A model generated the notes under the pieces. The model did not search any database. It worked only from the letters and a program-made list of their open reading frames with translations, and was not told the origin of the DNA. Below are positions 1 through 64,000 of a stretch of DNA of 64,000 nucleotides, one piece after another (the stretch's first letter is position 1; each line of letters starts with the position of its first letter). This stretch comes from Acidobacteriaceae bacterium KBS 146. Its GTDB lineage: Bacteria > Acidobacteriota > Terriglobia > Terriglobales > Acidobacteriaceae. Made by a program: the position numbers and the translations under genes. The stretch lies in NCBI GenBank assembly GCA_000688615.1, contig JHVA01000001.1, forward strand, positions 2,170,001-2,234,000, read 5' to 3'.

Positions 1-1136
1 TGCGGCGCGACGACAAGGCGGGGCAGAACAAAGGAGGGCAGAATGGTTGAGATTGCCGCATAGACCAGCAAGCCTCCAAAGAGCGCGTCGTCCACGTGAA
101 ATGTTTCGTGAAGTATGCCTGCAATCACGAGCGTAAAGATGAGGGTCGGTACCAGCGCAACGGCCACCCGGGAACCGCTCTTTGCGCTTCGGCCCGCAAA
201 GAAACGACAGCCGATCCAGTCCTTTGCGATACGGATGGGAAGCACGGTCAAGGACATCACTACACCGTACAGTAGCGACTTGAGCACGAGAGCGCTCGCA
301 GGGACTTCGAGCCCTTCGTTGAAGAAGTAGAACGGCACAAAGAAGGACGCGAACAGGCGCACGGCCTGCAGATTTTCGTCCGAAGCCAGCGTTGTCATTC
401 GCTTGCGCAACAGGCCTGCAACAAAACCGGCGACGAAAGCACCCACAAGCACATGCACGCCGAGGCTCTTGCTGATAACCCCACAGATGATAGCGACCAT
501 GATGAGGAGTGAAAACTCCGAACCGGGTGCGTGGGGAACGATGTACTTTCCTAACGCGAGGAAGATCAGCGGAGTGAAGACCACCAACAGCATCAGGATG
601 CCGCTCGAGACCGCCAGCATTCGCATCGATTCGGCCTGAGACAACACGAAGAGGACGAGCAGAGCAGCAATTTCGCCCGCGATGGCACTGATCGAAACCA
701 GTTTCTGTTCGTCGCCGTCCAGTCCGGAGTGCGGGAGCGCATCCAGAATGAAGCCCGTCGACGGCGTGAACAGACCCAGCGCCAGTAAGGCCGCCGGTTG
801 CCAGGCCAGATGCAGATAGTGGATGCCAACCCACGAACCACCGATCAGAAAGGCTCCGCTGACCGCAAGATAGGTGGTCAAACGCGGAATCTGCCGGCGA
901 AGCTCGACGAGATCGACCTCGAGGCCTGCAAACAGGAACAGCGAAGCGATTCCCAACGTCGCGACTACCGGCATGACGCTGTCATCGACGACATTGGGAA
1001 AAAAGAGCGAGACAAGGATGCCCAGCATGACGCAGGTCAGCGGCGCCGGAAGACGGAAGCGCTGCAGTGCGCGTGGGATGACCAGAAGTCCAAAGACAAA
1101 ACCAAGATAGATAAGTGTGCCACTGGGAATGTGCAT
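1..1136 (-). CDS. Cation/proton antiporter, CPA2 type (3' end outside window)
   Basis: Translating the minus strand from the ATG at 1136 gives an open frame that runs off the left edge, about 378 codons visible. The protein is almost entirely hydrophobic helices, starting MHIPSGTLIYLGFVFGLL, with the antiporter-core segment ATLGIASLFLFAGLEVDL and a later ALGLFTPSTGFILDALPHS. These match the membrane domain of KefB/NhaP-like monovalent cation:proton antiporters (CPA2), which exchange Na+ or K+ for H+ across the inner membrane. The C-terminus is missing, so a cytosolic nucleotide-binding TrkA-type domain cannot be excluded. It is on the same strand as the glycoside-utilisation genes upstream but is separated by 157 bp and has no obvious functional link. 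Ion specificity cannot be told. Confidence 0.8.
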   Translation of the reverse strand, partial: MHIPSGTLIYLGFVFGLLVIPRALQRFRLPAPLTCVMLGILVSLFFPNVVDDSVMPVVATLGIASLFLFAGLEVDLVELRRQIPRLTTYLAVSGAFLIGGSWVGIHYLHLAWQPAALLALGLFTPSTGFILDALPHSGLDGDEQKLVSISAIAGEIAALLVLFVLSQAESMRMLAVSSGILMLLVVFTPLIFLALGKYIVPHAPGSEFSLLIMVAIICGVISKSLGVHVLVGAFVAGFVAGLLRKRMTTLASDENLQAVRLFASFFVPFYFFNEGLEVPASALVLKSLLYGVVMSLTVLPIRIAKDWIGCRFFAGRSAKSGSRVAVALVPTLIFTLVIAGILHETFHVDDALFGGLLVYAAISTILPSFVLPRLVVAP

Positions 1137-1293
1137 CGTGCGTCACCCCGCAGCCGTAAGCGGCAGCCTGTATTGAAAAATATTTCTGTTGCCGGAGAAT
1201 ATCAGAGCCGGTAACCGGTTCCTCAGAATCGATTCAATCAGCTCCGTCGCTCCGGCAGAAGACCATACCGACAACCAATCGGAGTAGGCATGT

Positions 1294-2307
1294 TTATCTG
1301 GGTGCAGGTCGAAGGAGCACCTGATCGCTGGTTAGAGCTGGTTCAGAGTGAACCAGATCGAAACCGCCCTGCTTCGCAAGATCCGCAAAACGATCGAGTC
1401 CACGATGGACGAGCTTGATTGCACCGTGCGCATACATCTTCCTGGTGAGATCGTCGGATCGAGTTACCGAGCCTGCGATCACTTTCAGCGCTTCCCCTCC
1501 CTCGCGAAGAGCTTTGAGATTGGCGACCACGGCTTCGTCATTGCCATACTCGAAGAGCGCGCCTTCTGAAGACGCGGCGATGATTCCTTGCCTCTCTCGA
1601 AGCTGCTGAACAAGTGCACGAAGCGGCGCTGCGTCATTCCAGTTATAGCTGGCACGGCTGATCTGAAGGTCCAGGCCGGACAGAGGAGCTCCGGGAGTCA
1701 TTAGCTGTGCCAATGCCTGTTGTCCGAAGGCGGGGCCAGCCGTATCAAGATCGAAGATATGGATGACGATCGGCCGGAGCAAGAGCTGCGGAGAGCGTTG
1801 CTGCAGCAGTAAGAGAGCGTTGACGCTATCGATTGCGGGGCCTCCGCCGATGTTGATCAGATCCAGCGGACTTCCAGGCGCCTTCCCGAGTTCCGGTTCG
1901 AGCGCGTCCGCCAGCATGCGCGCGGTCTGCTGCAGACGGATCCGGATGGCTCTTGCCGGTGGAGATGCAGCGATCTTTCGATCCAGCTCGGTATTGAAGG
2001 GAGGGACGAGGTTCTCATCTCCGAGCTTCATCACATAGGTGCTCAACCCGCTGAGAAAAGGAGCGTCCGGTTGCACCAGGGAGCGCAAGAGCAGTGATTT
2101 CTTCGCGAAGAGACGCATGAAAAAGCGGCCTACAAAGTTCGGTCTCCATCGACTCTCCGAAGCGATATACAACTTGCGCAAAGCCTCGACCGCCTGCGGA
2201 CTGTCGTCGACCGTAAAGACGGTGTGGGTTACATCAATAATTGGAAGCTGCGCTCCCTCAACGGTTGTGGCGTAGAAAATTCCCGACTTCTGCAGGTTTT
2301 CGTTCAC
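1294..2307 (-). CDS. Unrecognised protein, possibly methyltransferase-like fold
   Basis: About 337 residues from a GTG at 2307. The frame is open further up to 2475, but that would overlap the end of the GH31 gene by 125 bp, so I prefer the GTG, 43 bp after the GH31 stop. No signal peptide or membrane segment is visible. A glycine-rich strand-turn LDLINIGGGPAIDSVNALLL near the middle is followed by VIHIFDLD and later by VIAGSVTRSD and FDLVHSEPAL, a layout reminiscent of a Rossmann-type SAM-binding fold. I do not recognise the family with certainty. Its position directly behind the secreted GH31 enzyme suggests cotranscription, but the product looks cytoplasmic, so a direct role in glycan breakdown is not shown. 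Confidence 0.6.
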   Translation of the reverse strand: MNENLQKSGIFYATTVEGAQLPIIDVTHTVFTVDDSPQAVEALRKLYIASESRWRPNFVGRFFMRLFAKKSLLLRSLVQPDAPFLSGLSTYVMKLGDENLVPPFNTELDRKIAASPPARAIRIRLQQTARMLADALEPELGKAPGSPLDLINIGGGPAIDSVNALLLLQQRSPQLLLRPIVIHIFDLDTAGPAFGQQALAQLMTPGAPLSGLDLQISRASYNWNDAAPLRALVQQLRERQGIIAASSEGALFEYGNDEAVVANLKALREGGEALKVIAGSVTRSDDLTRKMYAHGAIKLVHRGLDRFADLAKQGGFDLVHSEPALTSDQVLLRPAPR

Positions 2308-2350
2308 AGTTCCGCGACCCCATATGACTTCGAACGATATGTTCTGGAAA

Positions 2351-4582
2351 TTATTTGCCAGCGGTAATCGTATATGACTCTCCAGCCCGTGGCGCGAATG
2401 CGACAGCATTTGCTGTGACGCCGTAGGCCACGGGCATACCTGCGCGATTTTTGATGGAGACTGGCTGATGGACATCCGTCAGCCCTCCTGCAATGTGAAC
2501 GGTGACCGCCTGTGGATTCTCCGGAAGAGTGAGAACGCTTGTGCCGCTCTGTCGCAGGGGGTAGATGCAGACCAGGATTTTGCCGTTGATCTCTTCCAGG
2601 GTGACACCGGAACCACCGATAAACAGCGGGATCTTATCCGGAGGAATCGGAAGATTCTTGAGCAACTGTCGGCCTTCATAGATTCTGCCGGTTTCATAGT
2701 CCATCCATCGCCCTGCGGGAAGGTAGACGTCGCGTGTGGTCGCTGTGGCATAGTCGTTGCCGTAGAGGGGTGCGGCCAGCATCGCATCTCCGATCAGCCA
2801 CTCATATCCACGATGCGTCGCGTCTTCCCGGCCGTAGACCTGAGGATCGTCCGGAAACGCGATGGGAAGAGGCGTCATGGTCCAGGGATAGCCGTCAGTC
2901 GCGAATCGGCGGGCGTTGGAAAAGAGGTAAGGTGCGATTCGCGCATGAAATTTCGCTGCCTTAAGCATGACGGCTGCTGTTCGCGGCGAGAAGCTCCAGG
3001 GCGGCTCTCCCATGCCCATGCTGCTGTGTAGCGCAGCCCACTGGACGTTCCGCATCATGTAGGTTTCCATCTGTGGAGTACGCGTCGTGGCAAAGTGGTT
3101 CTCTCCAAACGTGCCGCCTACGATATCGGGATAGACAAGAGGAAAGCCTGCATAGGCCAACGCCAGAGCATTCACGGGCCCCCGATCCTGATCCTGGTTG
3201 TAGTTGAAGTCATTAATGCGATGCAGATCGCCGTTCGATGAAAGATAACCGTTGCGCTCAATCAAGAGCTGGTGCTGCATCATCAGTCGATCGTTTACGG
3301 GGTCGACTTTGTCGTCACGCAGATCGTATTTGCCGTAGCCATAGAAGTCTTCCTTCCATCCCGCGACTCCGTAACCCTGCCACTTTTTGACGAGAGCCAT
3401 ATACCAGTGAAGTGCTGCCGGATTATGAGAGTCGAGCAGATAATACGGCAGCTTCGGCCAGCCGCCGGTGAATGCCTGCGCCTTGCCCTCCTTATCTTTG
3501 AGAAAGTACCCCTTTGCGGCTCCTTCCTGCGAATACGGTCCTGTGGTGATGAAGGTGATCCGAAGACCGAGCATGGTGGTGATGTTTTCGCTGCTAAAGT
3601 GAGCGATCATTCCGGTAGGATCGGGATATTTTGCACGGTCCCACAGACCAAAACTCGTGGTCTCGTGCATGGAGTCCGGTTGCGACGGCCAAAACCCGGA
3701 GCCGATTACCACCCACTTTAGGGGATACCCCAACGAAAGATAGCGATTGATGCTGGCGGTATCTGTCTTCTGGTTTGTATCCCAGCCGAGCGCGCCGAAG
3801 GCCTCCCAACCTACTCCAAATGCCCTGTACTTCGGCGTGAAGACGCGATACCCCGCAGCGTTGCGCGCGTCAAGATATGCCTTATAGATCTCATGGGGAT
3901 CTCCAAAAAAGTAGTACAGAGTTGCCGCGCCGTGGTTCTGGGTTACGCCCTGCACGATCTGCGCCGCAGAGGTATGGACGATCTTCTTATGCGGATCGAT
4001 CAGCAATTCGGCGAATCGCTGCCTCGGATAGATTGCGAAGTTACTGACCAGTCTGGTGAGGCCCTGCCCTGAGAGAAATTCGTCGTCTGTAAAGCCCGAT
4101 ACGTCCGTATTGAATTGTTGCGGCTTGAGCGTGGAGAATCTCTTCTCTGCCGCGTGATCGGCCAATCCGTACGCAGGCGCGGCACCGCCCGTTACAAACC
4201 GAACCTCTAATCCATCTTCCTCTGGCTCTGCCTTGAGGATGACGGTATGTGGTTGGATTCTGACGAGCAGGGTTAACCTTTTGCCAACAGCGCTTCTGCC
4301 CTGGAGTGCGCAGGAAGAACCCGAGCAATGGGAGGTTTTGTCGAGAGATACCGGGCTTCCGGCCAGAAGGAGACCTGCTTGTGCATCCGGCATTACTACA
4401 TCCTTACCGTCCACCCGGAATCCAAATTTCGTTCCAAGTGGGTTGACCGTGAACTCGATATGATTTGCAGCGAGGTGCAGGGGCTGTTGCGCGCCACCAA
4501 AGATCGCCGACAGAAACAGCGCCGCGGTACCGGTATAGACTTGCCTGTTTAGAATGGAACCCAATCTTCGTCTCCTCGCCAT
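2351..4582 (-). CDS. Secreted GH31 family alpha-glycosidase
   Basis: A 743-residue protein with an arginine-rich N-terminus and hydrophobic stretch (TGTAALFLSAIFGGA) that reads as a Sec signal peptide. The core is a GH31 barrel: AFGVGWEAFGALGWDTN near 254-270, the nucleophile region GVAGWKEDFYGYG with Asp412, and LVYPDIVGGTFGENH near 483-496. GH31 enzymes hydrolyse alpha-glucosides, alpha-xylosides or alpha-galactosides with retention; the substrate cannot be read here. The ATG at 4582 lacks a clear ribosome site. A TTG six codons in is preceded by AGGAG, so the true start may be there. The gene is divergent from the FAD-oxidoreductase/MFS pair and a LacI-type operator sits between them at 4618, so it probably belongs to the local LacI regulon. 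Expected location is periplasmic or outer-membrane-associated. Confidence 0.9.
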   Translation of the reverse strand: MARRRRLGSILNRQVYTGTAALFLSAIFGGAQQPLHLAANHIEFTVNPLGTKFGFRVDGKDVVMPDAQAGLLLAGSPVSLDKTSHCSGSSCALQGRSAVGKRLTLLVRIQPHTVILKAEPEEDGLEVRFVTGGAAPAYGLADHAAEKRFSTLKPQQFNTDVSGFTDDEFLSGQGLTRLVSNFAIYPRQRFAELLIDPHKKIVHTSAAQIVQGVTQNHGAATLYYFFGDPHEIYKAYLDARNAAGYRVFTPKYRAFGVGWEAFGALGWDTNQKTDTASINRYLSLGYPLKWVVIGSGFWPSQPDSMHETTSFGLWDRAKYPDPTGMIAHFSSENITTMLGLRITFITTGPYSQEGAAKGYFLKDKEGKAQAFTGGWPKLPYYLLDSHNPAALHWYMALVKKWQGYGVAGWKEDFYGYGKYDLRDDKVDPVNDRLMMQHQLLIERNGYLSSNGDLHRINDFNYNQDQDRGPVNALALAYAGFPLVYPDIVGGTFGENHFATTRTPQMETYMMRNVQWAALHSSMGMGEPPWSFSPRTAAVMLKAAKFHARIAPYLFSNARRFATDGYPWTMTPLPIAFPDDPQVYGREDATHRGYEWLIGDAMLAAPLYGNDYATATTRDVYLPAGRWMDYETGRIYEGRQLLKNLPIPPDKIPLFIGGSGVTLEEINGKILVCIYPLRQSGTSVLTLPENPQAVTVHIAGGLTDVHQPVSIKNRAGMPVAYGVTANAVAFAPRAGESYTITAGK

Positions 4583-4617
4583 TTTCGATCAAACCCGTGC
4601 TTGAAATTTATGGACAG

Positions 4618-4631
4618 GTTTAGCGCTTAAC
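4618..4631. promoter_or_regulatory. LacI-type operator, copy 1
   Basis: The 14-mer GTTTAGCGCTTAAC is a near-palindrome with a central CG. In the reverse orientation it matches the operators at 15102 and 18858 at 11 of 14 positions. It lies between the divergent GH31 and FAD-oxidoreductase genes, 36 bp from the former start and 83 bp from the latter, so one site could control both. The regulator is inferred to be the LacI protein at 18935-19975. Confidence 0.55.
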
Positions 4632-4714
4632 ATTTACTCTTCTGAGGGATTCGCTGGCAAGAAAATAACCAAGAAACAGGCCGTCAGCTGAGTCCAGGCA
4701 CAAGGGAGACCACG

Positions 4715-6988
4715 ATGCGTGATACGACCGGGAAGGCACGAGAGCTTCGTCGTGAGGAACTCGATGCAGACTTAGTCGTGGCAGGCGGTGGCCTCTCCGG
4801 CGTTTGTTGCGCCATTACCGCCGCACGTGCGGGAATCAAGGTGGCATTGGTTCAGGATCGTCCTGTGCTCGGAGGGAATGCTTCAAGCGAGGTGCGGCTA
4901 TGGGTGCTGGGCGCAACCTCACATATGGGCAACAACAATCGCTGGGCGCGTGAAGGCGGCGTCATCGATGAACTGCTGGTGGAGAATATGTGGCGCAACC
5001 CTGAGGGGAACGCCATTATCTTCGACTCCATCCTGCTCGAGTCTGTCCGGCGGGAAGAGAATGTCCGACTTTTCCTGAATACCGCGATTGACTCGATTGA
5101 ATGCACGGATGGTGGCAGAATCAGCGCAGCGAGCGCCTACTGCAGCCAGAACCAGACCCGCTACGTCCTTTCGGCCCCGCTTTTTTGCGATGCAAGCGGC
5201 GACGGAATCCTTGGCTTTCTTTCTGGCGCGGCCTTCCGCATTGGAGCTGAGTCACGAGCGGAATTTGGAGAGCTGCTGGCCCCCGAGCAGGAGGAACATT
5301 CATTGCTGGGGCACTCTCTTTACTTCTACTCGCGAGATACGGGAAGGCCGGTCAAGTATGTGCCGCCATCCTTCGCGCTGGCCGACATTCGTGAGATCCC
5401 TCGTTTTCGGGAACTGCGCGTGACCGATTCAGGATGTCGGCTGTGGTGGCTGGAGTATGGCGGGACACGCGACACGGTTTATGAGACGGAAGAGATCAAG
5501 TGGGAGCTCTGGAAAGTCGCTTACGGCGTGTGGAATCACATCAAAAATTCTGGCGACTACCCGGAAGCAGAGAACCTTACTCTTGAATGGATGGGAACGA
5601 TCCCGGGAAAACGCGAGAGTCGGCGCTTTGAAGGCGACCTTATCCTTACGCAGCAGGACATCGTCGAGCAGAGACAACATTTCGATACCGTCAGCTTTGG
5701 CGGCTGGGCCATCGACCTGCATCCTGCCGAAGGTATCTATAGCGAACAGCCGGGATGCACGCAATGGCACAGCAAGGGCGTCTACCCGATCCCCTATCGC
5801 ACGATGTACAGCCGCAACGTTCCAAACCTGTTTCTCACGGGGCGGCTAATCTCGGCATCTCATGTCGCATTCGGTTCGACACGAGTCATGGCGACCTGCG
5901 CCCACAATGGACAGGCAGTCGGAGTGGCTGCTGCGATCTGCATTCAGCATAAGCTTCTGCCTCGCGACCTGACCGAGCCGTCCCGGCTGAGCGAACTTCA
6001 ACAGAAACTTTTGAGATGCGGGCAATATCTTCCAGGGTTCAAATACGCCGACGATCACGACTGTGCAAGGACCGCGAATATAACGGCATCGAGCGAGCTC
6101 TCTCTTTCGCGACTTGAGACGTCGGGAGAGATGAGTCCTCTTGATACCCCGGTGGCGTTGCTTGTTCCATTAGAAGCCGGCCCAATACCTCATATCTCCT
6201 TTTCTATCGAGGCAGAAGCGCCTGTGACTTTGCACGGTGAGCTGTGGACGGCGAGCCGCCTCGGCAATACAACCCCCGATGTGAAGCTAGCCGAATCGGC
6301 TATTTTGCTGGATTGTGGGCGGCAGGAAGTAAAGTTGACATTCGACGCAACGCTGGCTCAGCAGCAGCACGTCTTTGTGATGCTTCAACCTGCTGCCGGG
6401 GTGAAAGTCGCCATGAGTCGAACGCAGATTCCGGGCATCGTTACGGTATGGCAGAAGATGAACAAGGCTGTGGCGAAGAGTGTGGTACAGACTCCGCCGG
6501 AGGGTTCGGGTATTGATCGCTTTGCCTTCTGGTTGCCGGGGCGGCGCCCGGCTGCGCGAAACCTTGCCGTGAGCTTTGATCCGCCGCTTCAGATGTTTGC
6601 CGCTACAAACGTCACAAATGGGTATGCAAGGCCGTGGTGTGGAGTAAATGCCTGGGTACCAGCGCCTGAAGAAAAGCGACCAATTATTCAGCTTCGATGG
6701 TCAACTCCTCAACAGATCCGGGAGATTGAAGTCACCTTCGACACGGATTTCGACCATCCCATGGAGTCGGTGCTGCTGGGCCATCCAGAGCGGGTGATGC
6801 CATCCTGTGTGGTCGCTTTTAAGGTCTATTCAGAAGATCATGGGGTGATTGCCAGTGTTCAAGAGAATCACCAGACACACTGGCGTCTGAAACTCGATCC
6901 TGCAATTCAGACGAAGCAACTGTCGCTGGAGATACTGGAGAGCGCTGCAGCGCTGCCTGCAATTTACGCCATAAGCTGCTTTCACTGA
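4715..6988 (+). CDS. Cytoplasmic FAD-dependent oxidoreductase (PF12831 type), paralogue 1
   Basis: A 757-residue protein starting at an ATG with GGGAG six bases upstream. The N-terminus carries an FAD-binding Rossmann motif VVAGGGLSGVCCA (residues 21-33) followed by VQDRPVLGGNASSEVRLW, the signature of the FAD_oxidored family sometimes annotated as xanthan-lyase-related. The segment GTIPGKRESRRFEGDLIL is shared with the second copy at 15282. The last 170 residues or so resemble a discoidin-like beta domain, possibly carbohydrate-binding. There is no signal peptide, so it acts in the cytoplasm. An MFS transporter gene follows after 6 bp. I infer that it oxidises an imported sugar or glycoside; substrate and electron acceptor are unknown. 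Confidence 0.85.
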   Translation: MRDTTGKARELRREELDADLVVAGGGLSGVCCAITAARAGIKVALVQDRPVLGGNASSEVRLWVLGATSHMGNNNRWAREGGVIDELLVENMWRNPEGNAIIFDSILLESVRREENVRLFLNTAIDSIECTDGGRISAASAYCSQNQTRYVLSAPLFCDASGDGILGFLSGAAFRIGAESRAEFGELLAPEQEEHSLLGHSLYFYSRDTGRPVKYVPPSFALADIREIPRFRELRVTDSGCRLWWLEYGGTRDTVYETEEIKWELWKVAYGVWNHIKNSGDYPEAENLTLEWMGTIPGKRESRRFEGDLILTQQDIVEQRQHFDTVSFGGWAIDLHPAEGIYSEQPGCTQWHSKGVYPIPYRTMYSRNVPNLFLTGRLISASHVAFGSTRVMATCAHNGQAVGVAAAICIQHKLLPRDLTEPSRLSELQQKLLRCGQYLPGFKYADDHDCARTANITASSELSLSRLETSGEMSPLDTPVALLVPLEAGPIPHISFSIEAEAPVTLHGELWTASRLGNTTPDVKLAESAILLDCGRQEVKLTFDATLAQQQHVFVMLQPAAGVKVAMSRTQIPGIVTVWQKMNKAVAKSVVQTPPEGSGIDRFAFWLPGRRPAARNLAVSFDPPLQMFAATNVTNGYARPWCGVNAWVPAPEEKRPIIQLRWSTPQQIREIEVTFDTDFDHPMESVLLGHPERVMPSCVVAFKVYSEDHGVIASVQENHQTHWRLKLDPAIQTKQLSLEILESAAALPAIYAISCFH

Positions 6989-6994
6989 TCCGAC

Positions 6995-8227
6995 ATGACG
7001 ACCGAGAACAAGAAGCCCCTATCTGCGAAACAGTGGCAACTGATCGCGCTGCTGTTTGCAATTGCGCTGATCAACTATTTCGACAGGCAGAGTCTCTCTG
7101 TGGTCGCGCCGCGTATGCAGGCCGAGCTTCATCTAAGCGATGCAGGATATGCCCACATCATCAGCATCTTCCTCTTCGCCTCCGCGGTCGCCTATGGAGT
7201 CTCCGGATTTATCTCTGACTGGCTAGGCACACGCGCATCGATGGCCTTGTTTGTCGGATGGTGGTCGCTGGCAGAGGCTGCCACGGCTTTTGCACAATCC
7301 TCCTTGCTTCTGGGGATAGCGCGTTTCAGTCTCGGGCTTGGTGAACCCGGACTGTGGGTCGCCGCACCAAAGGCCGTAGGTGAGGTCATCCCGAAAGAGC
7401 GCCGCGGCATCGCGATCGGGATCTACACCATGGGCGCGACCGTAGGAGCCATCGTCGCTTTGCCCGTCATTGTGGCTATAACGACGCACTTTCCCTGGAG
7501 ATCGATCTTTCTGCTGGACGGGCTGGCAGGCCTGCTGTGCGTGCCTGTCTGGATGTGGGTCTATCGCGGAAGCTCGAACAGTGTGCATTCTGAGACCTCA
7601 GATGCAGCATCCGTTCGCGAAGTGATTGCGTGGTCACCCACATGGAAACTGCTGATCGCGCGCAGCCTGACGGATCCTGTCTGGTATTTTTTGCTGTTTT
7701 GGTTTCCAAAGTATCTGAACAGCGCACGGCATATGCCCATGCAGTCGGTGGCAAAGATCGGATGGGTTGTCTATCTTGGCGCGGGCATCGGAACACTGTG
7801 TGGGGGTTTGATCTCGGATGCTTTGATCCGAAGAAAGCTACAGCCTGGCATTGCCTACCGATGGACGATGCTGGGGGCGGCTGTTCTGATACCTCTGAGT
7901 CCGCTTGCAGCTCTTGCGCCTAATGCAGCGATCTCCGTCGGCATTGCTGCCCTCATCGCGATGGCGCACCTCATCTGGCTTGTGACCCTCACTGCGGTTC
8001 TAGTTGAGCTTTATCCATCGGCTCAACTAGGAAAGGCTGCTGGCCTTATTGCCATGGGAAGCGGCTTCGGCGGCATGCTTTCGAGCGAATTAGTGGGATA
8101 CATTGTGACTCACAACGGTTACACGCCAGTGTTCTGGCTGATGGCACTTCTACATCCAATCGCGATTACGCTGCTTTGGCCGGCTTATACGAAGAAGTTC
8201 GGAAACCGAGCCCTTGAAGCGGCTTGA
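6995..8227 (+). CDS. MFS sugar/sugar-acid transporter, paralogue 1
   Basis: A 410-residue, 12-helix major facilitator protein. The first helix reads LIALLFAIALINYFDRQSLS, the NYFDRQ-type signature typical of the anion:cation symporter branch (ExuT/GudP-like hexuronate and sugar-acid permeases). The loop GFISDWLGTRASM matches the MFS motif between helices 2 and 3, and ARFSLGLGEPGLW matches helix 4. It begins 6 bp after the FAD oxidoreductase with no separate ribosome site, so translational coupling is likely. It probably imports the substrate of that enzyme across the inner membrane. The same gene pair, in reversed order, occurs at 15282-18782. Convergent with the GH2 gene, 24 bp apart. Confidence 0.88.
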   Translation: MTTENKKPLSAKQWQLIALLFAIALINYFDRQSLSVVAPRMQAELHLSDAGYAHIISIFLFASAVAYGVSGFISDWLGTRASMALFVGWWSLAEAATAFAQSSLLLGIARFSLGLGEPGLWVAAPKAVGEVIPKERRGIAIGIYTMGATVGAIVALPVIVAITTHFPWRSIFLLDGLAGLLCVPVWMWVYRGSSNSVHSETSDAASVREVIAWSPTWKLLIARSLTDPVWYFLLFWFPKYLNSARHMPMQSVAKIGWVVYLGAGIGTLCGGLISDALIRRKLQPGIAYRWTMLGAAVLIPLSPLAALAPNAAISVGIAALIAMAHLIWLVTLTAVLVELYPSAQLGKAAGLIAMGSGFGGMLSSELVGYIVTHNGYTPVFWLMALLHPIAITLLWPAYTKKFGNRALEAA

Positions 8228-8251
8228 ATTATTTTCACGAATCTGCGTTCG

Positions 8252-9976
8252 CTAGGGAAGATCTGTCTTAAAGAGCTGGCGTACCACATCCCAACTATCA
8301 CGGTGCTCGCGATTGAGATTTACTACACCCCAATAGCGAACTCCGCTCGCCGGCGTTCCACGATGGAGCGACCGATAGTCTGCCCATGTCCAGAGGGAGC
8401 CACCGATCATCCACGGCCGTGCCTTCATCGCGGTCACGGCTTCGGTGATGTCACGAATGCGCTCAGGATCGTGTTGCCCAGGCTCGCCCATCTTTCCAAA
8501 CTCTGTAACGAAGACTGGCTTGCCGGGATAAAGTTCGTGGACATGGTCGAGACGTGGGGCGTAGTTTCCGTAGATGTTGAGGCTCACGAAATCTGAATAC
8601 TGACTTGCCTCATCCACGCCACTCTTTACCGACGGGTCCCCGGTAAATCGCGAGGCGAACGTGATCAGCCGCGTGGAATCGATGCCGAGGGTGTAGGCGC
8701 GCATATCGCGCGTCCAGTCGATGCCATCTTTGGTGAACGACTCATATTCGTTGCCTACACTCCAGGCGATTACGGAGGGATGATTCCAGTCCTGCTCCAT
8801 CATCTCGCGCATCTGCTGCTTCCAGTTTGCGCGATTTCCAGGATCCGCCATCTGCCACGCACTCCAGTTCCAGTTGCCAGCCTCGGGAATGATCAGCATC
8901 CCGTGGCGATCCGCAAAGTCGAGCAGTGCAGGGGCCTGGGGATAGTGAGCGATGCGCATCATTCGCATGTTGTCGGCGAGCATGTCGTTCATATCCCGCT
9001 CAATGATTGCGTCAGATTCGCGTAATCCCTCGACCGGATCTTCGCTCACACGATTCGCACCATAGAGATGCACTTCCCTGCCATTGAGAAGGAGCTTCGT
9101 CCCTGCAACCCGGATATCACGCACTCCGAAATGTGCCGTCAACTCGTCTCCATTCAGGGACAGACGGGCGTCGTAGAGAAAGGGATCGCGAACACTCCAG
9201 AGATGTGCGGTACGCAAGGTTCCGTGCCAAACCAAGGCTGCATCAGCTCCAGCAGCAATCCGTTTTGGTTCGAAGCGCACCGGCAATCCTGCAACCTCTC
9301 CCGAAACATCTGCTGATGCGGCAGTGTTGCCCGCGTTGTGTACCCACGCATGAATGGTGATGGCGGCAATGGAGGTTTTCAGATTGGGCTTTGCATCGAT
9401 TTTGATATTTCGCAGGTAGACGGCATGGCTGATAACCAGACTTACCGGCCGGACAATGCCTCCATACGGCATCCATCCAACGATTCCCTCGCCCACCGCT
9501 GTTCCATAAAGCGGATAGTTCTTCGAACCGGAACCATTCGAAGTCGCCATCGCTGGAATGGTCTGCAACGTAGGCGTATTGTTCGCCTCGACGAGCAGAT
9601 GGTTCTGTCCGGGTTTCAGAAGGTGAGTGATATCGAATTCAAACGGCGTGTAGCCGCCATCGTGGATGCCCACATGCCGGCCGTTTACCCAAACACTTGC
9701 ATGATCATAGACGGCATCGAAGTGGAGCCTTACGATCTGTCCCTGCTTTATCTCTGGTGCGGTGAAGTCGCGCTCGTAGATGGCATTGCCGATGTACCTT
9801 CGATATTGCTCGGAGGCGGGCCAACTATGCGGGACACTGACGCTATCCGCCTTGTCGGCAAGTGTCGTCTTGAAGACCCAGCCCGGCCCATCCAGGCTGA
9901 TTCGCTGGGAAGCTGATGCCGGCAGGAAAGAACAAAAGAGTGCAGCAACACAAAATAGCCGGCCCGATCCTCTCAC
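8252..9976 (-). CDS. Secreted GH2 family beta-glycosidase
   Basis: I choose the GTG at 9976, which is preceded by AAAAGGAG at good spacing; the frame extends to 10054 but would then overlap the receptor gene end. The 574-residue product starts with a short signal peptide (LFCVAALFCSFLPASA). Domains follow the GH2 order: jelly-roll sugar-binding domain (about 30-185), immunoglobulin-like domain (about 185-290), then a TIM barrel. The acid/base is Glu410 in WSVGNEYES and the nucleophile Glu492 in FVTEFGKMG. GH2 enzymes are beta-galactosidases, beta-glucuronidases or beta-mannosidases; which one cannot be told. It is the last gene of the inferred GH30-like/receptor/GH2 operon, 74 bp after the receptor. 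Confidence 0.9.
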   Translation of the reverse strand: MRGSGRLFCVAALFCSFLPASASQRISLDGPGWVFKTTLADKADSVSVPHSWPASEQYRRYIGNAIYERDFTAPEIKQGQIVRLHFDAVYDHASVWVNGRHVGIHDGGYTPFEFDITHLLKPGQNHLLVEANNTPTLQTIPAMATSNGSGSKNYPLYGTAVGEGIVGWMPYGGIVRPVSLVISHAVYLRNIKIDAKPNLKTSIAAITIHAWVHNAGNTAASADVSGEVAGLPVRFEPKRIAAGADAALVWHGTLRTAHLWSVRDPFLYDARLSLNGDELTAHFGVRDIRVAGTKLLLNGREVHLYGANRVSEDPVEGLRESDAIIERDMNDMLADNMRMMRIAHYPQAPALLDFADRHGMLIIPEAGNWNWSAWQMADPGNRANWKQQMREMMEQDWNHPSVIAWSVGNEYESFTKDGIDWTRDMRAYTLGIDSTRLITFASRFTGDPSVKSGVDEASQYSDFVSLNIYGNYAPRLDHVHELYPGKPVFVTEFGKMGEPGQHDPERIRDITEAVTAMKARPWMIGGSLWTWADYRSLHRGTPASGVRYWGVVNLNREHRDSWDVVRQLFKTDLP

Positions 9977-10050
9977 GCAAAACTCCTTTTCGATTTGATA
10001 TGCGAAAGAAAAGGGCGAGCCGGATGCCCCACCCCTTTTTTGCTTCATCC

Positions 10051-13000
10051 TCAAAATATCAACTTGCCTGCGATTTGCAGGGAGCGTCCGTCTGCCGCGG
10101 TGCTGATGACACCAAACGAACCATTAGTGTTAGGGCCACCGCCCACTCCGTTGCCCCCGACCAATGGATTCGCAGCCGCGCTGAAGGTCGTGTTGGGGAT
10201 GCCGAGGTTGGTATGGTTGAGAACGTTGAACGCCTCTGCTCGCAACTGCAATTTGAATCGCTCTGTGATCTCCGTCGTTTTGAAGATCGAAAAATCAAAG
10301 TTCTCCGTACCTGGCGCGCGAAGGCGCGGCAACGTTCGAGGTACATTTCCGAATGTGTAGTCCGATGGGTTTTGAAATGCCCCCGTATTGAACCACTTCA
10401 ATGGCGTGGGGTGGGGGACGGAGACGGACTGCCCCGGCACATAGTTCGGCCGGGTCGCCGTATAGGCATTCGCTCCCGTGATTGTCAGTGGCGTTCCGGT
10501 CTGGAAGACACCGATAACGTTTAGCTGAAAGCCGCCAATGACCCGGTTGATAAAGCCACTGCTGGAAGCAAAACGCTCTCCCCGGCCGAATGGAAGATTG
10601 TAGAGCGCGCTGACGGTAGCACGCTGCGAGACGTCCGAGGGATCGAGACTATATTCGGCACGCCGGTTGTACACGTTCTGATATCCATTGTTGGCGGCGA
10701 GGCCATTGAGGTATGCCAATGGCGATCCAACGCTGTCGGTCAGCAGCTTGCCCATCGTATAGCCGAAGAGAATCGTCAGACCACTGCGGGCCTGGCGCTG
10801 CGCAGATAACTCGAGATAGTGTGCGATCAGATTCCCATCGTGAGGGTTATAGACGTTGACCGCGGAGTAGTAGGGGAACGGCAACAACGATTGTGCCCGT
10901 GTAATGGTTGCGCCGCCGAGAGGTCCGGAGAATTTTCCTGCGTTCGGGTTAGAGACCGATTGTTGCAGCGCAGCGCGGCCCAGCGAAAAATAGGAAGGAT
11001 TCAGTTGATTCAGGTTGTATCCGCCCGCAGGAAGATGTACCCCATGATTTCCCACATAGGTCGCCTGCAGGACAATGTCGTAAGGGATCTCGCGCTCAAC
11101 GCTCAACGTGTATTGCTGCGACATCGGCGACTTCCAACGCATGGGATCCTGGAAGCCTACCGCCTGTCCAAGGAATCCCAACGGGCCGAAGGCTGCCCCT
11201 TTGGGCTGCAGCGGAGTTGAAGGAAATCCAGTCTGGAATTGGAACGCCGCCAGCCGGCTGTCGTTGCCGGGAGGGTTGTAGGCAGTAGTTGTCGAGGCAA
11301 AGCCGTTTGTTTGACCGGTATAGATGGAATTGAATTGTAGAGGGTAGTAGATTCCGAATCCGCCGCGCAGGATCGTCTTTCCGTCAGCCGTCGCCTTGTA
11401 GGCGAAGCCGATGCGCGGACCGAACTGCAGATAATTCTCCGGGACGAAATTTCGCCCCATCCCATCTAGATTCGCGTATTGCACGATACCGGTGAAGCCC
11501 GCTGAAGTCGCCGTCGGGTTGAAGTTGCTATAACCGTTATTCTGCTCAAAGGGTTGCTGCTGGTAGTCGTAACGCAAACCAAGATTCAGCGTGAGACGAT
11601 CCGTGGCCTGCCAATCATCCTGAACGAAGAACGATGTGCTGATGGCACGGTCTGTCTCCCCGAGATTGTTATCAATCGATGCGCTGCTTACGGCTCCGGC
11701 GAGGAAGGTCGCGTAGGTATAGCCTGTGTTGACGAATCCGGGTGCTGGAGCAGCTCCTGAAGGATCCGACGTCAGACCTGCCGCGAACTGAAAGGTCCCC
11801 GAAGGATTGTTGCGTTGAAGATTGGACCCGATGTTGTATCGCAGATCCGTTCCAAAGGTCAGTGAGTGGCGCCTGATGATCTTATTGATCGTGTCGGTAA
11901 TCTGGGGCAGGGTATACGACCTATACCCGATGGTCTGGTTTGAAGCTGGCAGCCCATTTCCCACGGCAGGAATCGCGAAGCTTGGAACGATCGATGGCAG
12001 CCCAAGCTTTTGTGGCCATCCCTGTCCCGCGCTGGCAGCCTGAAAAGGAAATGTTTGACGCTCAACCGACAGCCGAAGATCGTTGATCAGCGTAGACGAA
12101 AAGACGTGCGTGTCTCCCACCATGAGCGCTTTCGTCGTGTAGGTATCGTACCGATTGGCTACGATTGGATTTGGATAGAAGGTTCCACCACCGGTTCCGC
12201 CGTTAGTGTAGTTGCTGTAGTAGGCGTATCGAACAAAAGCGGTGTCCTTGTCTGTCAGGTGGTAGTCGAAACGACCAAGAGCGTTGTACATGTTGCTGAT
12301 GCCCTTGTTGAGGAAGAGGAAGTTATTCGTGTTCGTATAGGGATTCGACGGAGTCGTGTTGGGCAGAGGATAGAACGCACTCTGATACGCGGCAGCAACC
12401 GGATCAAGATGAGGGATCAGATTATTGGTATACGGGGTTCGGGTTGCGACTCCACCGACGATCGTCGTGCTGAAAGGATCGTAAAGCTGGATCCTGTTGC
12501 CGCTCGCATCCCGGAGCTGGGAAAAATCACCGTTCCTGAACGCCTGCGTGGGCACACTCAGATACTGCGGGGTTGCCTGGATATACCGGTACATCTCGAA
12601 GTTGGCGAAGAAGTATGCACGGTTATGAACCACCGGCCCTCCGACCGCACCACCAAACTGGTTGTATCGTTGGACCGGCTTCGATACTGGCGGACGCGCG
12701 AAGTAGTTTCGCGCATTGAAGACGTCATTCCTTAGAAATTCATAGACCGATCCGTGAAATGCATCTGTGCCTGTCCGGCTGACGAGATTTACAACGCCGC
12801 CGAGGGTGAAACCATACTGTGCCGAGAAGACACCGCTCTGGACTTTGAACTCCTGGATGGCATCGACCGTCGGATTGACGGCGATCTCTCCGGTCGTGGT
12901 TGAGAGATTGCTCTGTCCGTCGAGGATGTAGGAGTTCGAGCCTGTAGGCGAGCCGTTGATAGAGATCGCCGAAAGGTTGGTGCCGCGGTTGGCGAATCCT

Positions 13001-13554
13001 GACTGCGAAACTGTTGCGTTGACGCGCACGCCCGGCGTCAGCGTCGTGAGGGCGATCGTATTGCGACCATTCAACGGAAGCTCCTGAATGGACTTTGCAC
13101 CGATGACCGCGCCGAGGGTTCCCGAGGTCGTATCGAGCGCCGTAGCCTGCGAAGCGTCCACCTGCACGGTGGAGGTGACGCCTCCGACCTGCATATCGAC
13201 ATCGACTTCCACACGGGCTCCTACAGTTACCGCAATCCCGTTGACCACGGATACCTGAAACCCATCGCGGGTGACAGTAACGCGGTAGTTAGTTCCCAAA
13301 ATCAGCGGTGGCGAGTTGTAGAACCCGGCGTCATTCGTTGTCAGCTGGAAGCTTTCGCCGCGATCGACATTGAGAATCAGAACCTTCGCGCTGGGAACTG
13401 CAGCGCCGGTTGGATCTTTTACCGTCCCGATGATGTTCCCCGTTCCCTGCTGCGCATGAACTGTCGAAACGGTCATCCATGCGAAGAGAAAAGCAAACAG
13501 CAGCAATACGATCAGATGATGTTTCGTTTGTATCGGCCTCACAGACGTCCACAT
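10051..13554 (-). CDS. Oar-like TonB-dependent outer-membrane receptor
   Basis: A 1167-residue protein with an AGGAG ribosome site before the ATG. The N-terminal signal segment (HHLIVLLLFAFLFAWMTVS) is followed by a carboxypeptidase-regulatory-like fold (IIGTVKDPTGAAVPSAKVLI), then a plug with IQELPLNGRNTIALTTLTPG and a long beta-barrel ending in an aromatic-rich strand with terminal Phe (QIAGKLIF). This architecture is typical of the large Acidobacteriota TonB receptors, which import oligosaccharides or other bulky ligands using the proton motive force. There is no SusD partner. It sits 30 bp behind the GH30-like gene and 74 bp before the GH2 gene, all on one strand, so it is likely the uptake component of the locus. 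Confidence 0.93.
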   Translation of the reverse strand: MWTSVRPIQTKHHLIVLLLFAFLFAWMTVSTVHAQQGTGNIIGTVKDPTGAAVPSAKVLILNVDRGESFQLTTNDAGFYNSPPLILGTNYRVTVTRDGFQVSVVNGIAVTVGARVEVDVDMQVGGVTSTVQVDASQATALDTTSGTLGAVIGAKSIQELPLNGRNTIALTTLTPGVRVNATVSQSGFANRGTNLSAISINGSPTGSNSYILDGQSNLSTTTGEIAVNPTVDAIQEFKVQSGVFSAQYGFTLGGVVNLVSRTGTDAFHGSVYEFLRNDVFNARNYFARPPVSKPVQRYNQFGGAVGGPVVHNRAYFFANFEMYRYIQATPQYLSVPTQAFRNGDFSQLRDASGNRIQLYDPFSTTIVGGVATRTPYTNNLIPHLDPVAAAYQSAFYPLPNTTPSNPYTNTNNFLFLNKGISNMYNALGRFDYHLTDKDTAFVRYAYYSNYTNGGTGGGTFYPNPIVANRYDTYTTKALMVGDTHVFSSTLINDLRLSVERQTFPFQAASAGQGWPQKLGLPSIVPSFAIPAVGNGLPASNQTIGYRSYTLPQITDTINKIIRRHSLTFGTDLRYNIGSNLQRNNPSGTFQFAAGLTSDPSGAAPAPGFVNTGYTYATFLAGAVSSASIDNNLGETDRAISTSFFVQDDWQATDRLTLNLGLRYDYQQQPFEQNNGYSNFNPTATSAGFTGIVQYANLDGMGRNFVPENYLQFGPRIGFAYKATADGKTILRGGFGIYYPLQFNSIYTGQTNGFASTTTAYNPPGNDSRLAAFQFQTGFPSTPLQPKGAAFGPLGFLGQAVGFQDPMRWKSPMSQQYTLSVEREIPYDIVLQATYVGNHGVHLPAGGYNLNQLNPSYFSLGRAALQQSVSNPNAGKFSGPLGGATITRAQSLLPFPYYSAVNVYNPHDGNLIAHYLELSAQRQARSGLTILFGYTMGKLLTDSVGSPLAYLNGLAANNGYQNVYNRRAEYSLDPSDVSQRATVSALYNLPFGRGERFASSSGFINRVIGGFQLNVIGVFQTGTPLTITGANAYTATRPNYVPGQSVSVPHPTPLKWFNTGAFQNPSDYTFGNVPRTLPRLRAPGTENFDFSIFKTTEITERFKLQLRAEAFNVLNHTNLGIPNTTFSAAANPLVGGNGVGGGPNTNGSFGVISTAADGRSLQIAGKLIF

Positions 13555-13584
13555 AAGCTATCTCCTGAATCCATCTACTTTTTT

Positions 13585-15084
13585 CTAGTGATTCGTTATT
13601 GCGGAAGGCTCTGCTGTCCAGAATTCGAATGACTGGGACGGTACCGTGATGTCGGTATCTGTCCGCACCGCTCGCTTGCCGAGCGGAATGTTCAAGCTCG
13701 ACACGGTGTAGCGGTGCCCGGTCAGCGATCTTGCTTTTACCCCGCTCAGATGGAAGGTGTACGGTCCAGCCCCACGGTTCGAGAGCGCGATCCCAAGCAC
13801 ACCTTCCTTGCTGCGCCAAACGAGAATTCTCTGGTCGTACTCGACCTTACTTTCATCCACAGCCAGCCGAGTCGAATCCCATGGAAGATATTTGAGAAAC
13901 CCCGCAACTGCATTCCAGTTGTGAGGATTGAACTCCCAATGTCCGGTCTTTAGATCCGGCTGGGCACTGGCCTTCCCTTCCACTGGCGGCTGCCAGAATC
14001 CCAACGCGTATCCAATCGCCTCGCGATTCGTCACCGGCTTGAGTGCGTGAATCCAATACCAGATCGGCGAGTTCTCGAAGACCATCCAGTTCATCAGCGC
14101 CTGTCCGGTGTTCATAAAGTAGTCGTCCACCTTCATGTTTTTGTCCCAGGGCTGATACTCAAACTCGTTCTGATAAACGGGTTTGCCGTCCGCGCCGCGC
14201 AGATACTTTTCGCGAAGATCGATCTGATCGTTGGAGTTGTGACCAATCTGATGCCAGGTCCACCCGTCTATCTCCTTGAGCAACGCCGGATCTTTCCGGA
14301 TCTCAGCGGCATACTCTCCCGCAGGGCCGTCCCAACTCGGAGCATGGATGTGGACCTCAGGCAGGAGCGCTCTCACCTTTGGAGCCGTCACACGAAGTAC
14401 GGCATAGTACACTCCGGGAGTGTAAGAGCAGGTTGCGTAGGATTGCCCCGCAGCATCCTTCTTCGCTCCGTTTTGCGATTTCTCCAGCCCAACGACAGGT
14501 TCATTCTGGAGCCCCCATTGCGCAATGCGGAGTCCATGCGCCTGGAGATATCTCAGATCGGCAACCATCGCATCACTAAACTGATCGAGGAATCCTGGCT
14601 CTGTTGATGCAATCGGACCGCCGTAGTATGTCTTATTCGCCTTCCAGTATGGAGCCGGAGACCAGTACTCTATGTCGAATCCTTCGATTCCCGATATCCG
14701 CTGCATGCTGTGCAGATCATCCATCTGTCCGGGATAGCGCTCGACGATATGTTTTTTTTCCTCATCGAGACCGCGGAGATAGAGCCCCATCGCCAGACGT
14801 GCATAACGAAAGCCGTGCAGCATCTCCTTGTAGAACCGAACCTTCTCATCCGGTGTCAGGTCATGGGGAACAGCCGTGACTTGCTCAGGCATTCCGGCGT
14901 TTCCGGAGGCGATGGAATCGCTTTGAATCTCGAATCCCAATCCCTTGATGACCTGCTGCGGGCGGTCATATCGAATCGTATAGCTCCCACTGTCTTCGGC
15001 ATGCACATCCCTTACCCCGCCCGCAAAGCCAAGCAGCATGCTTATGGAGAGGAAGAGGAGCTGACGGTGGTGGGCAACAATCAC
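13585..15084 (-). CDS. Secreted clan GH-A glycosidase, GH30-like
   Basis: A 499-residue protein from a GTG with AGGA seven bases upstream. A signal peptide (LLFLSISMLLGFAGGVRDVHA) is present. The body begins QQVIKGLGFEI, as GH30 proteins do (G-x-G-F/A), and contains the acid/base motif GLQNEP with Glu195 and a probable nucleophile in VYQNEFEYQP near Glu307. A C-terminal beta-sandwich (ILVWRSKEGVLGIALSNRG) matches the GH30 side domain. Known GH30 activities include beta-glucosylceramidase, beta-1,6-glucanase and xylanase; the specific one cannot be read. It is the first gene of an operon with the TonB receptor and GH2 enzyme. An operator lies 17 bp upstream of the start codon, so repressor binding would block this leader. 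Confidence 0.8.
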   Translation of the reverse strand: MIVAHHRQLLFLSISMLLGFAGGVRDVHAEDSGSYTIRYDRPQQVIKGLGFEIQSDSIASGNAGMPEQVTAVPHDLTPDEKVRFYKEMLHGFRYARLAMGLYLRGLDEEKKHIVERYPGQMDDLHSMQRISGIEGFDIEYWSPAPYWKANKTYYGGPIASTEPGFLDQFSDAMVADLRYLQAHGLRIAQWGLQNEPVVGLEKSQNGAKKDAAGQSYATCSYTPGVYYAVLRVTAPKVRALLPEVHIHAPSWDGPAGEYAAEIRKDPALLKEIDGWTWHQIGHNSNDQIDLREKYLRGADGKPVYQNEFEYQPWDKNMKVDDYFMNTGQALMNWMVFENSPIWYWIHALKPVTNREAIGYALGFWQPPVEGKASAQPDLKTGHWEFNPHNWNAVAGFLKYLPWDSTRLAVDESKVEYDQRILVWRSKEGVLGIALSNRGAGPYTFHLSGVKARSLTGHRYTVSSLNIPLGKRAVRTDTDITVPSQSFEFWTAEPSAITNH

Positions 15085-15101
15085 GTTCGTGTCCTAAATA
15101 A

Positions 15102-15115
15102 GTTAATCGGTTAAC
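15102..15115. promoter_or_regulatory. LacI-type operator, copy 2
   Basis: GTTAATCGGTTAAC is a near-perfect palindrome with one mismatch pair about the central CG, and is identical to the copy at 18858. It lies immediately upstream of the GH30-like/receptor/GH2 operon and after the end of the FAD-oxidoreductase gene, as expected for a repressor site. The neighbouring LacI protein is the likely ligand. Confidence 0.7.
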
Positions 15116-15281
15116 ACGCGCCAAAGATTAGTTTCAGCCACAAACGGATGTCAAGCGTTTTCCTGAGCCACTACGAGAAATTCGTAAGTCTCACGGAATT
15201 CCCTGATCTTTGGAGAAAGTGACACCGCTCCACCGCGAAACGAACGGCCGGAAGTAATCGCTGTAGCTGGGCTCTTCCCCC

Positions 15282-17576
15282 TCAGTAGATGCGCACTTCA
15301 TAGATAGCAGCGGACGGATCGCCATTCGTCTTAATGACAACGACTCGAAGGAAACGTGCATATAACGATTCTTCGAGCTGGTGGCGCTTATGTCGCTGAT
15401 AGTTATCAGAGACCGAGACGACAGCTTTCCAGGAAACCGCATCTTCGCTGATCTGAATCTCATAGTGGCTAACGCACTGTGGATCACGATAGAACGGTGC
15501 ATATGCGTGATATTCCCGCAACAGGTGCCCCGCGAAGACCACGATGATCTCCCGGATCTCCTGCGGTTCCTGCCATGACAACTGAATCCATTGCGGCAGC
15601 GGCTGGGAAGGATCGGACCGCCAGAGATTTGTGGTTGCATGTGGCCTGGTTACACCGCTGATCACGCTTGCCGCCTGGAAGCACTGCTGTGGCGGCTCAA
15701 CCTGCAGCGCCATCGTCACGCCACTCGAGTAACGCCGCATTCTGCCTGGCGCCATCTGGAAAGCCGATACGTGTCCTGGCTCGATGGCTCCCGCCACATG
15801 CCACGTAACCTCGGACGCCTCCAAGAGATCAAAACGCACATATCCTTCAGTCGGCAGTGAGCATGCAGGGAGCGGCCACTCGATCCACTGCTGGACACCC
15901 GGAGGAACGACAAGCTCGCCGCCGGCCAACTCCATCTCATCGGCAATGCGATAGTCCCAGATGTGATCTACCTTCAGCAGCCGCACGCCAACCGATTTCG
16001 TTTCCGTAGTCCGGTTTGAAAGACAGAATCGCGCTGCCCGGATGGGTTCTCCCCCGACGGCAACCCACTGTCCCCTTCGATGCAGGAGCTCCTCGCGTAG
16101 CGGCACGGCCTGATCTCTCCAGTACGACAGGCCTTCATGGGCTCCTTTTGTCTCAGGCGTCAAACCGAAAAAACGCGCCTCCGTCGAGGCCTTCATGGTC
16201 GCCGCGAGCGCCTTGTCTCTTGCATCCTGATTTCTCACGTTCGGCAGGAAGCATCCATCCCGCAAAAGCTGTTGTTGCACGTTGCCAGGCTGGCTCGTGG
16301 CAATGCATCCGGGCGAACAACCATCTGCGATCGCAACTGCCGCTGTTGTACCGGCTGCCTGGCCCATCAGCGCCGTCGTTGCCATCACACGTACCGTTGC
16401 CAGGGCGCAGTGCGTTGCGCTGACGTTACGGCCAGCCATCATCAGATTGTCGATGTCCTTTGAGATCAGAATGCGCAGCGGGATTCCATACGGCCCCGCA
16501 TATGACCGCGCCGCATATTCACTTGTCTCGGAGTAACCCTCGGCGCTGGCAGGCTCGCTGGTCGACGCCAGCAGCCCGCCGGCCGTGTGCAGGTCGATAA
16601 ACCATCCTCCAAACGCGATTTCGTCTTTATGCACCGTGCATCGTAGCGCATCCCACTCGGTCATCAGATACAAGCCCATCACGCGCCGGCTTTCGCGCTT
16701 GCCCGGAACCTGCCCAATCCAATCGAGGGCGTAGTTTTCGGCCAGCTTCATGGTCTTCGGGTCTTTGTTCTTGATCCAGTCCCAGACTCCAAGCGCATGG
16801 CGTGTCAGTTCGTGACGAATGTTTTCCGCGTCGTGGATCGTGTCGTACGGAACCCCAATCTCGATCCACCAGTAGCCTCCGCGAATCTCTTTGGGGTGCC
16901 GGCCCTGATCGTAGAAAAATCGACCGTCTTGATGGTGAACTGCCCAATCGGGGAGCTTGAAAGGGGCGGGCCGTCCCATGTTTTTTGTCTTGAAGTGAAT
17001 CGAGTTGCCCATGACATCGCTGTTGGCTGTGGGAGGCGCATGGGGCTCGTTAAACTCAGCTCGACCTTCGCTGCCCATGCGCCACTCACAGCCCGCCTCG
17101 GATGCGACGATGCCATCGCCGGTGCAATCAATAAAAATATTCGCCTCCAGAGACAGTGCAATTTCTGCGTTCGCTACGCGGCATTGGATAGAGGTAATGC
17201 GACGGCCTTTGACGGCCACCCCGAGTACAGAGGTATTCAGATGTAACGAAAGCTTGTCCGTCTTCTGCACCAGGTCGTACTGCACTATGTCCCAGACGGA
17301 GTTCGTCCAACCGTTCTCGAAGATCTCTTCATGGTTCTGCGCTCGTTCTTCGATTAGCAGTTCGGACAGGATCCCTGTCTCTCTGGCATAGGCATGGAAA
17401 GCAGCGGCACCGTGAGGCGTCACCCGCACCTCCGAGGAACTGTTGCCTCCCAGAACCGGGCGATCCTGTACGAGGCAGGTCCTGGCTCCGCCGCGTGCCG
17501 AGGCAATTGCCGCGCAGACACCTGCCAGTCCACCACCGCAAACTACAACGTCGTACGTCTCTGTTACGTGTCGCAT
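15282..17576 (-). CDS. Cytoplasmic FAD-dependent oxidoreductase (PF12831 type), paralogue 2
   Basis: A 764-residue protein parallel in layout to the copy at 4715. The FAD motif VVCGGGLAGVCAA is at residues 11-23, followed by VQDRPVLGGNSSSEVRV. GQVPGKRESRRVMGLYLM corresponds to the same conserved block. The C-terminal 170 residues form a discoidin-like beta domain (WIQLSWQEPQEIREIIVVF through LRVVVIKTNGDPSAAIYEV). There is no signal peptide. The gene starts 9 bp after the MFS gene stop, so the two are one transcription unit controlled by the operator at 18858. The two paralogues are clearly diverged across their length, so they are more likely specialised for different substrates than a recent duplication. 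The reaction is unknown. Confidence 0.85.
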   Translation of the reverse strand: MRHVTETYDVVVCGGGLAGVCAAIASARGGARTCLVQDRPVLGGNSSSEVRVTPHGAAAFHAYARETGILSELLIEERAQNHEEIFENGWTNSVWDIVQYDLVQKTDKLSLHLNTSVLGVAVKGRRITSIQCRVANAEIALSLEANIFIDCTGDGIVASEAGCEWRMGSEGRAEFNEPHAPPTANSDVMGNSIHFKTKNMGRPAPFKLPDWAVHHQDGRFFYDQGRHPKEIRGGYWWIEIGVPYDTIHDAENIRHELTRHALGVWDWIKNKDPKTMKLAENYALDWIGQVPGKRESRRVMGLYLMTEWDALRCTVHKDEIAFGGWFIDLHTAGGLLASTSEPASAEGYSETSEYAARSYAGPYGIPLRILISKDIDNLMMAGRNVSATHCALATVRVMATTALMGQAAGTTAAVAIADGCSPGCIATSQPGNVQQQLLRDGCFLPNVRNQDARDKALAATMKASTEARFFGLTPETKGAHEGLSYWRDQAVPLREELLHRRGQWVAVGGEPIRAARFCLSNRTTETKSVGVRLLKVDHIWDYRIADEMELAGGELVVPPGVQQWIEWPLPACSLPTEGYVRFDLLEASEVTWHVAGAIEPGHVSAFQMAPGRMRRYSSGVTMALQVEPPQQCFQAASVISGVTRPHATTNLWRSDPSQPLPQWIQLSWQEPQEIREIIVVFAGHLLREYHAYAPFYRDPQCVSHYEIQISEDAVSWKAVVSVSDNYQRHKRHQLEESLYARFLRVVVIKTNGDPSAAIYEVRIY

Positions 17577-17585
17577 TTGATCTCG

Positions 17586-18782
17586 TTAGGCCTTTCTGAC
17601 AGGGAGAGAACGCCGTACAATCGCAGGGCGCAGTCTCGTGTACAAGAGGATCGCGGCCAACGGATGCATCAATGCCATCCCATAGAAGATGGGCGTATAG
17701 CCGAAGGTACTGATACTTCTGGAGATCAACGCTGCAGACAGCAGCCCCCCCGCCGCGCTTGCCGCTCCAATCATCCCCTGGATAGTCGTCGCCATCGTCC
17801 GTGGATACAGATCCAGGGTCATCGTCGTCGCATTGGTCATCCATGCCATGTGACATAGCGCAAGAAAGGAGAGCAAACCCGCAGCCGCTGTCGTGCTATG
17901 CAACCCGGGAATCACCGCGAGCAGCAACATGCACGCCGCTGCAGGGAGCATGACCGCAAAGCGTGCCCCCACAGCGCCGAATTGGCCGATCGCACGGGCA
18001 GAGAGAAAGCCACCCAGCAACGATCCGATATCCGCAGCGACGTACAAGACCCAGAGAGTCTCGCCGACGACCTTCAACTTGAGGCCGTGACTCTCCTGCA
18101 TGTATTTCAAACTCCAGAACAGGAAGAAATACCAGACGCTGTCGGTCATCATGCGCGTGAATAACATCTCCAGGATGTACGGTTGGCGAAGGACAGATGC
18201 CCACGGTACACGTTCCGGGGAGATACGTCGCTCTTCAGGATCTTGATAAATCAGGATCCACAGCAGTGCAATTACGATGCCGCAGGCGCCCGTGAAGAAG
18301 AAGGCCGAACGCCATCCAAACCGCAGCGCCAGTCCCGCGGATACGGGAACAGCGATCGCTGCCCCGAGCGTGCCGCCCATACTGTAAATTCCAACCGCAA
18401 TCGACCGTTGTTTCTGTGAAAACCAATCGCCTGCTGCGCGCAGCGACGCCGTGTAGTTCCCCGGCTCCGCAGCACCAAGAGCGGCGCGACTGAGGGCGAG
18501 CGACCGAAAGCCGGTTGCGAATCCTGTAAGGGCGTCAGCCACCGACCACGCCAGCAAAAAGAACGCCTGCGTCCGCTTTGCTCCGTAGCGATCGACCAAT
18601 CGCCCGGAGACAACATACATTACCATGTAGGCCAACAGAAAGGCCTGCACCACGTAGCCATATTGCACATCGTTGAAATGCAGGTCTCGTTGTATCGTCA
18701 CGATCAATACCGACAACGTCTGCCGATCGATGTAGTTCATCATTGAAGCGAGCAGCAGAAGGGCGGCATAGACCCAGCGCAT
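17586..18782 (-). CDS. MFS sugar/sugar-acid transporter, paralogue 2
   Basis: I place the start at the ATG at 18782, preceded by GGGAG at six bases, giving 398 residues. The open frame reaches a GTG at 18854, but that start abuts the operator and has no ribosome site, and the resulting N-terminal extension is absent from paralogue 1. The first helix region VYAALLLLASMMNYIDRQTL contains the NYxDRQ signature of the ACS branch of MFS, and the helix 2-3 loop is VVSGRLVDRYGAKRT. Twelve hydrophobic helices are visible. It is the first gene of the unit with FAD oxidoreductase 2, suggesting import of that enzyme's substrate. Confidence 0.87.
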   Translation of the reverse strand: MRWVYAALLLLASMMNYIDRQTLSVLIVTIQRDLHFNDVQYGYVVQAFLLAYMVMYVVSGRLVDRYGAKRTQAFFLLAWSVADALTGFATGFRSLALSRAALGAAEPGNYTASLRAAGDWFSQKQRSIAVGIYSMGGTLGAAIAVPVSAGLALRFGWRSAFFFTGACGIVIALLWILIYQDPEERRISPERVPWASVLRQPYILEMLFTRMMTDSVWYFFLFWSLKYMQESHGLKLKVVGETLWVLYVAADIGSLLGGFLSARAIGQFGAVGARFAVMLPAAACMLLLAVIPGLHSTTAAAGLLSFLALCHMAWMTNATTMTLDLYPRTMATTIQGMIGAASAAGGLLSAALISRSISTFGYTPIFYGMALMHPLAAILLYTRLRPAIVRRSLPVRKA

Positions 18783-18857
18783 CGGATTCTCCCGCTGCAG
18801 CGAGGAGCTTTCGAGTGCGGGAAACGCTTCGGAGATCGATTCGAGGATAGGCACAAA

Positions 18858-18871
18858 GTTAATCGGTTAAC
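18858..18871. promoter_or_regulatory. LacI-type operator, copy 3
   Basis: GTTAATCGGTTAAC, identical to copy 2, lies 76 bp upstream of the preferred start of MFS paralogue 2 and between that gene and the 3' end of lacI. Its position fits repression of the MFS/FAD-oxidoreductase pair. Confidence 0.7.
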
Positions 18872-18934
18872 ATGCAGGACATTACCATCCATACTTTTTC
18901 TCTGTCAATCGAGATTTTCTGCGGTTCGGAAAGA

Positions 18935-19975
18935 CTAGGTCGTACGCCCCGGCGAGAAGGTGAATGGCAACAGGACTCTGTGGCGCTCCTGGCCGGGCTT
19001 TTCGATCGAATCGATCAGCATCTCGGCCGCCACTTCACCCATGCGAAAGGTCGGGATAAAGAAAGCGGTAGGACGGGGGCGAAGACCACCCACATTTGCC
19101 TCACTGGCGCGGGCCAGAATCGCAATGTCTCCTGGCGTACTGAGATTTCTCGCCTCGAGATAGTCGTACATATGCACCAGCAGCGAATCATCTGCGGTAA
19201 AGATTGCTGTCGGCCGATTGCGCCCTCTTGAAAACCATTCATCCAGAATCGCGAACGCCCGGTCCTTCTCGTAACCGCTGCAGCCGATATCGCTCTTCCG
19301 AAGTTCGAGTCCGGCCGCCGCCATCGCTTTCTTCAGGCCCTGCAGCAGGTGAACGTGCGTGGGCAAAGTAGCCGAACCGCTGAGAAACGCGATGCGCCGA
19401 TGCCCGTTCTTCACGAGATATTGAATTGCCGCCTCACCGAGCTTCGAGTCATCCACACCAACATAGTTGATGGGTGCACGCCCGTAGTAGGAGTTGATCA
19501 TGGTGAAAGGAATCTTCGCCGATTCCAACTCGTGAATCGTGTCGTTGATGTCGCGAGCCGAGCAGGAGCGCGTGTTGATGAAGATCACACCGTCTGTAAA
19601 ACGGCTTTCGAGGACCTGGTCGCGTGTCATGCGGCCTGGCCGACCCGACGGGGAATAGATGAGAAGGTTATATCCCCGCCGCATCAGCGTCGCCTGGATG
19701 CCGGAGAGGGCCTGGGCGATAAATAAGTTAAAAAAGATCGGGTCGCGCAGCGGAACCATCAGCCCCAGGAGACGCGTCCGCCGTTCCGCCAATGCCCTCG
19801 CCAGTTCATTGGGAGAATATCCAAGTTCATCGGCGATTTTGCGGATAAGCTCCCGCTTCGGTGCGCTGACTCGCGTGGTCTCTTTGTTGTTGAGAGCGAT
19901 CGAGACGGCAGCGACGGAAACCCCAGCGCGTTTCGCTATGTCCGACAGTTTAGGAGCCGCTGAGAGTTTTTCCAT
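18935..19975 (-). CDS. LacI-family transcriptional repressor
   Basis: A 346-residue protein with a classic N-terminal LacI helix-turn-helix (KLSDIAKRAGVSVAAVSIAL, residues 9-28), the hinge segment SPNELARALAERRTRLLGLM, and a periplasmic-binding-protein-like ligand domain with RRIAFLSGSA and RPTAIFTADDSLL. LacI proteins bind palindromes and are released by a sugar effector. It is embedded in the glycoside locus and transcribed toward the MFS gene, and near-palindromic sites suited to it precede the three transcription units. It is therefore the likely local repressor, with a sugar or oligosaccharide derived from the substrate as inducer. The effector cannot be predicted from sequence. Confidence 0.93.
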   Translation of the reverse strand: MEKLSAAPKLSDIAKRAGVSVAAVSIALNNKETTRVSAPKRELIRKIADELGYSPNELARALAERRTRLLGLMVPLRDPIFFNLFIAQALSGIQATLMRRGYNLLIYSPSGRPGRMTRDQVLESRFTDGVIFINTRSCSARDINDTIHELESAKIPFTMINSYYGRAPINYVGVDDSKLGEAAIQYLVKNGHRRIAFLSGSATLPTHVHLLQGLKKAMAAAGLELRKSDIGCSGYEKDRAFAILDEWFSRGRNRPTAIFTADDSLLVHMYDYLEARNLSTPGDIAILARASEANVGGLRPRPTAFFIPTFRMGEVAAEMLIDSIEKPGQERHRVLLPFTFSPGRTT

Positions 19976-19987
19976 TCGCTAACTGCA

Positions 19988-20002
19988 TAACCAATCGGTA
20001 AA
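19988..20002. promoter_or_regulatory. Possible lacI autoregulatory site
   Basis: TAACCAATCGGTAAA lies 13 bp upstream of the lacI start and shares the AATCGGT core with the three stronger operators, but only one half matches well. A weaker autoregulatory site is plausible. Confidence 0.3.
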
Positions 20003-20087
20003 GATATTGTGCGCCAACGCTGAATGCGTCAACACACTGACTTCAAAAAGCGGAATTGATTCTAACCCAAGAGCGTCCTGCAAGGTC

Positions 20088-20708
20088 TTAAGCAGCAACC
20101 AACAACCGTTCTGCTAACCGCATCACCTGTTCCACCGCCTTGGATTCGGCAAGGTCATCAGGAACCAGCGTATCGAAAAACTCAAATGAGGTGAAGGCGT
20201 AGAGCGCCGCAGCCGTCTCCGCAGGCGGCAAAACCGTCTTGTCCACGAAACGGCGGGCCAGAACCTCCGCAGCCTGGCGGCGACGGGCATAGCGAGCACG
20301 GACCGCCTGCCCGAAATCGAGATCAAGGGCGGCGATACCGTGGATCCTGCGAAGGAGTATGCGCTCGCGCATCCAAAATTGAACGAAGACGCGTGTAAAA
20401 GCGCATACGGCAGCGCTCGCTTCCTCGAGGTGCATTACCTCGCGCATCGCCAGCATGCCGCCGCCCTCGGCGATGTGATCGAAGAGCCCGATGATGATGC
20501 CTTCTTTGTTACCGAACAGGTTGTTTAGAGTCTGCCGGGAAGCTCCGCTCTGAGTGGAGATGTTTTCCATCGTGAACTCTGCGGCACCACCCGTCTCCAG
20601 CAACCTTCGTGCAGCCTGCAACACGTTAAGGCGCGTCTCTTCCGACCGCACAGCCCGTCGTCCCAGGGTATAAGGACGCTTGGCGGGAGGCTCCTGATGC
20701 AAAGGCAT
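20088..20708 (-). CDS. TetR-family transcriptional regulator
   Basis: A 206-residue protein with a TetR N-terminal DNA-binding domain: TRLNVLQAARRLLETGGAAEFTM-type helix 1 split over residues 26-48, then the recognition region ISTQSGASRQTLNNLFGNK (51-69), with Asn replacing the usual Tyr after SxxTL. The remainder is helical, as in TetR ligand domains. It is divergent from the DUF2306 membrane protein 64 bp away and a long imperfect palindrome fills the gap. It most likely represses itself and that neighbour. The ligand is unknown. Confidence 0.88.
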   Translation of the reverse strand: MPLHQEPPAKRPYTLGRRAVRSEETRLNVLQAARRLLETGGAAEFTMENISTQSGASRQTLNNLFGNKEGIIIGLFDHIAEGGGMLAMREVMHLEEASAAVCAFTRVFVQFWMRERILLRRIHGIAALDLDFGQAVRARYARRRQAAEVLARRFVDKTVLPPAETAAALYAFTSFEFFDTLVPDDLAESKAVEQVMRLAERLLVAA

Positions 20709-20727
20709 ATGCCAAGTCTATGTGCCC

Positions 20728-20760
20728 AAATTTAACTTGACAAGATGTCTAACTAAATTT
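20728..20760. promoter_or_regulatory. Imperfect palindrome, probable TetR operator
   Basis: Two 15-bp arms, AAATTTAACTTGACA and TGTCTAACTAAATTT, separated by AGA, pair at 12 of 15 positions. The site occupies the intergenic space between the TetR gene and the divergent membrane-protein gene and contains a TTGACA hexamer that could serve as a -35 box. Confidence 0.55.
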
Positions 20761-20772
20761 TAGCGTCCTTGC

Positions 20773-21444
20773 ATGAGCCCGCCGATTCCGACTTCTTCGA
20801 TCGCGCCGCGGTTTCCTCTGTGGCTCCGGGTCTTCTTTTGGCTGTGCTTCGTAATTGCGCTTGCCGTCGTTGCACGTCGTGTTGCGTCGTATCTTGTGCC
20901 TGTACGCTCCAGCCCTCCCATGATGGCCAGCGTTGAGGCTGCATTCGCAGGACGAAAGACGCTAACCCTGACACACATACTTCCTGCTGGCGCTTTGGTG
21001 CTCATTGCTCCATTCGTGCTGCGGCGGGGTTTGGGTTGTCGGCATGGATTGGAGGGCCTGCTCTACGGTCTCGGTCTAATCGTCGGAGTGACCGCATACG
21101 CGATGAGCGGCCATCCCGTAGGAGGACAGCTTGAGCGCGCCGCCGTGCTGTTCTTCAATTCGCTGTATCTCTTCGCGCTGAGTCGATCTTTTCTTTTGTG
21201 GCGCGCGCACGCGTTCAGACAAGCGACTCGATGGCTCCTGCGTGCTGTAGGTATTCTGCTCGGCATTGCGACGACCCGGCCGGTCATGGGTGTCTTTTTT
21301 GCAACCAGTCCTTTGACGCACCTTACTCCCCAGCAATTCTTTGGAATCGCATTCTGGATCGGCTTCAGCATCAACACCTTCGTCGTGGAGCTCTGGCTCA
21401 GACGGAACAACGAGGGAAACCAATACGCGCAATCGACGGTCTGA
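20773..21444 (+). CDS. DUF2306-like integral membrane protein
   Basis: A 223-residue protein with six or seven hydrophobic helices, the first being WLRVFFWLCFVIALAVVARR. Features in common with the DUF2306 family are the early segment LTLTHILPAGALVLIAPFVL with a helix-embedded His, and a terminal helix with ITxNTFVV-like character (GFSINTFVVELWLRR). Function of the family is not known. Divergent transcription from the TetR gene across a palindrome suggests that it is the regulator's target. The start ATG has only a weak ribosome site. Confidence 0.65.
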   Translation: MSPPIPTSSIAPRFPLWLRVFFWLCFVIALAVVARRVASYLVPVRSSPPMMASVEAAFAGRKTLTLTHILPAGALVLIAPFVLRRGLGCRHGLEGLLYGLGLIVGVTAYAMSGHPVGGQLERAAVLFFNSLYLFALSRSFLLWRAHAFRQATRWLLRAVGILLGIATTRPVMGVFFATSPLTHLTPQQFFGIAFWIGFSINTFVVELWLRRNNEGNQYAQSTV

Positions 21445-21604
21445 ACCGTGTGTCGTGCGTCTGCTGCTCCGGCTCTATCTGGTTGATCGGCGCGGGCTTC
21501 GCGCTACGAAAACCTCGCTTCAGCATCGATCCGGTCCGGTCGTTTCCCGTTCCATCTTCGATTGCCTCCTCTTCGGGCGGCTTTCGCAGTAGAGTAGTTG
21601 CCAT

Positions 21605-23002
21605 ATGTTTCTCAAGCAGTACTATCTCGGCTGCCTGGCGCACGCCTCCTACCTGGTGGCCGATGAGACGAGTGCGACTGCGATCGTGGTTGATCCGCAA
21701 CGCGATATCCAGCAGTATCTCGAGGACGCAAGAAAGCTCGGCGTCGCCATCCGATACGTCTTCTTGACGCACTTTCATGCAGACTTCCTCGCCGGCCATC
21801 TTGAACTGCGCGACGAGTGTGGTGCCGAGATTCGTCTAGGCGCGCGTGCCAAGGCCGAATATGCATTCGTCCCCATGAAAGATGGGGACACCCTTGAGCT
21901 TCCGGGACTGCGCCTGCAGATCCTCGAGACTCCGGGACACACCATCGAATCGATCTCCATCCTCGTCTTCGATCTCCGCAGAAGCTCCGAGAAGCCATAC
22001 GCAGTGTTGACGGGGGATACGCTCTTTATCGGCGACGTCGGCCGCCCAGACCTTCGGGCTTCGATCGGCTGGAGTGCCCAGGAGCTGGGTGGCTATCTCT
22101 TCGATTCGCTGCAGGACAAGCTGATGAAGCTGCCCGACGAGACGCTCGTCTATCCGGCCCATGGCGCCGGTTCCCTTTGTGGCAAGAGCCTCTCCTCCGA
22201 CACCGTCTCCACATTGGGGCAACAGAAGCAATTCAACTATGCGCTCCAACCCATGACCAGGGACGAGTTCATCCGATTAGTTTCGACCGATCAACCGGAC
22301 GCGCCCGCCTACTTTACCTATGACGCCATTTTGAACACCCGCGAACGCTCGACGCTGGACGACTCGTTGAAACATGCGCTCAAACCGATCGAGCTCGATG
22401 AGTTACTCGCAATGAATCCCGCCACGATCCAGCTGCTCGATGTGAGGGATGATTCGGAGTTTGCCAAAGGCCATATGGTCGGCAGCGTCAACATCGGACT
22501 TGGCGGATCGTATGCGACGTGGGCGGGAACGTTACTTGACGCAGCGCGCCCCATCGTCATCATCGCTGAGCCTGGACGCGAACAGGAAGCTGCTCTGCGC
22601 CTTGGAAGAATCGGCTTCGATCGGGTCGATGGCTATCTGAAGAACGGAATGGCTGCTTTGGCAGACCGGGTCGACCTCATCCGCACCACCGAACGAGTGA
22701 ACACTTCCATGCTTGCGGAAGAGCTTGCTGCTCCTGCTCCGCCGTTCCTCGTCGACATCCGTACACCGCAGGAGTGGGAAGCGGGCCATATTCCCGGCAG
22801 CTTCAACCTGCCGCTCTCGCAGTTGGAGCAACGCGTCGGAGAACTCCCACGAGATCGCAGGATCGCACTCCACTGCGCGGGAGGTTATCGATCTTCGATC
22901 GCAGCCAGCGTCCTGCATCTCGCAGGCTTCAACAATCTGACCGAACTGGCCGGCGGCATCACAGCATGGGAGGCTGCAAACCTTCCCGTCCAGAAAAGCT
23001 GA
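21605..23002 (+). CDS. CstB-like persulfide dioxygenase with two rhodanese domains
   Basis: A 465-residue cytoplasmic protein. Residues 1-240 are a metallo-beta-lactamase fold of the persulfide dioxygenase type, with THFHADF giving His56, His58 and Asp60, then His112 (ETPGHT), Asp138 (LTGDTL) and His186 (YPAHGAG), the expected iron ligands. Residues 256-350 are a rhodanese domain whose active-site Cys is missing (PIVIIAEPGREQE). Residues 366-465 are a second rhodanese with Cys424 in LHCAGGYRSS. This order, MBL, inactive rhodanese, active rhodanese, is that of staphylococcal CstB, which oxidises persulfides and makes thiosulfate. It probably detoxifies sulfide or low-molecular-weight persulfide. 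Neighbours give no sulfide-specific operon. Confidence 0.88.
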   Translation: MFLKQYYLGCLAHASYLVADETSATAIVVDPQRDIQQYLEDARKLGVAIRYVFLTHFHADFLAGHLELRDECGAEIRLGARAKAEYAFVPMKDGDTLELPGLRLQILETPGHTIESISILVFDLRRSSEKPYAVLTGDTLFIGDVGRPDLRASIGWSAQELGGYLFDSLQDKLMKLPDETLVYPAHGAGSLCGKSLSSDTVSTLGQQKQFNYALQPMTRDEFIRLVSTDQPDAPAYFTYDAILNTRERSTLDDSLKHALKPIELDELLAMNPATIQLLDVRDDSEFAKGHMVGSVNIGLGGSYATWAGTLLDAARPIVIIAEPGREQEAALRLGRIGFDRVDGYLKNGMAALADRVDLIRTTERVNTSMLAEELAAPAPPFLVDIRTPQEWEAGHIPGSFNLPLSQLEQRVGELPRDRRIALHCAGGYRSSIAASVLHLAGFNNLTELAGGITAWEAANLPVQKS

Positions 23003-23010
23003 GCGACGCC

Positions 23011-23907
23011 TTAAAGGCCCGCGGCTTGTTCTGCAGTGACTGCCGAGCCAATCACCCTGGTATCAGGATTTTCGTCGACGATCTCAAGCGAATAGCCCTG
23101 CAAAGGACTCATCTTCACCATCTGTTGCGTGTAATCCTTCAGCATCGGAAGATCCACAAAGCTGACATACGGGCCCGTGAGGAAGAACTTTCCCGGCCCT
23201 GCCATATGGATGGAGCTCGCCGTCGCTGCTGCGAGGGCCTTATGGTAGAGCTTCTTGAACTCGACACAGCGGGACTCGCCCTTCTTCGCCGCTTCGAAGA
23301 CCTCTTCCGGTTCCATATCCAGAAACCGCAGACGCATGGAACGGTGGCCCATCACGCCTTCCAGATGTCCTCTTCCACCGCAGCCGCAGTAGGCTTCCTT
23401 TTCGTCGAGTGTGACCACCGTGTGTCCCCCCTCCCAAACCCCCGGAGAGAAGGGATAACGGCCGAAGCCGATGCCCATGCCCAGCGTCCATACCCGGATC
23501 ATGCTGTCGAGTTTGCCGTGCCGGGCTGCGAGCCCTGCCGCTACTCCATCAGCGTCGTTGAGAATCGTGACCGGGGCCGCGATGCCTTGCTCCTTCAGCT
23601 TGCCGGTGATCATGTCGCGCAGGCGCGCGCCCTTCAACTGAGGCAGATTAGGCGCCTCTTCGATAACGCCGTTCTTGACCAGGCCGGGCACCGCGACTCC
23701 CACGGCATCGAGCACCTTATTTCCCTGGGCCACAGCTACTACCTGCGTGCAGATGGTCTCGACCAGAGCCTCGGTCGGCATCTCGACCAGGGCGCTGTAT
23801 TCGTCCTCATCCTCTGGAAACCGCCGCAGCGCTCCCACCAGCGCATGGTCCACTACAAATCCCGTAAAGACCTGCTCCGATAACGTCACACCTACCGACT
23901 TCGCCAT
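23011..23907 (-). CDS. Diverged ROK-family sugar kinase-like protein
   Basis: A 298-residue protein of the ROK (repressor/ORF/kinase) family, recognised by AVGVAVPGLVKNGVIEEAPNL-type text at residues 68-88, ILNDADGVAAGLAARHG (115-131) with the catalytic Asp118, and the zinc-site region CGCGGRGHLEG. ROK kinases phosphorylate glucose or related hexoses. Two deviations stand out: the N-terminal phosphate-binding loop normally DxGGTK reads SVGVTLSEQV, and the third zinc cysteine is His181. Sugar-kinase activity is therefore uncertain. The gene is convergent with the persulfide dioxygenase (8 bp between them), and the transhydrogenase gene lies 43 bp upstream, ending after this gene's start on the same strand. 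Confidence 0.75.
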   Translation of the reverse strand: MAKSVGVTLSEQVFTGFVVDHALVGALRRFPEDEDEYSALVEMPTEALVETICTQVVAVAQGNKVLDAVGVAVPGLVKNGVIEEAPNLPQLKGARLRDMITGKLKEQGIAAPVTILNDADGVAAGLAARHGKLDSMIRVWTLGMGIGFGRYPFSPGVWEGGHTVVTLDEKEAYCGCGGRGHLEGVMGHRSMRLRFLDMEPEEVFEAAKKGESRCVEFKKLYHKALAAATASSIHMAGPGKFFLTGPYVSFVDLPMLKDYTQQMVKMSPLQGYSLEIVDENPDTRVIGSAVTAEQAAGL

Positions 23908-23950
23908 TGCTTCCTCTGTCTCGTGTCACTCTCGTCAAGGAATCCGCGCT

Positions 23951-25357
23951 TCAGTCAAACTTACTGACGCGATTCAATCCGTTGAAAGCCGCCACTTTAT
24001 AACATTCCGCAAGAGTTGGGTAGTTGAAGACTGTATCCACGAAATATTCAATGGTTCCACCCAGTGCCATGACTGCCTGCCCGATGTGCAGCAGCTCGCT
24101 GGCGCCCTCGCCGATGATATGGACTCCGAGAATGGAGTGGTTTTCGCGATGAAAGATCAGCTTCAACCTTCCAGTCGTATCGCCGCGAATCTGCCCTCGC
24201 GCAATCTCGCGGTAGTATGCCACCCCGACCTCGTACGGAACATCTTCTTCGGTCAGCTGCTCCTCGGTCTTGCCGATAAAACTGATCTCGGGAATCGTAT
24301 AGATGCCATACGGGTAGAAGCTGGGATTGGAGACGATGGACTCATCGCCGAAGGCGCGCGCCGCTCCAATGCGGCCCTGTTCCATGGAAACGGAGGCCAG
24401 CGATGGAAATCCGATCACATCGCCCACGGCAAAGATATTCGGATTCTTCGTCCGGAAGTCTTTATCGACCGGGATGCGTCCTCGCTTGTCAGCCTCGACG
24501 CCGACCGCAGCGAGGTTTAGTTCGTCCACATTGCCCTGCCGGCCAACGGCATACAGCAACGCATCCCCCTGCACCCGCTTCTTGCTCTCCAGGTTGGCCA
24601 CGACGCTGCCATCCGGCATCTCTTCGACCGACTCCACCTCTTCGTTCAAACGCATCGTCACGCGCGCGTCGCGAAGATGGTAGCTCAGCGCCTCTACAAT
24701 CTCCTGGTCGGCAAACTCCAACAGCCTGGGCCGCCGCTCGATCAGAGTGACTCTGACTCCAAGCGCAGCGAACATGCAGGTGTACTCCACGCCAATCACG
24801 CCGCCGCCCACCACAATCATCGTCTTCGGAAGATTGGTCAGGTCCAGAACCTGATCGCTGTTAATGATGGTCTTGCCGTTGATCGCGACCTTGGGCGAAC
24901 TCGCTGGCTTGGTCCCCGTCGCGATCAGCGTGCTCTTGGTCTCGTAGACGGTCGAACCACGCGTGTTGGTCACCTTCACATGGGTCGGATCCTCGAAACT
25001 GGCCACGCCCAGCAGCATCTCTACGTTATTGCGGGAGAGCTGCGCTTCGGTGACATCAATCTCGGTCTTGATCACATGCTGAACCCGGAAGGCCAGGTCG
25101 GCCATCGTGATCCGCTCCTTGACCCGGTAGTTCATCCCGTAGATCGACTTGTAGTTGTAGCCCGACAGATGCAGAACAGCCTCACGCATCGTCTTCGAAG
25201 GAATCGTCCCTGTGTTGATCGAGACCCCGCCCACAACCTCGCGCATCTCGACCAGGGCAACCTTCTTGCCCAGCTTGGCGGCGTAAATTGCCGCGCGCTG
25301 TCCAGCAGGGCCGGACCCGATAACGATCAGATCGTACACACTACCCATAAACTCCAA
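23951..25357 (-). CDS. sthA: Soluble pyridine nucleotide transhydrogenase
   Basis: A 468-residue flavoprotein of the pyridine nucleotide-disulfide oxidoreductase family. The FAD motif is LIVIGSGPAGQRAA (10-23). At the place where dihydrolipoamide dehydrogenases have their redox cysteine pair the sequence is GGVSINTGTIPSKTMREA, lacking both cysteines, which is the hallmark of SthA. The NAD-binding motif VVGGGVIGVEYTCMFAALG is followed by VTLIERR, and the C-terminal dimer domain has GEGASELLHIGQ. SthA interconverts NADPH and NADH in the cytoplasm. The start may be the ATG three codons in. It lies upstream of the ROK gene on the same strand and may be cotranscribed. Confidence 0.92.
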   Translation of the reverse strand: MEFMGSVYDLIVIGSGPAGQRAAIYAAKLGKKVALVEMREVVGGVSINTGTIPSKTMREAVLHLSGYNYKSIYGMNYRVKERITMADLAFRVQHVIKTEIDVTEAQLSRNNVEMLLGVASFEDPTHVKVTNTRGSTVYETKSTLIATGTKPASSPKVAINGKTIINSDQVLDLTNLPKTMIVVGGGVIGVEYTCMFAALGVRVTLIERRPRLLEFADQEIVEALSYHLRDARVTMRLNEEVESVEEMPDGSVVANLESKKRVQGDALLYAVGRQGNVDELNLAAVGVEADKRGRIPVDKDFRTKNPNIFAVGDVIGFPSLASVSMEQGRIGAARAFGDESIVSNPSFYPYGIYTIPEISFIGKTEEQLTEEDVPYEVGVAYYREIARGQIRGDTTGRLKLIFHRENHSILGVHIIGEGASELLHIGQAVMALGGTIEYFVDTVFNYPTLAECYKVAAFNGLNRVSKFD

Positions 25358-25600
25358 ACTCTTTGCGGCAAATTCCTAGCCGGCCATTCCAGTTAGCGAA
25401 TAGTCCCTCTCGCTCGCTCTTCCCGCGATGGGCGCAAAAATCCCGCCCTTCAGGACCCGTCTCTTCCTATGTGCTTCTCTGCTCCAGAGTTACCGTTTGC
25501 GGTTCACTCTTTAGAACACACTCGCTGCCTCAAAACTAACACACGACTATTACATAGAGTTATCGACACAGACGTCCGTGAGCGGCCGCCGCGCATCCAA

Positions 25601-26233
25601 ATGCCTCCTTCTACTAAACTTATCGACGTGCTTCGCTACGCCATTACCGATCGCACCCTGTTTCCCGGTGACGAGTCTCAGAGACACAAGGCGCTCCTCC
25701 AACGAGTGGCTCTCTGGGCCAGGGACGGCGTCGATCTCGTCCAGCTTCGGGAAAAAGATCTGGAACCGCTCGCACTCGCGAGCCTCGCGACGGAGGTTCT
25801 CGCGACCATATCAAAGGAGTCTTCCCATACCCGCCTTCTCATCAACGGCAGCCTGCATGCTGCGCTTGAGAGCCGTGCCCATGGAGTCCACCTTCCCGCC
25901 CACTCTCCACTTCTGCCCGACGACGTTCGCCGGCGCTACGCGAGCCTCGGCTTACCGCACCCAATTGTTACCGTCTCCTGCCACTCACTGGCCGAGGTGC
26001 AGATCGCACACCGTAACAACGCCGACGCCATCCTCTTCGCACCGGTCTTCGGAAAGTCGATCGCCGGCAAGATCGTCACTGCTGCCGCCGGGCTCGAAGC
26101 GCTGCACGAGGTCTGTCTCGCGGCTGCGCCCATCCCGGTTTATGCTCTCGGCGGTGTTACCAAACAGAACGCATCGCAATGCATCGCAGCAGGCGCGGTC
26201 GGCGTGGCCGGAATCCGCTTATTTCTTCGCTGA
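25601..26233 (+). CDS. Thiamine phosphate synthase/TenI-like protein
   Basis: I start at the ATG at 25601 (210 residues); the frame extends to 25469 but the added residues do not resemble the family. The protein has the ThiE/TenI TIM-barrel pattern: LRYAITDRTLFPGD at the first strand, VDLVQLREKDLEPLALASL with the conserved QLREK, LLINGSLHAALESRAHGVHL, ILFAPVFGKS and the phosphate-binding C-terminus YALGGVTKQNASQCIAAGA. ThiE joins HMP-PP and thiazole phosphate; TenI homologues are thiazole tautomerases. The pattern ILFAPVFGKSIAGK lacks a clear TxTK motif, so TenI-like function or a relaxed ThiE are both possible. No TPP riboswitch was seen upstream. Confidence 0.8.
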   Translation: MPPSTKLIDVLRYAITDRTLFPGDESQRHKALLQRVALWARDGVDLVQLREKDLEPLALASLATEVLATISKESSHTRLLINGSLHAALESRAHGVHLPAHSPLLPDDVRRRYASLGLPHPIVTVSCHSLAEVQIAHRNNADAILFAPVFGKSIAGKIVTAAAGLEALHEVCLAAAPIPVYALGGVTKQNASQCIAAGAVGVAGIRLFLR

Positions 26234-26278
26234 ATCTCTCTTCCTCGAAACATAACCATAGACGCACTATCATCCCTT

Positions 26279-28099
26279 ATGGCCCAGCCCCGAGCCTCGA
26301 AGCAACGTCCTATCCCTCCTCATTGGACCGAAACTCTCCCCACCTGGGCATGGCTGCTTCTCTTCGCAGCGTGGACTCTCCTCCTCTACGGCCGCGTCCT
26401 ACAGGCCCCTTTTGTCTATGACGATCTCCAGCAGGTCGTCCGCGATAACAATCTCTCCACCTGGCACACGGTCTTCAGTCGTTTCGTTGCTGCTCCCGTA
26501 GCGTTCACGTCGGAACTACGCACTGCCCGCGGCGGCTCTTTTTACCGGCCCATCTATTGGCTCTCACTCGCGCTCGACCGGCAACTGTGGGGACTTCATT
26601 CGGAAGGCTTCCACCTCACCAGCCTTGGGCTTGACCTCTCCAACGGAACGCTGCTTTTCCTGCTGCTGCGCCGCCTGCGCTTCACGGCCATTGCAGCAGC
26701 TGCAGTCGCGCTTCTCTGGCTTGGACTTCCGATCAACTCCGAAGCCGTCGCATGGATCAGCGCCCGCGCTTACCTTCTCTGCTTTTTCTTTGTGCAGTTC
26801 ACCTTGCTCGCCTCCCTCCGCTTCACCGAAAATCGAAGGCCCATTTACCTAGGTGCCGCCTTCTTCGCGGCCCTCGCCGCGCTCCTATCGCATGAATCCG
26901 GCGTTCTGATCCTGCCCTTTGCGGCGCTGATGCTTTTTTTGTACTCGGACGATGGCATCCTCGCTTTCAAGCGACGATCTTCGATCCTTCTCTTCGCTGC
27001 GTATCTCACCGCCATCGCGCTGTTCTTCACGATTCGTATCTCTTTGGGCGTGCATGGTGCAGTCGGCACACCTGCTCCGCTCGCCTTCGCTCTCGCGCTC
27101 TGGAAGTACATCGGCTGGACATTGCTTCCCGTTCACATGAGCGTCGAACGCTCTACCTCCGCGCCACCCAACGTTCTTTCTCCCGTCGCAGGACTCGCAT
27201 GGGTTGGTTTAGCTGCGCTGATCGCTCTGATCATTCTGCTGCGCCGACGGAACACCGGCACAGCCTTCGGACTTGCATGGCTCGTCGTCGCCTTTGCTCC
27301 ATTCTGCGGCCTCGTCTTTCTCTATCAGGGCATGGCGGAGCGCTTTGCCTACATCGCCTCGATCGGTGCCAGCATCGCCATCGTCTCCGCCATCACAAGC
27401 GCAAGGCCGCCGGTGCGAAACATCGTCCTTGCCATCGCCGCATTATGGGCCGTGTGGAGTATCGTCCGTCTGGAGATGCGCCTCGTCGACTGGAACTCCC
27501 CCGAGACACTTTTTCGCAGCTCGCTCGAAGCTACACCCGAAAGCCCCACCCTGTACTTCAATCTGGGATTCACGCTTCGCGAGGAGAACCAGCTCGCCGA
27601 AGCCGCCAGCGCTTATCAGAGCGCCATCCATCTCAACCCCGGCTACCAGAGGGCTTACTCAAGTCTGGGCGAAACCTACGCTCGTATGGGTCAGCTCGAA
27701 AAGGCACAAGGTGCCTATCAGCAGGCCCTCGTACTCGACCCCCACGATGCCGGAACCACCCTCAACCTGGCCGTCCTCCTCAACCAGGCCGGCAAACATG
27801 AAGATGCTGAGCGTACCTTCCGTCACGCCATCGCGCTCGACCCAAACGATTCAGCCGCCTATACCGACCTCGGCGTCCTTCTCTATCAGCAGGGACATCC
27901 GGACGAAGCGGCAAAGATGTTCCAGAACGCGATCGATCGTCGTTCCACCGATCCCACGCCGTACTTCAATCTGGCGATTCTCTATCAGCAATCAGGGCAT
28001 CCCGATCTTGCGCTGGCACTCTACCGTAAGGTTCTCGAGCTTCACCCTGACGACCCCGATACCCTGGCCAATATCCAGCGACTGCAGAATCAACGCTGA
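26279..28099 (+). CDS. Polytopic membrane protein with C-terminal TPRs (TMTC/PMT-like)
   Basis: A 606-residue protein. Residues 20-410 contain about ten hydrophobic helices, and just after the first comes an acidic loop FVYDDLQQVVRDN, a pattern seen in PMT/TMTC-type O-mannosyltransferases, whose first extracytoplasmic loop carries the catalytic acidic pair. Residues 415-606 are about five tetratricopeptide repeats, for example PTLYFNLGFTLREENQLAEA and AAYTDLGVLLYQQGHPDEAA. Family knowledge suggests a lipid-linked-sugar glycosyltransferase with a TPR protein-binding platform, but catalysis is not proven. It follows ThiE by 45 bp without an evident functional connection. Confidence 0.75.
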   Translation: MAQPRASKQRPIPPHWTETLPTWAWLLLFAAWTLLLYGRVLQAPFVYDDLQQVVRDNNLSTWHTVFSRFVAAPVAFTSELRTARGGSFYRPIYWLSLALDRQLWGLHSEGFHLTSLGLDLSNGTLLFLLLRRLRFTAIAAAAVALLWLGLPINSEAVAWISARAYLLCFFFVQFTLLASLRFTENRRPIYLGAAFFAALAALLSHESGVLILPFAALMLFLYSDDGILAFKRRSSILLFAAYLTAIALFFTIRISLGVHGAVGTPAPLAFALALWKYIGWTLLPVHMSVERSTSAPPNVLSPVAGLAWVGLAALIALIILLRRRNTGTAFGLAWLVVAFAPFCGLVFLYQGMAERFAYIASIGASIAIVSAITSARPPVRNIVLAIAALWAVWSIVRLEMRLVDWNSPETLFRSSLEATPESPTLYFNLGFTLREENQLAEAASAYQSAIHLNPGYQRAYSSLGETYARMGQLEKAQGAYQQALVLDPHDAGTTLNLAVLLNQAGKHEDAERTFRHAIALDPNDSAAYTDLGVLLYQQGHPDEAAKMFQNAIDRRSTDPTPYFNLAILYQQSGHPDLALALYRKVLELHPDDPDTLANIQRLQNQR

Positions 28100-28110
28100 T
28101 CGAAAGAGTC

Positions 28111-28617
28111 CTAAAACCTTTCATCCGCCGACGGCCCATAGAGTGCCGGAACCGCAGCGTCCTGCAACCTCAGATACACCGTTAGCTGTCCGCGATGATG
28201 CGCCCAGTGCGTCAACATTCCCTGCTGGATGTTGATATATCGCGGCTCATCGGTGATCAGATGCCCGGCAGCTTTCAGCTTCCAGTTCATCATCAGATGT
28301 TCGTCGGTTGTAGACTCCAGGGCTTCACGGGCTTTCTTCATGCTCTCGTCGAAGATCGCCAGCAGTTCAGCAGTGGTCTTCCACTCTGCCGGTTTTGCCT
28401 TGTTCTCACCCACAGGAGCGAAGTCCAGCTCGTCCTGGTGAATCATCAGGTCGATCCAGCTCGGCATGGAAGCCACCAGAGAAGCCAGATATCCCAGCTT
28501 CATCGACTTCTCATGGGGAGCCCAGTCATTTTTTCCTTCAGGCACACGTTCCAGCGCCTTTCGCGTACCCGCTTCCTCACGACCGATCGTTTCCAGAAAA
28601 AGATCTTTCAACTTCAT
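28111..28617 (-). CDS. DinB-family protein
   Basis: I choose the ATG at 28617, which has GGAGG five bases upstream, giving 168 residues; longer frames to 28686 add residues without a ribosome site. The four-helix bundle of DinB/YfiT enzymes is indicated by the early His in KNDWAPHEKSMKLGYLASLV and by the C-terminal MLTHWAHHRGQLTVYLRLQ, where the HxxxHRxQ pattern provides metal ligands. Such proteins bind nickel or zinc and include thiol transferases (bacillithiol, mycothiol), but many are uncharacterised. Convergent with the TPR membrane protein gene, 11 bp between them. Confidence 0.83.
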   Translation of the reverse strand: MKLKDLFLETIGREEAGTRKALERVPEGKNDWAPHEKSMKLGYLASLVASMPSWIDLMIHQDELDFAPVGENKAKPAEWKTTAELLAIFDESMKKAREALESTTDEHLMMNWKLKAAGHLITDEPRYINIQQGMLTHWAHHRGQLTVYLRLQDAAVPALYGPSADERF

Positions 28618-28740
28618 GCTTGCCTCCATGCTTTTCCGTACAACACAGAGACTAGTGCGCCCCTGCTGACAGCCTGCTGTCAGCATATTTCTCGAGGCAA
28701 TCTCGCCTGGTGTCCCGGCACATTCGTAACGTAGACACGT

Positions 28741-28797
28741 GTCACCCTGAGCGAAGGCTTTCGGTTTCGTCGCAAGGCGCAGTCGAAGGATCTGCGG
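28741..28797 (+). repeat. Dispersed intergenic repeat, copy A
   Basis: The segment starts GTCACCCTGAGCGAAGG and ends AGTCGAAGGATCTGCGG. It shares its start and end words with copies at 30694 and 32727 (GTCATyCTGAG ... CGAAGrATC), in intergenic space. The copies differ in the middle, so this is a degenerate family. Confidence 0.5.
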
Positions 28798-28858
28798 TTT
28801 GCTTCAAAACGCTGGGCCACTGGATGCAACGATGAGCAAGAGATTCCGGGGATACCCT

Positions 28859-29209
28859 CTAGTTTTTCTGTGGAATCGCGGCTCCATCGAAGTGAAAGAC
28901 CTCAGGGATCTGCAGCCATCGATCGCCAGCCACCGTCGCCTCCGGCAAAGGAATCTGCATCGGGTCCATGATCGACCACCAGCGCTGTGTCTCAGCGTCG
29001 GCCGCCATCTTCTTCATGTCTGCGGCAAAATCTTCGCCGTGATATTCGAAGTAGGCAATCAAAAGATCGTCATGCAGATAGATCGAGTAATTACGAATAT
29101 TCGACCGTTCGATCTGCGCCAGCACTCCGGGCCACACCTCGGCGTGATAGCGGATGTACTCTTCTCTGTTCTCGGGACGTAGTTTTATCAGTTGGACGTA
29201 TCGTTGCAT
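28859..29209 (-). CDS. rhaM: L-rhamnose mutarotase
   Basis: A 116-residue ferredoxin-like protein matching RhaM (DUF718): QLIKLRPENREEYIRYHAEV at residues 6-25, the segment VWPGVLAQIERSNIRNYSIY, then LLIAYFEYHGEDFAADM and WWSIMDPMQIPLP. The conserved His/Tyr/Trp residues used to bind the sugar are present in these blocks. RhaM interconverts alpha and beta anomers of L-rhamnose to feed cytoplasmic rhamnose catabolism. Only 17 bp separate it from the PL22-like lipoprotein gene upstream on the same strand. Together with the GH35-like gene further upstream this points to rhamnose-rich pectin as the substrate. No rhaA/B/D genes are seen in the window. Confidence 0.88.
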   Translation of the reverse strand: MQRYVQLIKLRPENREEYIRYHAEVWPGVLAQIERSNIRNYSIYLHDDLLIAYFEYHGEDFAADMKKMAADAETQRWWSIMDPMQIPLPEATVAGDRWLQIPEVFHFDGAAIPQKN

Positions 29210-29226
29210 ATTCTCTCGTCTTGTCT

Positions 29227-30615
29227 TTACTTGTCTGCTGGAGTTGGTGCGGGAGCGGGAGCAAACTTCGCCGCCAGCTCAGGAGTTGATGCAATATCCG
29301 AGGCGCCGGGAGCCGCTTTTGCGACCTCCACAGCGAATACGTAACTCTGCCCGAACATGTTCGAGGTAAAAAAGATCAGTTTGCTGTCTGGAGAAAAGCG
29401 CACGTTGGGTTCAAGGCGGTAGTTGTGATGCGCCATGTTAACCAGCTTCTCGCGATGAAAGACTCCCGGTTTCCAGAACGTCGGCTCCTCAAGGCTGTTG
29501 TCGTTCTGCCGCCACTCCGGATGAAATAAGTTGATCCACTCTCCGTTCTGAGAGTGCGCCACCTGGCCGGGGTCCCCGCCATCGCCTGTAAACAGCGTCG
29601 CATCCTTGTTGACGTTGAAGTGAATCGACCACTCATCGCGCTGCAGGTGGTACGCCACGCGCTTGTTCGTGGAAATATCGAAGGCTGCAAGCCAGAAGTC
29701 CTCGCCCTTTGGAAACTGCCAGTCGTACCAGACCGTCTGACCGTCCTGCCCCCAGAACTCGTGCCCCGCGATCTCCATCAGCATCGTGCGTTTGTGGCGC
29801 AACTCGTTGTGAGTACCGTCCGTACGGATCGTCCAGATACGATCCACCTTATGCCACGGACCTTCGTGGCAGTACATCAACAGCGTAGGATCGACCGGAG
29901 AAAACAGCAGATGCCCGATCCAGTCGGTCGAGTGAAACAGCTCCTTCACCTTGCCCGTCTTCAGATCCACCGTGAACAACACGACAGGAATGCGAGCCGC
30001 TAGACGACGCTCCATCATCGCTCCCTTGCCCTCCGGCTGAACCAGCGGACCCGAGCGCGCCGCACCGCGCCCGTACTCCTGCTGCGCTCCCGCCTCTGTC
30101 TCCGTAAACACGCCTGAGCCCAGCGTCTCGTCAGCATTGATGGTTGAGATCGTCGCTCGCGCTGGAAGTGTCGCCAGCTGTGTCACCTTCCCCGATACCA
30201 GGTCCGCCTTGAAGATCGTCTGCAGATGCGTCGCCTCATCCATGCGCGAGAAGAAGACGCTGTTCGTCTTCTTGCCGACAACGATGGCATGGTTGCTGCC
30301 GCGCATGCGCTCCAGCGGCGATGCGCCCTCGACAGGCTTCGGATTCGCCACCAGCAGCTGCGTCTTGCGGGTCGCCAGCTCCATCGTGTGAATACCATCG
30401 GGCGCCGTGTAGACCATGATGCTGCCATCCGGCGAATACGCATTCACGTTGAAGTAGAAGCCGGAGGATCCGGGCTCGTCGGTCACGCGAAAGATGCGGT
30501 GACCAGTATCGCGGTCCACCCATGTCTTCGGGGGCGTCTGCGCTAACGCCTTCAATCCTCCGCAACCTGCTACCAACGACAGCGCGAGCACAGCTGAACT
30601 CCAGCGAATCTTCAT
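29227..30615 (-). CDS. Oligogalacturonate-lyase-like (PL22) lipoprotein
   Basis: Start chosen at the ATG at 30615 with GGAG nine bases upstream, giving 462 residues; the frame reaches 30759 but runs through a dispersed repeat. The N-terminus MKIRWSSAVLALSLVAGC is a lipoprotein signal with Cys18 as the lipidated residue. The rest is a seven-bladed propeller with WD40-like strands (YSPDGSIMVYTAPDGIHTM, VRFSPDSKLIFFTSNMFG) and family motifs GHEFWGQDGQTVWYDWQ and DEWSIHFNVNKDATLFTGDG. PL22 enzymes cleave oligogalacturonates by beta-elimination using His-bound Mn. The secreted lipoprotein form is unusual since characterised PL22 enzymes are cytoplasmic, so activity is inferred. Confidence 0.8.
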   Translation of the reverse strand: MKIRWSSAVLALSLVAGCGGLKALAQTPPKTWVDRDTGHRIFRVTDEPGSSGFYFNVNAYSPDGSIMVYTAPDGIHTMELATRKTQLLVANPKPVEGASPLERMRGSNHAIVVGKKTNSVFFSRMDEATHLQTIFKADLVSGKVTQLATLPARATISTINADETLGSGVFTETEAGAQQEYGRGAARSGPLVQPEGKGAMMERRLAARIPVVLFTVDLKTGKVKELFHSTDWIGHLLFSPVDPTLLMYCHEGPWHKVDRIWTIRTDGTHNELRHKRTMLMEIAGHEFWGQDGQTVWYDWQFPKGEDFWLAAFDISTNKRVAYHLQRDEWSIHFNVNKDATLFTGDGGDPGQVAHSQNGEWINLFHPEWRQNDNSLEEPTFWKPGVFHREKLVNMAHHNYRLEPNVRFSPDSKLIFFTSNMFGQSYVFAVEVAKAAPGASDIASTPELAAKFAPAPAPTPADK

Positions 30616-30693
30616 GGTCTTCTGCTCCAACAGCTCCAGGTTGAAATCAACAAATCGTCGTCCTTTGTTCCACGCCCTTAACTTCTTGAAAGT

Positions 30694-30742
30694 GTCATCC
30701 TGAGCGAAGCGCAGCGAAGCCGAAGGGATCTTCGGCCCTTCT
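30694..30742 (+). repeat. Dispersed intergenic repeat, copy B
   Basis: Begins GTCATCCTGAGCGAAGCG and runs to about CGAAGGGATCTTCGG. It is related to copies at 28741 and 32727. It is read through by an upstream extension of the PL22 frame, one reason for rejecting that extension. Confidence 0.5.
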
Positions 30743-30848
30743 AGCTCGAACCTCACCATGAACGCCCATCCGCATCACTCCGCTCATTGGTACCTCTCTT
30801 CAACATCTTTCGCTTTCCTCGTATCGCATTTGCCGGTGTCTCGTTAAG

Positions 30849-30868
30849 GGCACGGCTTCAGCCGTGCC
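30849..30868. repeat. Short palindromic REP-like element
   Basis: GGCACGGCT and AGCCGTGCC are exact inverted repeats separated by two bases, making a tight GC-rich hairpin. Followed by GAAAAATC rather than a T-run, so it is more like a repetitive extragenic palindrome than a terminator. Confidence 0.5.
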
Positions 30869-30975
30869 GAAAAATCTGCGAAGAGCGCAGGGACTCCAGC
30901 CCTGAGGTGCGTTTTCGCTCGCCCACCACCTCCGCAATCGAAGCGCACTGCCCTGCTCTTCCCGTCGCCTTCGCC

Positions 30976-32628
30976 TCAGTACGTCCCCAACTTAACCCGC
31001 ACCACGCTGCCCGGAGCCTTGAAGTTCAACCCCGCATCCGTCTCGTCTCCGTTCCACAGCCGCGCGGCCTTCCACGTCGTTCTGTCATACGTTCCCTGCT
31101 CCACCGTCAGCAGTTGGGTCTGCTTGTCCCCCGCAGGCGGAGTAAGCCGAAAGCTCACCCGCGCATCGATGCCCGCCACCAAAAACTCATCGGGCCCGAG
31201 CTGCGCCACCAACACGCGGCCCATGTGCAACGCCGCCGTAGGCGAAAGCCCGCCCGTATCCGCGCTCGCCGTGTACTCCGGCGGAAAGCTCACCAGCGCG
31301 CTCCATCGCCCGAACGTCAGCTCCACCTGCTCGAGCCCCGGCTCCTCGGCCGCCGTCTTCACCTTGCCCGCGAACTGCAGCGCAGCCAGTTGCCCGGCAA
31401 TAGGACTCAGCAACTCATAGTTCTGCGCCAGCCCAATCTGCTCGTAGTCCGGCTTGCCCTCTGCGCTCACTGGAGCGAAGTTATCCAGCCCGAACGGAGC
31501 AAACCCGATCGTCCCCGCCCCGATCGCAAGAAACAGATTCCGCGCCGCTCCCTGGCTGCCCGGAAAATGCCCGAACCCATGCGTCTCCGGAATAAACAAC
31601 GGATTATCAGGCCGCTTGAACTGCTCCATCACATCGCGATATCGCTCCGTGTTCGGCACGTAAATATCCGGCGCCAGAACATCAATCGCCGGAGCCGCCG
31701 CCTTCCACACCGCCAGCATGTTGCTCGTCGGCCCTCCGCTCGGATAATCCTCTCCCGGGATTGTCAGCACCGGATATCCTCGCGGACTCTTCAGCCAGTT
31801 GTTCACGTACATCGGCAAGGCCATCTCCTGCTTTCCCGCCGCTGCAATCTGATTGATATACCGCGCTACGCTCCACGCCTGGAACGTCTCGTCTGCATCG
31901 TCGCCAAAGACCTGCTTCCACGTCCCCGCCTTCTTGCTTAGGGCCTTCACCAGCGTCTCTGGCACCGCGCCATCAAACTGCCTCTGCGCCTCCGGCGAAA
32001 AATCCCGCACGCTGCCTAGCGCACCCGACTCGTTCTCCACCTGCACCATCACCACCGTGTGCTGATCCCCATCCACCCGCTTCAGCACTTCCAGCAGGTG
32101 CACAAACGCCCTGCGATCTGCCTCAACATTCGCCGCCGAGTTCGCACTCAGCACATCGATCTTCTGCCCGCCCCGCGTCATCATCCGCGGAAACCGCTTC
32201 GTGTCCTGCTTCACCCAGTCGGGAACATAGTGCATCTTCCCGTTCTTCCACGTCCCAAACCACAGCAGCACCAACCGCACATGATGCTGCCGCGACTGCC
32301 GCACGACATCCTCGACCACCGTGTCATCGAAGACGCCCTCGCGCGGCTCCATCTGCTCCCAGTAAACGGGAACCTCAAGAGTGTTCAGGTGCAGCGACTC
32401 CGCCTTCGGCCACAACGCCTCAAGCTTTTCAGGCCATCCGCTCGAGTTCCCCACCTGAGCTCCCAGCGGGAAATAAGGCCGGCCATCCACCATCAGGGTG
32501 TAGCGCCCATTCTCATGCGCTAGTCGAGGAAGCTCCGCAGCCTTTGCTCCCGCAACCAGCGCACCCAGCGCAAGCACCACCCCCGCCGTTTTTCCAAACA
32601 GCCCAAATCCGATCTCTTTGGAGCTCAT
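30976..32628 (-). CDS. Secreted GH35-like beta-galactosidase
   Basis: About 550 residues from the ATG at 32628, with a signal peptide (GKTAGVVLALGALVAGAKA); starts at 32637 (GTG) or 32691 remain possible because no start has a strong ribosome site. A TIM barrel begins with YTLMVDGRPYFPLGAQVGNS. The acid/base is Glu200 in VQVENESG and the nucleophile Glu348 in LFIPETHG, as in GH35/GH42 (clan GH-A). The final third resembles the beta domain that often follows these barrels in plant-polysaccharide degraders. Such enzymes remove beta-galactose, for instance from rhamnogalacturonan side chains. It is upstream of the PL22-like and rhaM genes on the same strand, though 360 bp away. Confidence 0.83.
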   Translation of the reverse strand: MSSKEIGFGLFGKTAGVVLALGALVAGAKAAELPRLAHENGRYTLMVDGRPYFPLGAQVGNSSGWPEKLEALWPKAESLHLNTLEVPVYWEQMEPREGVFDDTVVEDVVRQSRQHHVRLVLLWFGTWKNGKMHYVPDWVKQDTKRFPRMMTRGGQKIDVLSANSAANVEADRRAFVHLLEVLKRVDGDQHTVVMVQVENESGALGSVRDFSPEAQRQFDGAVPETLVKALSKKAGTWKQVFGDDADETFQAWSVARYINQIAAAGKQEMALPMYVNNWLKSPRGYPVLTIPGEDYPSGGPTSNMLAVWKAAAPAIDVLAPDIYVPNTERYRDVMEQFKRPDNPLFIPETHGFGHFPGSQGAARNLFLAIGAGTIGFAPFGLDNFAPVSAEGKPDYEQIGLAQNYELLSPIAGQLAALQFAGKVKTAAEEPGLEQVELTFGRWSALVSFPPEYTASADTGGLSPTAALHMGRVLVAQLGPDEFLVAGIDARVSFRLTPPAGDKQTQLLTVEQGTYDRTTWKAARLWNGDETDAGLNFKAPGSVVRVKLGTY

Positions 32629-32726
32629 CCGCTCCACACTAAAACACTCACCCCACCCTTGTCTGTACCAAAAGGGAAATATTTTCTCCATTGCTTTTGC
32701 TCTCAGCCGCCTGTGGCCGTCGACCC

Positions 32727-32757
32727 GTCATTCTGAGGCAGAACCGAAGAATCCCTC
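32727..32757 (+). repeat. Dispersed intergenic repeat, copy C (short)
   Basis: GTCATTCTGAGGCAGAACC then GAAGAATCCCTC; a shortened relative of copies A and B between the divergent GH35-like and yceD genes. A 12-bp trace in reverse orientation (CCTCAGAATGAC) also occurs at 58220 upstream of the GH92 gene. Confidence 0.45.
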
Positions 32758-32864
32758 TTTCCGCCCGCACTTCCCCAACCGCTCCCGGGAACCACACCTC
32801 TTCGCCCCGGCATATAAACAAGCCCGATTTGACCCCACCCTACCAAAGTCCTACCCTTAAAGAC

Positions 32865-33434
32865 GTGCTCATTACCCCTGTCCAGCTCTTTGACGAACCC
32901 CTCCAGATCGACGAGACCATCGCCCCCGGCACCCTCGAATACGGCCCCGATATTCGTCAGGTCTCCCCGCTTCCCGTAGAGGGTCAGGCCGATCTCCTCG
33001 TCGAACACCGCAGCGAAGAGCGCGGATCTCGTTCCGTCGTCAACGACATTCGCCTCCGCGCCTCCTACAAGGGCGACTTCGAGATTCTTTGCGCCCGCTG
33101 CGTCGAGCCCGTCCCCCAGACCCTCTCCGGCGAATTCGACCTCATCTTCCGCCCCGCCGAGGCCGACACTGTGATGGGCGAGCACGCAATTACCCCCGAC
33201 GAGACCGAAATCGGGTATTATGAAGAGAGCGGTCTTTTGCTCGAGGATGTCGTGCGCGAGCAGGTGTTGCTCTCCCTGCCCCCTCGAACACTCTGCAAAC
33301 CAGACTGCAAGGGCCTCTGCCCTCGTTGCGGTCAGAACCAGAACCTCGCAATCTGCTCCTGCGAACAGACACCGTCTGATCCGCGTTGGAATGCGCTGGC
33401 GGGTCTGGCTGACAAGATCGAGGTTAAGCACTAA
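32865..33434 (+). CDS. yceD: YceD-family (DUF177) protein, 23S rRNA accumulation factor
   Basis: I start at the GTG at 32865 (189 residues), where the protein begins VLITPVQLFDEPLQ as DUF177 proteins usually do; upstream codons read through a repeat. Family features are a central CARCVEPVPQTLSGEFDLIF with the CxxC pair and a C-terminal zinc-like cluster CKPDCKGLCPRCGQNQN followed by CSCE. YceD homologues are needed for normal 23S rRNA accumulation and are almost always encoded just before rpmF, as here (65 bp upstream of rpmF). The yceD-rpmF-plsX order links ribosome and phospholipid synthesis. The ribosome site is weak. Confidence 0.85.
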   Translation: MLITPVQLFDEPLQIDETIAPGTLEYGPDIRQVSPLPVEGQADLLVEHRSEERGSRSVVNDIRLRASYKGDFEILCARCVEPVPQTLSGEFDLIFRPAEADTVMGEHAITPDETEIGYYEESGLLLEDVVREQVLLSLPPRTLCKPDCKGLCPRCGQNQNLAICSCEQTPSDPRWNALAGLADKIEVKH

Positions 33435-33499
33435 AAGAAACAAAGTTTCCGCCTCTCGCCCGCCGAATCGGGTGCGGGCGAAGCGAAAGGGATACTCGA

Positions 33500-33685
33500 A
33501 TGCCTAATCCAAAACGGCGCCACTCCAAGCAGCGCACTGCCAAGCGCCGCAGCCACGACTTCCTCACCCCCACCGGCTTGTCCGAGTGCCCCAACTGCCA
33601 CGAGCGCAAGCTTCCGCATCGCGCCTGCCGCAAGTGCGGTACCTACAAGGGCCGTGAGGTTCTCACAGTCAAGGAAGCCAGCTAA
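33500..33685 (+). CDS. rpmF: 50S ribosomal protein L32
   Basis: A 61-residue basic protein beginning MPNPKRRHSKQRTAKRRSHD, the diagnostic N-terminus of L32. It retains a four-cysteine zinc motif: CPNCHERKLPHRACRKCG. The ribosome site AAAGGGA lies about six bases before the ATG. Located between yceD and plsX as in many bacteria and likely cotranscribed with both. Confidence 0.97.
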   Translation: MPNPKRRHSKQRTAKRRSHDFLTPTGLSECPNCHERKLPHRACRKCGTYKGREVLTVKEAS

Positions 33686-33724
33686 GCATCCTTCCCCCAA
33701 TAGAAACCCTGTTATTGTTTCCTG

Positions 33725-34774
33725 ATGCCGATCGACATCGTCGTTGACGCGATGGGTTCCGACAAGGCCCCCGATCCTGAGATCCGTGGGGCCGTTCTCG
33801 CTGCACGTCACTACGACGTGCGCGTGCATCTTGTTGGCCCTGAAGACATTCTGCGCCCCATCTTGCGCCAGCACGTCCAGCATCAGAAGCACCTTCCCAT
33901 CTTCATCACGCCCGCCTCTGAATGGATCACCATGGGCGACAAAGCCGCCCAGGCCGTTCGCACCAAGCGCGACTCCACCATGCGCGTCGGCCTCAAGATG
34001 GTCCGCGAAGGCCTCGCCTCCCGCACTACCTCCGGACACGGCAAAGCCGCCGGTTTCTTCACCGCCGGAAACACAGGAGCCGCCATGGCCACCGCCAAGA
34101 TGGTTCTGGGAATGCTCTCAGGTGTCGATCGCCCCGCTCTCGCCAGCGCTGTCCCCACCACGCGCGGAGTCCCCTCCCTCATCCTCGACGTCGGAGCCAA
34201 CGTCGATTGCGACCCTGACAACCTGGTCCAGTTCGCCGTCATGGGGCACATCTTCGCCCAGAACGTCCTCAAGATCCACAACCCGCGCGTCGGCCTTCTG
34301 TCCATTGGCGAAGAAGACTCCAAGGGAAACTCCCTTACCCGCGACACCCTACCCATGCTGCGCGCACTTCCAGGAATCAACTTCATCGGCAACGTCGAAG
34401 GCCGCGACATCTATAACGGCAACTGCGACGTCACCGTATGCGATGGCTTTGTCGGCAACGTCGCACTGAAGGCATCGGAAGGCATCGCCAAGCTCGTTAG
34501 CCATACGTTGCGCGAGGCTCTCAAATCAACCGTGACCTCTCAGGTCGGGGCCCTGCTCTCCCGCCGCGCCTTCGGCGACTTCAAAAAGCGACTCGACTAT
34601 AACGAGTACGGCGGAGCCCCTCTACTCGGCGTTCGCGGCGTCTGCATCGTAGGCCACGGCTCCTCCAACGAAAAAGCCGTGATGAACGGCATTCGCGTCG
34701 CCGCGGAGTTCGCCCACGCAGAAGTCAACGCCGGCATCGAGGCCGCTCTGCTGTCACCCGCTGAAGTTCCATAA
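33725..34774 (+). CDS. plsX: Phosphate acyltransferase PlsX
   Basis: A 349-residue protein of normal family length with the PlsX start IDIVVDAMGSDKAPDPEIRG, the conserved HGKAAGFFTAGNTGAAMATA block at 105-125, VGLLSIGEEDSKGNSLTR and the C-terminal GGAPLLGVRGVCIVGHGSSN. PlsX makes acyl-phosphate from acyl-ACP, the first step of the PlsX/PlsY route to phosphatidic acid, at the inner face of the membrane. It follows rpmF by 39 bp. No fatty-acid genes (fabH, fabD) follow; the next gene is convergent. Confidence 0.96.
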   Translation: MPIDIVVDAMGSDKAPDPEIRGAVLAARHYDVRVHLVGPEDILRPILRQHVQHQKHLPIFITPASEWITMGDKAAQAVRTKRDSTMRVGLKMVREGLASRTTSGHGKAAGFFTAGNTGAAMATAKMVLGMLSGVDRPALASAVPTTRGVPSLILDVGANVDCDPDNLVQFAVMGHIFAQNVLKIHNPRVGLLSIGEEDSKGNSLTRDTLPMLRALPGINFIGNVEGRDIYNGNCDVTVCDGFVGNVALKASEGIAKLVSHTLREALKSTVTSQVGALLSRRAFGDFKKRLDYNEYGGAPLLGVRGVCIVGHGSSNEKAVMNGIRVAAEFAHAEVNAGIEAALLSPAEVP

Positions 34775-34791
34775 GCTCCGGTCACCAAATC

Positions 34792-34808
34792 AGGAAACGC
34801 AGTTTCCT
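34792..34808. terminator. Weak hairpin between convergent plsX and mocR-type gene
   Basis: AGGAAAC and GTTTCCT form a perfect 7-bp stem around a 3-base loop, between two convergent stop codons. No T-run follows on either strand, so a terminator role is tentative. Confidence 0.3.
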
Positions 34809-34825
34809 ACACAAGACCAGGGACT

Positions 34826-36328
34826 TTATCCGATCGCTGATTCCAGCGAAACACCGTCTCTGCTCTCGAGAACCCGGGCCAGTTCCTCCACGCCGCGTCG
34901 AATCTCCTTCGGTGTTACCGCTGCAAATCCCAGCTGCAGGCCATCCTTCTCTCGCGCCTGTTCGTTGCGGTAGAAACTTGCTAGCGGAACGACCTCCACA
35001 CCCCGGGCGGCACATGCCTTCGCCACCTCCCTGCCGTCGATCCCTCGTGCCAGCCATCCCATTGTCTGCAGTCCTGCCTCGATCTCCGAGATGTGCATCA
35101 CCCCGGCGAGCTGGCTTCGACCTTCTTCCAGCAGAACCCCAAGGCGTTCCGAGTAGACTTCGCGCATCCTGCGCAGATGGCGTCCAAAATGGCCCGCGCC
35201 GATAAACTCGCAGAGCACCGTCTGCTCCAGCAGAGGGGCGTGGCGGTTCAGAATCGACTTGGCCGCCGCAAACCTCTCAACCAGGTCTTCTGGAACGATC
35301 AAATATCCCAGCCGCAGAGCCGGAAACAGCACCTTGCTGAAACTTCCCGCAAACAACACCACGCCGTCTTTATCCAATCCCTGCAATGCCGGCACCGGCC
35401 TGCCGGAATACCGGTACTCACCATCGTAGTCATCCTCGAAGATCAGTGCCCCGGTACGCCGCGCCCACTTCAGCATCTCCAGCCGCCGTGCCAGACTCAT
35501 CGTCACCCCAACCGGAGCCTGGTGGGCAGGCGTGAGATAGACCAGCTGCGCTCGCTGCATGGTTTCAGGTGATTTCGTCCCCTGTTCATCGATCCCCAGT
35601 GGCAGCATCTTCACCCCCATGGCCTCGAAGACCCGCGCCGCACCGACATATCCCGGGTCTTCCATGTAGACCTTGTCCCCCGGAGCAGCGAACAATCGCG
35701 TTGTAAGATCCAGCGCCTCCTGAACTCCCGAGACCACCACCACCTGCTCCGCGCTACACACCACACCCCGCGACCGCGACACGTATGCTGCGATGGCCTT
35801 GCGCAGTGGTTTGTAGCCGGCGGGCTCGCATCCGCTGAGTGTCGCCATCGAAACCCCGCGCAACTTGCGGCTCGCTATCTGAGCCCACAGCGCGGCTGGA
35901 AACTCATCGAGCGCAGGCAAATTTCCGCGGAACGCCCTCGGGGCTCGGCTCAACAGGCCGGGAAAGACGCGCAGCGCTCTTCCGTAGGCCGCAAATCTTC
36001 GCTCCGGATTCCTTACCGCTTCCCTCTTTGTCTCACCGCGCCGCACCTCCAGCAGCTCCTCCGGCAGCACCTTGCTGACATAGGTTCCCGAACCCGCGCT
36101 GCCTTCTATATATCCCTCGGCCTTCAACTCCTCGAAGGCGGCCACAATGGTTCCGCGAGAGAGACCATGCTCCGCTGCCAGATCCCGCGTCGCTGGCAGC
36201 CGCGTTCCCGGACGCAGCCTGCCCTCGAGAATCTCGCGTCGCAGGGCTCCATACAGCCACCGGTAAGCCGGTTCGCCCTCGCCGCGCTCGCCCAGCAGAA
36301 TCTCCCTCAGCTCTGATCGTCTCGCCAT
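34826..36328 (-). CDS. MocR/PdxR-type GntR regulator with aminotransferase domain
   Basis: A 500-residue fusion. Residues 20-90 are a GntR winged helix (LRPGTRLPATRDLAAEHGLS, GTIVAAFEELKAEGYIEG). Residues 110-480 are a fold-type I aminotransferase-like domain with VVSGVQEALDLTTRL, EDDYDGEYRY and the PLP lysine Lys332 in GSFSKVLFPALRLGY. MocR proteins sense PLP or its amino-acid adducts and control vitamin B6, GABA or taurine genes, but many are orphan. It is divergent from the cupin/DoxX/AhpD operon across about 100 bp with a small palindrome, so that operon is the probable target rather than B6 synthesis. Confidence 0.9.
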   Translation of the reverse strand: MARRSELREILLGERGEGEPAYRWLYGALRREILEGRLRPGTRLPATRDLAAEHGLSRGTIVAAFEELKAEGYIEGSAGSGTYVSKVLPEELLEVRRGETKREAVRNPERRFAAYGRALRVFPGLLSRAPRAFRGNLPALDEFPAALWAQIASRKLRGVSMATLSGCEPAGYKPLRKAIAAYVSRSRGVVCSAEQVVVVSGVQEALDLTTRLFAAPGDKVYMEDPGYVGAARVFEAMGVKMLPLGIDEQGTKSPETMQRAQLVYLTPAHQAPVGVTMSLARRLEMLKWARRTGALIFEDDYDGEYRYSGRPVPALQGLDKDGVVLFAGSFSKVLFPALRLGYLIVPEDLVERFAAAKSILNRHAPLLEQTVLCEFIGAGHFGRHLRRMREVYSERLGVLLEEGRSQLAGVMHISEIEAGLQTMGWLARGIDGREVAKACAARGVEVVPLASFYRNEQAREKDGLQLGFAAVTPKEIRRGVEELARVLESRDGVSLESAIG

Positions 36329-36377
36329 CGCATCTCTCTCGAAAGTGGTACAGCAGAAACAGCCTAATTGGACCTTC

Positions 36378-36389
36378 TAGACAGGTCTA
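36378..36389. promoter_or_regulatory. Short palindrome in mocR-cupin intergenic region
   Basis: TAGACAGGTCTA is a perfect 5+2+5 palindrome roughly midway between the divergent regulator and cupin genes. It is a candidate binding site for the MocR-type regulator; MocR proteins also use direct repeats, so this is tentative. Confidence 0.35.
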
Positions 36390-36430
36390 CTCTGCTCTAA
36401 TCTTTCCATAACAAAGGCAAGGAGAAAAAT

Positions 36431-36895
36431 ATGGCTGGTTTCGATAGCTGGGCCTATATCTTCGCGTTGATCCTGTATGCCCCCATCCACGTAGAAGCGG
36501 CAATTGCACAGCCTCATGAAGCGCAGGCGCAGACGCAGCCTGCACGTGCCAGAAATGTGATCTCCCAACCCCTGCCGAAGCTTAATGGCGACCAGCTTAC
36601 CGTCCAGGTCCTTGAGGTCCGCTTCGACCCCGGCGAGCGCTCGAAACCACACACTCACCCCTGCCCCGTCATCGGCTACGTCCTTGAGGGAGCCGTCAGA
36701 ATGCAGGTCGAGGGTGGACCGGAAAAAATCTACAGCGTTGGAGAGAGTTTCTACGAAGCCCCCAACGGCATACATCTCCTCTCTGCCAACGCGAGCCAGA
36801 GTGCGCCTGCACGATTTCTCGCAACCTTCGTCTGCGATCATCAGGCTCCACTCAGCAGCCCTGCCTCCCCACGCCAGGAAGGACCCCAACCATGA
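36431..36895 (+). CDS. Secreted or anchored cupin-domain protein
   Basis: A 154-residue protein with AGGAG six bases before the ATG. The N-terminus (FDSWAYIFALILYAPIHVEA) is hydrophobic, suggesting export or anchoring. Residues 50-140 are a single cupin: EVRFDPGERSKPHTHPCPVI holds the HxH metal ligands and GYVLEGAVRMQV completes motif 1; SVGESFYEAPNGIH is motif 2. Small cupins of this type are often annotated as quercetinase-like or as sensors; substrate is unknown. It overlaps the DoxX-like gene by four bases (ATGA) and is the first gene of a three-gene operon. Confidence 0.8.
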   Translation: MAGFDSWAYIFALILYAPIHVEAAIAQPHEAQAQTQPARARNVISQPLPKLNGDQLTVQVLEVRFDPGERSKPHTHPCPVIGYVLEGAVRMQVEGGPEKIYSVGESFYEAPNGIHLLSANASQSAPARFLATFVCDHQAPLSSPASPRQEGPQP

Positions 36896-37383
36896 ACTCA
36901 CATCGCAGCGCCGAAGAGACGCTGAGTCTCCGGAGTGGACGAGTGGAGGCGTTTGCCCTCTTCTACGCCCGCATCGCTCTCGGTGCCGCCTTCCTCTCTG
37001 CTGTCGCCTCCCGATTCGGAATTTGGCGCGGGGAGCCGGGCATGAATCTCTCTCCCGCTTTCCTCCACCGGACAGCCGAGCTCAACTTTTTCATGCCGGC
37101 CTCTACCATCCCGTTGCTCGCCTGGTCCGCGACTCTAATCGAGATCACTCTTGGAGTCGCTCTCATCGTGGGCGGTGTGCTCGGGCTCGCCTCAACCCGG
37201 CGCCCGCAATGGCTCCGATGGATCTCCCTGGGAGCGGCGATCCTGCTGGCGCTCTTCGGAACCACGATGACAATCACCGCAGGAATTAAATCTCCGCTCG
37301 ACTACTCGGTGTTCTCTGCCTCTGCCTGCGCTCTCCTGCTCGCTGCCTACCCTGAACGCAACAGATCTACCCTTCAACCTTAA
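36892..37383 (+). CDS. DoxX-like four-helix membrane protein
   Basis: A 163-residue protein with four hydrophobic helices, including FALFYARIALGAAFLSAVAS near the start and WISLGAAILLALFGTTMTIT. The helix layout and the LxRxxLGxxFL-type first helix fit the DoxX/DoxD family, which in other bacteria participates in thiosulfate or oxidative-stress membrane complexes. Here the gene is translationally coupled to the cupin gene (ATGA overlap) and followed 22 bp later by an AhpD-like gene, a combination that suggests a redox or detoxification module. No direct substrate evidence. Confidence 0.7.
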   Translation: MNSHRSAEETLSLRSGRVEAFALFYARIALGAAFLSAVASRFGIWRGEPGMNLSPAFLHRTAELNFFMPASTIPLLAWSATLIEITLGVALIVGGVLGLASTRRPQWLRWISLGAAILLALFGTTMTITAGIKSPLDYSVFSASACALLLAAYPERNRSTLQP

Positions 37384-37405
37384 ACTTCAGCAAAGGAAAC
37401 TGACC

Positions 37406-37882
37406 ATGCAGCAACGTTTCAACTACGCCAAGCTCTCCCAGGGCGGCTACCAAGCCATGATCGGCCTGGAAAAATATCTCGCCCAGTGCAGCCTCGAAGA
37501 AGGCCTCCTCCATCTGGTGAAACTCCGCGTCTCTCAGATCAACGGTTGCGCATACTGTCTGGACAAGCACTGGAAAGACCTCCGCTCCATCGGCGAAGAG
37601 GAGCAGCGTCTCTACTCACTCGATGCGTGGCGGGAGTGCCCTTACTATACGGACCGCGAACGCGCAGCCCTGGCATGGGCCGAAGCTGTCACCCTTATTA
37701 CCCAGGGTCATGCCTCCGATGCCGCTTATGCCGAGGTCAGCGCACATCTCAACGAAAAGGAGATCTCCGATCTCACCTTGGCCATCGCCACCATCAATGC
37801 CTGGAACCGCCTCGCCATTCCTGGTCGCACTGTTCCTGGCACCTATCAGCCAGCCCAGAAACATGAACTGGTGACAAGATAA
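37406..37882 (+). CDS. AhpD-like carboxymuconolactone decarboxylase-family protein
   Basis: A 158-residue helical protein with the alkylhydroperoxidase signature at residues 40-60: LRVSQINGCAYCLDKHWKDL, giving Cys48, Cys51 and His55. The pair of cysteines is the thiol active site used by AhpD-type peroxidases. The downstream DREHAALAWAEA-like helix (DRERAALAWAEAVTLITQG) also matches the family. It probably reduces peroxides in the cytoplasm with the help of a thiol donor. It is the third gene of the cupin-DoxX-AhpD operon under probable control of the divergent MocR-type regulator. A strong intrinsic terminator follows at 37999. Confidence 0.88.
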   Translation: MQQRFNYAKLSQGGYQAMIGLEKYLAQCSLEEGLLHLVKLRVSQINGCAYCLDKHWKDLRSIGEEEQRLYSLDAWRECPYYTDRERAALAWAEAVTLITQGHASDAAYAEVSAHLNEKEISDLTLAIATINAWNRLAIPGRTVPGTYQPAQKHELVTR

Positions 37883-38192
37883 GGTTTGCGGCAAGCCACG
37901 CTGTCTCGTCAAGCCAACAAACCGCCAAGCAACACAAAATAAGATAGATAGAATTGCCGATCCGTCGTAGCTCGCTTGCTACAATGGATATAGAAATGAA
38001 CTCCCCGGATCCCTCTCCGGGGAGTTTTTGTTTTGAACGAAGGGACTGTTTTCCGAACTGACGTGCGAGTAAGTCCGGACCTATCCTCAACGTTTCGAAG
38101 ACTTTGCGCAAAATCGGTACCATGGGGGTACCGGGATGACGACAGCAGAATCACGGTTTGCATCCTAACTTTCAGAAGAGGAAATAGAAGGA
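37883..38192. other. Gene-free stretch with intrinsic terminator
   Basis: 310 bp between the AhpD-like gene and the next secreted protein. Apart from the terminator at 37999-38033 and the promoter-like hexamer TACAAT at 37980 nothing was recognised. Confidence 0.6.
37999..38033 (+). terminator. Rho-independent terminator
   Basis: AACTCCCCGG and CCGGGGAGTT form a perfect 10-bp stem around an 8-base loop, directly followed by TTGTTTT. It would end the cupin-DoxX-AhpD transcript. Confidence 0.8.
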
Positions 38193-39044
38193 ATGAAATC
38201 CTGGAAGTTTAGTTGTGTACTGGCTGTCTCAGCTCTCTCCTTAGGTATGCTCGTTCCGGTCTCCGGAGCCCAACCTCGCGTCGATGGACAGGCGCAGCAA
38301 TTGGTCAAAGTCGCGGTCGATACCGAAATCGCGGCGGACCGTGACGATCACTCTCGCTGGCGCTATCGCTCGACCGTTCGTCGTCCCGAAGGCGAGTTTG
38401 TCTATCAGGTCGTTGAAACAGACCAGGGCTCCGTGAAGAAGAAGGTCCGGCAGAACGGGCAGCCTCTCAGCCCTGCTGATCTCGAGAAAGAAAACAGGCG
38501 GATTGACGCCTTCGTGCGAGACTCGACCCAATTGGCCAAGCAACGCAGGGATAGTGAACAAGACGATAAGCGGGCAGAAGAGATGCTGCGTATGCTGCCT
38601 ACCGCGTTTCTCTGGACCGTCAAAGCGGACGCGCCCGACGCGACCACCCTCTCCTTCGTCCCCAATCCGGCGTTCACCCCGCCGTCGATGGAGGCCCGCG
38701 TCTTCGCGGCCATGGCCGGTGAGATCGTCGTTGCGAAACCGGAAAATCGAATCAAACGCATCTCCGGAAAGCTGATTCGGGATGTCACCTTCGGCTGGGG
38801 GCTCTTCGGACGCATGGAGCAGGGTGGAACCTTCAGCGTCGAACGCCGCTCCCTCGCCCCAAAGATCTGGCAGATCACCGACTCCCACGTCCACATTCAG
38901 GGTCATGTTCTGCTCTTCAAGACCATCAGCGAACAGGAAGATGAGGTCAAAAGCGACTTCCGTCCTACCCCCCCGGCGACGACTCTGGAACAGGCCGCCA
39001 ATCTCCTCCACAGCGAACCTGGCCAGCAGACGGCTCATCGCTGA
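38193..39044 (+). CDS. Secreted protein of unknown function
   Basis: A 283-residue protein with a clear signal peptide (FSCVLAVSALSLGMLVPVSGA) and GAGGAAATAGAAGGA upstream of the ATG. The mature part is rich in charged residues and predicted helix in the middle (RRIDAFVRDSTQLAKQRRDS) with beta-rich flanks, such as FSVERRSLAPKIWQITDSHV. The C-terminal part has the feel of lipoprotein-carrier-type folds (a substrate-binding half-barrel), but I cannot assign it to a named family. It lies 45 bp before the RNase R gene on the same strand; cotranscription is possible, a common function is not evident. Confidence 0.65.
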   Translation: MKSWKFSCVLAVSALSLGMLVPVSGAQPRVDGQAQQLVKVAVDTEIAADRDDHSRWRYRSTVRRPEGEFVYQVVETDQGSVKKKVRQNGQPLSPADLEKENRRIDAFVRDSTQLAKQRRDSEQDDKRAEEMLRMLPTAFLWTVKADAPDATTLSFVPNPAFTPPSMEARVFAAMAGEIVVAKPENRIKRISGKLIRDVTFGWGLFGRMEQGGTFSVERRSLAPKIWQITDSHVHIQGHVLLFKTISEQEDEVKSDFRPTPPATTLEQAANLLHSEPGQQTAHR

Positions 39045-39089
39045 TCGCAAACATCGCATCACCGTCCCTCGACACGTATCCTTACATCC

Positions 39090-41780
39090 ATGTCTGGGCA
39101 TCCTTATAAATTCACCGACCGCGAACTCATCCAGCGCATCGAGCGCTCGGCCGGACAGCGCTCCGGCTACAAGCAGCTGATTCGTGAGCTCGGCCTGGGG
39201 GGCGGTCGCGAACGTCGCCTGTTGCTGGAGCAGCTCGCCCGCATCACGGCACGCGGTGCTCTGGTCAAAATCGATGACGATCACTGGAGTCTCCCCTCCG
39301 CGACTCCGGCAAAAACAGCACGTATGCCGCGAAGCTCCAACCCTGCAGACGAGCACCACCCTACACGCGAGCGGCTGGTAGCCGGACGCATCGATATGCA
39401 CCGCGACGGCTATGCATTCGTCCGTCCAAATGGAAGCTCCAACCGGGAAGACGATCTCTTCATTCCGCCCAACGAAATCAATGGGGCCATGCAAGGCGAC
39501 GAGGTGCTGGTCGACGAAGCTCCGCGAGATCGCGAAGGCCGGCGCTCCGGTCGCGTGGCCCGCGTACTGACGCGACGCAATCCTACAGTTGTTGGAATCT
39601 TCCACTACGCACGCTCCCACCGCCGTAGCCCGTGGGAGAACATGCCGCTGGTCAATGGGAACTACATCACCCCGTTTGATGAGCGCATGACTCAGCCGAT
39701 CCTCATTCTTGAGGGTGATGAGGTTGTTGCCGAATCCGGCACGATGGAGCATCGTGTGCTTGGAGAAGAGGCGCAGAAGCAAAAGCAGCGCTGGACCGAA
39801 GCGGAGAATCCCAATACACCGCTCGAAGGCCTCGCCGTCGACGTTGAAATCACCGGCTACCCCACACCCGGCAGACCTGCTCGCGGCCGCGTCGTCGAGG
39901 TACTCGGACCTCCGGATGCCTTTGGCGTCGACGTCGAAATCGTCATTCGCAAGCACCATCTTCCTCGCATCTTTCCGGCCGACGTGCTTGCAGAGGCTGC
40001 GGACTCGGCCAAGAAAACCGTTGACACTCTGCCAGCCGGCGAGGTCGCAGGACGCCACGACTTCCGTGGGCTGCCTATCGTCACTATCGACGGTGAAACC
40101 GCTCGCGACTTCGACGATGCCGTCTACGTCAAGCAGCTCACCAACGGAAACTGGCAGCTTCAGGTTCACATCGCCGATGTCAGTCACTACGTCACGCCGG
40201 GCACTGCACTCGACCTCGAAGCACGGCTGCGCGGAACCTCGGTCTATTTCCCCGATCGCGCCATTCCTATGTTGCCGAATGACCTGTCGAGCGGAATGTG
40301 CAGTCTGCGTCCGGATGAAGATCGCCTTGTCGAGAGCTGTCTGATTGAGATCGATACGCAAGGCGAAGTCGTCGGCTTCGAGATCTGCGAAGGCATCATC
40401 CGCAGTGCACGCCGTATGACCTACACGCAGGTCCAGGCCATTCTGGATGGCGATCAGGAGACTCGACTGGCTTTTGGCGACCTCGTTCCGGAGTTCGAGC
40501 AGATGTATCAGCTCGCGCTTCGCCTGAATAAGAAACGTCACCGCCGCGGCTCGCTGGATTTCGATCTCCCGGAACCGGTCGTTGAGTTCGATCCCGACGG
40601 AAATATGCAGGCAATCGTTCGCTCCGAACGCGGATGGTCTCACCGTCTGATTGAAGAGTTCATGCTGGCAGCCAACGAATGCGTCGCCCATTGGATTGAG
40701 AGCAATGCAATTCCCGGCATCTATCGCGTTCACGAGGTGCCTGACCCGAAGCGCATCGTGGAGTTCGAAGAGACGGCGGCACAGTTCGGATACACGCTCG
40801 GCTTCAGCAATCTGCCCGTGAAGCGCGTGCAGACACGCGGCGACCGCCGTCAGGCTCAGAGCACAGGGCGCTACGCGCCGACTCACGAGATTCCTGAAAG
40901 CATCCCTGTCACCCCCCAGATGTACCAGAGGTTGACGGCGAAGATCCAGGGCACGCCAGAGGAACGCATCCTCTCCTACCTGATGCTGCGATCCCTTAAG
41001 CAGGCCCGTTATAACGAGAAGAACCTGGGTCACTTTGCGCTCGCATCTCCCAGCTACACCCACTTCACATCGCCCATTCGACGCTATCCCGACCTCATCG
41101 TTCATCGACTCCTTCGCTACCTTCTCCGCACCGGCGCGGATCCTAAAGGATTCCCAATTCTCAGCACGGAGCCCCAGCCGTGGAGTGAAGCGAAGTCCGA
41201 CAAGAAACCGACGCACCTCGAAAATTCGAAGCACGATGGTCCACTCCCCGAAGCGGAACTCAACTCCATCGCCACTGAATCCAGCCAGGCCGAACGCCGC
41301 GCCGACGATGCCGAGCGCGAGCTGATCGAGTGGAAGAAGATCCGCTTCATGCAGGATCGCGTCGGAGAAGACTTCCGCGGAATCATTCTGTCTTGCACGA
41401 AATACGGCTTTTTCGTTGAGCTCAATGAAATGTTCATCGAAGGCATGGTTCCAATCGGCAGCCTGCAGGATGACCGTTATTTCTTTCGGGATACAGACAG
41501 GACGATCGTCGGCGCACGCAACGGCCGCATCTTTAAGGTCGGCCAACCGGTCCATATCCTTCTGGACCGCATCGACCGTCAGCAGCGTCGTTTGCAGTTC
41601 GCGCTCATGCCGTCCGAATATGAAAACGCCGGTGCACAACGATCTCTACGACGCTCTAAAAAAGAAGCTAGAGCGACGGAGGGAAAGAGCAGTCCGGACC
41701 GCTCCGGCAAGCCGAGGCGCAAGATAAAGACGATGAAGCGAGACCGAAATCGCAAGGCAAAGGGTAAGCCCCGCCGGTGA
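39090..41780 (+). CDS. rnr: Ribonuclease R
   Basis: An 896-residue exoribonuclease of the RNB family. Residues 5-75 are a winged-helix RNase R N-terminal domain, followed by two cold-shock domains, with IDMHRDGYAFVRPNGSSNRE at about 98-117 in the first. The RNB catalytic motif DGETARDFDDAVY places the metal-binding aspartates at 334, 340, 342 and 343. The helix ASPSYTHFTSPIRRYPDLIV is another family signature. The S1 domain starts GEDFRGIILSCTKYGFFVEL, and the tail is strongly basic, as in RNase R, and not in RNase II. It degrades structured RNA 3' to 5' and contributes to rRNA quality control and trans-translation. Slightly longer than E. coli RNase R. Confidence 0.95.
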   Translation: MSGHPYKFTDRELIQRIERSAGQRSGYKQLIRELGLGGGRERRLLLEQLARITARGALVKIDDDHWSLPSATPAKTARMPRSSNPADEHHPTRERLVAGRIDMHRDGYAFVRPNGSSNREDDLFIPPNEINGAMQGDEVLVDEAPRDREGRRSGRVARVLTRRNPTVVGIFHYARSHRRSPWENMPLVNGNYITPFDERMTQPILILEGDEVVAESGTMEHRVLGEEAQKQKQRWTEAENPNTPLEGLAVDVEITGYPTPGRPARGRVVEVLGPPDAFGVDVEIVIRKHHLPRIFPADVLAEAADSAKKTVDTLPAGEVAGRHDFRGLPIVTIDGETARDFDDAVYVKQLTNGNWQLQVHIADVSHYVTPGTALDLEARLRGTSVYFPDRAIPMLPNDLSSGMCSLRPDEDRLVESCLIEIDTQGEVVGFEICEGIIRSARRMTYTQVQAILDGDQETRLAFGDLVPEFEQMYQLALRLNKKRHRRGSLDFDLPEPVVEFDPDGNMQAIVRSERGWSHRLIEEFMLAANECVAHWIESNAIPGIYRVHEVPDPKRIVEFEETAAQFGYTLGFSNLPVKRVQTRGDRRQAQSTGRYAPTHEIPESIPVTPQMYQRLTAKIQGTPEERILSYLMLRSLKQARYNEKNLGHFALASPSYTHFTSPIRRYPDLIVHRLLRYLLRTGADPKGFPILSTEPQPWSEAKSDKKPTHLENSKHDGPLPEAELNSIATESSQAERRADDAERELIEWKKIRFMQDRVGEDFRGIILSCTKYGFFVELNEMFIEGMVPIGSLQDDRYFFRDTDRTIVGARNGRIFKVGQPVHILLDRIDRQQRRLQFALMPSEYENAGAQRSLRRSKKEARATEGKSSPDRSGKPRRKIKTMKRDRNRKAKGKPRR

Positions 41781-41906
41781 GGGATCATCGTGTCCCCATG
41801 CGGGAGCGCCAAATCTCCGGATGGCGGCCACCCTTCAAAATCCATCTCTCGGCGCAACCCGCCGAACCATCGTAAAATGAATGTGCAAAGGAGTTTGAGA
41901 GACACG

Positions 41907-42179
41907 ATGGCTCATATGGTTTTTTGCACGAGGTTTAAGGCTGAGATGGAAGGATTGGACGAGCCGCCGTTCGACTCCGATTTTGGCCAGAAGATCTACA
42001 AGAACGTCTCCAAAAAGGCCTGGGGAGAGTGGGTCGAGCGGCAAAAGATGCTGCTGAACGAATACCGTCTGCAACCTTGGACGCGCGAAGCGCAGGAGTT
42101 TCTGGTGGAGCAGATGAACGACTTCTTCTTCGGAGAAGGCGGCGAGCTTCCTAAAGAATACGTCCCTCAAACCAAGTAA
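41907..42179 (+). CDS. yggX: Fe(2+)-trafficking protein YggX
   Basis: A 90-residue protein from the ATG at 41907 with AAGGAG upstream; the longer frame from 41790 adds residues not found in the family. It shows the YggX pattern: MVFCTRFKAEMEGLDEPPF at the N-terminus, with the conserved Cys near position 7, then KIYKNVSKKAWGEWVERQKM and LLNEYRL. YggX is linked to iron-sulfur cluster protection against oxidative damage. It precedes the tRNA-Pro gene by 68 bp. Confidence 0.9.
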   Translation: MAHMVFCTRFKAEMEGLDEPPFDSDFGQKIYKNVSKKAWGEWVERQKMLLNEYRLQPWTREAQEFLVEQMNDFFFGEGGELPKEYVPQTK

Positions 42180-42247
42180 AAGCTTCGTCGTGTACACTTA
42201 ACAAATCAACCCCGCTGCAGCCCGCCAGGGCTGTAGGCAAAAAGAGT

Positions 42248-42324
42248 CGGGACGTGGCTCAGCCTGGTAGAGCGCACCCTTGGGGTGGGTGAGGTCGCTA
42301 GTTCGAATCTAGTCGTCCCGACCA
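42248..42324 (+). tRNA. tRNA-Pro (anticodon GGG)
   Basis: A 77-nt cloverleaf. The acceptor stem CGGGACG pairs with CGTCCCG and the encoded ACCA end is present. D arm: GCTC...GAGC. Anticodon arm: CACCC-TTGGGGT-GGGTG, with anticodon GGG at the middle of the 7-base loop. T arm: GCTAG-TTCGAAT-CTAGT. C1:G72 is typical of bacterial tRNA-Pro. The last 15 bases before the final A are duplicated at 51130, marking an integration site. Confidence 0.97.
42309..42323 (+). repeat. attL-like direct repeat within tRNA-Pro
   Basis: CTAGTCGTCCCGACC, the 3' T-stem/acceptor part of tRNA-Pro, is repeated exactly and in the same orientation at 51130-51144. This is the usual footprint of tyrosine-recombinase integration at a tRNA gene. 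Confidence 0.7.
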
Positions 42325-42600
42325 TTTACTTCCAATATTTCTTATAACTTATAGGCAAAATTCTGGGCCCTTTGGCCAGAGTGATACTTATGGAGCCTCT
42401 CATTGACCCCTATTCTCGCAACCTGTTGATTTGCTTCGAATTGCCTTTCTCGCCCAATCGTACATCGCTCTTCCAGCAGCGCACGCGATTGCATGGTATC
42501 TCGGGTTCTTTTGTCAGTGGTGGGAAGCAGGCGAGATTTATCAGCCAGGATCTGACGCCGGTGAACTTTTTGTAAAGAAGCCCGGCAGGTACCCCTCCCC
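42325..42600. other. Gene-free stretch downstream of tRNA-Pro
   Basis: Several short frames are open on both strands but none resembles a known protein. An integrase would be expected here, but none was recognised. Confidence 0.5.
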
Positions 42601-42604
42601 ATAA

Positions 42605-42840
42605 GTCAACTAAAGAGTACTCACCCGTTCTCGATGACTGATTCGGCGACGTATCAACGATTGAGATAGAAGAGCAACACTCCGCACCAAGGCGTCGCTG
42701 GGCCTCGTGGATTTTGTTATCCGTCCGGAGGCGGCACGCGGTACTGATCTTCCTCTGAGCGAAGACGTGCACTCCGTGGTCAGAGGCGAAGACGACAACC
42801 GCGTCGTCGATCGAATCTATGGACCGTGCCTCTGAACCTT
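42605..42840 (-). pseudogene. Decayed C-terminal sulfatase-like fragment
   Basis: Conceptual translation of the minus strand gives IDSIDDAVVVFASDHGVH, close to the sulfatase block DDTIVVFTSDHG. After a frame change it gives PRAASGRITKSTRPSDALVR, which resembles the VRAPG...SDALVESVDL stretch that follows in family S1 sulfatases. The frame is then broken again. If correct, a sulfatase gene downstream of the lyase has been lost. No start, catalytic Cys/Ser region or intact frame remains. Confidence 0.3.
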
Positions 42841-42856
42841 TGACATCGACAATACT

Positions 42857-45022
42857 TCACTTTACATAATGGTGCAGATCAAGCTCTTCATTATTCGAGA
42901 ATCTGTCCGATAGGTGTGGCCCTTTAACCGAGAATTGGCCCGCTGGATCCTCTTCAAGTGTTAGATGCTGTTGCGTATCAGTCACCTGCTCATCTTTTAC
43001 TGCGATCAATGCTCCAAATGAAACAGAGGTGCCAGACCTTCGTACGATCACAAATGGGACCGGCGACTGAGAACTTTTGCTTGGTGCGTTCCCGGTAATG
43101 ACTTCCGTCTTTGCAGCGGGCAGCATCTGCAGATCGAGTTCTACCTTTGTGCCTGGAATTATTGGTTTCGGAGATGGTGGTTTCGCTGAGTAGTAGGTTG
43201 CAGGAGTGCTGTTGGATTCCGACTTCGACTGGATCCTTCGAGGACCGCTCACAAAGCGAACGGCGATAGCATCTGACGTCACTCCGTGCATAGTGTTTGA
43301 CAGATGCTGGTACCCATTTGTGGCTGTCAAAGTGTAGGACTCTGTCTTCAGTGGGCTGACCAACGATTCTGTTCCTATGTTGTGATAAGCCCAGTCATAG
43401 GTATGCGGCTGGCCGTCGGCGGATTCGCAGCGGTCGGCGATCAGAACATAGTTGCTTGTCAGAAGAATGGTTCGCTGAAGACGTGCCGTCGCATAGGCAG
43501 CACCTGCATCTGCACGGACTGCGACCCAGTCATCGCCGACGTGCCAGTCTAATAACTTTCCGGTCGAAGCAGATTGCCGCTGCTGATCTACAGAGATCGT
43601 GTTGTGTGCGATAGTCATTGAATCCCACTCGCGGTGAATTGGAATTCCGTAAGGATGGGTCCCGGGATCGATAGCAAGCACTTGTCCATGCGAGTAGAGA
43701 ACAAAATTAAGTTTGTCGAAGTGCCCATGAGCTCCGCCATGAGGGCCAAACTTCATAACGACTGTCAGATCGGTTTTCGAAGAACGGAGGGCGGCATAAC
43801 CCGCCTCTCGGAAGACCGTGCTAACCAGCTTTGGTGGAGCTGCGTGTGGCAGCCGTTCGACTCCGAAGAGGAATGCCTCACGATCGGATCGCGCTCCGTG
43901 TTCGATTACAGTAAGCAAAGCAGGATCTGAGGTCCCTGCGTATGCGACTTCGTAGAGATAGTCCTGTTCATACAGATCGGGCGATCCGCTGTCGTTGAAG
44001 GCCGGCAGCTTGCCATCGGGGAGCATCACACCCAGAGGAGAGTGGAAGAGTGCGACCAGATTCGGTTCCTGCTTCCACAAATTGATCCCTTTTCGCGCCG
44101 CCATCTGCGCTGTCATCGTAAGTGGGCGCATAGCATAAAACTGGTAGCCCCATGCCCCTTCTGCCCAAAATCCTTCAGTGACGAACCGATGCATCTGATA
44201 CCGGAAACCGATCGGCCCGTCGATGGCTTCCTTGATCAAAGCCTGATCGTTGAGGGTAAATCCAACTGCAGCTGCTGCGCCATTGATCCACGACTGAATA
44301 TTGTAGGTTGGTTCTTTATGAGCTTTGAGCACCATCGCCGCCGAAGCGCGCAGGACATCCGCCTCAATCGCCTGCTTCTCTTGGGCAGAGAGCGTGTCCG
44401 CTCCACGGATGAGGTCGTAAGTCCATGCGATCTTGATCAGCCAGATAGATTCATCCAGAGTCTGCGCATATGCCTTAGCGCCGTTTGGGCCTGATCTCCC
44501 ATTGATGTCGTGCAGCTTATAAGTCGGATACACACGAGCATAGGCATTCAAGATCTTTGCGGCTTTCTGCGCATACTCTTCTTTGTGCGTAAATCGAAAC
44601 GCCAGTCCAAGAGCGACAGCCGCTTCTGCCAATGCATCATTCCTGAGCTGATAGACAACATGATCATACGGATAGCCGGAATAATTCTTTCCAGAGTCAG
44701 GACAGATGTTCTGATCGGGAGGAATGAACTGAAGTGCTCTTCCCGTCTCTGGACAAGCGTACCAATGAAGCCACTGTCCACCCTCAGCCGGAGGAGCGGC
44801 GTCGGTCAGACCGAATCTTCGGTTGTAGGAGCTTGGAAAATCGTCAGCCTCTTTGATCAGTGCAGCAAGACTGGCTTTGGCCCATGGCTCGCGCTCCGCA
44901 ACCTGCTGTCGTACTTTGAAGTCTTCCTCAGACATGAAGAGTGAAGGAGATTGGCCGTGGATATAGCCAAAAGCATGCAGCAGAAGGAACGTCACGCAGA
45001 TGGGGTAGTACCAAGAACGCAT
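42857..45022 (-). CDS. Heparinase II/III- and alginate-lyase-like polysaccharide lyase
   Basis: A 721-residue protein with a signal peptide (YYPICVTFLLLHAFGYIHG). The N-terminal half is an alpha-barrel of the alginate-lyase type (YAQTLDESIWLIKIAWTYDL, NIQSWINGAAAAVGFTL with the conserved Asn), and the C-terminal half is a heparinase II/III-like beta-sandwich with KFGPHGGAHGHFDKLNFVLY and AIDPGTHPYG. This combination is found in PL15/PL17-type lyases, which cleave uronic-acid polymers or oligomers by beta-elimination in the periplasm. The exact polymer cannot be told. It lies 103 bp downstream of a TonB receptor on the same strand and within the putative island. Confidence 0.85.
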   Translation of the reverse strand: MRSWYYPICVTFLLLHAFGYIHGQSPSLFMSEEDFKVRQQVAEREPWAKASLAALIKEADDFPSSYNRRFGLTDAAPPAEGGQWLHWYACPETGRALQFIPPDQNICPDSGKNYSGYPYDHVVYQLRNDALAEAAVALGLAFRFTHKEEYAQKAAKILNAYARVYPTYKLHDINGRSGPNGAKAYAQTLDESIWLIKIAWTYDLIRGADTLSAQEKQAIEADVLRASAAMVLKAHKEPTYNIQSWINGAAAAVGFTLNDQALIKEAIDGPIGFRYQMHRFVTEGFWAEGAWGYQFYAMRPLTMTAQMAARKGINLWKQEPNLVALFHSPLGVMLPDGKLPAFNDSGSPDLYEQDYLYEVAYAGTSDPALLTVIEHGARSDREAFLFGVERLPHAAPPKLVSTVFREAGYAALRSSKTDLTVVMKFGPHGGAHGHFDKLNFVLYSHGQVLAIDPGTHPYGIPIHREWDSMTIAHNTISVDQQRQSASTGKLLDWHVGDDWVAVRADAGAAYATARLQRTILLTSNYVLIADRCESADGQPHTYDWAYHNIGTESLVSPLKTESYTLTATNGYQHLSNTMHGVTSDAIAVRFVSGPRRIQSKSESNSTPATYYSAKPPSPKPIIPGTKVELDLQMLPAAKTEVITGNAPSKSSQSPVPFVIVRRSGTSVSFGALIAVKDEQVTDTQQHLTLEEDPAGQFSVKGPHLSDRFSNNEELDLHHYVK

Positions 45023-45125
45023 TCTCTAAGCCTCTTTGTGGTTAGTCGATACCGCTACACACGACTCTATTTTGGTGCAGAGTGATCGGAAGACAGCTAC
45101 TTCTTCTTTCGATCACCCGCAAGCT

Positions 45126-48100
45126 CTAGAAGTTCAACCGGGTGACGATCTGGAGGAATCGGTTTGACGTCGATCCAGTGATCAAGCCGAACGAAGGTGC
45201 GTTGAAGTAAGCGCGAGTCGCATCGGTCGTCAAACCGAGCGACGTTCCAGGATTCCCAAGGCTGTTGTGATTAAGCACATTGAATGCATCCACGCGGAAG
45301 ACGAACGCAAGCTTCTCGTGGATCGGAAAGCTCCGCGAGACGGAGATGTCCAAGTTGACCTCGCCGGGTGCGCGAACGCTATACCGTCCTACATTGCCCA
45401 GTGCGGTGTCCACCACCTGCTTTCGGGCGGCTCCTGTTCCAATGAAGACCGGTCCGCTCGGAGTAAGTGGAAAGTTCGGATCACTCGTCGGAGTGAAGTA
45501 CTGGATGCCCGAACCATTTCGATAAGGAGTGACTTTCAGGCGCGACACATCACCGTTGGGACGCTGACTGCCAACGCCAGGAAAGACGTTGGATTGAGTG
45601 ATCGTCAGAGGGAAGCCTGAGCGAGCGCTGAAGATCGGACTGATCACAATCTTGCGAAGGTACCAGGGGCCGCGCGTCGTGTACTGAACGGCCAGTGTGA
45701 GGTTGTTCCGCACATCGTACGCTGAAGCGCTACGCTCCTGTGTCCGCCGAATGGCGGAATCGGAGGGGTATTGTCCTGAGTTGATACCGTTTGCCTGAGA
45801 GAAGTTGAAGATGCCGGAACCATCGTCGATCGTGTGCGACCACGTGTAAGCACTTTGCAGCGAGAAGGAACTGCCAAACCGTCTTCGCGCAGTCACCTGG
45901 AGGCTGTTGTAGCTGGAACTGCCTACGTTATACGATCCCGTAAGAGTGCCGAGCGTTGGGAACGGACGGGCATTCTGTGTTGCAAGGGTGGTGTTCGCAT
46001 AAGCGACCGATGTTGCCTGATTGAAGGCCGGCAAATTGTTGTTGAGGTATAGCGGAAGATGGACGGCGTGGCTGCCTACGTACCCAATTTCGATAACCGT
46101 GCCGCTAATCAGCGACTGCTGGACACTGGCATTCCACTGTTGGTTCAAACTCAGAGGGTTGATGCTCTGGTAAGAGACTCCGCCCGCATTGAATGGGTTG
46201 GAGGGAGATGCCGTGGCCAGGGCCACCTGCGGGTTGTCGAGGTCCTGTACGCCGGTCAAGGGCATCCCCTGAGTCAGGGTGAACGGCTGTGCAACACGTG
46301 TTCCAAGGTTGTTGAACGAAACGGGCACGTCGTATCCGGGGAATGAGACCTGTCCACCCAGATTCGACATGATCTGGCCGTAGAAGGTTCCAAAGCCGGC
46401 GCGAACTACCGTCTGACTTGTTGCCGCGAAAGACAAGCCGATTCGCGGAGAGAAGTTCAACTTGGAGGAGTCGATGTTGAGGGTACGCGAAGCATTCTTG
46501 TTCGCTACTAAAAGCACGCCGGTTTGACCATCGAAGCGACTGTAACGATCAGTCGCGATATACATTGGCGACTCATAGTCATACCGAACGCCAAGGTTGG
46601 CCGTCAGGCGCGGAGTCAAGCGAAGGTCGTCCTGCACATACCCCCCCACGTTGAAGTTGCGTCGGCCAAGAAGCGGCTGGGGGATCGCATAGTTCGCGGT
46701 CTTCACCTGTCCGAGCAGGAAATCAGCAAGCGTATTAGTCGCTTTTCCGCCGGAACCGGTGATGTCGGTGATCGATCCATTAAAACTGTAAGACCCCTGG
46801 AAGGCAGAACCTGTGTTGAAGACATTCACCTGGTTCTTGCGGAGTAGAGCTCCGACCTTGAAGGTATTTCTGCCGATCACTTTTGTGACCGATCCATAAG
46901 GGGTAAAGGTATTGCTGTAGGTCTGGCTGGTCGATCCCCCTGAAGCACCAAAGCTGCTGAAACTGCCGATGTTGACGCTGGGAGTTTCGCGGAAGGGGTT
47001 ACGCTGAATACCGACCGTTTGTGCGGGATCAGTTCCGTAGCTCGCTGCAGTACGTTCTTCCACCCAACGATTGAAACCGAAGCGGACATCGACCACGGTC
47101 GTCGGATTGACCGTGACAGTTCCGCCGGTAACAGCCTGCCAGCCCTGATCGCAGTTACAACCAAATGACGTAGCGAGGATAGGGTTGTTAAACGCAAGCC
47201 CCTGAACTGTGGCAGCGATCCACCGATTGACGCTCCCAAACAAACGGACCTTCTCGCCTATCGAATGGTCGATGCGCCCAGAATAACGTGGAGCTCTGTA
47301 TGGCACAGACTGCTGGAAGACATAGTTATTGGTGTAGCGGTTGCTGACGTTATCGTAGGTTCCGGTGGTATTAGGAAGAGGCATCAGCGCCATAAAGTTC
47401 TTGGCGGCCGTATCGATTCGGCTAGCTGGTATTTTGTTGCCGGGGAAGGGCCGGTTCGTTAGCGGATCGTAAACCGTGACTGGGGACGAGGAGAAGTCCC
47501 CTGAACGAAAGGCGGCTGAAGGAACGGTCTGAGTCTGGGATGCCGGACTACGCTGCAGGGTTTGGTCGTAGTTGAGATAGAAGAACGTTCGCTCTTTGCC
47601 GTTGTAAATCTTAGGCACAATCACGGGACCGCTCAGCACGACTCCGAACTGATTGTAGTTATTGGCTGGCCGCTTCAACACCGGGGTCTGCAGCTTGTTC
47701 GCGAAGCTGTTTGCATTCAACACGGCATTACGGAACAGTTCGTAAACACCCACATGGAAGGTACTGTTTCCGCTGCGGGTCAACATGGTGACAACGCCAC
47801 CTGAGGTTCTCCCATACTCCGCCGGGGCGTTCGAGGTGATGATGCGAAATTCGCCAAGCATATCCGGAGACGGCAGGCGGCTGATCTGGCCGGTGACACC
47901 TTCCACGACGGAGTTGCCGTCCAGCAAAGTCTCGGAGTTGAGGGTACGGCTGCCATTGATGGACAGCTGGGCGGAGTTGACGTTGGTCGACGCGCCGCCG
48001 TGAACGACACCTGGCGCCAGAGCAATCAAGTTCGTGATCTCGCGGTTGGGAAGCGGCAGGTTTTGTACATCGCTTGGGCTGATGAGGGTGCTGACCGTTG

Positions 48101-48491
48101 CATCGCTGCGGTTGAGATCTTCGGCCTGCGCGGTGACGACGAGCGTCTCACCGACATTTCCAACCTGCAGAGTTACCGGGACGTCGACGCGCGAGGCGAC
48201 GAAGAGCTGAACTGGGGATTCAGTCCGCCGAAACCCGGCAGCCTCTACTACGAGCTTGTAGTTGCCTGGAGGGAGCTGAAGCGCTGTGTAGTTCCCGTGG
48301 CTATCACTGGTCGTGTGAGCGACCTCTGCCCCGGTCGCCAGATTGACCAAGGTAAGCGTTGCTGCGGGCACAACCGCCCCGCTTGAATCGCTGACCGTTC
48401 CTGAAAGTCTGGCCGAGGTATCCTGAGCCACCAGGGAGATTGAAGTCACCGCCAGAAAAACTGCCAAGGCAAAGAGCCGAAAGTTGAACAT
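45126..48491 (-). CDS. Oar-like TonB-dependent receptor (island copy)
   Basis: A 1121-residue outer-membrane receptor with AAGGAG nine bases before the ATG and a signal segment FRLFALAVFLAVTSISLVAQ. A carboxypeptidase-regulatory domain (RLSGTVSDSSGAVVPAATLT, LPPGNYKLVVEAAGFRRTE) precedes the plug with VQNLPLPNREITNLIALAPG. The barrel ends in RFLQIVTRLNF. It belongs to the same broad family as the receptor at 10051 but differs throughout, so it is not a recent duplicate. Next to the lyase at 42857 it probably imports the lyase's oligosaccharide products or substrate. No SusD partner. Confidence 0.93.
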   Translation of the reverse strand: MFNFRLFALAVFLAVTSISLVAQDTSARLSGTVSDSSGAVVPAATLTLVNLATGAEVAHTTSDSHGNYTALQLPPGNYKLVVEAAGFRRTESPVQLFVASRVDVPVTLQVGNVGETLVVTAQAEDLNRSDATVSTLISPSDVQNLPLPNREITNLIALAPGVVHGGASTNVNSAQLSINGSRTLNSETLLDGNSVVEGVTGQISRLPSPDMLGEFRIITSNAPAEYGRTSGGVVTMLTRSGNSTFHVGVYELFRNAVLNANSFANKLQTPVLKRPANNYNQFGVVLSGPVIVPKIYNGKERTFFYLNYDQTLQRSPASQTQTVPSAAFRSGDFSSSPVTVYDPLTNRPFPGNKIPASRIDTAAKNFMALMPLPNTTGTYDNVSNRYTNNYVFQQSVPYRAPRYSGRIDHSIGEKVRLFGSVNRWIAATVQGLAFNNPILATSFGCNCDQGWQAVTGGTVTVNPTTVVDVRFGFNRWVEERTAASYGTDPAQTVGIQRNPFRETPSVNIGSFSSFGASGGSTSQTYSNTFTPYGSVTKVIGRNTFKVGALLRKNQVNVFNTGSAFQGSYSFNGSITDITGSGGKATNTLADFLLGQVKTANYAIPQPLLGRRNFNVGGYVQDDLRLTPRLTANLGVRYDYESPMYIATDRYSRFDGQTGVLLVANKNASRTLNIDSSKLNFSPRIGLSFAATSQTVVRAGFGTFYGQIMSNLGGQVSFPGYDVPVSFNNLGTRVAQPFTLTQGMPLTGVQDLDNPQVALATASPSNPFNAGGVSYQSINPLSLNQQWNASVQQSLISGTVIEIGYVGSHAVHLPLYLNNNLPAFNQATSVAYANTTLATQNARPFPTLGTLTGSYNVGSSSYNSLQVTARRRFGSSFSLQSAYTWSHTIDDGSGIFNFSQANGINSGQYPSDSAIRRTQERSASAYDVRNNLTLAVQYTTRGPWYLRKIVISPIFSARSGFPLTITQSNVFPGVGSQRPNGDVSRLKVTPYRNGSGIQYFTPTSDPNFPLTPSGPVFIGTGAARKQVVDTALGNVGRYSVRAPGEVNLDISVSRSFPIHEKLAFVFRVDAFNVLNHNSLGNPGTSLGLTTDATRAYFNAPSFGLITGSTSNRFLQIVTRLNF

Positions 48492-48708
48492 AAGGTAAAA
48501 CTCCTTCTAGGATTCGGAACTGACATACACTGACCAACGGCTCCGAAAACTGACAAGGGTTTAGCTCCGAAAACATTGCTAATCACAAGTGAAACGCTGA
48601 TTAAAAAGGACTTCCACCTTCCTGTGTGAGACTGGGGCCGCTCTTGCTTGCCCGAAAGGTCCGGGTTCATGTAGCGTCAAAACTGCTCAATCAAGGCTCT
48701 GTACAACT

Positions 48709-50100
48709 TTGGCAACCACCGTTCCCCCATCTCGCGGCCGAATAGAGAACCCCTCCGGGTACGAAGAGGTCCAGGAGGTCCAGACAGAGGATCCACTGTC
48801 TGGGGAACTGTCATCCAGCGATGAGAGATTGCAGGCCGTGGAAAGGATCGCTGGAAGCGAACCCTTTCAAAAATCCAGTCGCCTCCCTGCCCTGCTGCGC
48901 TACCTTGCCATCTGCACTCTGCAAAATGACAGGTCTGGGCTGATGGAACAGGCTATCGGTCGCGCCGTCTTCGGCAAGCCAAGGGACTTCAACCCAGCAG
49001 AAGACAGCTCAGTGAGGGTGTACATGCGCCAATTACGTCTGCGCCTTCACGAGTATTACCAAAACTCAGGGCCGGGCGAGAAGATCGTCATTGAGATCCC
49101 GAAAGGCGGCTATGCGCTCGCCTTCCATCGCCGGCAGATACCAACCCTGAGCTTGGAACAAGGCGCACCTGAGATCGTGCCTGTGGACGGCCAGGCTCAG
49201 AGCAATGGATTCGCCTCACCATGGCAGCAGATAAGCCGATGGGTTCCATGGTTGCTCGTGGCCGCATCTTTGTTGCTGGCAATAACGGGCTGGTTCCGCG
49301 GGTCTCGAATGGTCAATTCCAATGCCCCGGTCTGGCCAATCAGTCAGGTTATCCAGCCGGGTCAACAAACGACTTTGGTTTTGGCTGATGCCAGCTATGT
49401 TCTCCATCTATTAGGTGACCGTGAGATACCCCTCGATGAATATGCGGATCGGCATTACTCGGATCGCCTGATCCCAAAAGATGCCAGCGAGGGAGAACTC
49501 CGTCTTTTTCACTATCTCCAGCTATCCCAGATAACCTCGATGGCCGACGCTCGGGCCGCCTTTGAAGTCTCGGCCCTTGCCGGATCCCAAAGGGACAACA
49601 TCGCCATACGCTCCGCTAAGGAGCTCAATGGCAACATACTCTCAAACGGCAATTTCATCTTTGTCGGAGCTCATACTTCGAATCCGTGGGTCCAGCTCTA
49701 TCAGGACCAACTGAACTTCCGCCTTGCAGATGGTGGGACGAACAGCAATCGCTCTATTGAGAATCGCTCTCCCCGGCCGGGCGAACAAAACTCTTACTCC
49801 ATCACTGAATCTACCGGTCATTCCGGCGATGACTACGCCACGATCTCACTGGTCCCGGGTAGAGGTCAGCAAGGCGATGCTCTGCTTGTTCAGGGGATTC
49901 GTCTTGAGGGGACTGACGCAGCCATCCGTTTTCTGGCTAGCTCGGACAGCAGAAATCAGATGATGCAGAAGCTGAAGTCGGCCAACGGCGGTGCCCTCCC
50001 TCGCTATTTTGAGATATTGCTTCATGCGCACTCTGTTGCTGGTTCGCCGGCTACGATTGACTGTATTGCCGCGCGTTCTGTGCTTCCTTCGCGGGACTGA
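48709..50100 (+). CDS. Membrane-anchored winged-helix-type regulator
   Basis: A 463-residue protein apparently starting at TTG (no ATG or GTG fits). Residues 40-145 form a helix-rich DNA-binding-like domain with FGKPRDFNPAEDSSVRVYMR and IPKGGYALAFHRRQ, a pattern repeated in many Acidobacteriota proteins with a wHTH followed by a membrane anchor. One transmembrane helix (WVPWLLVAASLLLAITGW) follows at about 178-195. The remaining extracytoplasmic part, about 260 residues, is not recognised; it may sense a ligand as in CadC-type regulators. It is divergent from the TonB receptor/lyase pair, separated by 217 bp, so it is the likely regulator of that pair. Confidence 0.65.
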   Translation: MATTVPPSRGRIENPSGYEEVQEVQTEDPLSGELSSSDERLQAVERIAGSEPFQKSSRLPALLRYLAICTLQNDRSGLMEQAIGRAVFGKPRDFNPAEDSSVRVYMRQLRLRLHEYYQNSGPGEKIVIEIPKGGYALAFHRRQIPTLSLEQGAPEIVPVDGQAQSNGFASPWQQISRWVPWLLVAASLLLAITGWFRGSRMVNSNAPVWPISQVIQPGQQTTLVLADASYVLHLLGDREIPLDEYADRHYSDRLIPKDASEGELRLFHYLQLSQITSMADARAAFEVSALAGSQRDNIAIRSAKELNGNILSNGNFIFVGAHTSNPWVQLYQDQLNFRLADGGTNSNRSIENRSPRPGEQNSYSITESTGHSGDDYATISLVPGRGQQGDALLVQGIRLEGTDAAIRFLASSDSRNQMMQKLKSANGGALPRYFEILLHAHSVAGSPATIDCIAARSVLPSRD

Positions 50101-50436
50101 AGCCGCATCCCTCGCTCGGAAAAGGTAGGCGATCCGGGCTGACCTTGCCAATATAGAACGTGCCCGGCTGTCGTTTTTCAACTCACCTGTTACCGGAGTG
50201 CAGCTCAAATCAGCCCCTGCAGTAACCAGTCGCTGCTGGATAACAGCTGTGGTCCGTCGCCAAGCACGATGCTCCTAAAGCGCGATTTCGTCGATCAGCG
50301 GTGTCCGGATGACTGGAGCGGTGAAGGCATCAAATGGAAACCCAACGAAAGGTGTAATAACTAGCGCAATTTCCTTAGGCCGACAAAAAAGCTTCCAGTA
50401 AAGTATCTTGATCTCTTCAACATCTCATCCGCACGC
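50101..50436. other. Gene-free stretch
   Basis: No convincing gene. A short minus-strand frame around 50278-50415 translates to a hydrophobic stretch but has no start codon or known match. Possibly remnant DNA of the island. Confidence 0.5.
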
Positions 50437-51048
50437 TTGGAGTTCAATGCTCGCCTCTTTGCGCCGTTTGACCCCTCTCATCTGTTTTTCCTTGGTAGCA
50501 CTTTCGCTGATGGACAAATACCTACTTCCTCCACACCTCTGCAAACTTCCAGTTCAACCGCCGTCCGGCTGCAGCGGCTCCCTTTGGCCTTTGAACAGAA
50601 TGTGGGCCAAGCTGCAATCGGAACGGACTATCTGATTCGTTCCGGCATCTTGCTGGCGAGCTGAATGCGACACGGATACGCCTGTCACTGCCCTCTTCAG
50701 ACGGGTTCGAGCAACAGGTCTCCATTCACCTGGACGCAGCACGACAAGATGCAAAACCAATCGCAACGGAAAATCTAGCGGGAGAGTCGAACTATCTGCT
50801 GGGTGAGAATCATTCGGCCTGGCACACCCATGTGCAGCGGTATGGACGCGTGACATATCCAGAGATCTACAACGGGATCGACCTCACTTATTATGGCAAT
50901 GGCTCTCAGGTAGAACAGGACTTCATCGTGCATCCGGGAGCAACGCCTTCCAGCATTCGCCTGCACTTCGACGGTGGTCTACTCAACGTTTATTGGCGGC
51001 AGCGTCAACCCCTACGGATCTGCAAGCAATGATCAATCTGTCGCGCAA
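50437..51048 (+). pseudogene. Broken SBBP-type repeat protein, N-terminal part
   Basis: The frame encodes LPLAFEQNVGQAAIGTDYLI, the usual start of SBBP/DUF7948 proteins, then stops. After a frameshift near 50650 the sequence continues with AGESNYLLGENHSAWHTHVQ, VTYPEIYNGIDLTYYGNGSQ and VEQDFIVHPGATPSSIRLHF, all typical of that family. A further frame change yields TFIGGSVNPYGSASNDQSVA before a stop. The usual several-hundred-residue repeat part is absent, so the gene carries at least two frameshifts and a large deletion. Its original role, probably a cell-surface protein, is lost. Confidence 0.7.
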
Positions 51049-51050
51049 AG

Positions 51051-51095
51051 AACAATAGGCGCCCATCGGTCTCATCCTCGATGGCGCCTATTGTT
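51051..51095. repeat. Long hairpin at right end of island
   Basis: AACAATAGGCGCC (51051-51063) and GGCGCCTATTGTT (51083-51095) are a perfect 13-bp inverted repeat, and CATCG pairs with CGATG inside it, leaving one bulged base and a 10-base loop. No T-run follows. It is 35 bp from the right att repeat. Confidence 0.6.
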
Positions 51096-51129
51096 GCATA
51101 CAGCTAAATGTTAGTTTTCGCGGGTAATA

Positions 51130-51144
51130 CTAGTCGTCCCGACC
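51130..51144 (+). repeat. attR-like direct repeat
   Basis: CTAGTCGTCCCGACC, identical to 42309-42323 inside tRNA-Pro, but without the rest of the tRNA. It marks the right border of the putative island. Confidence 0.7.
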
Positions 51145-51234
51145 GTTACCAATCGAGTAGAGGGCAGTTCGGAACCGCATGTCCACGCCGAATGATGCCT
51201 CGAGACGTTGTCTTTCCGTGTCCAGTACGAGCGG

Positions 51235-52191
51235 TTACGCAGAGATCGAGATTGGCCCTGTCGCCTGCGAAGTACCATTAGATGCGAAGACGCTTCGATT
51301 CCGTCCTCGAGCCTTCGCTTGGTACAGGGCTGTATCCGCTTCCGCAAGTATCAGCTCCAGCGGTAAGTCGACGGCAGCCTTCCCGCATGTGGTTCCACCA
51401 ATGCTGATAGTTATGGAGATTACAAGGTCATCTATCAACAGAGGGGAATCGGCAATCGAACGACGTAGCGCTTCGGCCCGCACCTCAAGGCTCGCCGTGT
51501 CGCAGTCACTCAGCACGATCAAAAACTCTTCTCCACCGTATCGTCCAACCGCGTCATATCCTCGAACCTCATCCTTGAAGCGCTTGGCAACTTCTTCGAG
51601 TATTTGGTCCCCGATTATATGACCATAGTTGTCGTTCACGCTCTTGAAGTGATCGACATCGCACAACAGCAACGAGACAGGGCGCAGTTCCCGGGCACCT
51701 CGCTGCAACTCGCTGCGTACGAGCGACAGAATCGATGCTCGATTCCATATCCCGGTGAGAGCATCATGTGTCGCACGATAGCGCATCTCCTCACGAGCCT
51801 TCACCAGCCTATCTTCGAGCGATAGGATGCGATGCCCGGTATGCAGACGCGCCCGCAACTCGGCCATCTGGCACGGCTTGGTCAAGTAATCGTCCGCCCC
51901 AGCTTCCAAACCGGCCACAACGTCTTCACTGCTCTGCTTTGAAGTGAGCAGGATGATGTAGACGTAGGGCGTATCGCGATGCTGTGCCCGCATCTCACGA
52001 CATAGCGAGGGGCCGTCCAGCTCCGGCATCATCCAATCGATCAGCGCCAGCCTCGGCGCATCATGCTGGGAGAGAATCTCCACCGCTTGGCGTCCATCCT
52101 CAGCCAGCACGACTTCATACCCAAATTTCGTCAGTGTCCGCTGCATCAGCAGGCGGGATACCCGATCATCTTCAGCCACCAGAATTTTCAT
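51235..52191 (-). CDS. Response regulator with GGDEF diguanylate cyclase domain
   Basis: A 318-residue protein. Residues 1-120 are a receiver domain with phosphoacceptor Asp52 ([12 protein letters not shown]) and Lys105 in DYLTKP. Residues 135-300 are a GGDEF domain with an intact active site GGEEF (219-223) and an inhibitory I-site RGYD at 210-213, five residues upstream. It should make cyclic-di-GMP on phosphorylation and be feedback-inhibited. It overlaps the upstream hybrid kinase by four bases (ATGA), so the two are translationally coupled and very probably partners. Confidence 0.93.
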
Positions 52192-54971
52192 TGGAATGAC
52201 ACCCCGGCAAGGGCTTCGAGTGCGCCCGTTACGTGCTCGATCTCGCGCGCCAGTTGATCTAGAGTCCTTTGCGCGTGGTTAAGATCGCATTCTCTCCCCA
52301 TGGACTCCAGTTCATGGGCCAGCGATGAGGCCTGCTTCGCCGATAGATTGCCAAGCGCACCTTTAAGGGTGTGTCCCGCACGTTCGAGCTCGATGAAGTT
52401 TTGCCCTTCAATCGCTTTCTGCGCTGCGTTCAGGTGATTGGGATAATCTGCGCGGAATAGTTCCACAAGTTCACCCAGCAACGCGCGGTCATCATCCAGC
52501 AGGTCCAGCAATTGCTTGGTATCCACGGGGCCGACAGCAGCAGACTCTACTTCCACCGATGGCACGGACGTTTCTTTCTGCGTGATGTAAATATCCAACA
52601 GATCGTCGAGCTCCTGTGGCCGAATCGGCTTCGACAGATACCCATCCATCCCAACCGCGAGGCACCGTTCACGATCGCCGTTCATCGCCAGCGCTGTCAT
52701 CGCCACCACGGGTTGATGTTTCCCTGTGCCCTGCTCCCTCTGACGCAGCAGCGTGGTGGCCTCGAACCCATCCATCTCAGGCATCTGCATATCCATCAGC
52801 ACGAGGTCATAGCTCGCCTGTTCCAGAGCCGCGAGTGCTTCTTTACCATTTGCTACCAGGACGACGGTGTGGTTCCTCTTCTCCAGCATCCGTGTCGCCA
52901 GCTTCTGATTGATCGGGTTATCTTCCGCCAGCAGGATTCTCAGCATTTTGTTTGGCCTCGTCTGTTCGCGCAGCGTATGGCGCGTGATCATCGCAGTCTC
53001 TCCGTTCGTCTCACGTGCCGAGAGCACCCTTGCAATCGCCTCGCGTAGCTCCGCCTGACGCACGGGCTTCAACAGATACGCTGCGATTCCCAACTCGCCG
53101 CACCGCTGCGCGTCGCCTCGCTGCCCGCCCGAGGTCAACATCATGATCGTCGAGCTATTGGTTCCTGAATGCTCCTGGAGTCGTTCCACCAATCCAAATC
53201 CATCCATCTTCGGCATATGCATGTCTGTCAGGATGAGCCCGAACGGTTCTCCATTAGCCGTCGCTTCGCGATAGGCCTGAAGGGCCAGTTCTCCATTGGC
53301 TGCCACTGCAGGAATCATTCCCCACCGTGTGACAAGACCCTCCAGAATCCGGCGGTTGGTGCGATTGTCATCCACAATCAGCACACGCACGCCGACCAGG
53401 ATCGACGACGCGACCTGCGGTTGCGCTAACGCCGGCATGGTCTTCGGCTCGCCCAGCTTCGCGGTAAAGTGGAAGCAGGATCCCTTACCCGGCGTGCTCT
53501 CCACCCAGATGCGTCCATTCATCATCTCCACCAGTCGGCGCGAGATCGTCAAACCCAATCCAGTTCCGCCAAATTCGCGGGTTGTCGAAGTATCTGCTTG
53601 GCTGAACGATTCAAATATCTTCTCCAGTTTGTCCGCTGAGATCCCTATCCCGGTATCCGTAACCTGAAAATGCAACGTTGAGCTCTGATCCTCCAGAACC
53701 TCCCGCTGTACCTTGAGGGTTACTTCGCCGTTTTCAGTGAACTTAACTGCATTTCCGAGAAGGTTCAGAATCACCTGACGCAATCGACCTGGGTCGCCAT
53801 TCACCAGCGGCGGAACATCGGAGGCAATCTCACATAAAAGCTCCAGCCCCTTCTCATCGGCGCGCAGAGCCACGGTCTTCAGAGCGTTTTCGACGCACTC
53901 ACACAGGTCGAAATCCACTTCGTCCAGATCGACCTTTCCTGCTTCGATCTTCGAGAAATCCAGGATGTCGTTGATCACATTCAACAGCGCGTCCGCAGAA
54001 AGCTTCACGGTATGCAGGTAGTCTCGCTGCTCTCGTGTCAGTTCCGTCTCGAGCGCCAGATCGGTCATACCGATGATCCCGTTGAGGGGTGTGCGGATTT
54101 CGTGACTCATATTGGCGAGAAACTCACTCTTCGCCTGATTGCTCAGCTCCGCCGCGTGCGCCCGCTCTCGCTCCAGTTCGATGAAGTGCCTCTGCTCCGC
54201 CAGTGTCAGCTCCATCGTATGAATCGACAACTTCCGATCCACTGTTGCCGACACATAAACAAATCCCATCAGGAAAGCCGCGACCATACAGATCCCGACA
54301 ATTCCCAGATGCGTTACTCCGATCGCATGCCGCATGCTTTCAGGCTGCATCGTCATGGGAGTAAAGGTCACCGCGGCCATCCCTACGTAGTGCATGACCG
54401 GGATCGCAAGCCCCATCACGACAGCACATCCGCTCTTACGCCAACTCCAGCTGGTCTGCACCTCCCGGATGGCAAACGCCAGGAGCAATGCCACAAAAGA
54501 GATCACAATCGCCAGAACGACGGATAGTATCACCAGGCGCATGTTGTACTGGCACATCGCCGGCAGTCGCATTGCCTCCATGCCGATGTAGTGCATGGAG
54601 GCAATTCCGGTTCCCATAAAGAGACTTCCGACCGCGGCCGAGGCAATCGACATTCGCCTACGGCTTACTACAAACAGCGCGATCGCTGACGCCACAACGG
54701 CTGCCATCATCGACAGCAGCACCATCGGCCAGTCGTACAACACAACGACTGGAAGCCGCAGTGCCTCCATCCCCACGTAGTGCATCGACCAGATGCCGAA
54801 ACCAAGAGCGAAAGCCCCACCGCTCAGCCATACTCCACGCACAAAGCCTCGCGATGCCGTCACCCGGCCTGCCAGATCCAGCGCAGCGTATGCCGCAAAA
54901 ATGGCGATGAGTACGGAAAGTGCTACCAGGCGATAGTCATACGTCCCGGCCAAAATGGTTGTTGTCTCCAC
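52188..54971 (-). CDS. MHYT-domain hybrid histidine kinase with two receivers and Hpt
   Basis: A 927-residue sensor kinase from a GTG. Residues 1-245 are an integral-membrane MHYT sensor with three MHY(V/I)GM motifs near 63, 126 and 193, whose residues are proposed to bind copper and sense O2, CO or NO. HisKA follows with His290 ([10 protein letters not shown]), HATPase with LLGNAVKF and GGTGLGL, receiver 1 with Asp583 ([10 protein letters not shown]), receiver 2 with Asp727 ([11 protein letters not shown]) and a C-terminal Hpt with His867 ([11 protein letters not shown]). All phosphorelay residues are intact. The phosphate most likely ends on the coupled GGDEF regulator, linking the signal to c-di-GMP. 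Confidence 0.95.
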
Positions 54972-55234
54972 ATATGCCCCAAGAAACAGAATGTGGCGCT
55001 ATAGTAGCTACTCCCAAAAGCCACCGCTGTAGCACCTTCGAGCCATGCTTGACGACTATCGTTCGGTTGTTTTTTGCCTATTTTCAGAGAGCAAGCTATG
55101 AGGAGGTCGCTCCAGACCTCCTCAGCCGAACGGCTTTCGTGCTCGTTAAGCAATGGGTATAGCGCTCATCAGCACACCCGCTCACCTGAAGACTTGGCAT
55201 CTGGCAAAGCCTTGCCAAACCCATTGACGGCGGC

Positions 55235-55942
55235 TCACCAGCCCGTCTGGCCCATCCGTCGAAGAATGATCATGCTATACCCATTCATGCGCTCAGGCCG
55301 CCGTCGTAGAGGAGCAGGCAGTATCGCCGCAAGCCGCGCCGCCTGTTGTCGTCCGATGCTCCTTGCCGAAGCTCGGTAGTAATACCGGCATGCTGGCTCG
55401 GCACCGTATACCCCAGGGCCCCACTCCACCACATTGAGATAAAGTTCCAGAATCCTGCGCTTGCCCAGCACAAGTTCTGCCACTGGCACCAGCGAGGCCT
55501 CTGCGCCCTTACGCAACACCGATCGGTTCGTGCCAAAGAATAGGTTCTTCACCAGCTGCTGCGTTAATGTGGAAGCTCCACGAACGCGCTCGCCTTCCTT
55601 ATCCTCTTCCGCGGCGATCTTGATCTCGTGCCAGTCGAAGCCGTGGTGCTGGTAGAAGCGTCCATCCTCCGCCGCGATCACCGCATGCTGCAGATCAGGC
55701 GATATCTGACCGAGCGGAACAAACCGGTAGCGTTCTTTATACGGAACTCCGCGAATCCACGCCTGCACATGCCGCTGCAGCTGCACTACAGTCGTCGGCG
55801 GGTCGATCCATCGCAGCATCACAAGCGTCAGTGCAGCGCCCGACCAAAGCAGACCCAGGCTGATAGCGAGCCAGCGTACTACCAGAAGAAGGTTATGTCT
55901 CCGCAACGAGGCATTGACTCGTGTGGGCTGCGATGTCGTCAC
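55235..55942 (-). CDS. mtgA: Monofunctional peptidoglycan glycosyltransferase MtgA
   Basis: A 235-residue protein with one N-terminal membrane helix (WLAISLGLLWSGAALTLVML) and a GT51 domain. Motifs are VIAAEDGRFYQHHGFDW with the catalytic Glu, GASTLTQQLVKNLFFG, KRRILELYLNVVEWGPGVYG and ARLAAILPAPLRRRPE. It polymerises lipid II into glycan strands on the outer face of the inner membrane and has no transpeptidase domain. Start codon appears to be GTG at 55942; the ribosome site is weak. It does not appear to be in an operon with the adjacent sensor kinase. Confidence 0.93.
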   Translation of the reverse strand: MTTSQPTRVNASLRRHNLLLVVRWLAISLGLLWSGAALTLVMLRWIDPPTTVVQLQRHVQAWIRGVPYKERYRFVPLGQISPDLQHAVIAAEDGRFYQHHGFDWHEIKIAAEEDKEGERVRGASTLTQQLVKNLFFGTNRSVLRKGAEASLVPVAELVLGKRRILELYLNVVEWGPGVYGAEPACRYYYRASARSIGRQQAARLAAILPAPLRRRPERMNGYSMIILRRMGQTGW

Positions 55943-55995
55943 ATCTCAAACTATAACTGGCCGAGGTTAGAAGACATGCATCTGTGCTTGCATCG

Positions 55996-58212
55996 CTAAC
56001 GATATGTCTCAGGACGGACCGTAATCGAATCAGGGGGGAACGCCTCCGGCTTTGATCCGAGCTCGGTGTTCGGCGTATCTCCCATCGTCAGCTCGAGCGT
56101 ACCTCCGCGAACTAGGTCGGCGTGGCGAAACCACACGTGGTCGAGCGGCTTTCCGTTCAGTACGATCTTCTGCACATATTTGTTCTGCTTCGACGCATGA
56201 GCTGCAGTAATCACAAAGTCTTTGCCGTTACGCATGTGAATCGTGATCTTTGTAAATACCGGGCTTGCGATGTCGTAGGTCGGTACCGTCGGTGTCACCG
56301 GATAAAAGCCCATCATCGAAAAGACGACAAAGGCGCTCATGCCTCCACCATCTTCATCGCCAGGAATTCCCTGCAGTGTGTCCGTAAAGAAAGCATCGAG
56401 CAGCATGCGAACACGCTCCTGCGTCTTCCATGGTGCTCCAAGCCGGTCATAGATATATGGAATCGCGAAGCTGGGCTCGTTGCCCATCGAGAACTGCCCT
56501 ACCATCGATGTCGAGTCTGGAAACTTTGCCTGAAACTCGTACTTCGATCGCCCCAGCGGCTCTCGAAAAAGCTGATCGAGATTGGCCTCCGCCTTTTGCG
56601 TGCCTCCCATCAGCGCAATCAGTCCTGCGTAGTCGTGCGCTACATCCCACGTGTAGGTGTACGCATTGTTTTCGTCATAGTAGTCTCGCCCGCCCATTCC
56701 GCCACCGAACTTCGGGTCCAGTGGCTCAATCCAGTTACCGGCATCATCCTTGGGCCACATCAGCGACCGGTCCGCACGATAAAGGTTCTTGTAATTCGCA
56801 GCACGCTTCAAAAATAGTTTCTCGTCTTCCGGCTTCTTCAGCTCGTGCGCGATCTGCGCAATGGACCAGTCGTCGAAGCTGTTGCCCAGCGTCACCGGGA
56901 CGGGCTGACGCTTCTCAAACGGATGGACTTCTGCAATGGTCTCCTTCTCTCCGGGCCTCAGCGCAGGCATGTAACCGTGCTCCGCGTAAAAGTCGTCGAG
57001 AGAGGTCTTCGAGCCCAGACTCCAGGGCAGCAACGTCGTGTTCAGCGAGCGCTTGCGGATACCCTCATACGCCACAGGCAGATCGAAATTGCGAACCCCT
57101 TTAAACCAGGCATCGGCAAACCATGGTGCAGCGTGGTTGCCATTCATGCACGCGTAAGGACCAGTCAGAATCGCAAACGTCGGCATGATCCCACTCTGCT
57201 GATACATGCGCACGTACGACTGCAGCTTGTCCGCCTCCATCTCCGGGTTCAGAATCGTCTGCAGCGGCTCAAGCGCCCGAAAGGTATCCCACAGCCAGTT
57301 GTCGACGTAGAACGGACGCTGGTCCGCGTGAATCTTATGATCGAAACCGCTGAAATATTGTCCGTCCTCCGTGATATTGATCATCCGTTCCGAGGCACGA
57401 TAAAGCGCTGTATAAAACACCTTGCGCTGCGCCTCTGTGCCGCCTTCCACCGCGATGCGCCCCAGTACCTCATTCCACCGTCCCTTTGCCGCTGCCTTCG
57501 TCGTTTCGAAACCTGGCGAGGGAATCTCATGCTGCAGGTTCTTTCTGGCCTGCTCCACGCTGATGAACGAGATGCCGTATCGAAACTCCAGCGTTCCCGC
57601 CGACGCTTGAATCGCAAGCCGCTGCTTACCATTATTGCTGGAGACAGCTGCGGTGACCGGCTTACTGAACTCACCGTAGACATACGCCTTCATATCGTTG
57701 AATCGTTCTTCGCCGGCAACGGCATTTCCATCGCGCAACTCGAGCGTTCCTCCAATTCGATTGGCCAATACAAGGTCGGCCTTGCCGGATGGGAAGGTAA
57801 AACGGAAGTATCCGCAGCGCTCCGTCGCTGTAAACTCCGTGACAATCCCCGAGCCCCGAAATCGAGTCGAGTAGAAGTACGGCGTCGTCGTCTCTTGCTC
57901 ATAGGCTGCCGGGGCACCGTCGGCGGGCATAATGCTGAACAGTTCGCTGATGCGATGCGAGTTGATCGTCAGAGGAAAGGAGTGAATTCTGTCATCAAGC
58001 GCGTCTGAGCGCAGAGGATACATCCTTACCATGCTGTTCGGCAGATAAACCGCCGGCCGCGTCGGAACAAGAAGGATCCCGACGTTCCCAATCGTAGGAT
58101 CGACATACTCCACCTGTGCGCTCGCCTGCGCGGCGGCGACGAGAAGAGCGAATAAGGAAGCCGTCTTACAAAAACGAGATAGAACCTGCTTTTTCGCGGT
58201 GCGCAAAGACAC
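55996..58212 (-). CDS. Secreted GH92 alpha-mannosidase
   Basis: A 738-residue protein from a GTG with GAGG seven bases upstream and a signal peptide (TASLFALLVAAAQASA). GH92 features include the beginning VEYVDPTIGN, GMGGRDYYDENNAYTYTWD, MGNEPSFAIPYIYD and LQGIPGDEDGGGMSAF, with calcium-dependent catalytic acids in the last block. GH92 enzymes are exo-alpha-mannosidases (mostly alpha-1,2) acting on mannans and N-glycans. It is an isolated secreted enzyme here; neighbours are mtgA and an SDR gene. Only a short dispersed-repeat trace and no LacI site was seen upstream. Confidence 0.92.
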   Translation of the reverse strand: MSLRTAKKQVLSRFCKTASLFALLVAAAQASAQVEYVDPTIGNVGILLVPTRPAVYLPNSMVRMYPLRSDALDDRIHSFPLTINSHRISELFSIMPADGAPAAYEQETTTPYFYSTRFRGSGIVTEFTATERCGYFRFTFPSGKADLVLANRIGGTLELRDGNAVAGEERFNDMKAYVYGEFSKPVTAAVSSNNGKQRLAIQASAGTLEFRYGISFISVEQARKNLQHEIPSPGFETTKAAAKGRWNEVLGRIAVEGGTEAQRKVFYTALYRASERMINITEDGQYFSGFDHKIHADQRPFYVDNWLWDTFRALEPLQTILNPEMEADKLQSYVRMYQQSGIMPTFAILTGPYACMNGNHAAPWFADAWFKGVRNFDLPVAYEGIRKRSLNTTLLPWSLGSKTSLDDFYAEHGYMPALRPGEKETIAEVHPFEKRQPVPVTLGNSFDDWSIAQIAHELKKPEDEKLFLKRAANYKNLYRADRSLMWPKDDAGNWIEPLDPKFGGGMGGRDYYDENNAYTYTWDVAHDYAGLIALMGGTQKAEANLDQLFREPLGRSKYEFQAKFPDSTSMVGQFSMGNEPSFAIPYIYDRLGAPWKTQERVRMLLDAFFTDTLQGIPGDEDGGGMSAFVVFSMMGFYPVTPTVPTYDIASPVFTKITIHMRNGKDFVITAAHASKQNKYVQKIVLNGKPLDHVWFRHADLVRGGTLELTMGDTPNTELGSKPEAFPPDSITVRPETYR

Positions 58213-58338
58213 GGACAGACCTCAGAATGACAGAAACCAGATCATCATACAGTTCCGCGCAGATGGCATCATATTCTTAATCGCGCCGCGCAAAGCCCTC
58301 CGTCATAGAGCCTATGATCTCAAGCGTTGTCACCTGGC

Positions 58339-59208
58339 TTATGCGTGTTTCAGAATCGTTCCCAGCACTGCCGAAGGGTTCTCCGGATTCTCCATCACCA
58401 TGAGCCTTTCGGTTCGCAACCGGATCGCCTCCATCCACTTCGCTTCAGTCAGGATGTAGAACTGCTCTTTTCTAATCGCATCGAAGACGATCTTGGCCAC
58501 CTGCGCAGGAGGCATGCCTGCGGCAATCAATGCTTCGAACGTCCCGCGGCTGGCCTGCATCGTTGCACTCACAGGCCTGGTTTCGTCTCGGAGCCTCTCC
58601 GGCCTGTGGCTCTCGGCATTGGGGATGTTCGTCCGCACCATCCCTGGGCAAAGCACCGACACCTTTACGAGCGACCTGCGCTGCTCGAGCGTCAGATAGA
58701 GGCTCTCTGACAAGGCAACCACGGCATGCTTACTCACCGAATAGGGAGCTGAGGATCCACCTGCCATCAATCCCGCGCAGGATGCGGTGTTCACGATGTG
58801 ACACGCCGTATTCTGTGCCATCATCCGCGGCGTAAAAGCCTTCACCCCATGGATCACACCCCATAGATTTACTCCCAGAACCCACTCCCAATCGTTCCAC
58901 GTCGCCTCCCAGGGTGCGCCGCCTGCAGCAACCCCGGCATTGTTGAACAGCAGATGTACGCCGCCAAACGTATCGAACGCCTTTTGCGCCAGAGTCTCTA
59001 TCTCTTCACGCTCCGAGACATCTGTAGGCACACAGAGGACTTCAGCTCCCAAAGCCTTCAGTTCGTCGCCCGCCGCACACAGCGCAGCCTCATCCATGTC
59101 GGCAAGCACAACCCTCACCTTTTCATGAACACACCATTCCGCGATACCGCGGCCAATGCCACTCGCCGCTCCGGTAATCACCGCTGTCTTTCCCGCAAAC
59201 TGCTTCAT
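58339..59208 (-). CDS. Short-chain dehydrogenase/reductase
   Basis: Start at the ATG at 59208, with GGAGG five bases upstream; a GTG 15 bp earlier lies within the ribosome site. The 289-residue protein has the classical SDR NAD(P) motif AVITGAASGIGRG at 9-21, NNAGVA, Ser in NTASCAGL and the catalytic YSVSK followed by Lys. DMDEAALCAAGDE after strand 2 suggests NAD preference from the Asp. Substrate cannot be assigned; similar proteins act on hydroxyl groups of many small molecules. It precedes GH92 on the same strand by about 125 bp. Confidence 0.92.
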   Translation of the reverse strand: MKQFAGKTAVITGAASGIGRGIAEWCVHEKVRVVLADMDEAALCAAGDELKALGAEVLCVPTDVSEREEIETLAQKAFDTFGGVHLLFNNAGVAAGGAPWEATWNDWEWVLGVNLWGVIHGVKAFTPRMMAQNTACHIVNTASCAGLMAGGSSAPYSVSKHAVVALSESLYLTLEQRRSLVKVSVLCPGMVRTNIPNAESHRPERLRDETRPVSATMQASRGTFEALIAAGMPPAQVAKIVFDAIRKEQFYILTEAKWMEAIRLRTERLMVMENPENPSAVLGTILKHA

Positions 59209-59303
59209 TCCGCCCTCCTTCACGTTGCGTCATACAGCTCGTTGAAGTTAGCGGATCAAGAGCAAATTTACAGCCTGTTTTTTATAGGGCAGGAGAGATA
59301 TTC

Positions 59304-59335
59304 TAAAAATGGGGAGAGCCAATCCGGCTCTCCCC
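59304..59335 (-). terminator. Rho-independent terminator of the DUF3857 operon
   Basis: On the minus strand a perfect 10-bp stem, GGGGAGAGCC / GGCTCTCCCC with a 5-base loop, is followed by ATTTTTA. It lies 76 bp after the stop of the 59411 gene. Confidence 0.8.
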
Positions 59336-59410
59336 GCTCTTTCAAAAATCAAGGGATCGGAGTTCCGCTCCGCCGCGCCCGACCAGGCCTGATCGTGACG
59401 CCGCTAGAGA

Positions 59411-61465
59411 TCAGTTCGAAGCAGCGGGCGAACCTGTCCCCGTTTCTGTCGGCGACGCAATCAGAACCAGCTTCTCCTGATCTTTGTTTTCGACCTTGCC
59501 ATAGAAATCACGCAAAGCGGGATAATCCTTCTTTTCGAAGAAGAACTGTCCGAGGCTCAGATCGCGCCGTACGGTCACCGAGTTGGGTTTTTGCTCGTTG
59601 GTCAGCGAATAGGCTGCGAACTTTTCAAACTGTTCGTGCGAGGTTGCTGGGACGGATTCGGCTTTAATATTTTGGGGGAACTGGATTCGAACCGCGTCCT
59701 GCACCATGCTCCCGTAGTCGAAGTACACTGCAAGCTCACGCTTCTCATGCGGAAACAGAGGCTTCTCGTTCGTAACGAATAGATCGGCGGGAACAAACAG
59801 ACGCTTCCCGGTCGGCGATCCGGCCGCACCCTTGATGCCGTATTGAACGACGAGCGGCTTCTCATAGTCGTCGAGCTGCGAGATGCTGACTACATTGACG
59901 TCCATTCCTCCAGGAAGCATCTCCTCGAGATTCGTACGAAGCTGACGACGGAAGCTCTCCGTATCACCTTCCAGGGAGCGATGGCGCCAACTGATGGCGG
60001 GCTGCCCCATATAAGTGACCTTTACAAGCCCGCTGACTTCCCCATGCTCATCCATCTTGAGATCGGCGATCCGCTGCGTGCGCGAGAAAGAGTATGGCTC
60101 TCCCACGGTACTCGCGATCACGGTCCCGCCGCCCTCAGTCTGCCGAATGCCGCTGGCATTTGTATGTTTCCAGTCAAGGTGACCGTAAGGGCAGTATCGC
60201 GAACCCGGATCGAAGTACATCTCCTTTCCATCGACGTTCACCACAGCGACGTCATCATCCAGCTGCGACATGTTCAGGTAGTAGTCGGTAAAAAGGCTAC
60301 GGTCCCGATTGGTCACTGCGAAGACATAGGCCTTCATTCCTGCGGCTCGCGCCATAGCGACAAAAAGCTGGGCCAGCTGATCCCCCGATCCCCGTTTTCG
60401 CTCCAGAATGTCGTCGGTGTCGTGCACCTCTCGAAGCCCCTCGGCCTTATCCTCAGAGCGCGCTCGCTCGCGGGTGTAGTCCGTATTTTCCAGCTGCATC
60501 ACTGCGGCATAGATCTTGCGCAGCTTCTGATCCTGACTCTGTTCTCCCGCTGTAATCTGCTGAACAGCTTCGGTGACCTTTGAACCGGGCCCAATAAACT
60601 TGTCGCGGTCTTTCGACCAATACTTTCCTTCCTGCCTCCAGTACTCTTCTGAGGTGCGATACGGCGTGTAATAGAAGAGGACCCGATAGCTGAAGCTCGA
60701 GATAGGAGGCATGTACTCCTCCCGGGGAGCAGGAGGGATATCGTGAACATTCAAATCCAGAATTAGCTGTCCCTCTGTATTCGTCGCCGTTGGAGGAAGC
60801 TGCGTCTGATGGATCTCGGTCCCGCGAGGAAGAACAGGGAACCAGCCGAGGGAATTTGTCAGATGTTCGCGGCCAGCGCTCCTGCTAACAAGCTCTTTGC
60901 TGGTGGGCTTCCAGACGTAGTGTCCTTTCCGCAGATAAAGCTCCGACTGAATGTACCAATCTGGCGATAAATAGTAGTTATCGTCATAGCGGATGGTGTA
61001 GCGATACTCGAGGATGCTGCCGACCTCCACATCGGGCATGGTGAAGACCTTCGCCATGTACTTATAGCCCTCGTACCCCTGCTTGCTCACAATCAGTTTG
61101 TCGTAGGGCTTCCCCGTAAATGGAATCACCTTGCCATCCGGGTGAATTGTGCGGCCTTCAATATTGTTAACGCTGTAGCCTCCGCCGCTCCGAAAGGAGG
61201 CGTACTTCAACTCAACGTTCGCGTAGTCCTTGCCCTTCTCGGTGAGAACCTTGAGCCGCACATACACGCTCCACATATGGAGCCTATCTTCTGTAACTTC
61301 TTCCCTGTCGAGGTAGACACCGGCGATGCCGGGATAGCCTTCCTGTGAGGTCATGGAGAGCTCTTCTTTGGTCGGCTCAGTCCACTGATCCGCATGGAGT
61401 GCCGGACTCACCGCAACCAGAAAAATCGTAAAGAGGACGATACGCAAAAAGGTTCTGTTTTTCAT
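59411..61465 (-). CDS. DUF3857 protein with inactive transglutaminase-like domain
   Basis: A 684-residue exported protein (signal FLRIVLFTIFLVAVSPALHA). The N-terminal domain is DUF3857 (DREEVTEDRLHMWSVYVRLK, VEVGSILEYRYTIRYDD). The transglutaminase-like region should carry a Cys in GDC; here it reads KRGSGDQLAQLFVAMARAAG with Gly in place of Cys, and the downstream catalytic His segment is LDDDVAVVN. Catalysis is therefore unlikely. It follows the active paralogue at 61489 by 23 bp on the same strand. A scaffold or substrate-binding role beside that paralogue is plausible. A terminator follows at 59304. Confidence 0.85.
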   Translation of the reverse strand: MKNRTFLRIVLFTIFLVAVSPALHADQWTEPTKEELSMTSQEGYPGIAGVYLDREEVTEDRLHMWSVYVRLKVLTEKGKDYANVELKYASFRSGGGYSVNNIEGRTIHPDGKVIPFTGKPYDKLIVSKQGYEGYKYMAKVFTMPDVEVGSILEYRYTIRYDDNYYLSPDWYIQSELYLRKGHYVWKPTSKELVSRSAGREHLTNSLGWFPVLPRGTEIHQTQLPPTATNTEGQLILDLNVHDIPPAPREEYMPPISSFSYRVLFYYTPYRTSEEYWRQEGKYWSKDRDKFIGPGSKVTEAVQQITAGEQSQDQKLRKIYAAVMQLENTDYTRERARSEDKAEGLREVHDTDDILERKRGSGDQLAQLFVAMARAAGMKAYVFAVTNRDRSLFTDYYLNMSQLDDDVAVVNVDGKEMYFDPGSRYCPYGHLDWKHTNASGIRQTEGGGTVIASTVGEPYSFSRTQRIADLKMDEHGEVSGLVKVTYMGQPAISWRHRSLEGDTESFRRQLRTNLEEMLPGGMDVNVVSISQLDDYEKPLVVQYGIKGAAGSPTGKRLFVPADLFVTNEKPLFPHEKRELAVYFDYGSMVQDAVRIQFPQNIKAESVPATSHEQFEKFAAYSLTNEQKPNSVTVRRDLSLGQFFFEKKDYPALRDFYGKVENKDQEKLVLIASPTETGTGSPAASN

Positions 61466-61488
61466 CGCAGGTTTTTTCTCGTCTCAGT

Positions 61489-63486
61489 TCATTGCTTTTT
61501 AAGGATCGCCAGGCTCTGTTCGTCTTTCGAGATCACCCCCGAAAGCTTCTGCAGGTCTGCATATCGGTCTGCAGGCAGCGCAACTTCACGTACGGTCAAC
61601 GTGCGGGAGTAGTGCAGCAGGTTTCCTTTTGCCTCGGTCGCACTCTCGTAGGAGGCGAAGCCCAGATCGATTTTGACCATCTCGGGCAGTTCGTCTACTC
61701 CATAGCCGCCAGGGAGCTCGATCGTGTAATCGTCCTTGATCTGCATCGTCTCGCGAAGATCGATCGGGACCGTGCGCGTCTTGCGATCGACCGGAGGTGC
61801 TTCTTCTCCCAGGACTCGTGGACGAACCGTAAGCAGCGTTCCCATCGATCGCGCATACCGATCGACGTCGATCGTATATGCCGTAATCAGATCCTTATTC
61901 AGCTCCGCTGCATTCTCAACTTTCACATCCGATACTTTGAATGCCGAGAAATCTTCCCCCAGGACATGATCCATATAGTCGGCCTGCTGTTTCGCATCCC
62001 CCCTGGTATAAAGCCCACGCCGGTGATCGGAGAGGTCTCCAAATCGCTCTTCGACAATCTGGCCCTTGAGAGAACCGTCCGCTGTCAGGTGCAGGGTTCC
62101 TTTGCGGTGGACCGTATTGAACTCAGGGGCCAGGATCGGCAGCTTGATCACCTGGCTCTCCGGGCCTTCCATCAAAAGGCCGTAACTGCCCTGCAGCTCA
62201 TGTTCCAGCTGGCCGAAAGAAGTCTTCTCCCAGGTAGGGTCGAAGATCAGATATCGCCGTCCGGTCTTCGCCGTCACAACACTGCGAAACTTCGGAGAAC
62301 TGTAGCCCTTTGGAACTTCGATGGCCGTCACCATGTGATTTCCGACGATCGATGGCGCATCCGGATCGATGACACCCCGACGATCATCCACCATCAGCAG
62401 AGCTGCGTGGACGTTGACAGTGGAGAGCATCGCCGACAGAAGCGTCGCCTTGTCTTTGCAGTCTCCATAGCGATTGCGATAGATATCGGCAGCGAAGTGT
62501 GGCTGATAGCCGCCGATCCCCATCTCAATGGCGAAGTAGCGCACTTCCTTCTGAACAAACTCCGCAACCGCTTCCGTCTTGTCGAAAAAATCTGTCTTCC
62601 CTGCTGTCAGTTCGCTCGCTTTTGCTGCAATCTCCGGTGTCGCCGCCAACCGGTCGTGTGACAGACGGTCATACCACTCCCCGATACTTTGCCAGCCATC
62701 TACTGGGGCCGCGCCGGAGGTGTATCGGACCGTCATTCTCCCGGCAAGCGACGAAACCGCCGGGCGATAAAGGATCTGCTCCAGGTTGATCGCCGGCGTA
62801 TCTTTGATCTCCCATCGCCACCGCCGGTTTTCCAGGTCGCTTCCCTGTACCGCAGCATGATGCGCCCAGACGGTCGCGTAGGTGTAGCCCGGCGGCAGTT
62901 CGAGCGTAAAGATCTGTTCGGCCCTTGGAAGGCTTCCCTGAAAGAACCACGTCTTCTCTCCGATGTAGGGCAGCATCTTCTGCTCGTACTCATAGGCGAT
63001 CACTCCGCCGGGATCACGACCGGGAGGGTTCGCGGAGCGAATCCGATCATCCTGGTAGAGATTTCCCTGTCCTTGATAGCCGACCTCCACCATCTCCTTG
63101 TCGCTGACGGTGTACTCATGCCCATCTGGACCGATACTCCAGACATGCAAGGAGACCAGCTTCTGGTCCTTGTCGAAGGGGACCGCGACGATACCGTCAT
63201 CTCGTCCCTGCGGGCGCAAAATCTTGATCACCGAGCGCACATGCTCGACCGCGCTTCCATCAGCCGCTACGGTATAGGTCGTCTCCTCCAGCAGGACCGC
63301 TGCCTTTGTGTCAGGGGAATACGCCGGAAGAGGTCGTGCGGCGACCGTGCGAACCCAGTCAGGCACGTTGTCTTTCGCCACAGCGGGCACCGCGCACAGC
63401 ATGCACCCCAGCACCACAGACCGAACAAACAATCGCAGACAAAAAATACTTCCAATCATGCGGCCTTTACGCGCAGATCTGCTCAT
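61489..63486 (-). CDS. DUF3857 protein with intact transglutaminase-like domain
   Basis: A 665-residue exported protein (signal region VRSVVLGCMLCAVPAVA); the start may instead be the ATG nine codons in, which has AAGG nearby. DUF3857 lies at about 50-210 (GGVIAYEYEQKMLPYIGEKT). The transglutaminase-like core has Cys in RYGDCKDKATLLSAML, His in VGNHMVTAIEV and Asp in YLIFDPTWEK, a complete catalytic triad. Such proteins act in the periplasm or at the outer membrane; their substrate is not known, with protein crosslinking or peptide-bond cleavage both possible. It is first of a two-gene operon with the inactive paralogue. Confidence 0.85.
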   Translation of the reverse strand: MSRSARKGRMIGSIFCLRLFVRSVVLGCMLCAVPAVAKDNVPDWVRTVAARPLPAYSPDTKAAVLLEETTYTVAADGSAVEHVRSVIKILRPQGRDDGIVAVPFDKDQKLVSLHVWSIGPDGHEYTVSDKEMVEVGYQGQGNLYQDDRIRSANPPGRDPGGVIAYEYEQKMLPYIGEKTWFFQGSLPRAEQIFTLELPPGYTYATVWAHHAAVQGSDLENRRWRWEIKDTPAINLEQILYRPAVSSLAGRMTVRYTSGAAPVDGWQSIGEWYDRLSHDRLAATPEIAAKASELTAGKTDFFDKTEAVAEFVQKEVRYFAIEMGIGGYQPHFAADIYRNRYGDCKDKATLLSAMLSTVNVHAALLMVDDRRGVIDPDAPSIVGNHMVTAIEVPKGYSSPKFRSVVTAKTGRRYLIFDPTWEKTSFGQLEHELQGSYGLLMEGPESQVIKLPILAPEFNTVHRKGTLHLTADGSLKGQIVEERFGDLSDHRRGLYTRGDAKQQADYMDHVLGEDFSAFKVSDVKVENAAELNKDLITAYTIDVDRYARSMGTLLTVRPRVLGEEAPPVDRKTRTVPIDLRETMQIKDDYTIELPGGYGVDELPEMVKIDLGFASYESATEAKGNLLHYSRTLTVREVALPADRYADLQKLSGVISKDEQSLAILKKQ

Positions 63487-63790
63487 ACGGGGAACAGGTC
63501 AACCGCTTGTCTTGCCTAAACCCTGAGTCTGCGTGTCGCTTTTATACGATGAGCATCGATGATGATTCAAGGGGAAAACGCTAAAAAGATGCAGTATTCG
63601 ACAGCAATTTTCAAAAGGGGATGATCTGAATATCCATTCATCCGAAGACGCAGTGTCGAATGGTTCTCAAGGTCCGCGACGAATTGGCCCCGATTCGATA
63701 CACTTGCCACCCAGAAGGCAGTTGAGATTCCGCCAGCGCCGCGCATTCCCAGGCGGAGTTGCAATCTTCCATTCCTGAAAGGCACGTGAT
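63487..63790. other. Gene-free divergent intergenic stretch
   Basis: 304 bp between the divergent DUF3857 gene and the rhodanese-domain gene. No gene, hairpin or recognised operator was seen; it presumably holds both promoters. Confidence 0.5.
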
Positions 63791-64000
63791 ATGAAAAGCC
63801 TTCGTTATCTTCTGATTCTCCTCCTGTCTCCCGCACTGCTATTCGCTCAGAAAGCCGTTCCACTTCTGGTGAACGTCAGCTATCTGGAGACACACCAGAC
63901 TGACCCGGATGTCGTTCTTCTCGAGGTGAACTCGAAGAAGTCGTATGAGCAACAGCACATCCCCGGAGCACGTCTGATCACCATCGAGGACATCTCCACC
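63791..64000 (+). CDS. Secreted rhodanese-domain sulfurtransferase (5' part only)
   Basis: The first 70 codons run to the right edge of the window. The protein starts with a signal peptide (MKSLRYLLILLLSPALLFAQ), followed by PLLVNVSYLETHQTDPDVVL and SYEQQHIPGARLITIEDIS, the beginning of a thiosulfate sulfurtransferase (SseA-like) rhodanese domain in which H-I-P-G-A is a family mark. The catalytic Cys lies beyond the window. Export suggests a periplasmic role. Divergent from the DUF3857 pair. Confidence 0.75.
   Translation, partial: MKSLRYLLILLLSPALLFAQKAVPLLVNVSYLETHQTDPDVVLLEVNSKKSYEQQHIPGARLITIEDIST

Follow-up and report, generated by a model that had tools for sequence, protein, structure and literature searches.

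The segment analysed here is best explained as a whole by a self-contained glycan-uptake cassette with a ToxR-like switch, integrated at tRNA-Pro(GGG), a reading to which we assign a probability of roughly 0.6. It lies in a window of 64,000 nucleotides (the whole stretch of DNA that was analysed) from a soil bacterium, Acidobacteriaceae bacterium KBS 146, and consists of the genes for a secreted lyase, a TonB-dependent receptor and a membrane-anchored regulator (the sensor), all three intact within 8.8 kb bounded by repeats. As originally predicted, these genes are open reading frames with the regulator divergent from the receptor. The reading builds on gene content, repeats, gene order, an intergenic block, predicted folds and the co-variation of sensor and receptor. 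The features are as follows (window coordinates, strand):

42248-42324, plus strand: tRNA-Pro (anticodon GGG), found with ARAGORN, with the left repeat at its 3' end
42309-42323, plus strand: left att-like repeat CTAGTCGTCCCGACC, 15-bp direct repeat at the 3' end of tRNA-Pro(GGG)
42857-45022, minus strand: secreted lyase, 721 aa, with an alginate-lyase-like N-terminal part and a heparinase II/III C-terminal part
45126-48491, minus strand: TonB-dependent receptor, 1121 aa, with CarboxypepD_reg at residues 29-109 and OMP_b-brl_4 at residues 238-1114
48550-48606, no strand: candidate operator/promoter, a 57-bp block between the sensor and receptor genes with conservation across six genomes
48709-50100, plus strand: membrane-anchored regulator (sensor), 463 aa, TTG start
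48823-49131, plus strand: sensor residues 39-141, winged helix, OmpR/PhoB type by fold (structure model)
49231-49305, plus strand: sensor residues 175-199, predicted helix taken as transmembrane helix (model and hydrophobic stretch)
49312-50097, plus strand: sensor residues 202-463, outer domain with a predicted fold like the C-terminal part of BcsB (model)
51130-51144, plus strand: right att-like repeat CTAGTCGTCCCGACC, 15-bp direct repeat of the tRNA-Pro 3' end

A repeat-bounded segment at tRNA-Pro(GGG)

The island of the original prediction is real as a repeat-bounded segment: a search of the whole 5-Mb genome found exactly two copies of the 15-mer, both on the same strand, and in none of 100 shuffles of the window were there two such matches. 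Lyase, receptor and sensor are the only protein genes between the repeats (ORF list, Pfam). Of 18 loci of the genus, 12, among them that of KBS 146, have the tRNA-Pro(GGG) gene after an RNase R-like gene, and in relatives the site is filled by differing genes. Like tRNA-targeted genomic islands, the segment is bounded by a direct repeat of a tRNA 3' end, and large serine recombinases adjoin the same tRNA-Pro in two relatives; in contrast to such islands it is only 8.8 kb long, and no integrase or recombinase was found between the repeats, either in the ORF list (42.3-51.1 kb) or in the non-coding stretches, which were read by eye in six frames. The history of the site must be complex, because the right flank of the segment (51.2-58 kb) is likewise absent from the tRNA-Pro site in 17 out of 17 relatives' loci.

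The same trio was found elsewhere when 200 genomes of the order were searched, as had been proposed. Close sensor homologues (at least 453 bits, the next best reaching 343) occur in six genomes, including KBS 146, and in each of these an orthologous receptor (78-92% identical) lies beside the sensor. The lyase is present in 11 of the 200 genomes. Five of these 11 show the exact order of the trio, and in a sixth (G078) it is rearranged, with a 48%-identical lyase on the other side of the sensor and a GH2 enzyme after the receptor; G008, G165, G121, G172 and G064 have the lyase with no receptor-sensor pair near it. As the arrangement thus recurs in five other genomes (in the same order in four), it is not a chance neighbourhood. 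The expectation that the trio travels together was supported by the constant company of sensor and receptor, by the lyase next to them in five of the six genomes, by flanking genes that differ between trio loci and by the att-like repeats, from which we infer that it moved as one unit.

The trio of G177 is located on a 15-kb contig of a metagenome bin. A putative integrase beside it (ORF L051, 10381-11616) was discarded, its only match being a weak one to a PLD-like domain. Plasmids were also dismissed as a source of close sensor relatives: 184 plasmid records match, all with less than 60% identity, none over more than 80% of the length and mostly in the DNA-binding half.

Receptor, lyase and the predicted regulator

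In Pfam the receptor matches PF25183 (OMP_b-brl_4, 1.9e-180) and PF13620 (4e-17). It is separated from the lyase gene by 103 bp, compared with 76-112 bp in four other trios of the same order, and a terminator scan of positions 44800-48800 detected no site between the two genes; judged from this gap, one common transcript, as originally proposed, would fit. SusD, sigma/anti-sigma and two-component partners were not found between the repeats (ORF list, Pfam).

The lyase matches PF07940 (E = 9.9e-26) and PF05426 (2.7e-16) in Pfam, and its nearest solved structures are alginate lyases. With the PL17 oligoalginate lyases (Alg17c, 4ojz/4nei; Smlt2602) it shares the two-domain layout, the Asn (Asn241) and the acid Tyr (Tyr293), with which its residues align, and the HGHFDKL motif (H432-L438). 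It differs from them in the neutralising pair of Asn and His, of which the Asn is kept and the His is lost, being replaced by Ile (I242) in 10 of 12 aligned homologues, that of the window included, and in the Arg438/Tyr450 region, which here reads DPGTHPYG. Against the NCBIfam oligoalginate-lyase model NF042990 it scores 108 bits, the cut-off being 1400. Because the substrate-neutralising His is Ile, alginate, one of the polymers originally considered, is not favoured as the substrate.

The TTG start of the sensor is backed by the alignment, in which the homologues of G177 (likewise TTG), G037 and G047 (both ATG) begin at the same position. Searches of Pfam (E 0.1), NCBIfam (E 1) and PHROGs (E 1) gave no match to the protein, and PDB sequence searches returned nothing below E 0.57 for the sensor alone and nothing below E 1 for a profile of 25, whose best match was RpaA (E = 1). 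The claim of a membrane-anchored winged-helix protein agrees with the structure model, which predicts a winged helix at about residues 39-141, one helix at 175-199 and an outer part at about 202-463. The winged-helix model reaches Z scores of 6.1-6.5 to the OmpR-type proteins RpaA, SaeR, CovR and ArlR, where 6.5 belongs to the range called common. That the outer part is unrecognised held for sequence (Pfam and PDB sequence searches) but not for fold: the proposed structural prediction (pLDDT 84, pTM 0.85) revealed a BcsB-like fold, which aligns with BcsB residues 536-726 at Z 12.6 (rmsd 3.3, 168 aligned residues, 10% identity; Foldseek E 4.1e-4). Homology to BcsB, the periplasmic subunit of cellulose synthase, was rejected at the profile level, with an hhalign probability of 0 in the comparison with 18 BcsB-containing ORFs from acidobacteria, trimmed at the ends of the loci, and no hit to PF03170; the likeness is thus one of fold, which here serves as the outer part of a predicted DNA-binding regulator. 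BcsB is not known as a signal receptor. The same general fold is seen in the N-terminal domains of GH67, GH115 and GH84 enzymes and in the S-layer anchoring domain 9fsa (Z 7.5-9.4), although these are parts of enzymes or surface proteins and their Z scores are near the level of common arrangements.

ToxR-like one-component regulators such as ToxR and CadC bind the DNA of their target promoters without phosphorylation. The sensor resembles them in its predicted layout of an N-terminal, putatively OmpR-type winged helix, one transmembrane helix and a C-terminal outer domain, and in the position of its gene next to the (here presumed) target operon; it differs in its BcsB-like outer domain, which has no Pfam match, and in belonging to a hugely expanded family tied to TonB receptors. 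The 57-bp block between sensor and receptor contains the elements TTG.TAA, GTGAAA and TGAT.A, spaced about 11 bp apart, and GTGAAA is found in 23 of 38 sensor-receptor intergenic regions versus 64 of 334 others. A family-wide operator of tandem 11-bp repeats was considered and rejected. Such repeats were strong only when pooled (36 6-mers at lag 11 versus 4.2 expected; 2.21 per kb versus 0.38 in the control; 10 of 38 regions versus 14 of 140, p = 0.013); once mismatches were tolerated and each sequence was counted only once, lag 11 gave a weak signal (p = 0.016 at best) that was equalled by lags of 8, 18 and 26. We have therefore retained only the six-genome footprint and the enrichment of GTGAAA as evidence for an operator.

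The regulator belongs to a large family without annotation in the bacterial family of the host. For 59 sensor genes, the nearest receptor is divergent in 43 (within 1 kb in 35), downstream and codirectional in 15, convergent in one and upstream in none, and hence has its 5' end facing the regulator in 58 cases. A divergent receptor is also present in 17 of 18 acidobacterial loci named by their records, several of whose genomes overlap with the 59-gene set. In KBS 146 itself, a neighbourhood search placed a receptor no more than 2.6 kb from each of the eight sensors; in one case the two are convergent. In the random-rate control, six of the eight lie within 3.5 kb of a receptor versus 13% at random (p = 1.3e-4), a chance rate that is underestimated because the 64 receptors used, taken from the 65 scored of 102 candidates with the one on contig 2 left out, miss a receptor adjoining a sensor (L063). 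Sensor and receptor distances are correlated (Mantel 0.61-0.67 for 43 distinct pairs; 0 of 2000 permutations as high). The original view of the sensor as the partner of the receptor is thus upheld for its location; because family members are placed 5' of such receptors, the gene order would most naturally be read as the sensor controlling the receptor operon. Directly behind 36 receptors, 16 genes belong to lyase or glycoside-hydrolase families, nine to other families and 11 have no Pfam match, so that "polysaccharide" is unproven as a family-wide description.

Descent, wiring, substrate and signal

Acquisition of the segment is supported by the repeat, the patchy occurrence of the trio and a gene-tree conflict, part of whose basis is one metagenome bin (G177). 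We consider it unlikely that the trio is instead an old, vertically inherited and often lost locus, itself immobile, with the att-like repeat marking an unrelated or earlier insertion. Such a history would agree with the missing integrase, with the absence of the right flank from the relatives' loci and with the tree of receptor and sensor, which conflicts with genus membership but no longer does so once G177 is removed. It is at odds, however, with the differing flanks, with a 15-mer found nowhere else in the genome and with receptor identities that remain flat over the genus border (83% between KBS 146 and G101 of the same genus, 82% between KBS 146 and G037 or G047 of another), whereas those of the PlsX-like protein drop from 84% to 71-72% and those of the RNase R-like protein from 71-79% to 59-60%. 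Even less credible, and in our view very improbable, is that the regulator acts on other genes and stands beside the receptor only incidentally, given the 5' position of 58 of 59 family members and the conserved intergenic block.

From its residues, a glucuronate polymer is a plausible substrate of the lyase, which would then be a divergent PL17 relative acting not on alginate but on glucuronan or on some other plant, fungal or bacterial chain that contains GlcA, a reading to which we give somewhat less than even odds. It draws on the retained PL17 residues combined with the Ile, on the low score against the oligoalginate-lyase model and on Smlt2602, in which, according to PMC4765187, exchange of that His for Phe decreased alginate activity and created activity on poly-GlcA; but Ile differs from Phe, one residue cannot reveal a substrate, and alginate lyases remain the closest solved structures. 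Somewhat more doubtful, though possible, is that the outer domain senses the receptor and not the sugar, reading its loading through contact with the plug or the N-terminal CarboxypepD_reg domain. Sensing of receptor loading of this sort is known from FecA-FecR, and here it would sit in one protein. The co-variation of sensor and receptor distances speaks for such contact, as does the fact that among distant pairs the outer domain co-varies most with the plug (0.37, versus 0.29 with the barrel and 0.08 with the N-terminal domain); furthermore, BcsB is an inner-membrane protein-assembly subunit (PMC11379886). Yet the winged helix co-varies as well (0.28 with the plug, distant pairs), so that the correlation may reflect no more than joint inheritance; the N-terminal domain, which would be the obvious partner, is the most weakly linked, and the best BcsB- and alpha-glucuronidase-like folds stem from carbohydrate-handling proteins.

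A putative switch for glycan uptake

For the proposed cassette, we infer the direction of regulation, the signal and the substrate as follows. The cassette would have integrated at the 3' end of tRNA-Pro(GGG), its recombinase having been lost or never having been located inside the repeats. The secreted lyase would cut a uronate-containing chain by beta-elimination, and the receptor would import the oligosaccharide. The divergent regulator may act as a ToxR-like one-component switch with a cytoplasmic OmpR-type winged helix, one transmembrane helix and a BcsB/flavodoxin-like outer domain that signals whether substrate is available, through binding of the sugar itself or through contact with the periplasmic face of the receptor. 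Once activated, it would bind the block at 48550-48606 and switch on the receptor-lyase operon, and probably its own gene too. The trio might then be one cargo of a family chassis, in which the regulator is placed at the promoter side of the receptor and varied enzymes follow behind the receptor.

In the polysaccharide utilisation loci of Bacteroidota (SusC/SusD with HTCS or SusR), a TonB receptor, an enzyme and a dedicated membrane sensor are found together. The trio shares this combination of receptor, carbohydrate enzyme and own sensor; it differs in having no gene for a SusD-like lipoprotein, in its OMP_b-brl_4/Oar-like receptor and in a sensor that is a one-component winged-helix protein. 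It is conceivable, if at present a tentative generalisation, that the family of the host (Acidobacteriota) runs glycan uptake via lineage-specific one-component membrane regulators: outside, the glycan would be read by a BcsB/alpha-glucuronidase-type fold, and inside, an OmpR-type winged helix would switch on the operon of TonB receptor and enzyme. Such regulators would add a third way of sensing to HTCS/SusR and sigma/anti-sigma systems, with interchangeable sensor-receptor chassis that are exchanged together with their enzymes at tRNA hotspots, tRNA-Pro(GGG) being one example. The papers found do not describe how an acidobacterium selects from the dozens of TonB receptors that it has. If each regulator is wired to the adjoining receptor, the neighbouring gene would indicate the regulon, the enzyme behind the receptor would hint at the glycan, and the outer domain would become a testable glycan sensor of known fold; the trio described here represents the smallest and cleanest case for testing this wiring of regulator and receptor.

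Gene content and insertion site of the segment

Reading of the open reading frames in the window bears out the lyase-receptor-sensor trio that the original prediction had placed at 42857-50100, with three intact genes at those positions. The trio lies in an 8.8-kb segment bounded by two copies of a short repeat:

42309-42323, left repeat CTAGTCGTCCCGACC, the 3' end of tRNA-Pro(GGG)
42857-45022 (-), lyase of alginate-lyase/heparinase II-III type with two domains (Pfam)
45126-48491 (-), TonB receptor of the OMP_b-brl_4 family, carrying a CarboxypepD_reg domain at its N-terminus (Pfam)
48709-50100 (+), predicted membrane regulator ("sensor"), unmatched in Pfam, NCBIfam and PHROGs
51130-51144, right repeat CTAGTCGTCCCGACC, the second copy

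These are the only copies of CTAGTCGTCCCGACC in the 5-Mb genome (the shuffled window gave a mean of 0.02 matches), and the ORF list holds no recombinase between them. The stretch from the sensor to the right repeat contains broken frames (50550-51030, +) of a decayed gene, similar to the N-terminus of SBBP-repeat-type proteins. Short broken frames 3' of the lyase (42690-42850, -) contain a 'VVFASDHG' stretch reminiscent of sulfatases and are possibly the remnant of a further cassette enzyme.

In 12 of the 18 genus loci fetched, that of the window included, tRNA-Pro(GGG) is located 3' of an RNase R-like gene; the genes beyond the tRNA are different in every locus, and only the window's locus among the 18 has a second repeat copy. 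The tRNA is a hotspot, since in relatives the same tRNA carries a different sensor-receptor pair of the same families and the same divergent layout (L130 5004-10055, genome G010) and, in two further loci, a large serine recombinase (PF00239, PF07508) that begins at the tRNA 3' end (L131 1049-2611; L140, reversed, 1244-2692). The segment's own right flank (51.2-58 kb) was not detected at the site in the 17 other loci, apart from a GH92 fragment of 29% identity in L139, and the history of the site thus comprises more than one insertion. Just right of the segment, 51235-54971 (-) encodes a response regulator-GGDEF protein and a hybrid kinase with an MHYT sensor domain; close homologues of this kinase elsewhere in the genus sit away from the tRNA-Pro site.

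Distribution and descent of the trio

We examined 200 genomes of the order, a subset of a larger group; a lyase homologue is present in 11 and a sensor homologue (E 1e-10) in 152. Sensor orthologues, defined by a score of at least 453 bits (next-best score 343), are confined to six: the window's genome, G177, G101, G037, G047 and G078. A receptor orthologue adjoins the sensor in all six (mutual identity 78-92%). The same trio recurs elsewhere, with the lyase behind the receptor in five genomes, the window's included, and a rearranged version in G078, where a GH2 enzyme follows the receptor and a more distant lyase (46-49% identical) is found on the sensor's other side. In G008 the receptor that precedes the lyase is unrelated, although it belongs to the same family, and no receptor or sensor was found near the lyase in the 11-20 kb fetched from G165, G121 (two copies), G172 and G064.

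The window's trio is closest to that of G177, a member of another genus (receptor 85%, lyase 73%, sensor 65% identity, compared with 83%, 67% and 60% for the genus mate G101). Two marker proteins contradict this relationship, both being nearer to G101 than to G177: one RNase R-like (71-79% in two pieces vs 63%), the other PlsX-like (84% vs 73%). The tree built from receptor plus sensor pairs the window's genome with G177 as sisters (100/99) and rejects grouping the two genus mates together (p 0.0015); for the lyase this grouping gave p 0.032, without a firm branch order. The G177 trio is possibly mis-binned, as this genome is a metagenome bin in which the trio occupies a 15-kb contig. Without G177, receptor identity is still flat over the genus border (83 vs 82%), whereas that of the markers is not. 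We infer that the cassette travelled as a single unit.

Predicted fold of the sensor and lyase substrate

In the AlphaFold2 model of the sensor (19 sequences), residues 39-141 form a winged helix and residues 175-199 a further helix, followed by the outer domain. The winged helix is predicted to resemble OmpR-type DNA-binding domains (Z 6.1-6.5, a level that the tool rates as common). The same DNA-binding half occurs in a Melioribacteraceae protein (L129 7995-9215), near which a receptor is absent, and in other proteins on rhizobial plasmids. The outer part had been called unrecognised, which holds for its sequence (Pfam, NCBIfam, PHROGs, profiles) but not for its fold: modelled alone from 18 sequences (pLDDT 84.1, pTM 0.85), it is structurally closest to BcsB chains (Z 12.6, rmsd 3.3, 168 residues of BcsB 536-726; Foldseek E 4.1e-4). 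Sequence and profile comparison revealed no link. In structural similarity BcsB is followed by N-terminal domains from GH115 and GH67 alpha-glucuronidases (Z about 9) and by an S-layer anchoring domain from an archaeon (Z 8.8). According to PMC11379886, BcsB is built from a unit that occurs twice and pairs a carbohydrate-binding-like domain with a flavodoxin-like one; residues 536-726 would represent the second flavodoxin-like domain.

Compared with PL17 structures, the lyase retains the HGHFDKL motif, and its N241 and Y293 align with Asn201 and the acid Tyr258 of Alg17c. In contrast, I242 replaces His202 of Alg17c, a position occupied by Ile in 10 of 12 aligned homologues (Trp in one, unalignable in one). 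As changing this His to Phe in Smlt2602 lowered alginate activity and created poly-GlcA activity (PMC4765187), the replacement weakly favours a GlcA polymer as substrate over alginate, one of the polymers named in the original prediction.

Sensor-receptor pairs and a candidate control element

We collected loci around sensor homologues picked from the 200-genome listing, together with eight paralogues from the window's genome. The loci of the 59 sensor genes are mutually non-independent. For 43 of these genes (35 at 1 kb or less) the closest receptor is transcribed divergently; 15 (5 at 1 kb or less) lie upstream of a receptor on the same strand, and one faces a convergent receptor. A codirectional receptor upstream of the sensor was never found. 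A separate scan of named genomes, several of which are also in this set, showed a divergent receptor at 17 of 18 acidobacterial loci. Sensor and receptor distances are correlated (0.61-0.67 for 43 distinct pairs; 0.58-0.67 minus the trio group). At E 1e-8 the outer domain was detected in 5 of the 7 genomes from the host's family vs 1 of 73 others of the phylum. Our literature search, which included PMC3174227 and was too limited to establish absence, retrieved no paper that links a family of regulators to the TonB receptors of acidobacteria.

Lyase or glycoside-hydrolase families account for 16 of the 36 genes directly behind receptors (5 trio lyases, two each of GH2, GH31 and GH130, and one each of GH5, GH65-like, GH89, GH95 and GH106); the remainder are four 2H-phosphodiesterases, three DUF218 proteins, one metallophosphoesterase, one protein with TPRs and 11 without a family match. 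The 2H-phosphodiesterases (DUF1868; L083, L091, L100, L106) have a Tat-like N-terminus by eye, and the DUF218 genes are located in L084, L085 and L086; both kinds of cassette may serve something other than polysaccharides. In two loci (L072 8181-10984, L115 7842-10645) a pair of such sensor-receptor units adjoin back to back, their sensors lying tail to tail.

Between sensor and receptor, all six trio-type genomes share one conserved block (window 48550-48606) with invariant CAAG, TTAG and TTG...GT.A. In G037 it reads ACATTGTTAAGACATTGTTAAATATTGATA, with repeats 11 bp apart; a general 11-bp spacing rule across the family failed when counted per sequence. In 38 partly related sensor-receptor regions, GTGAAA occurs in 23, compared with 64 of the 334 intergenic regions used as background (p 2e-7, 2032 six-mers compared). 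The corresponding counts for ACTGTAT are 10 and 7 (p 4.4e-7, 5759 seven-mers compared). The sensor would activate the receptor-lyase operon by acting from the block at 48550-48606, and the signal might get to its outer domain either as the sugar itself or via the receptor.
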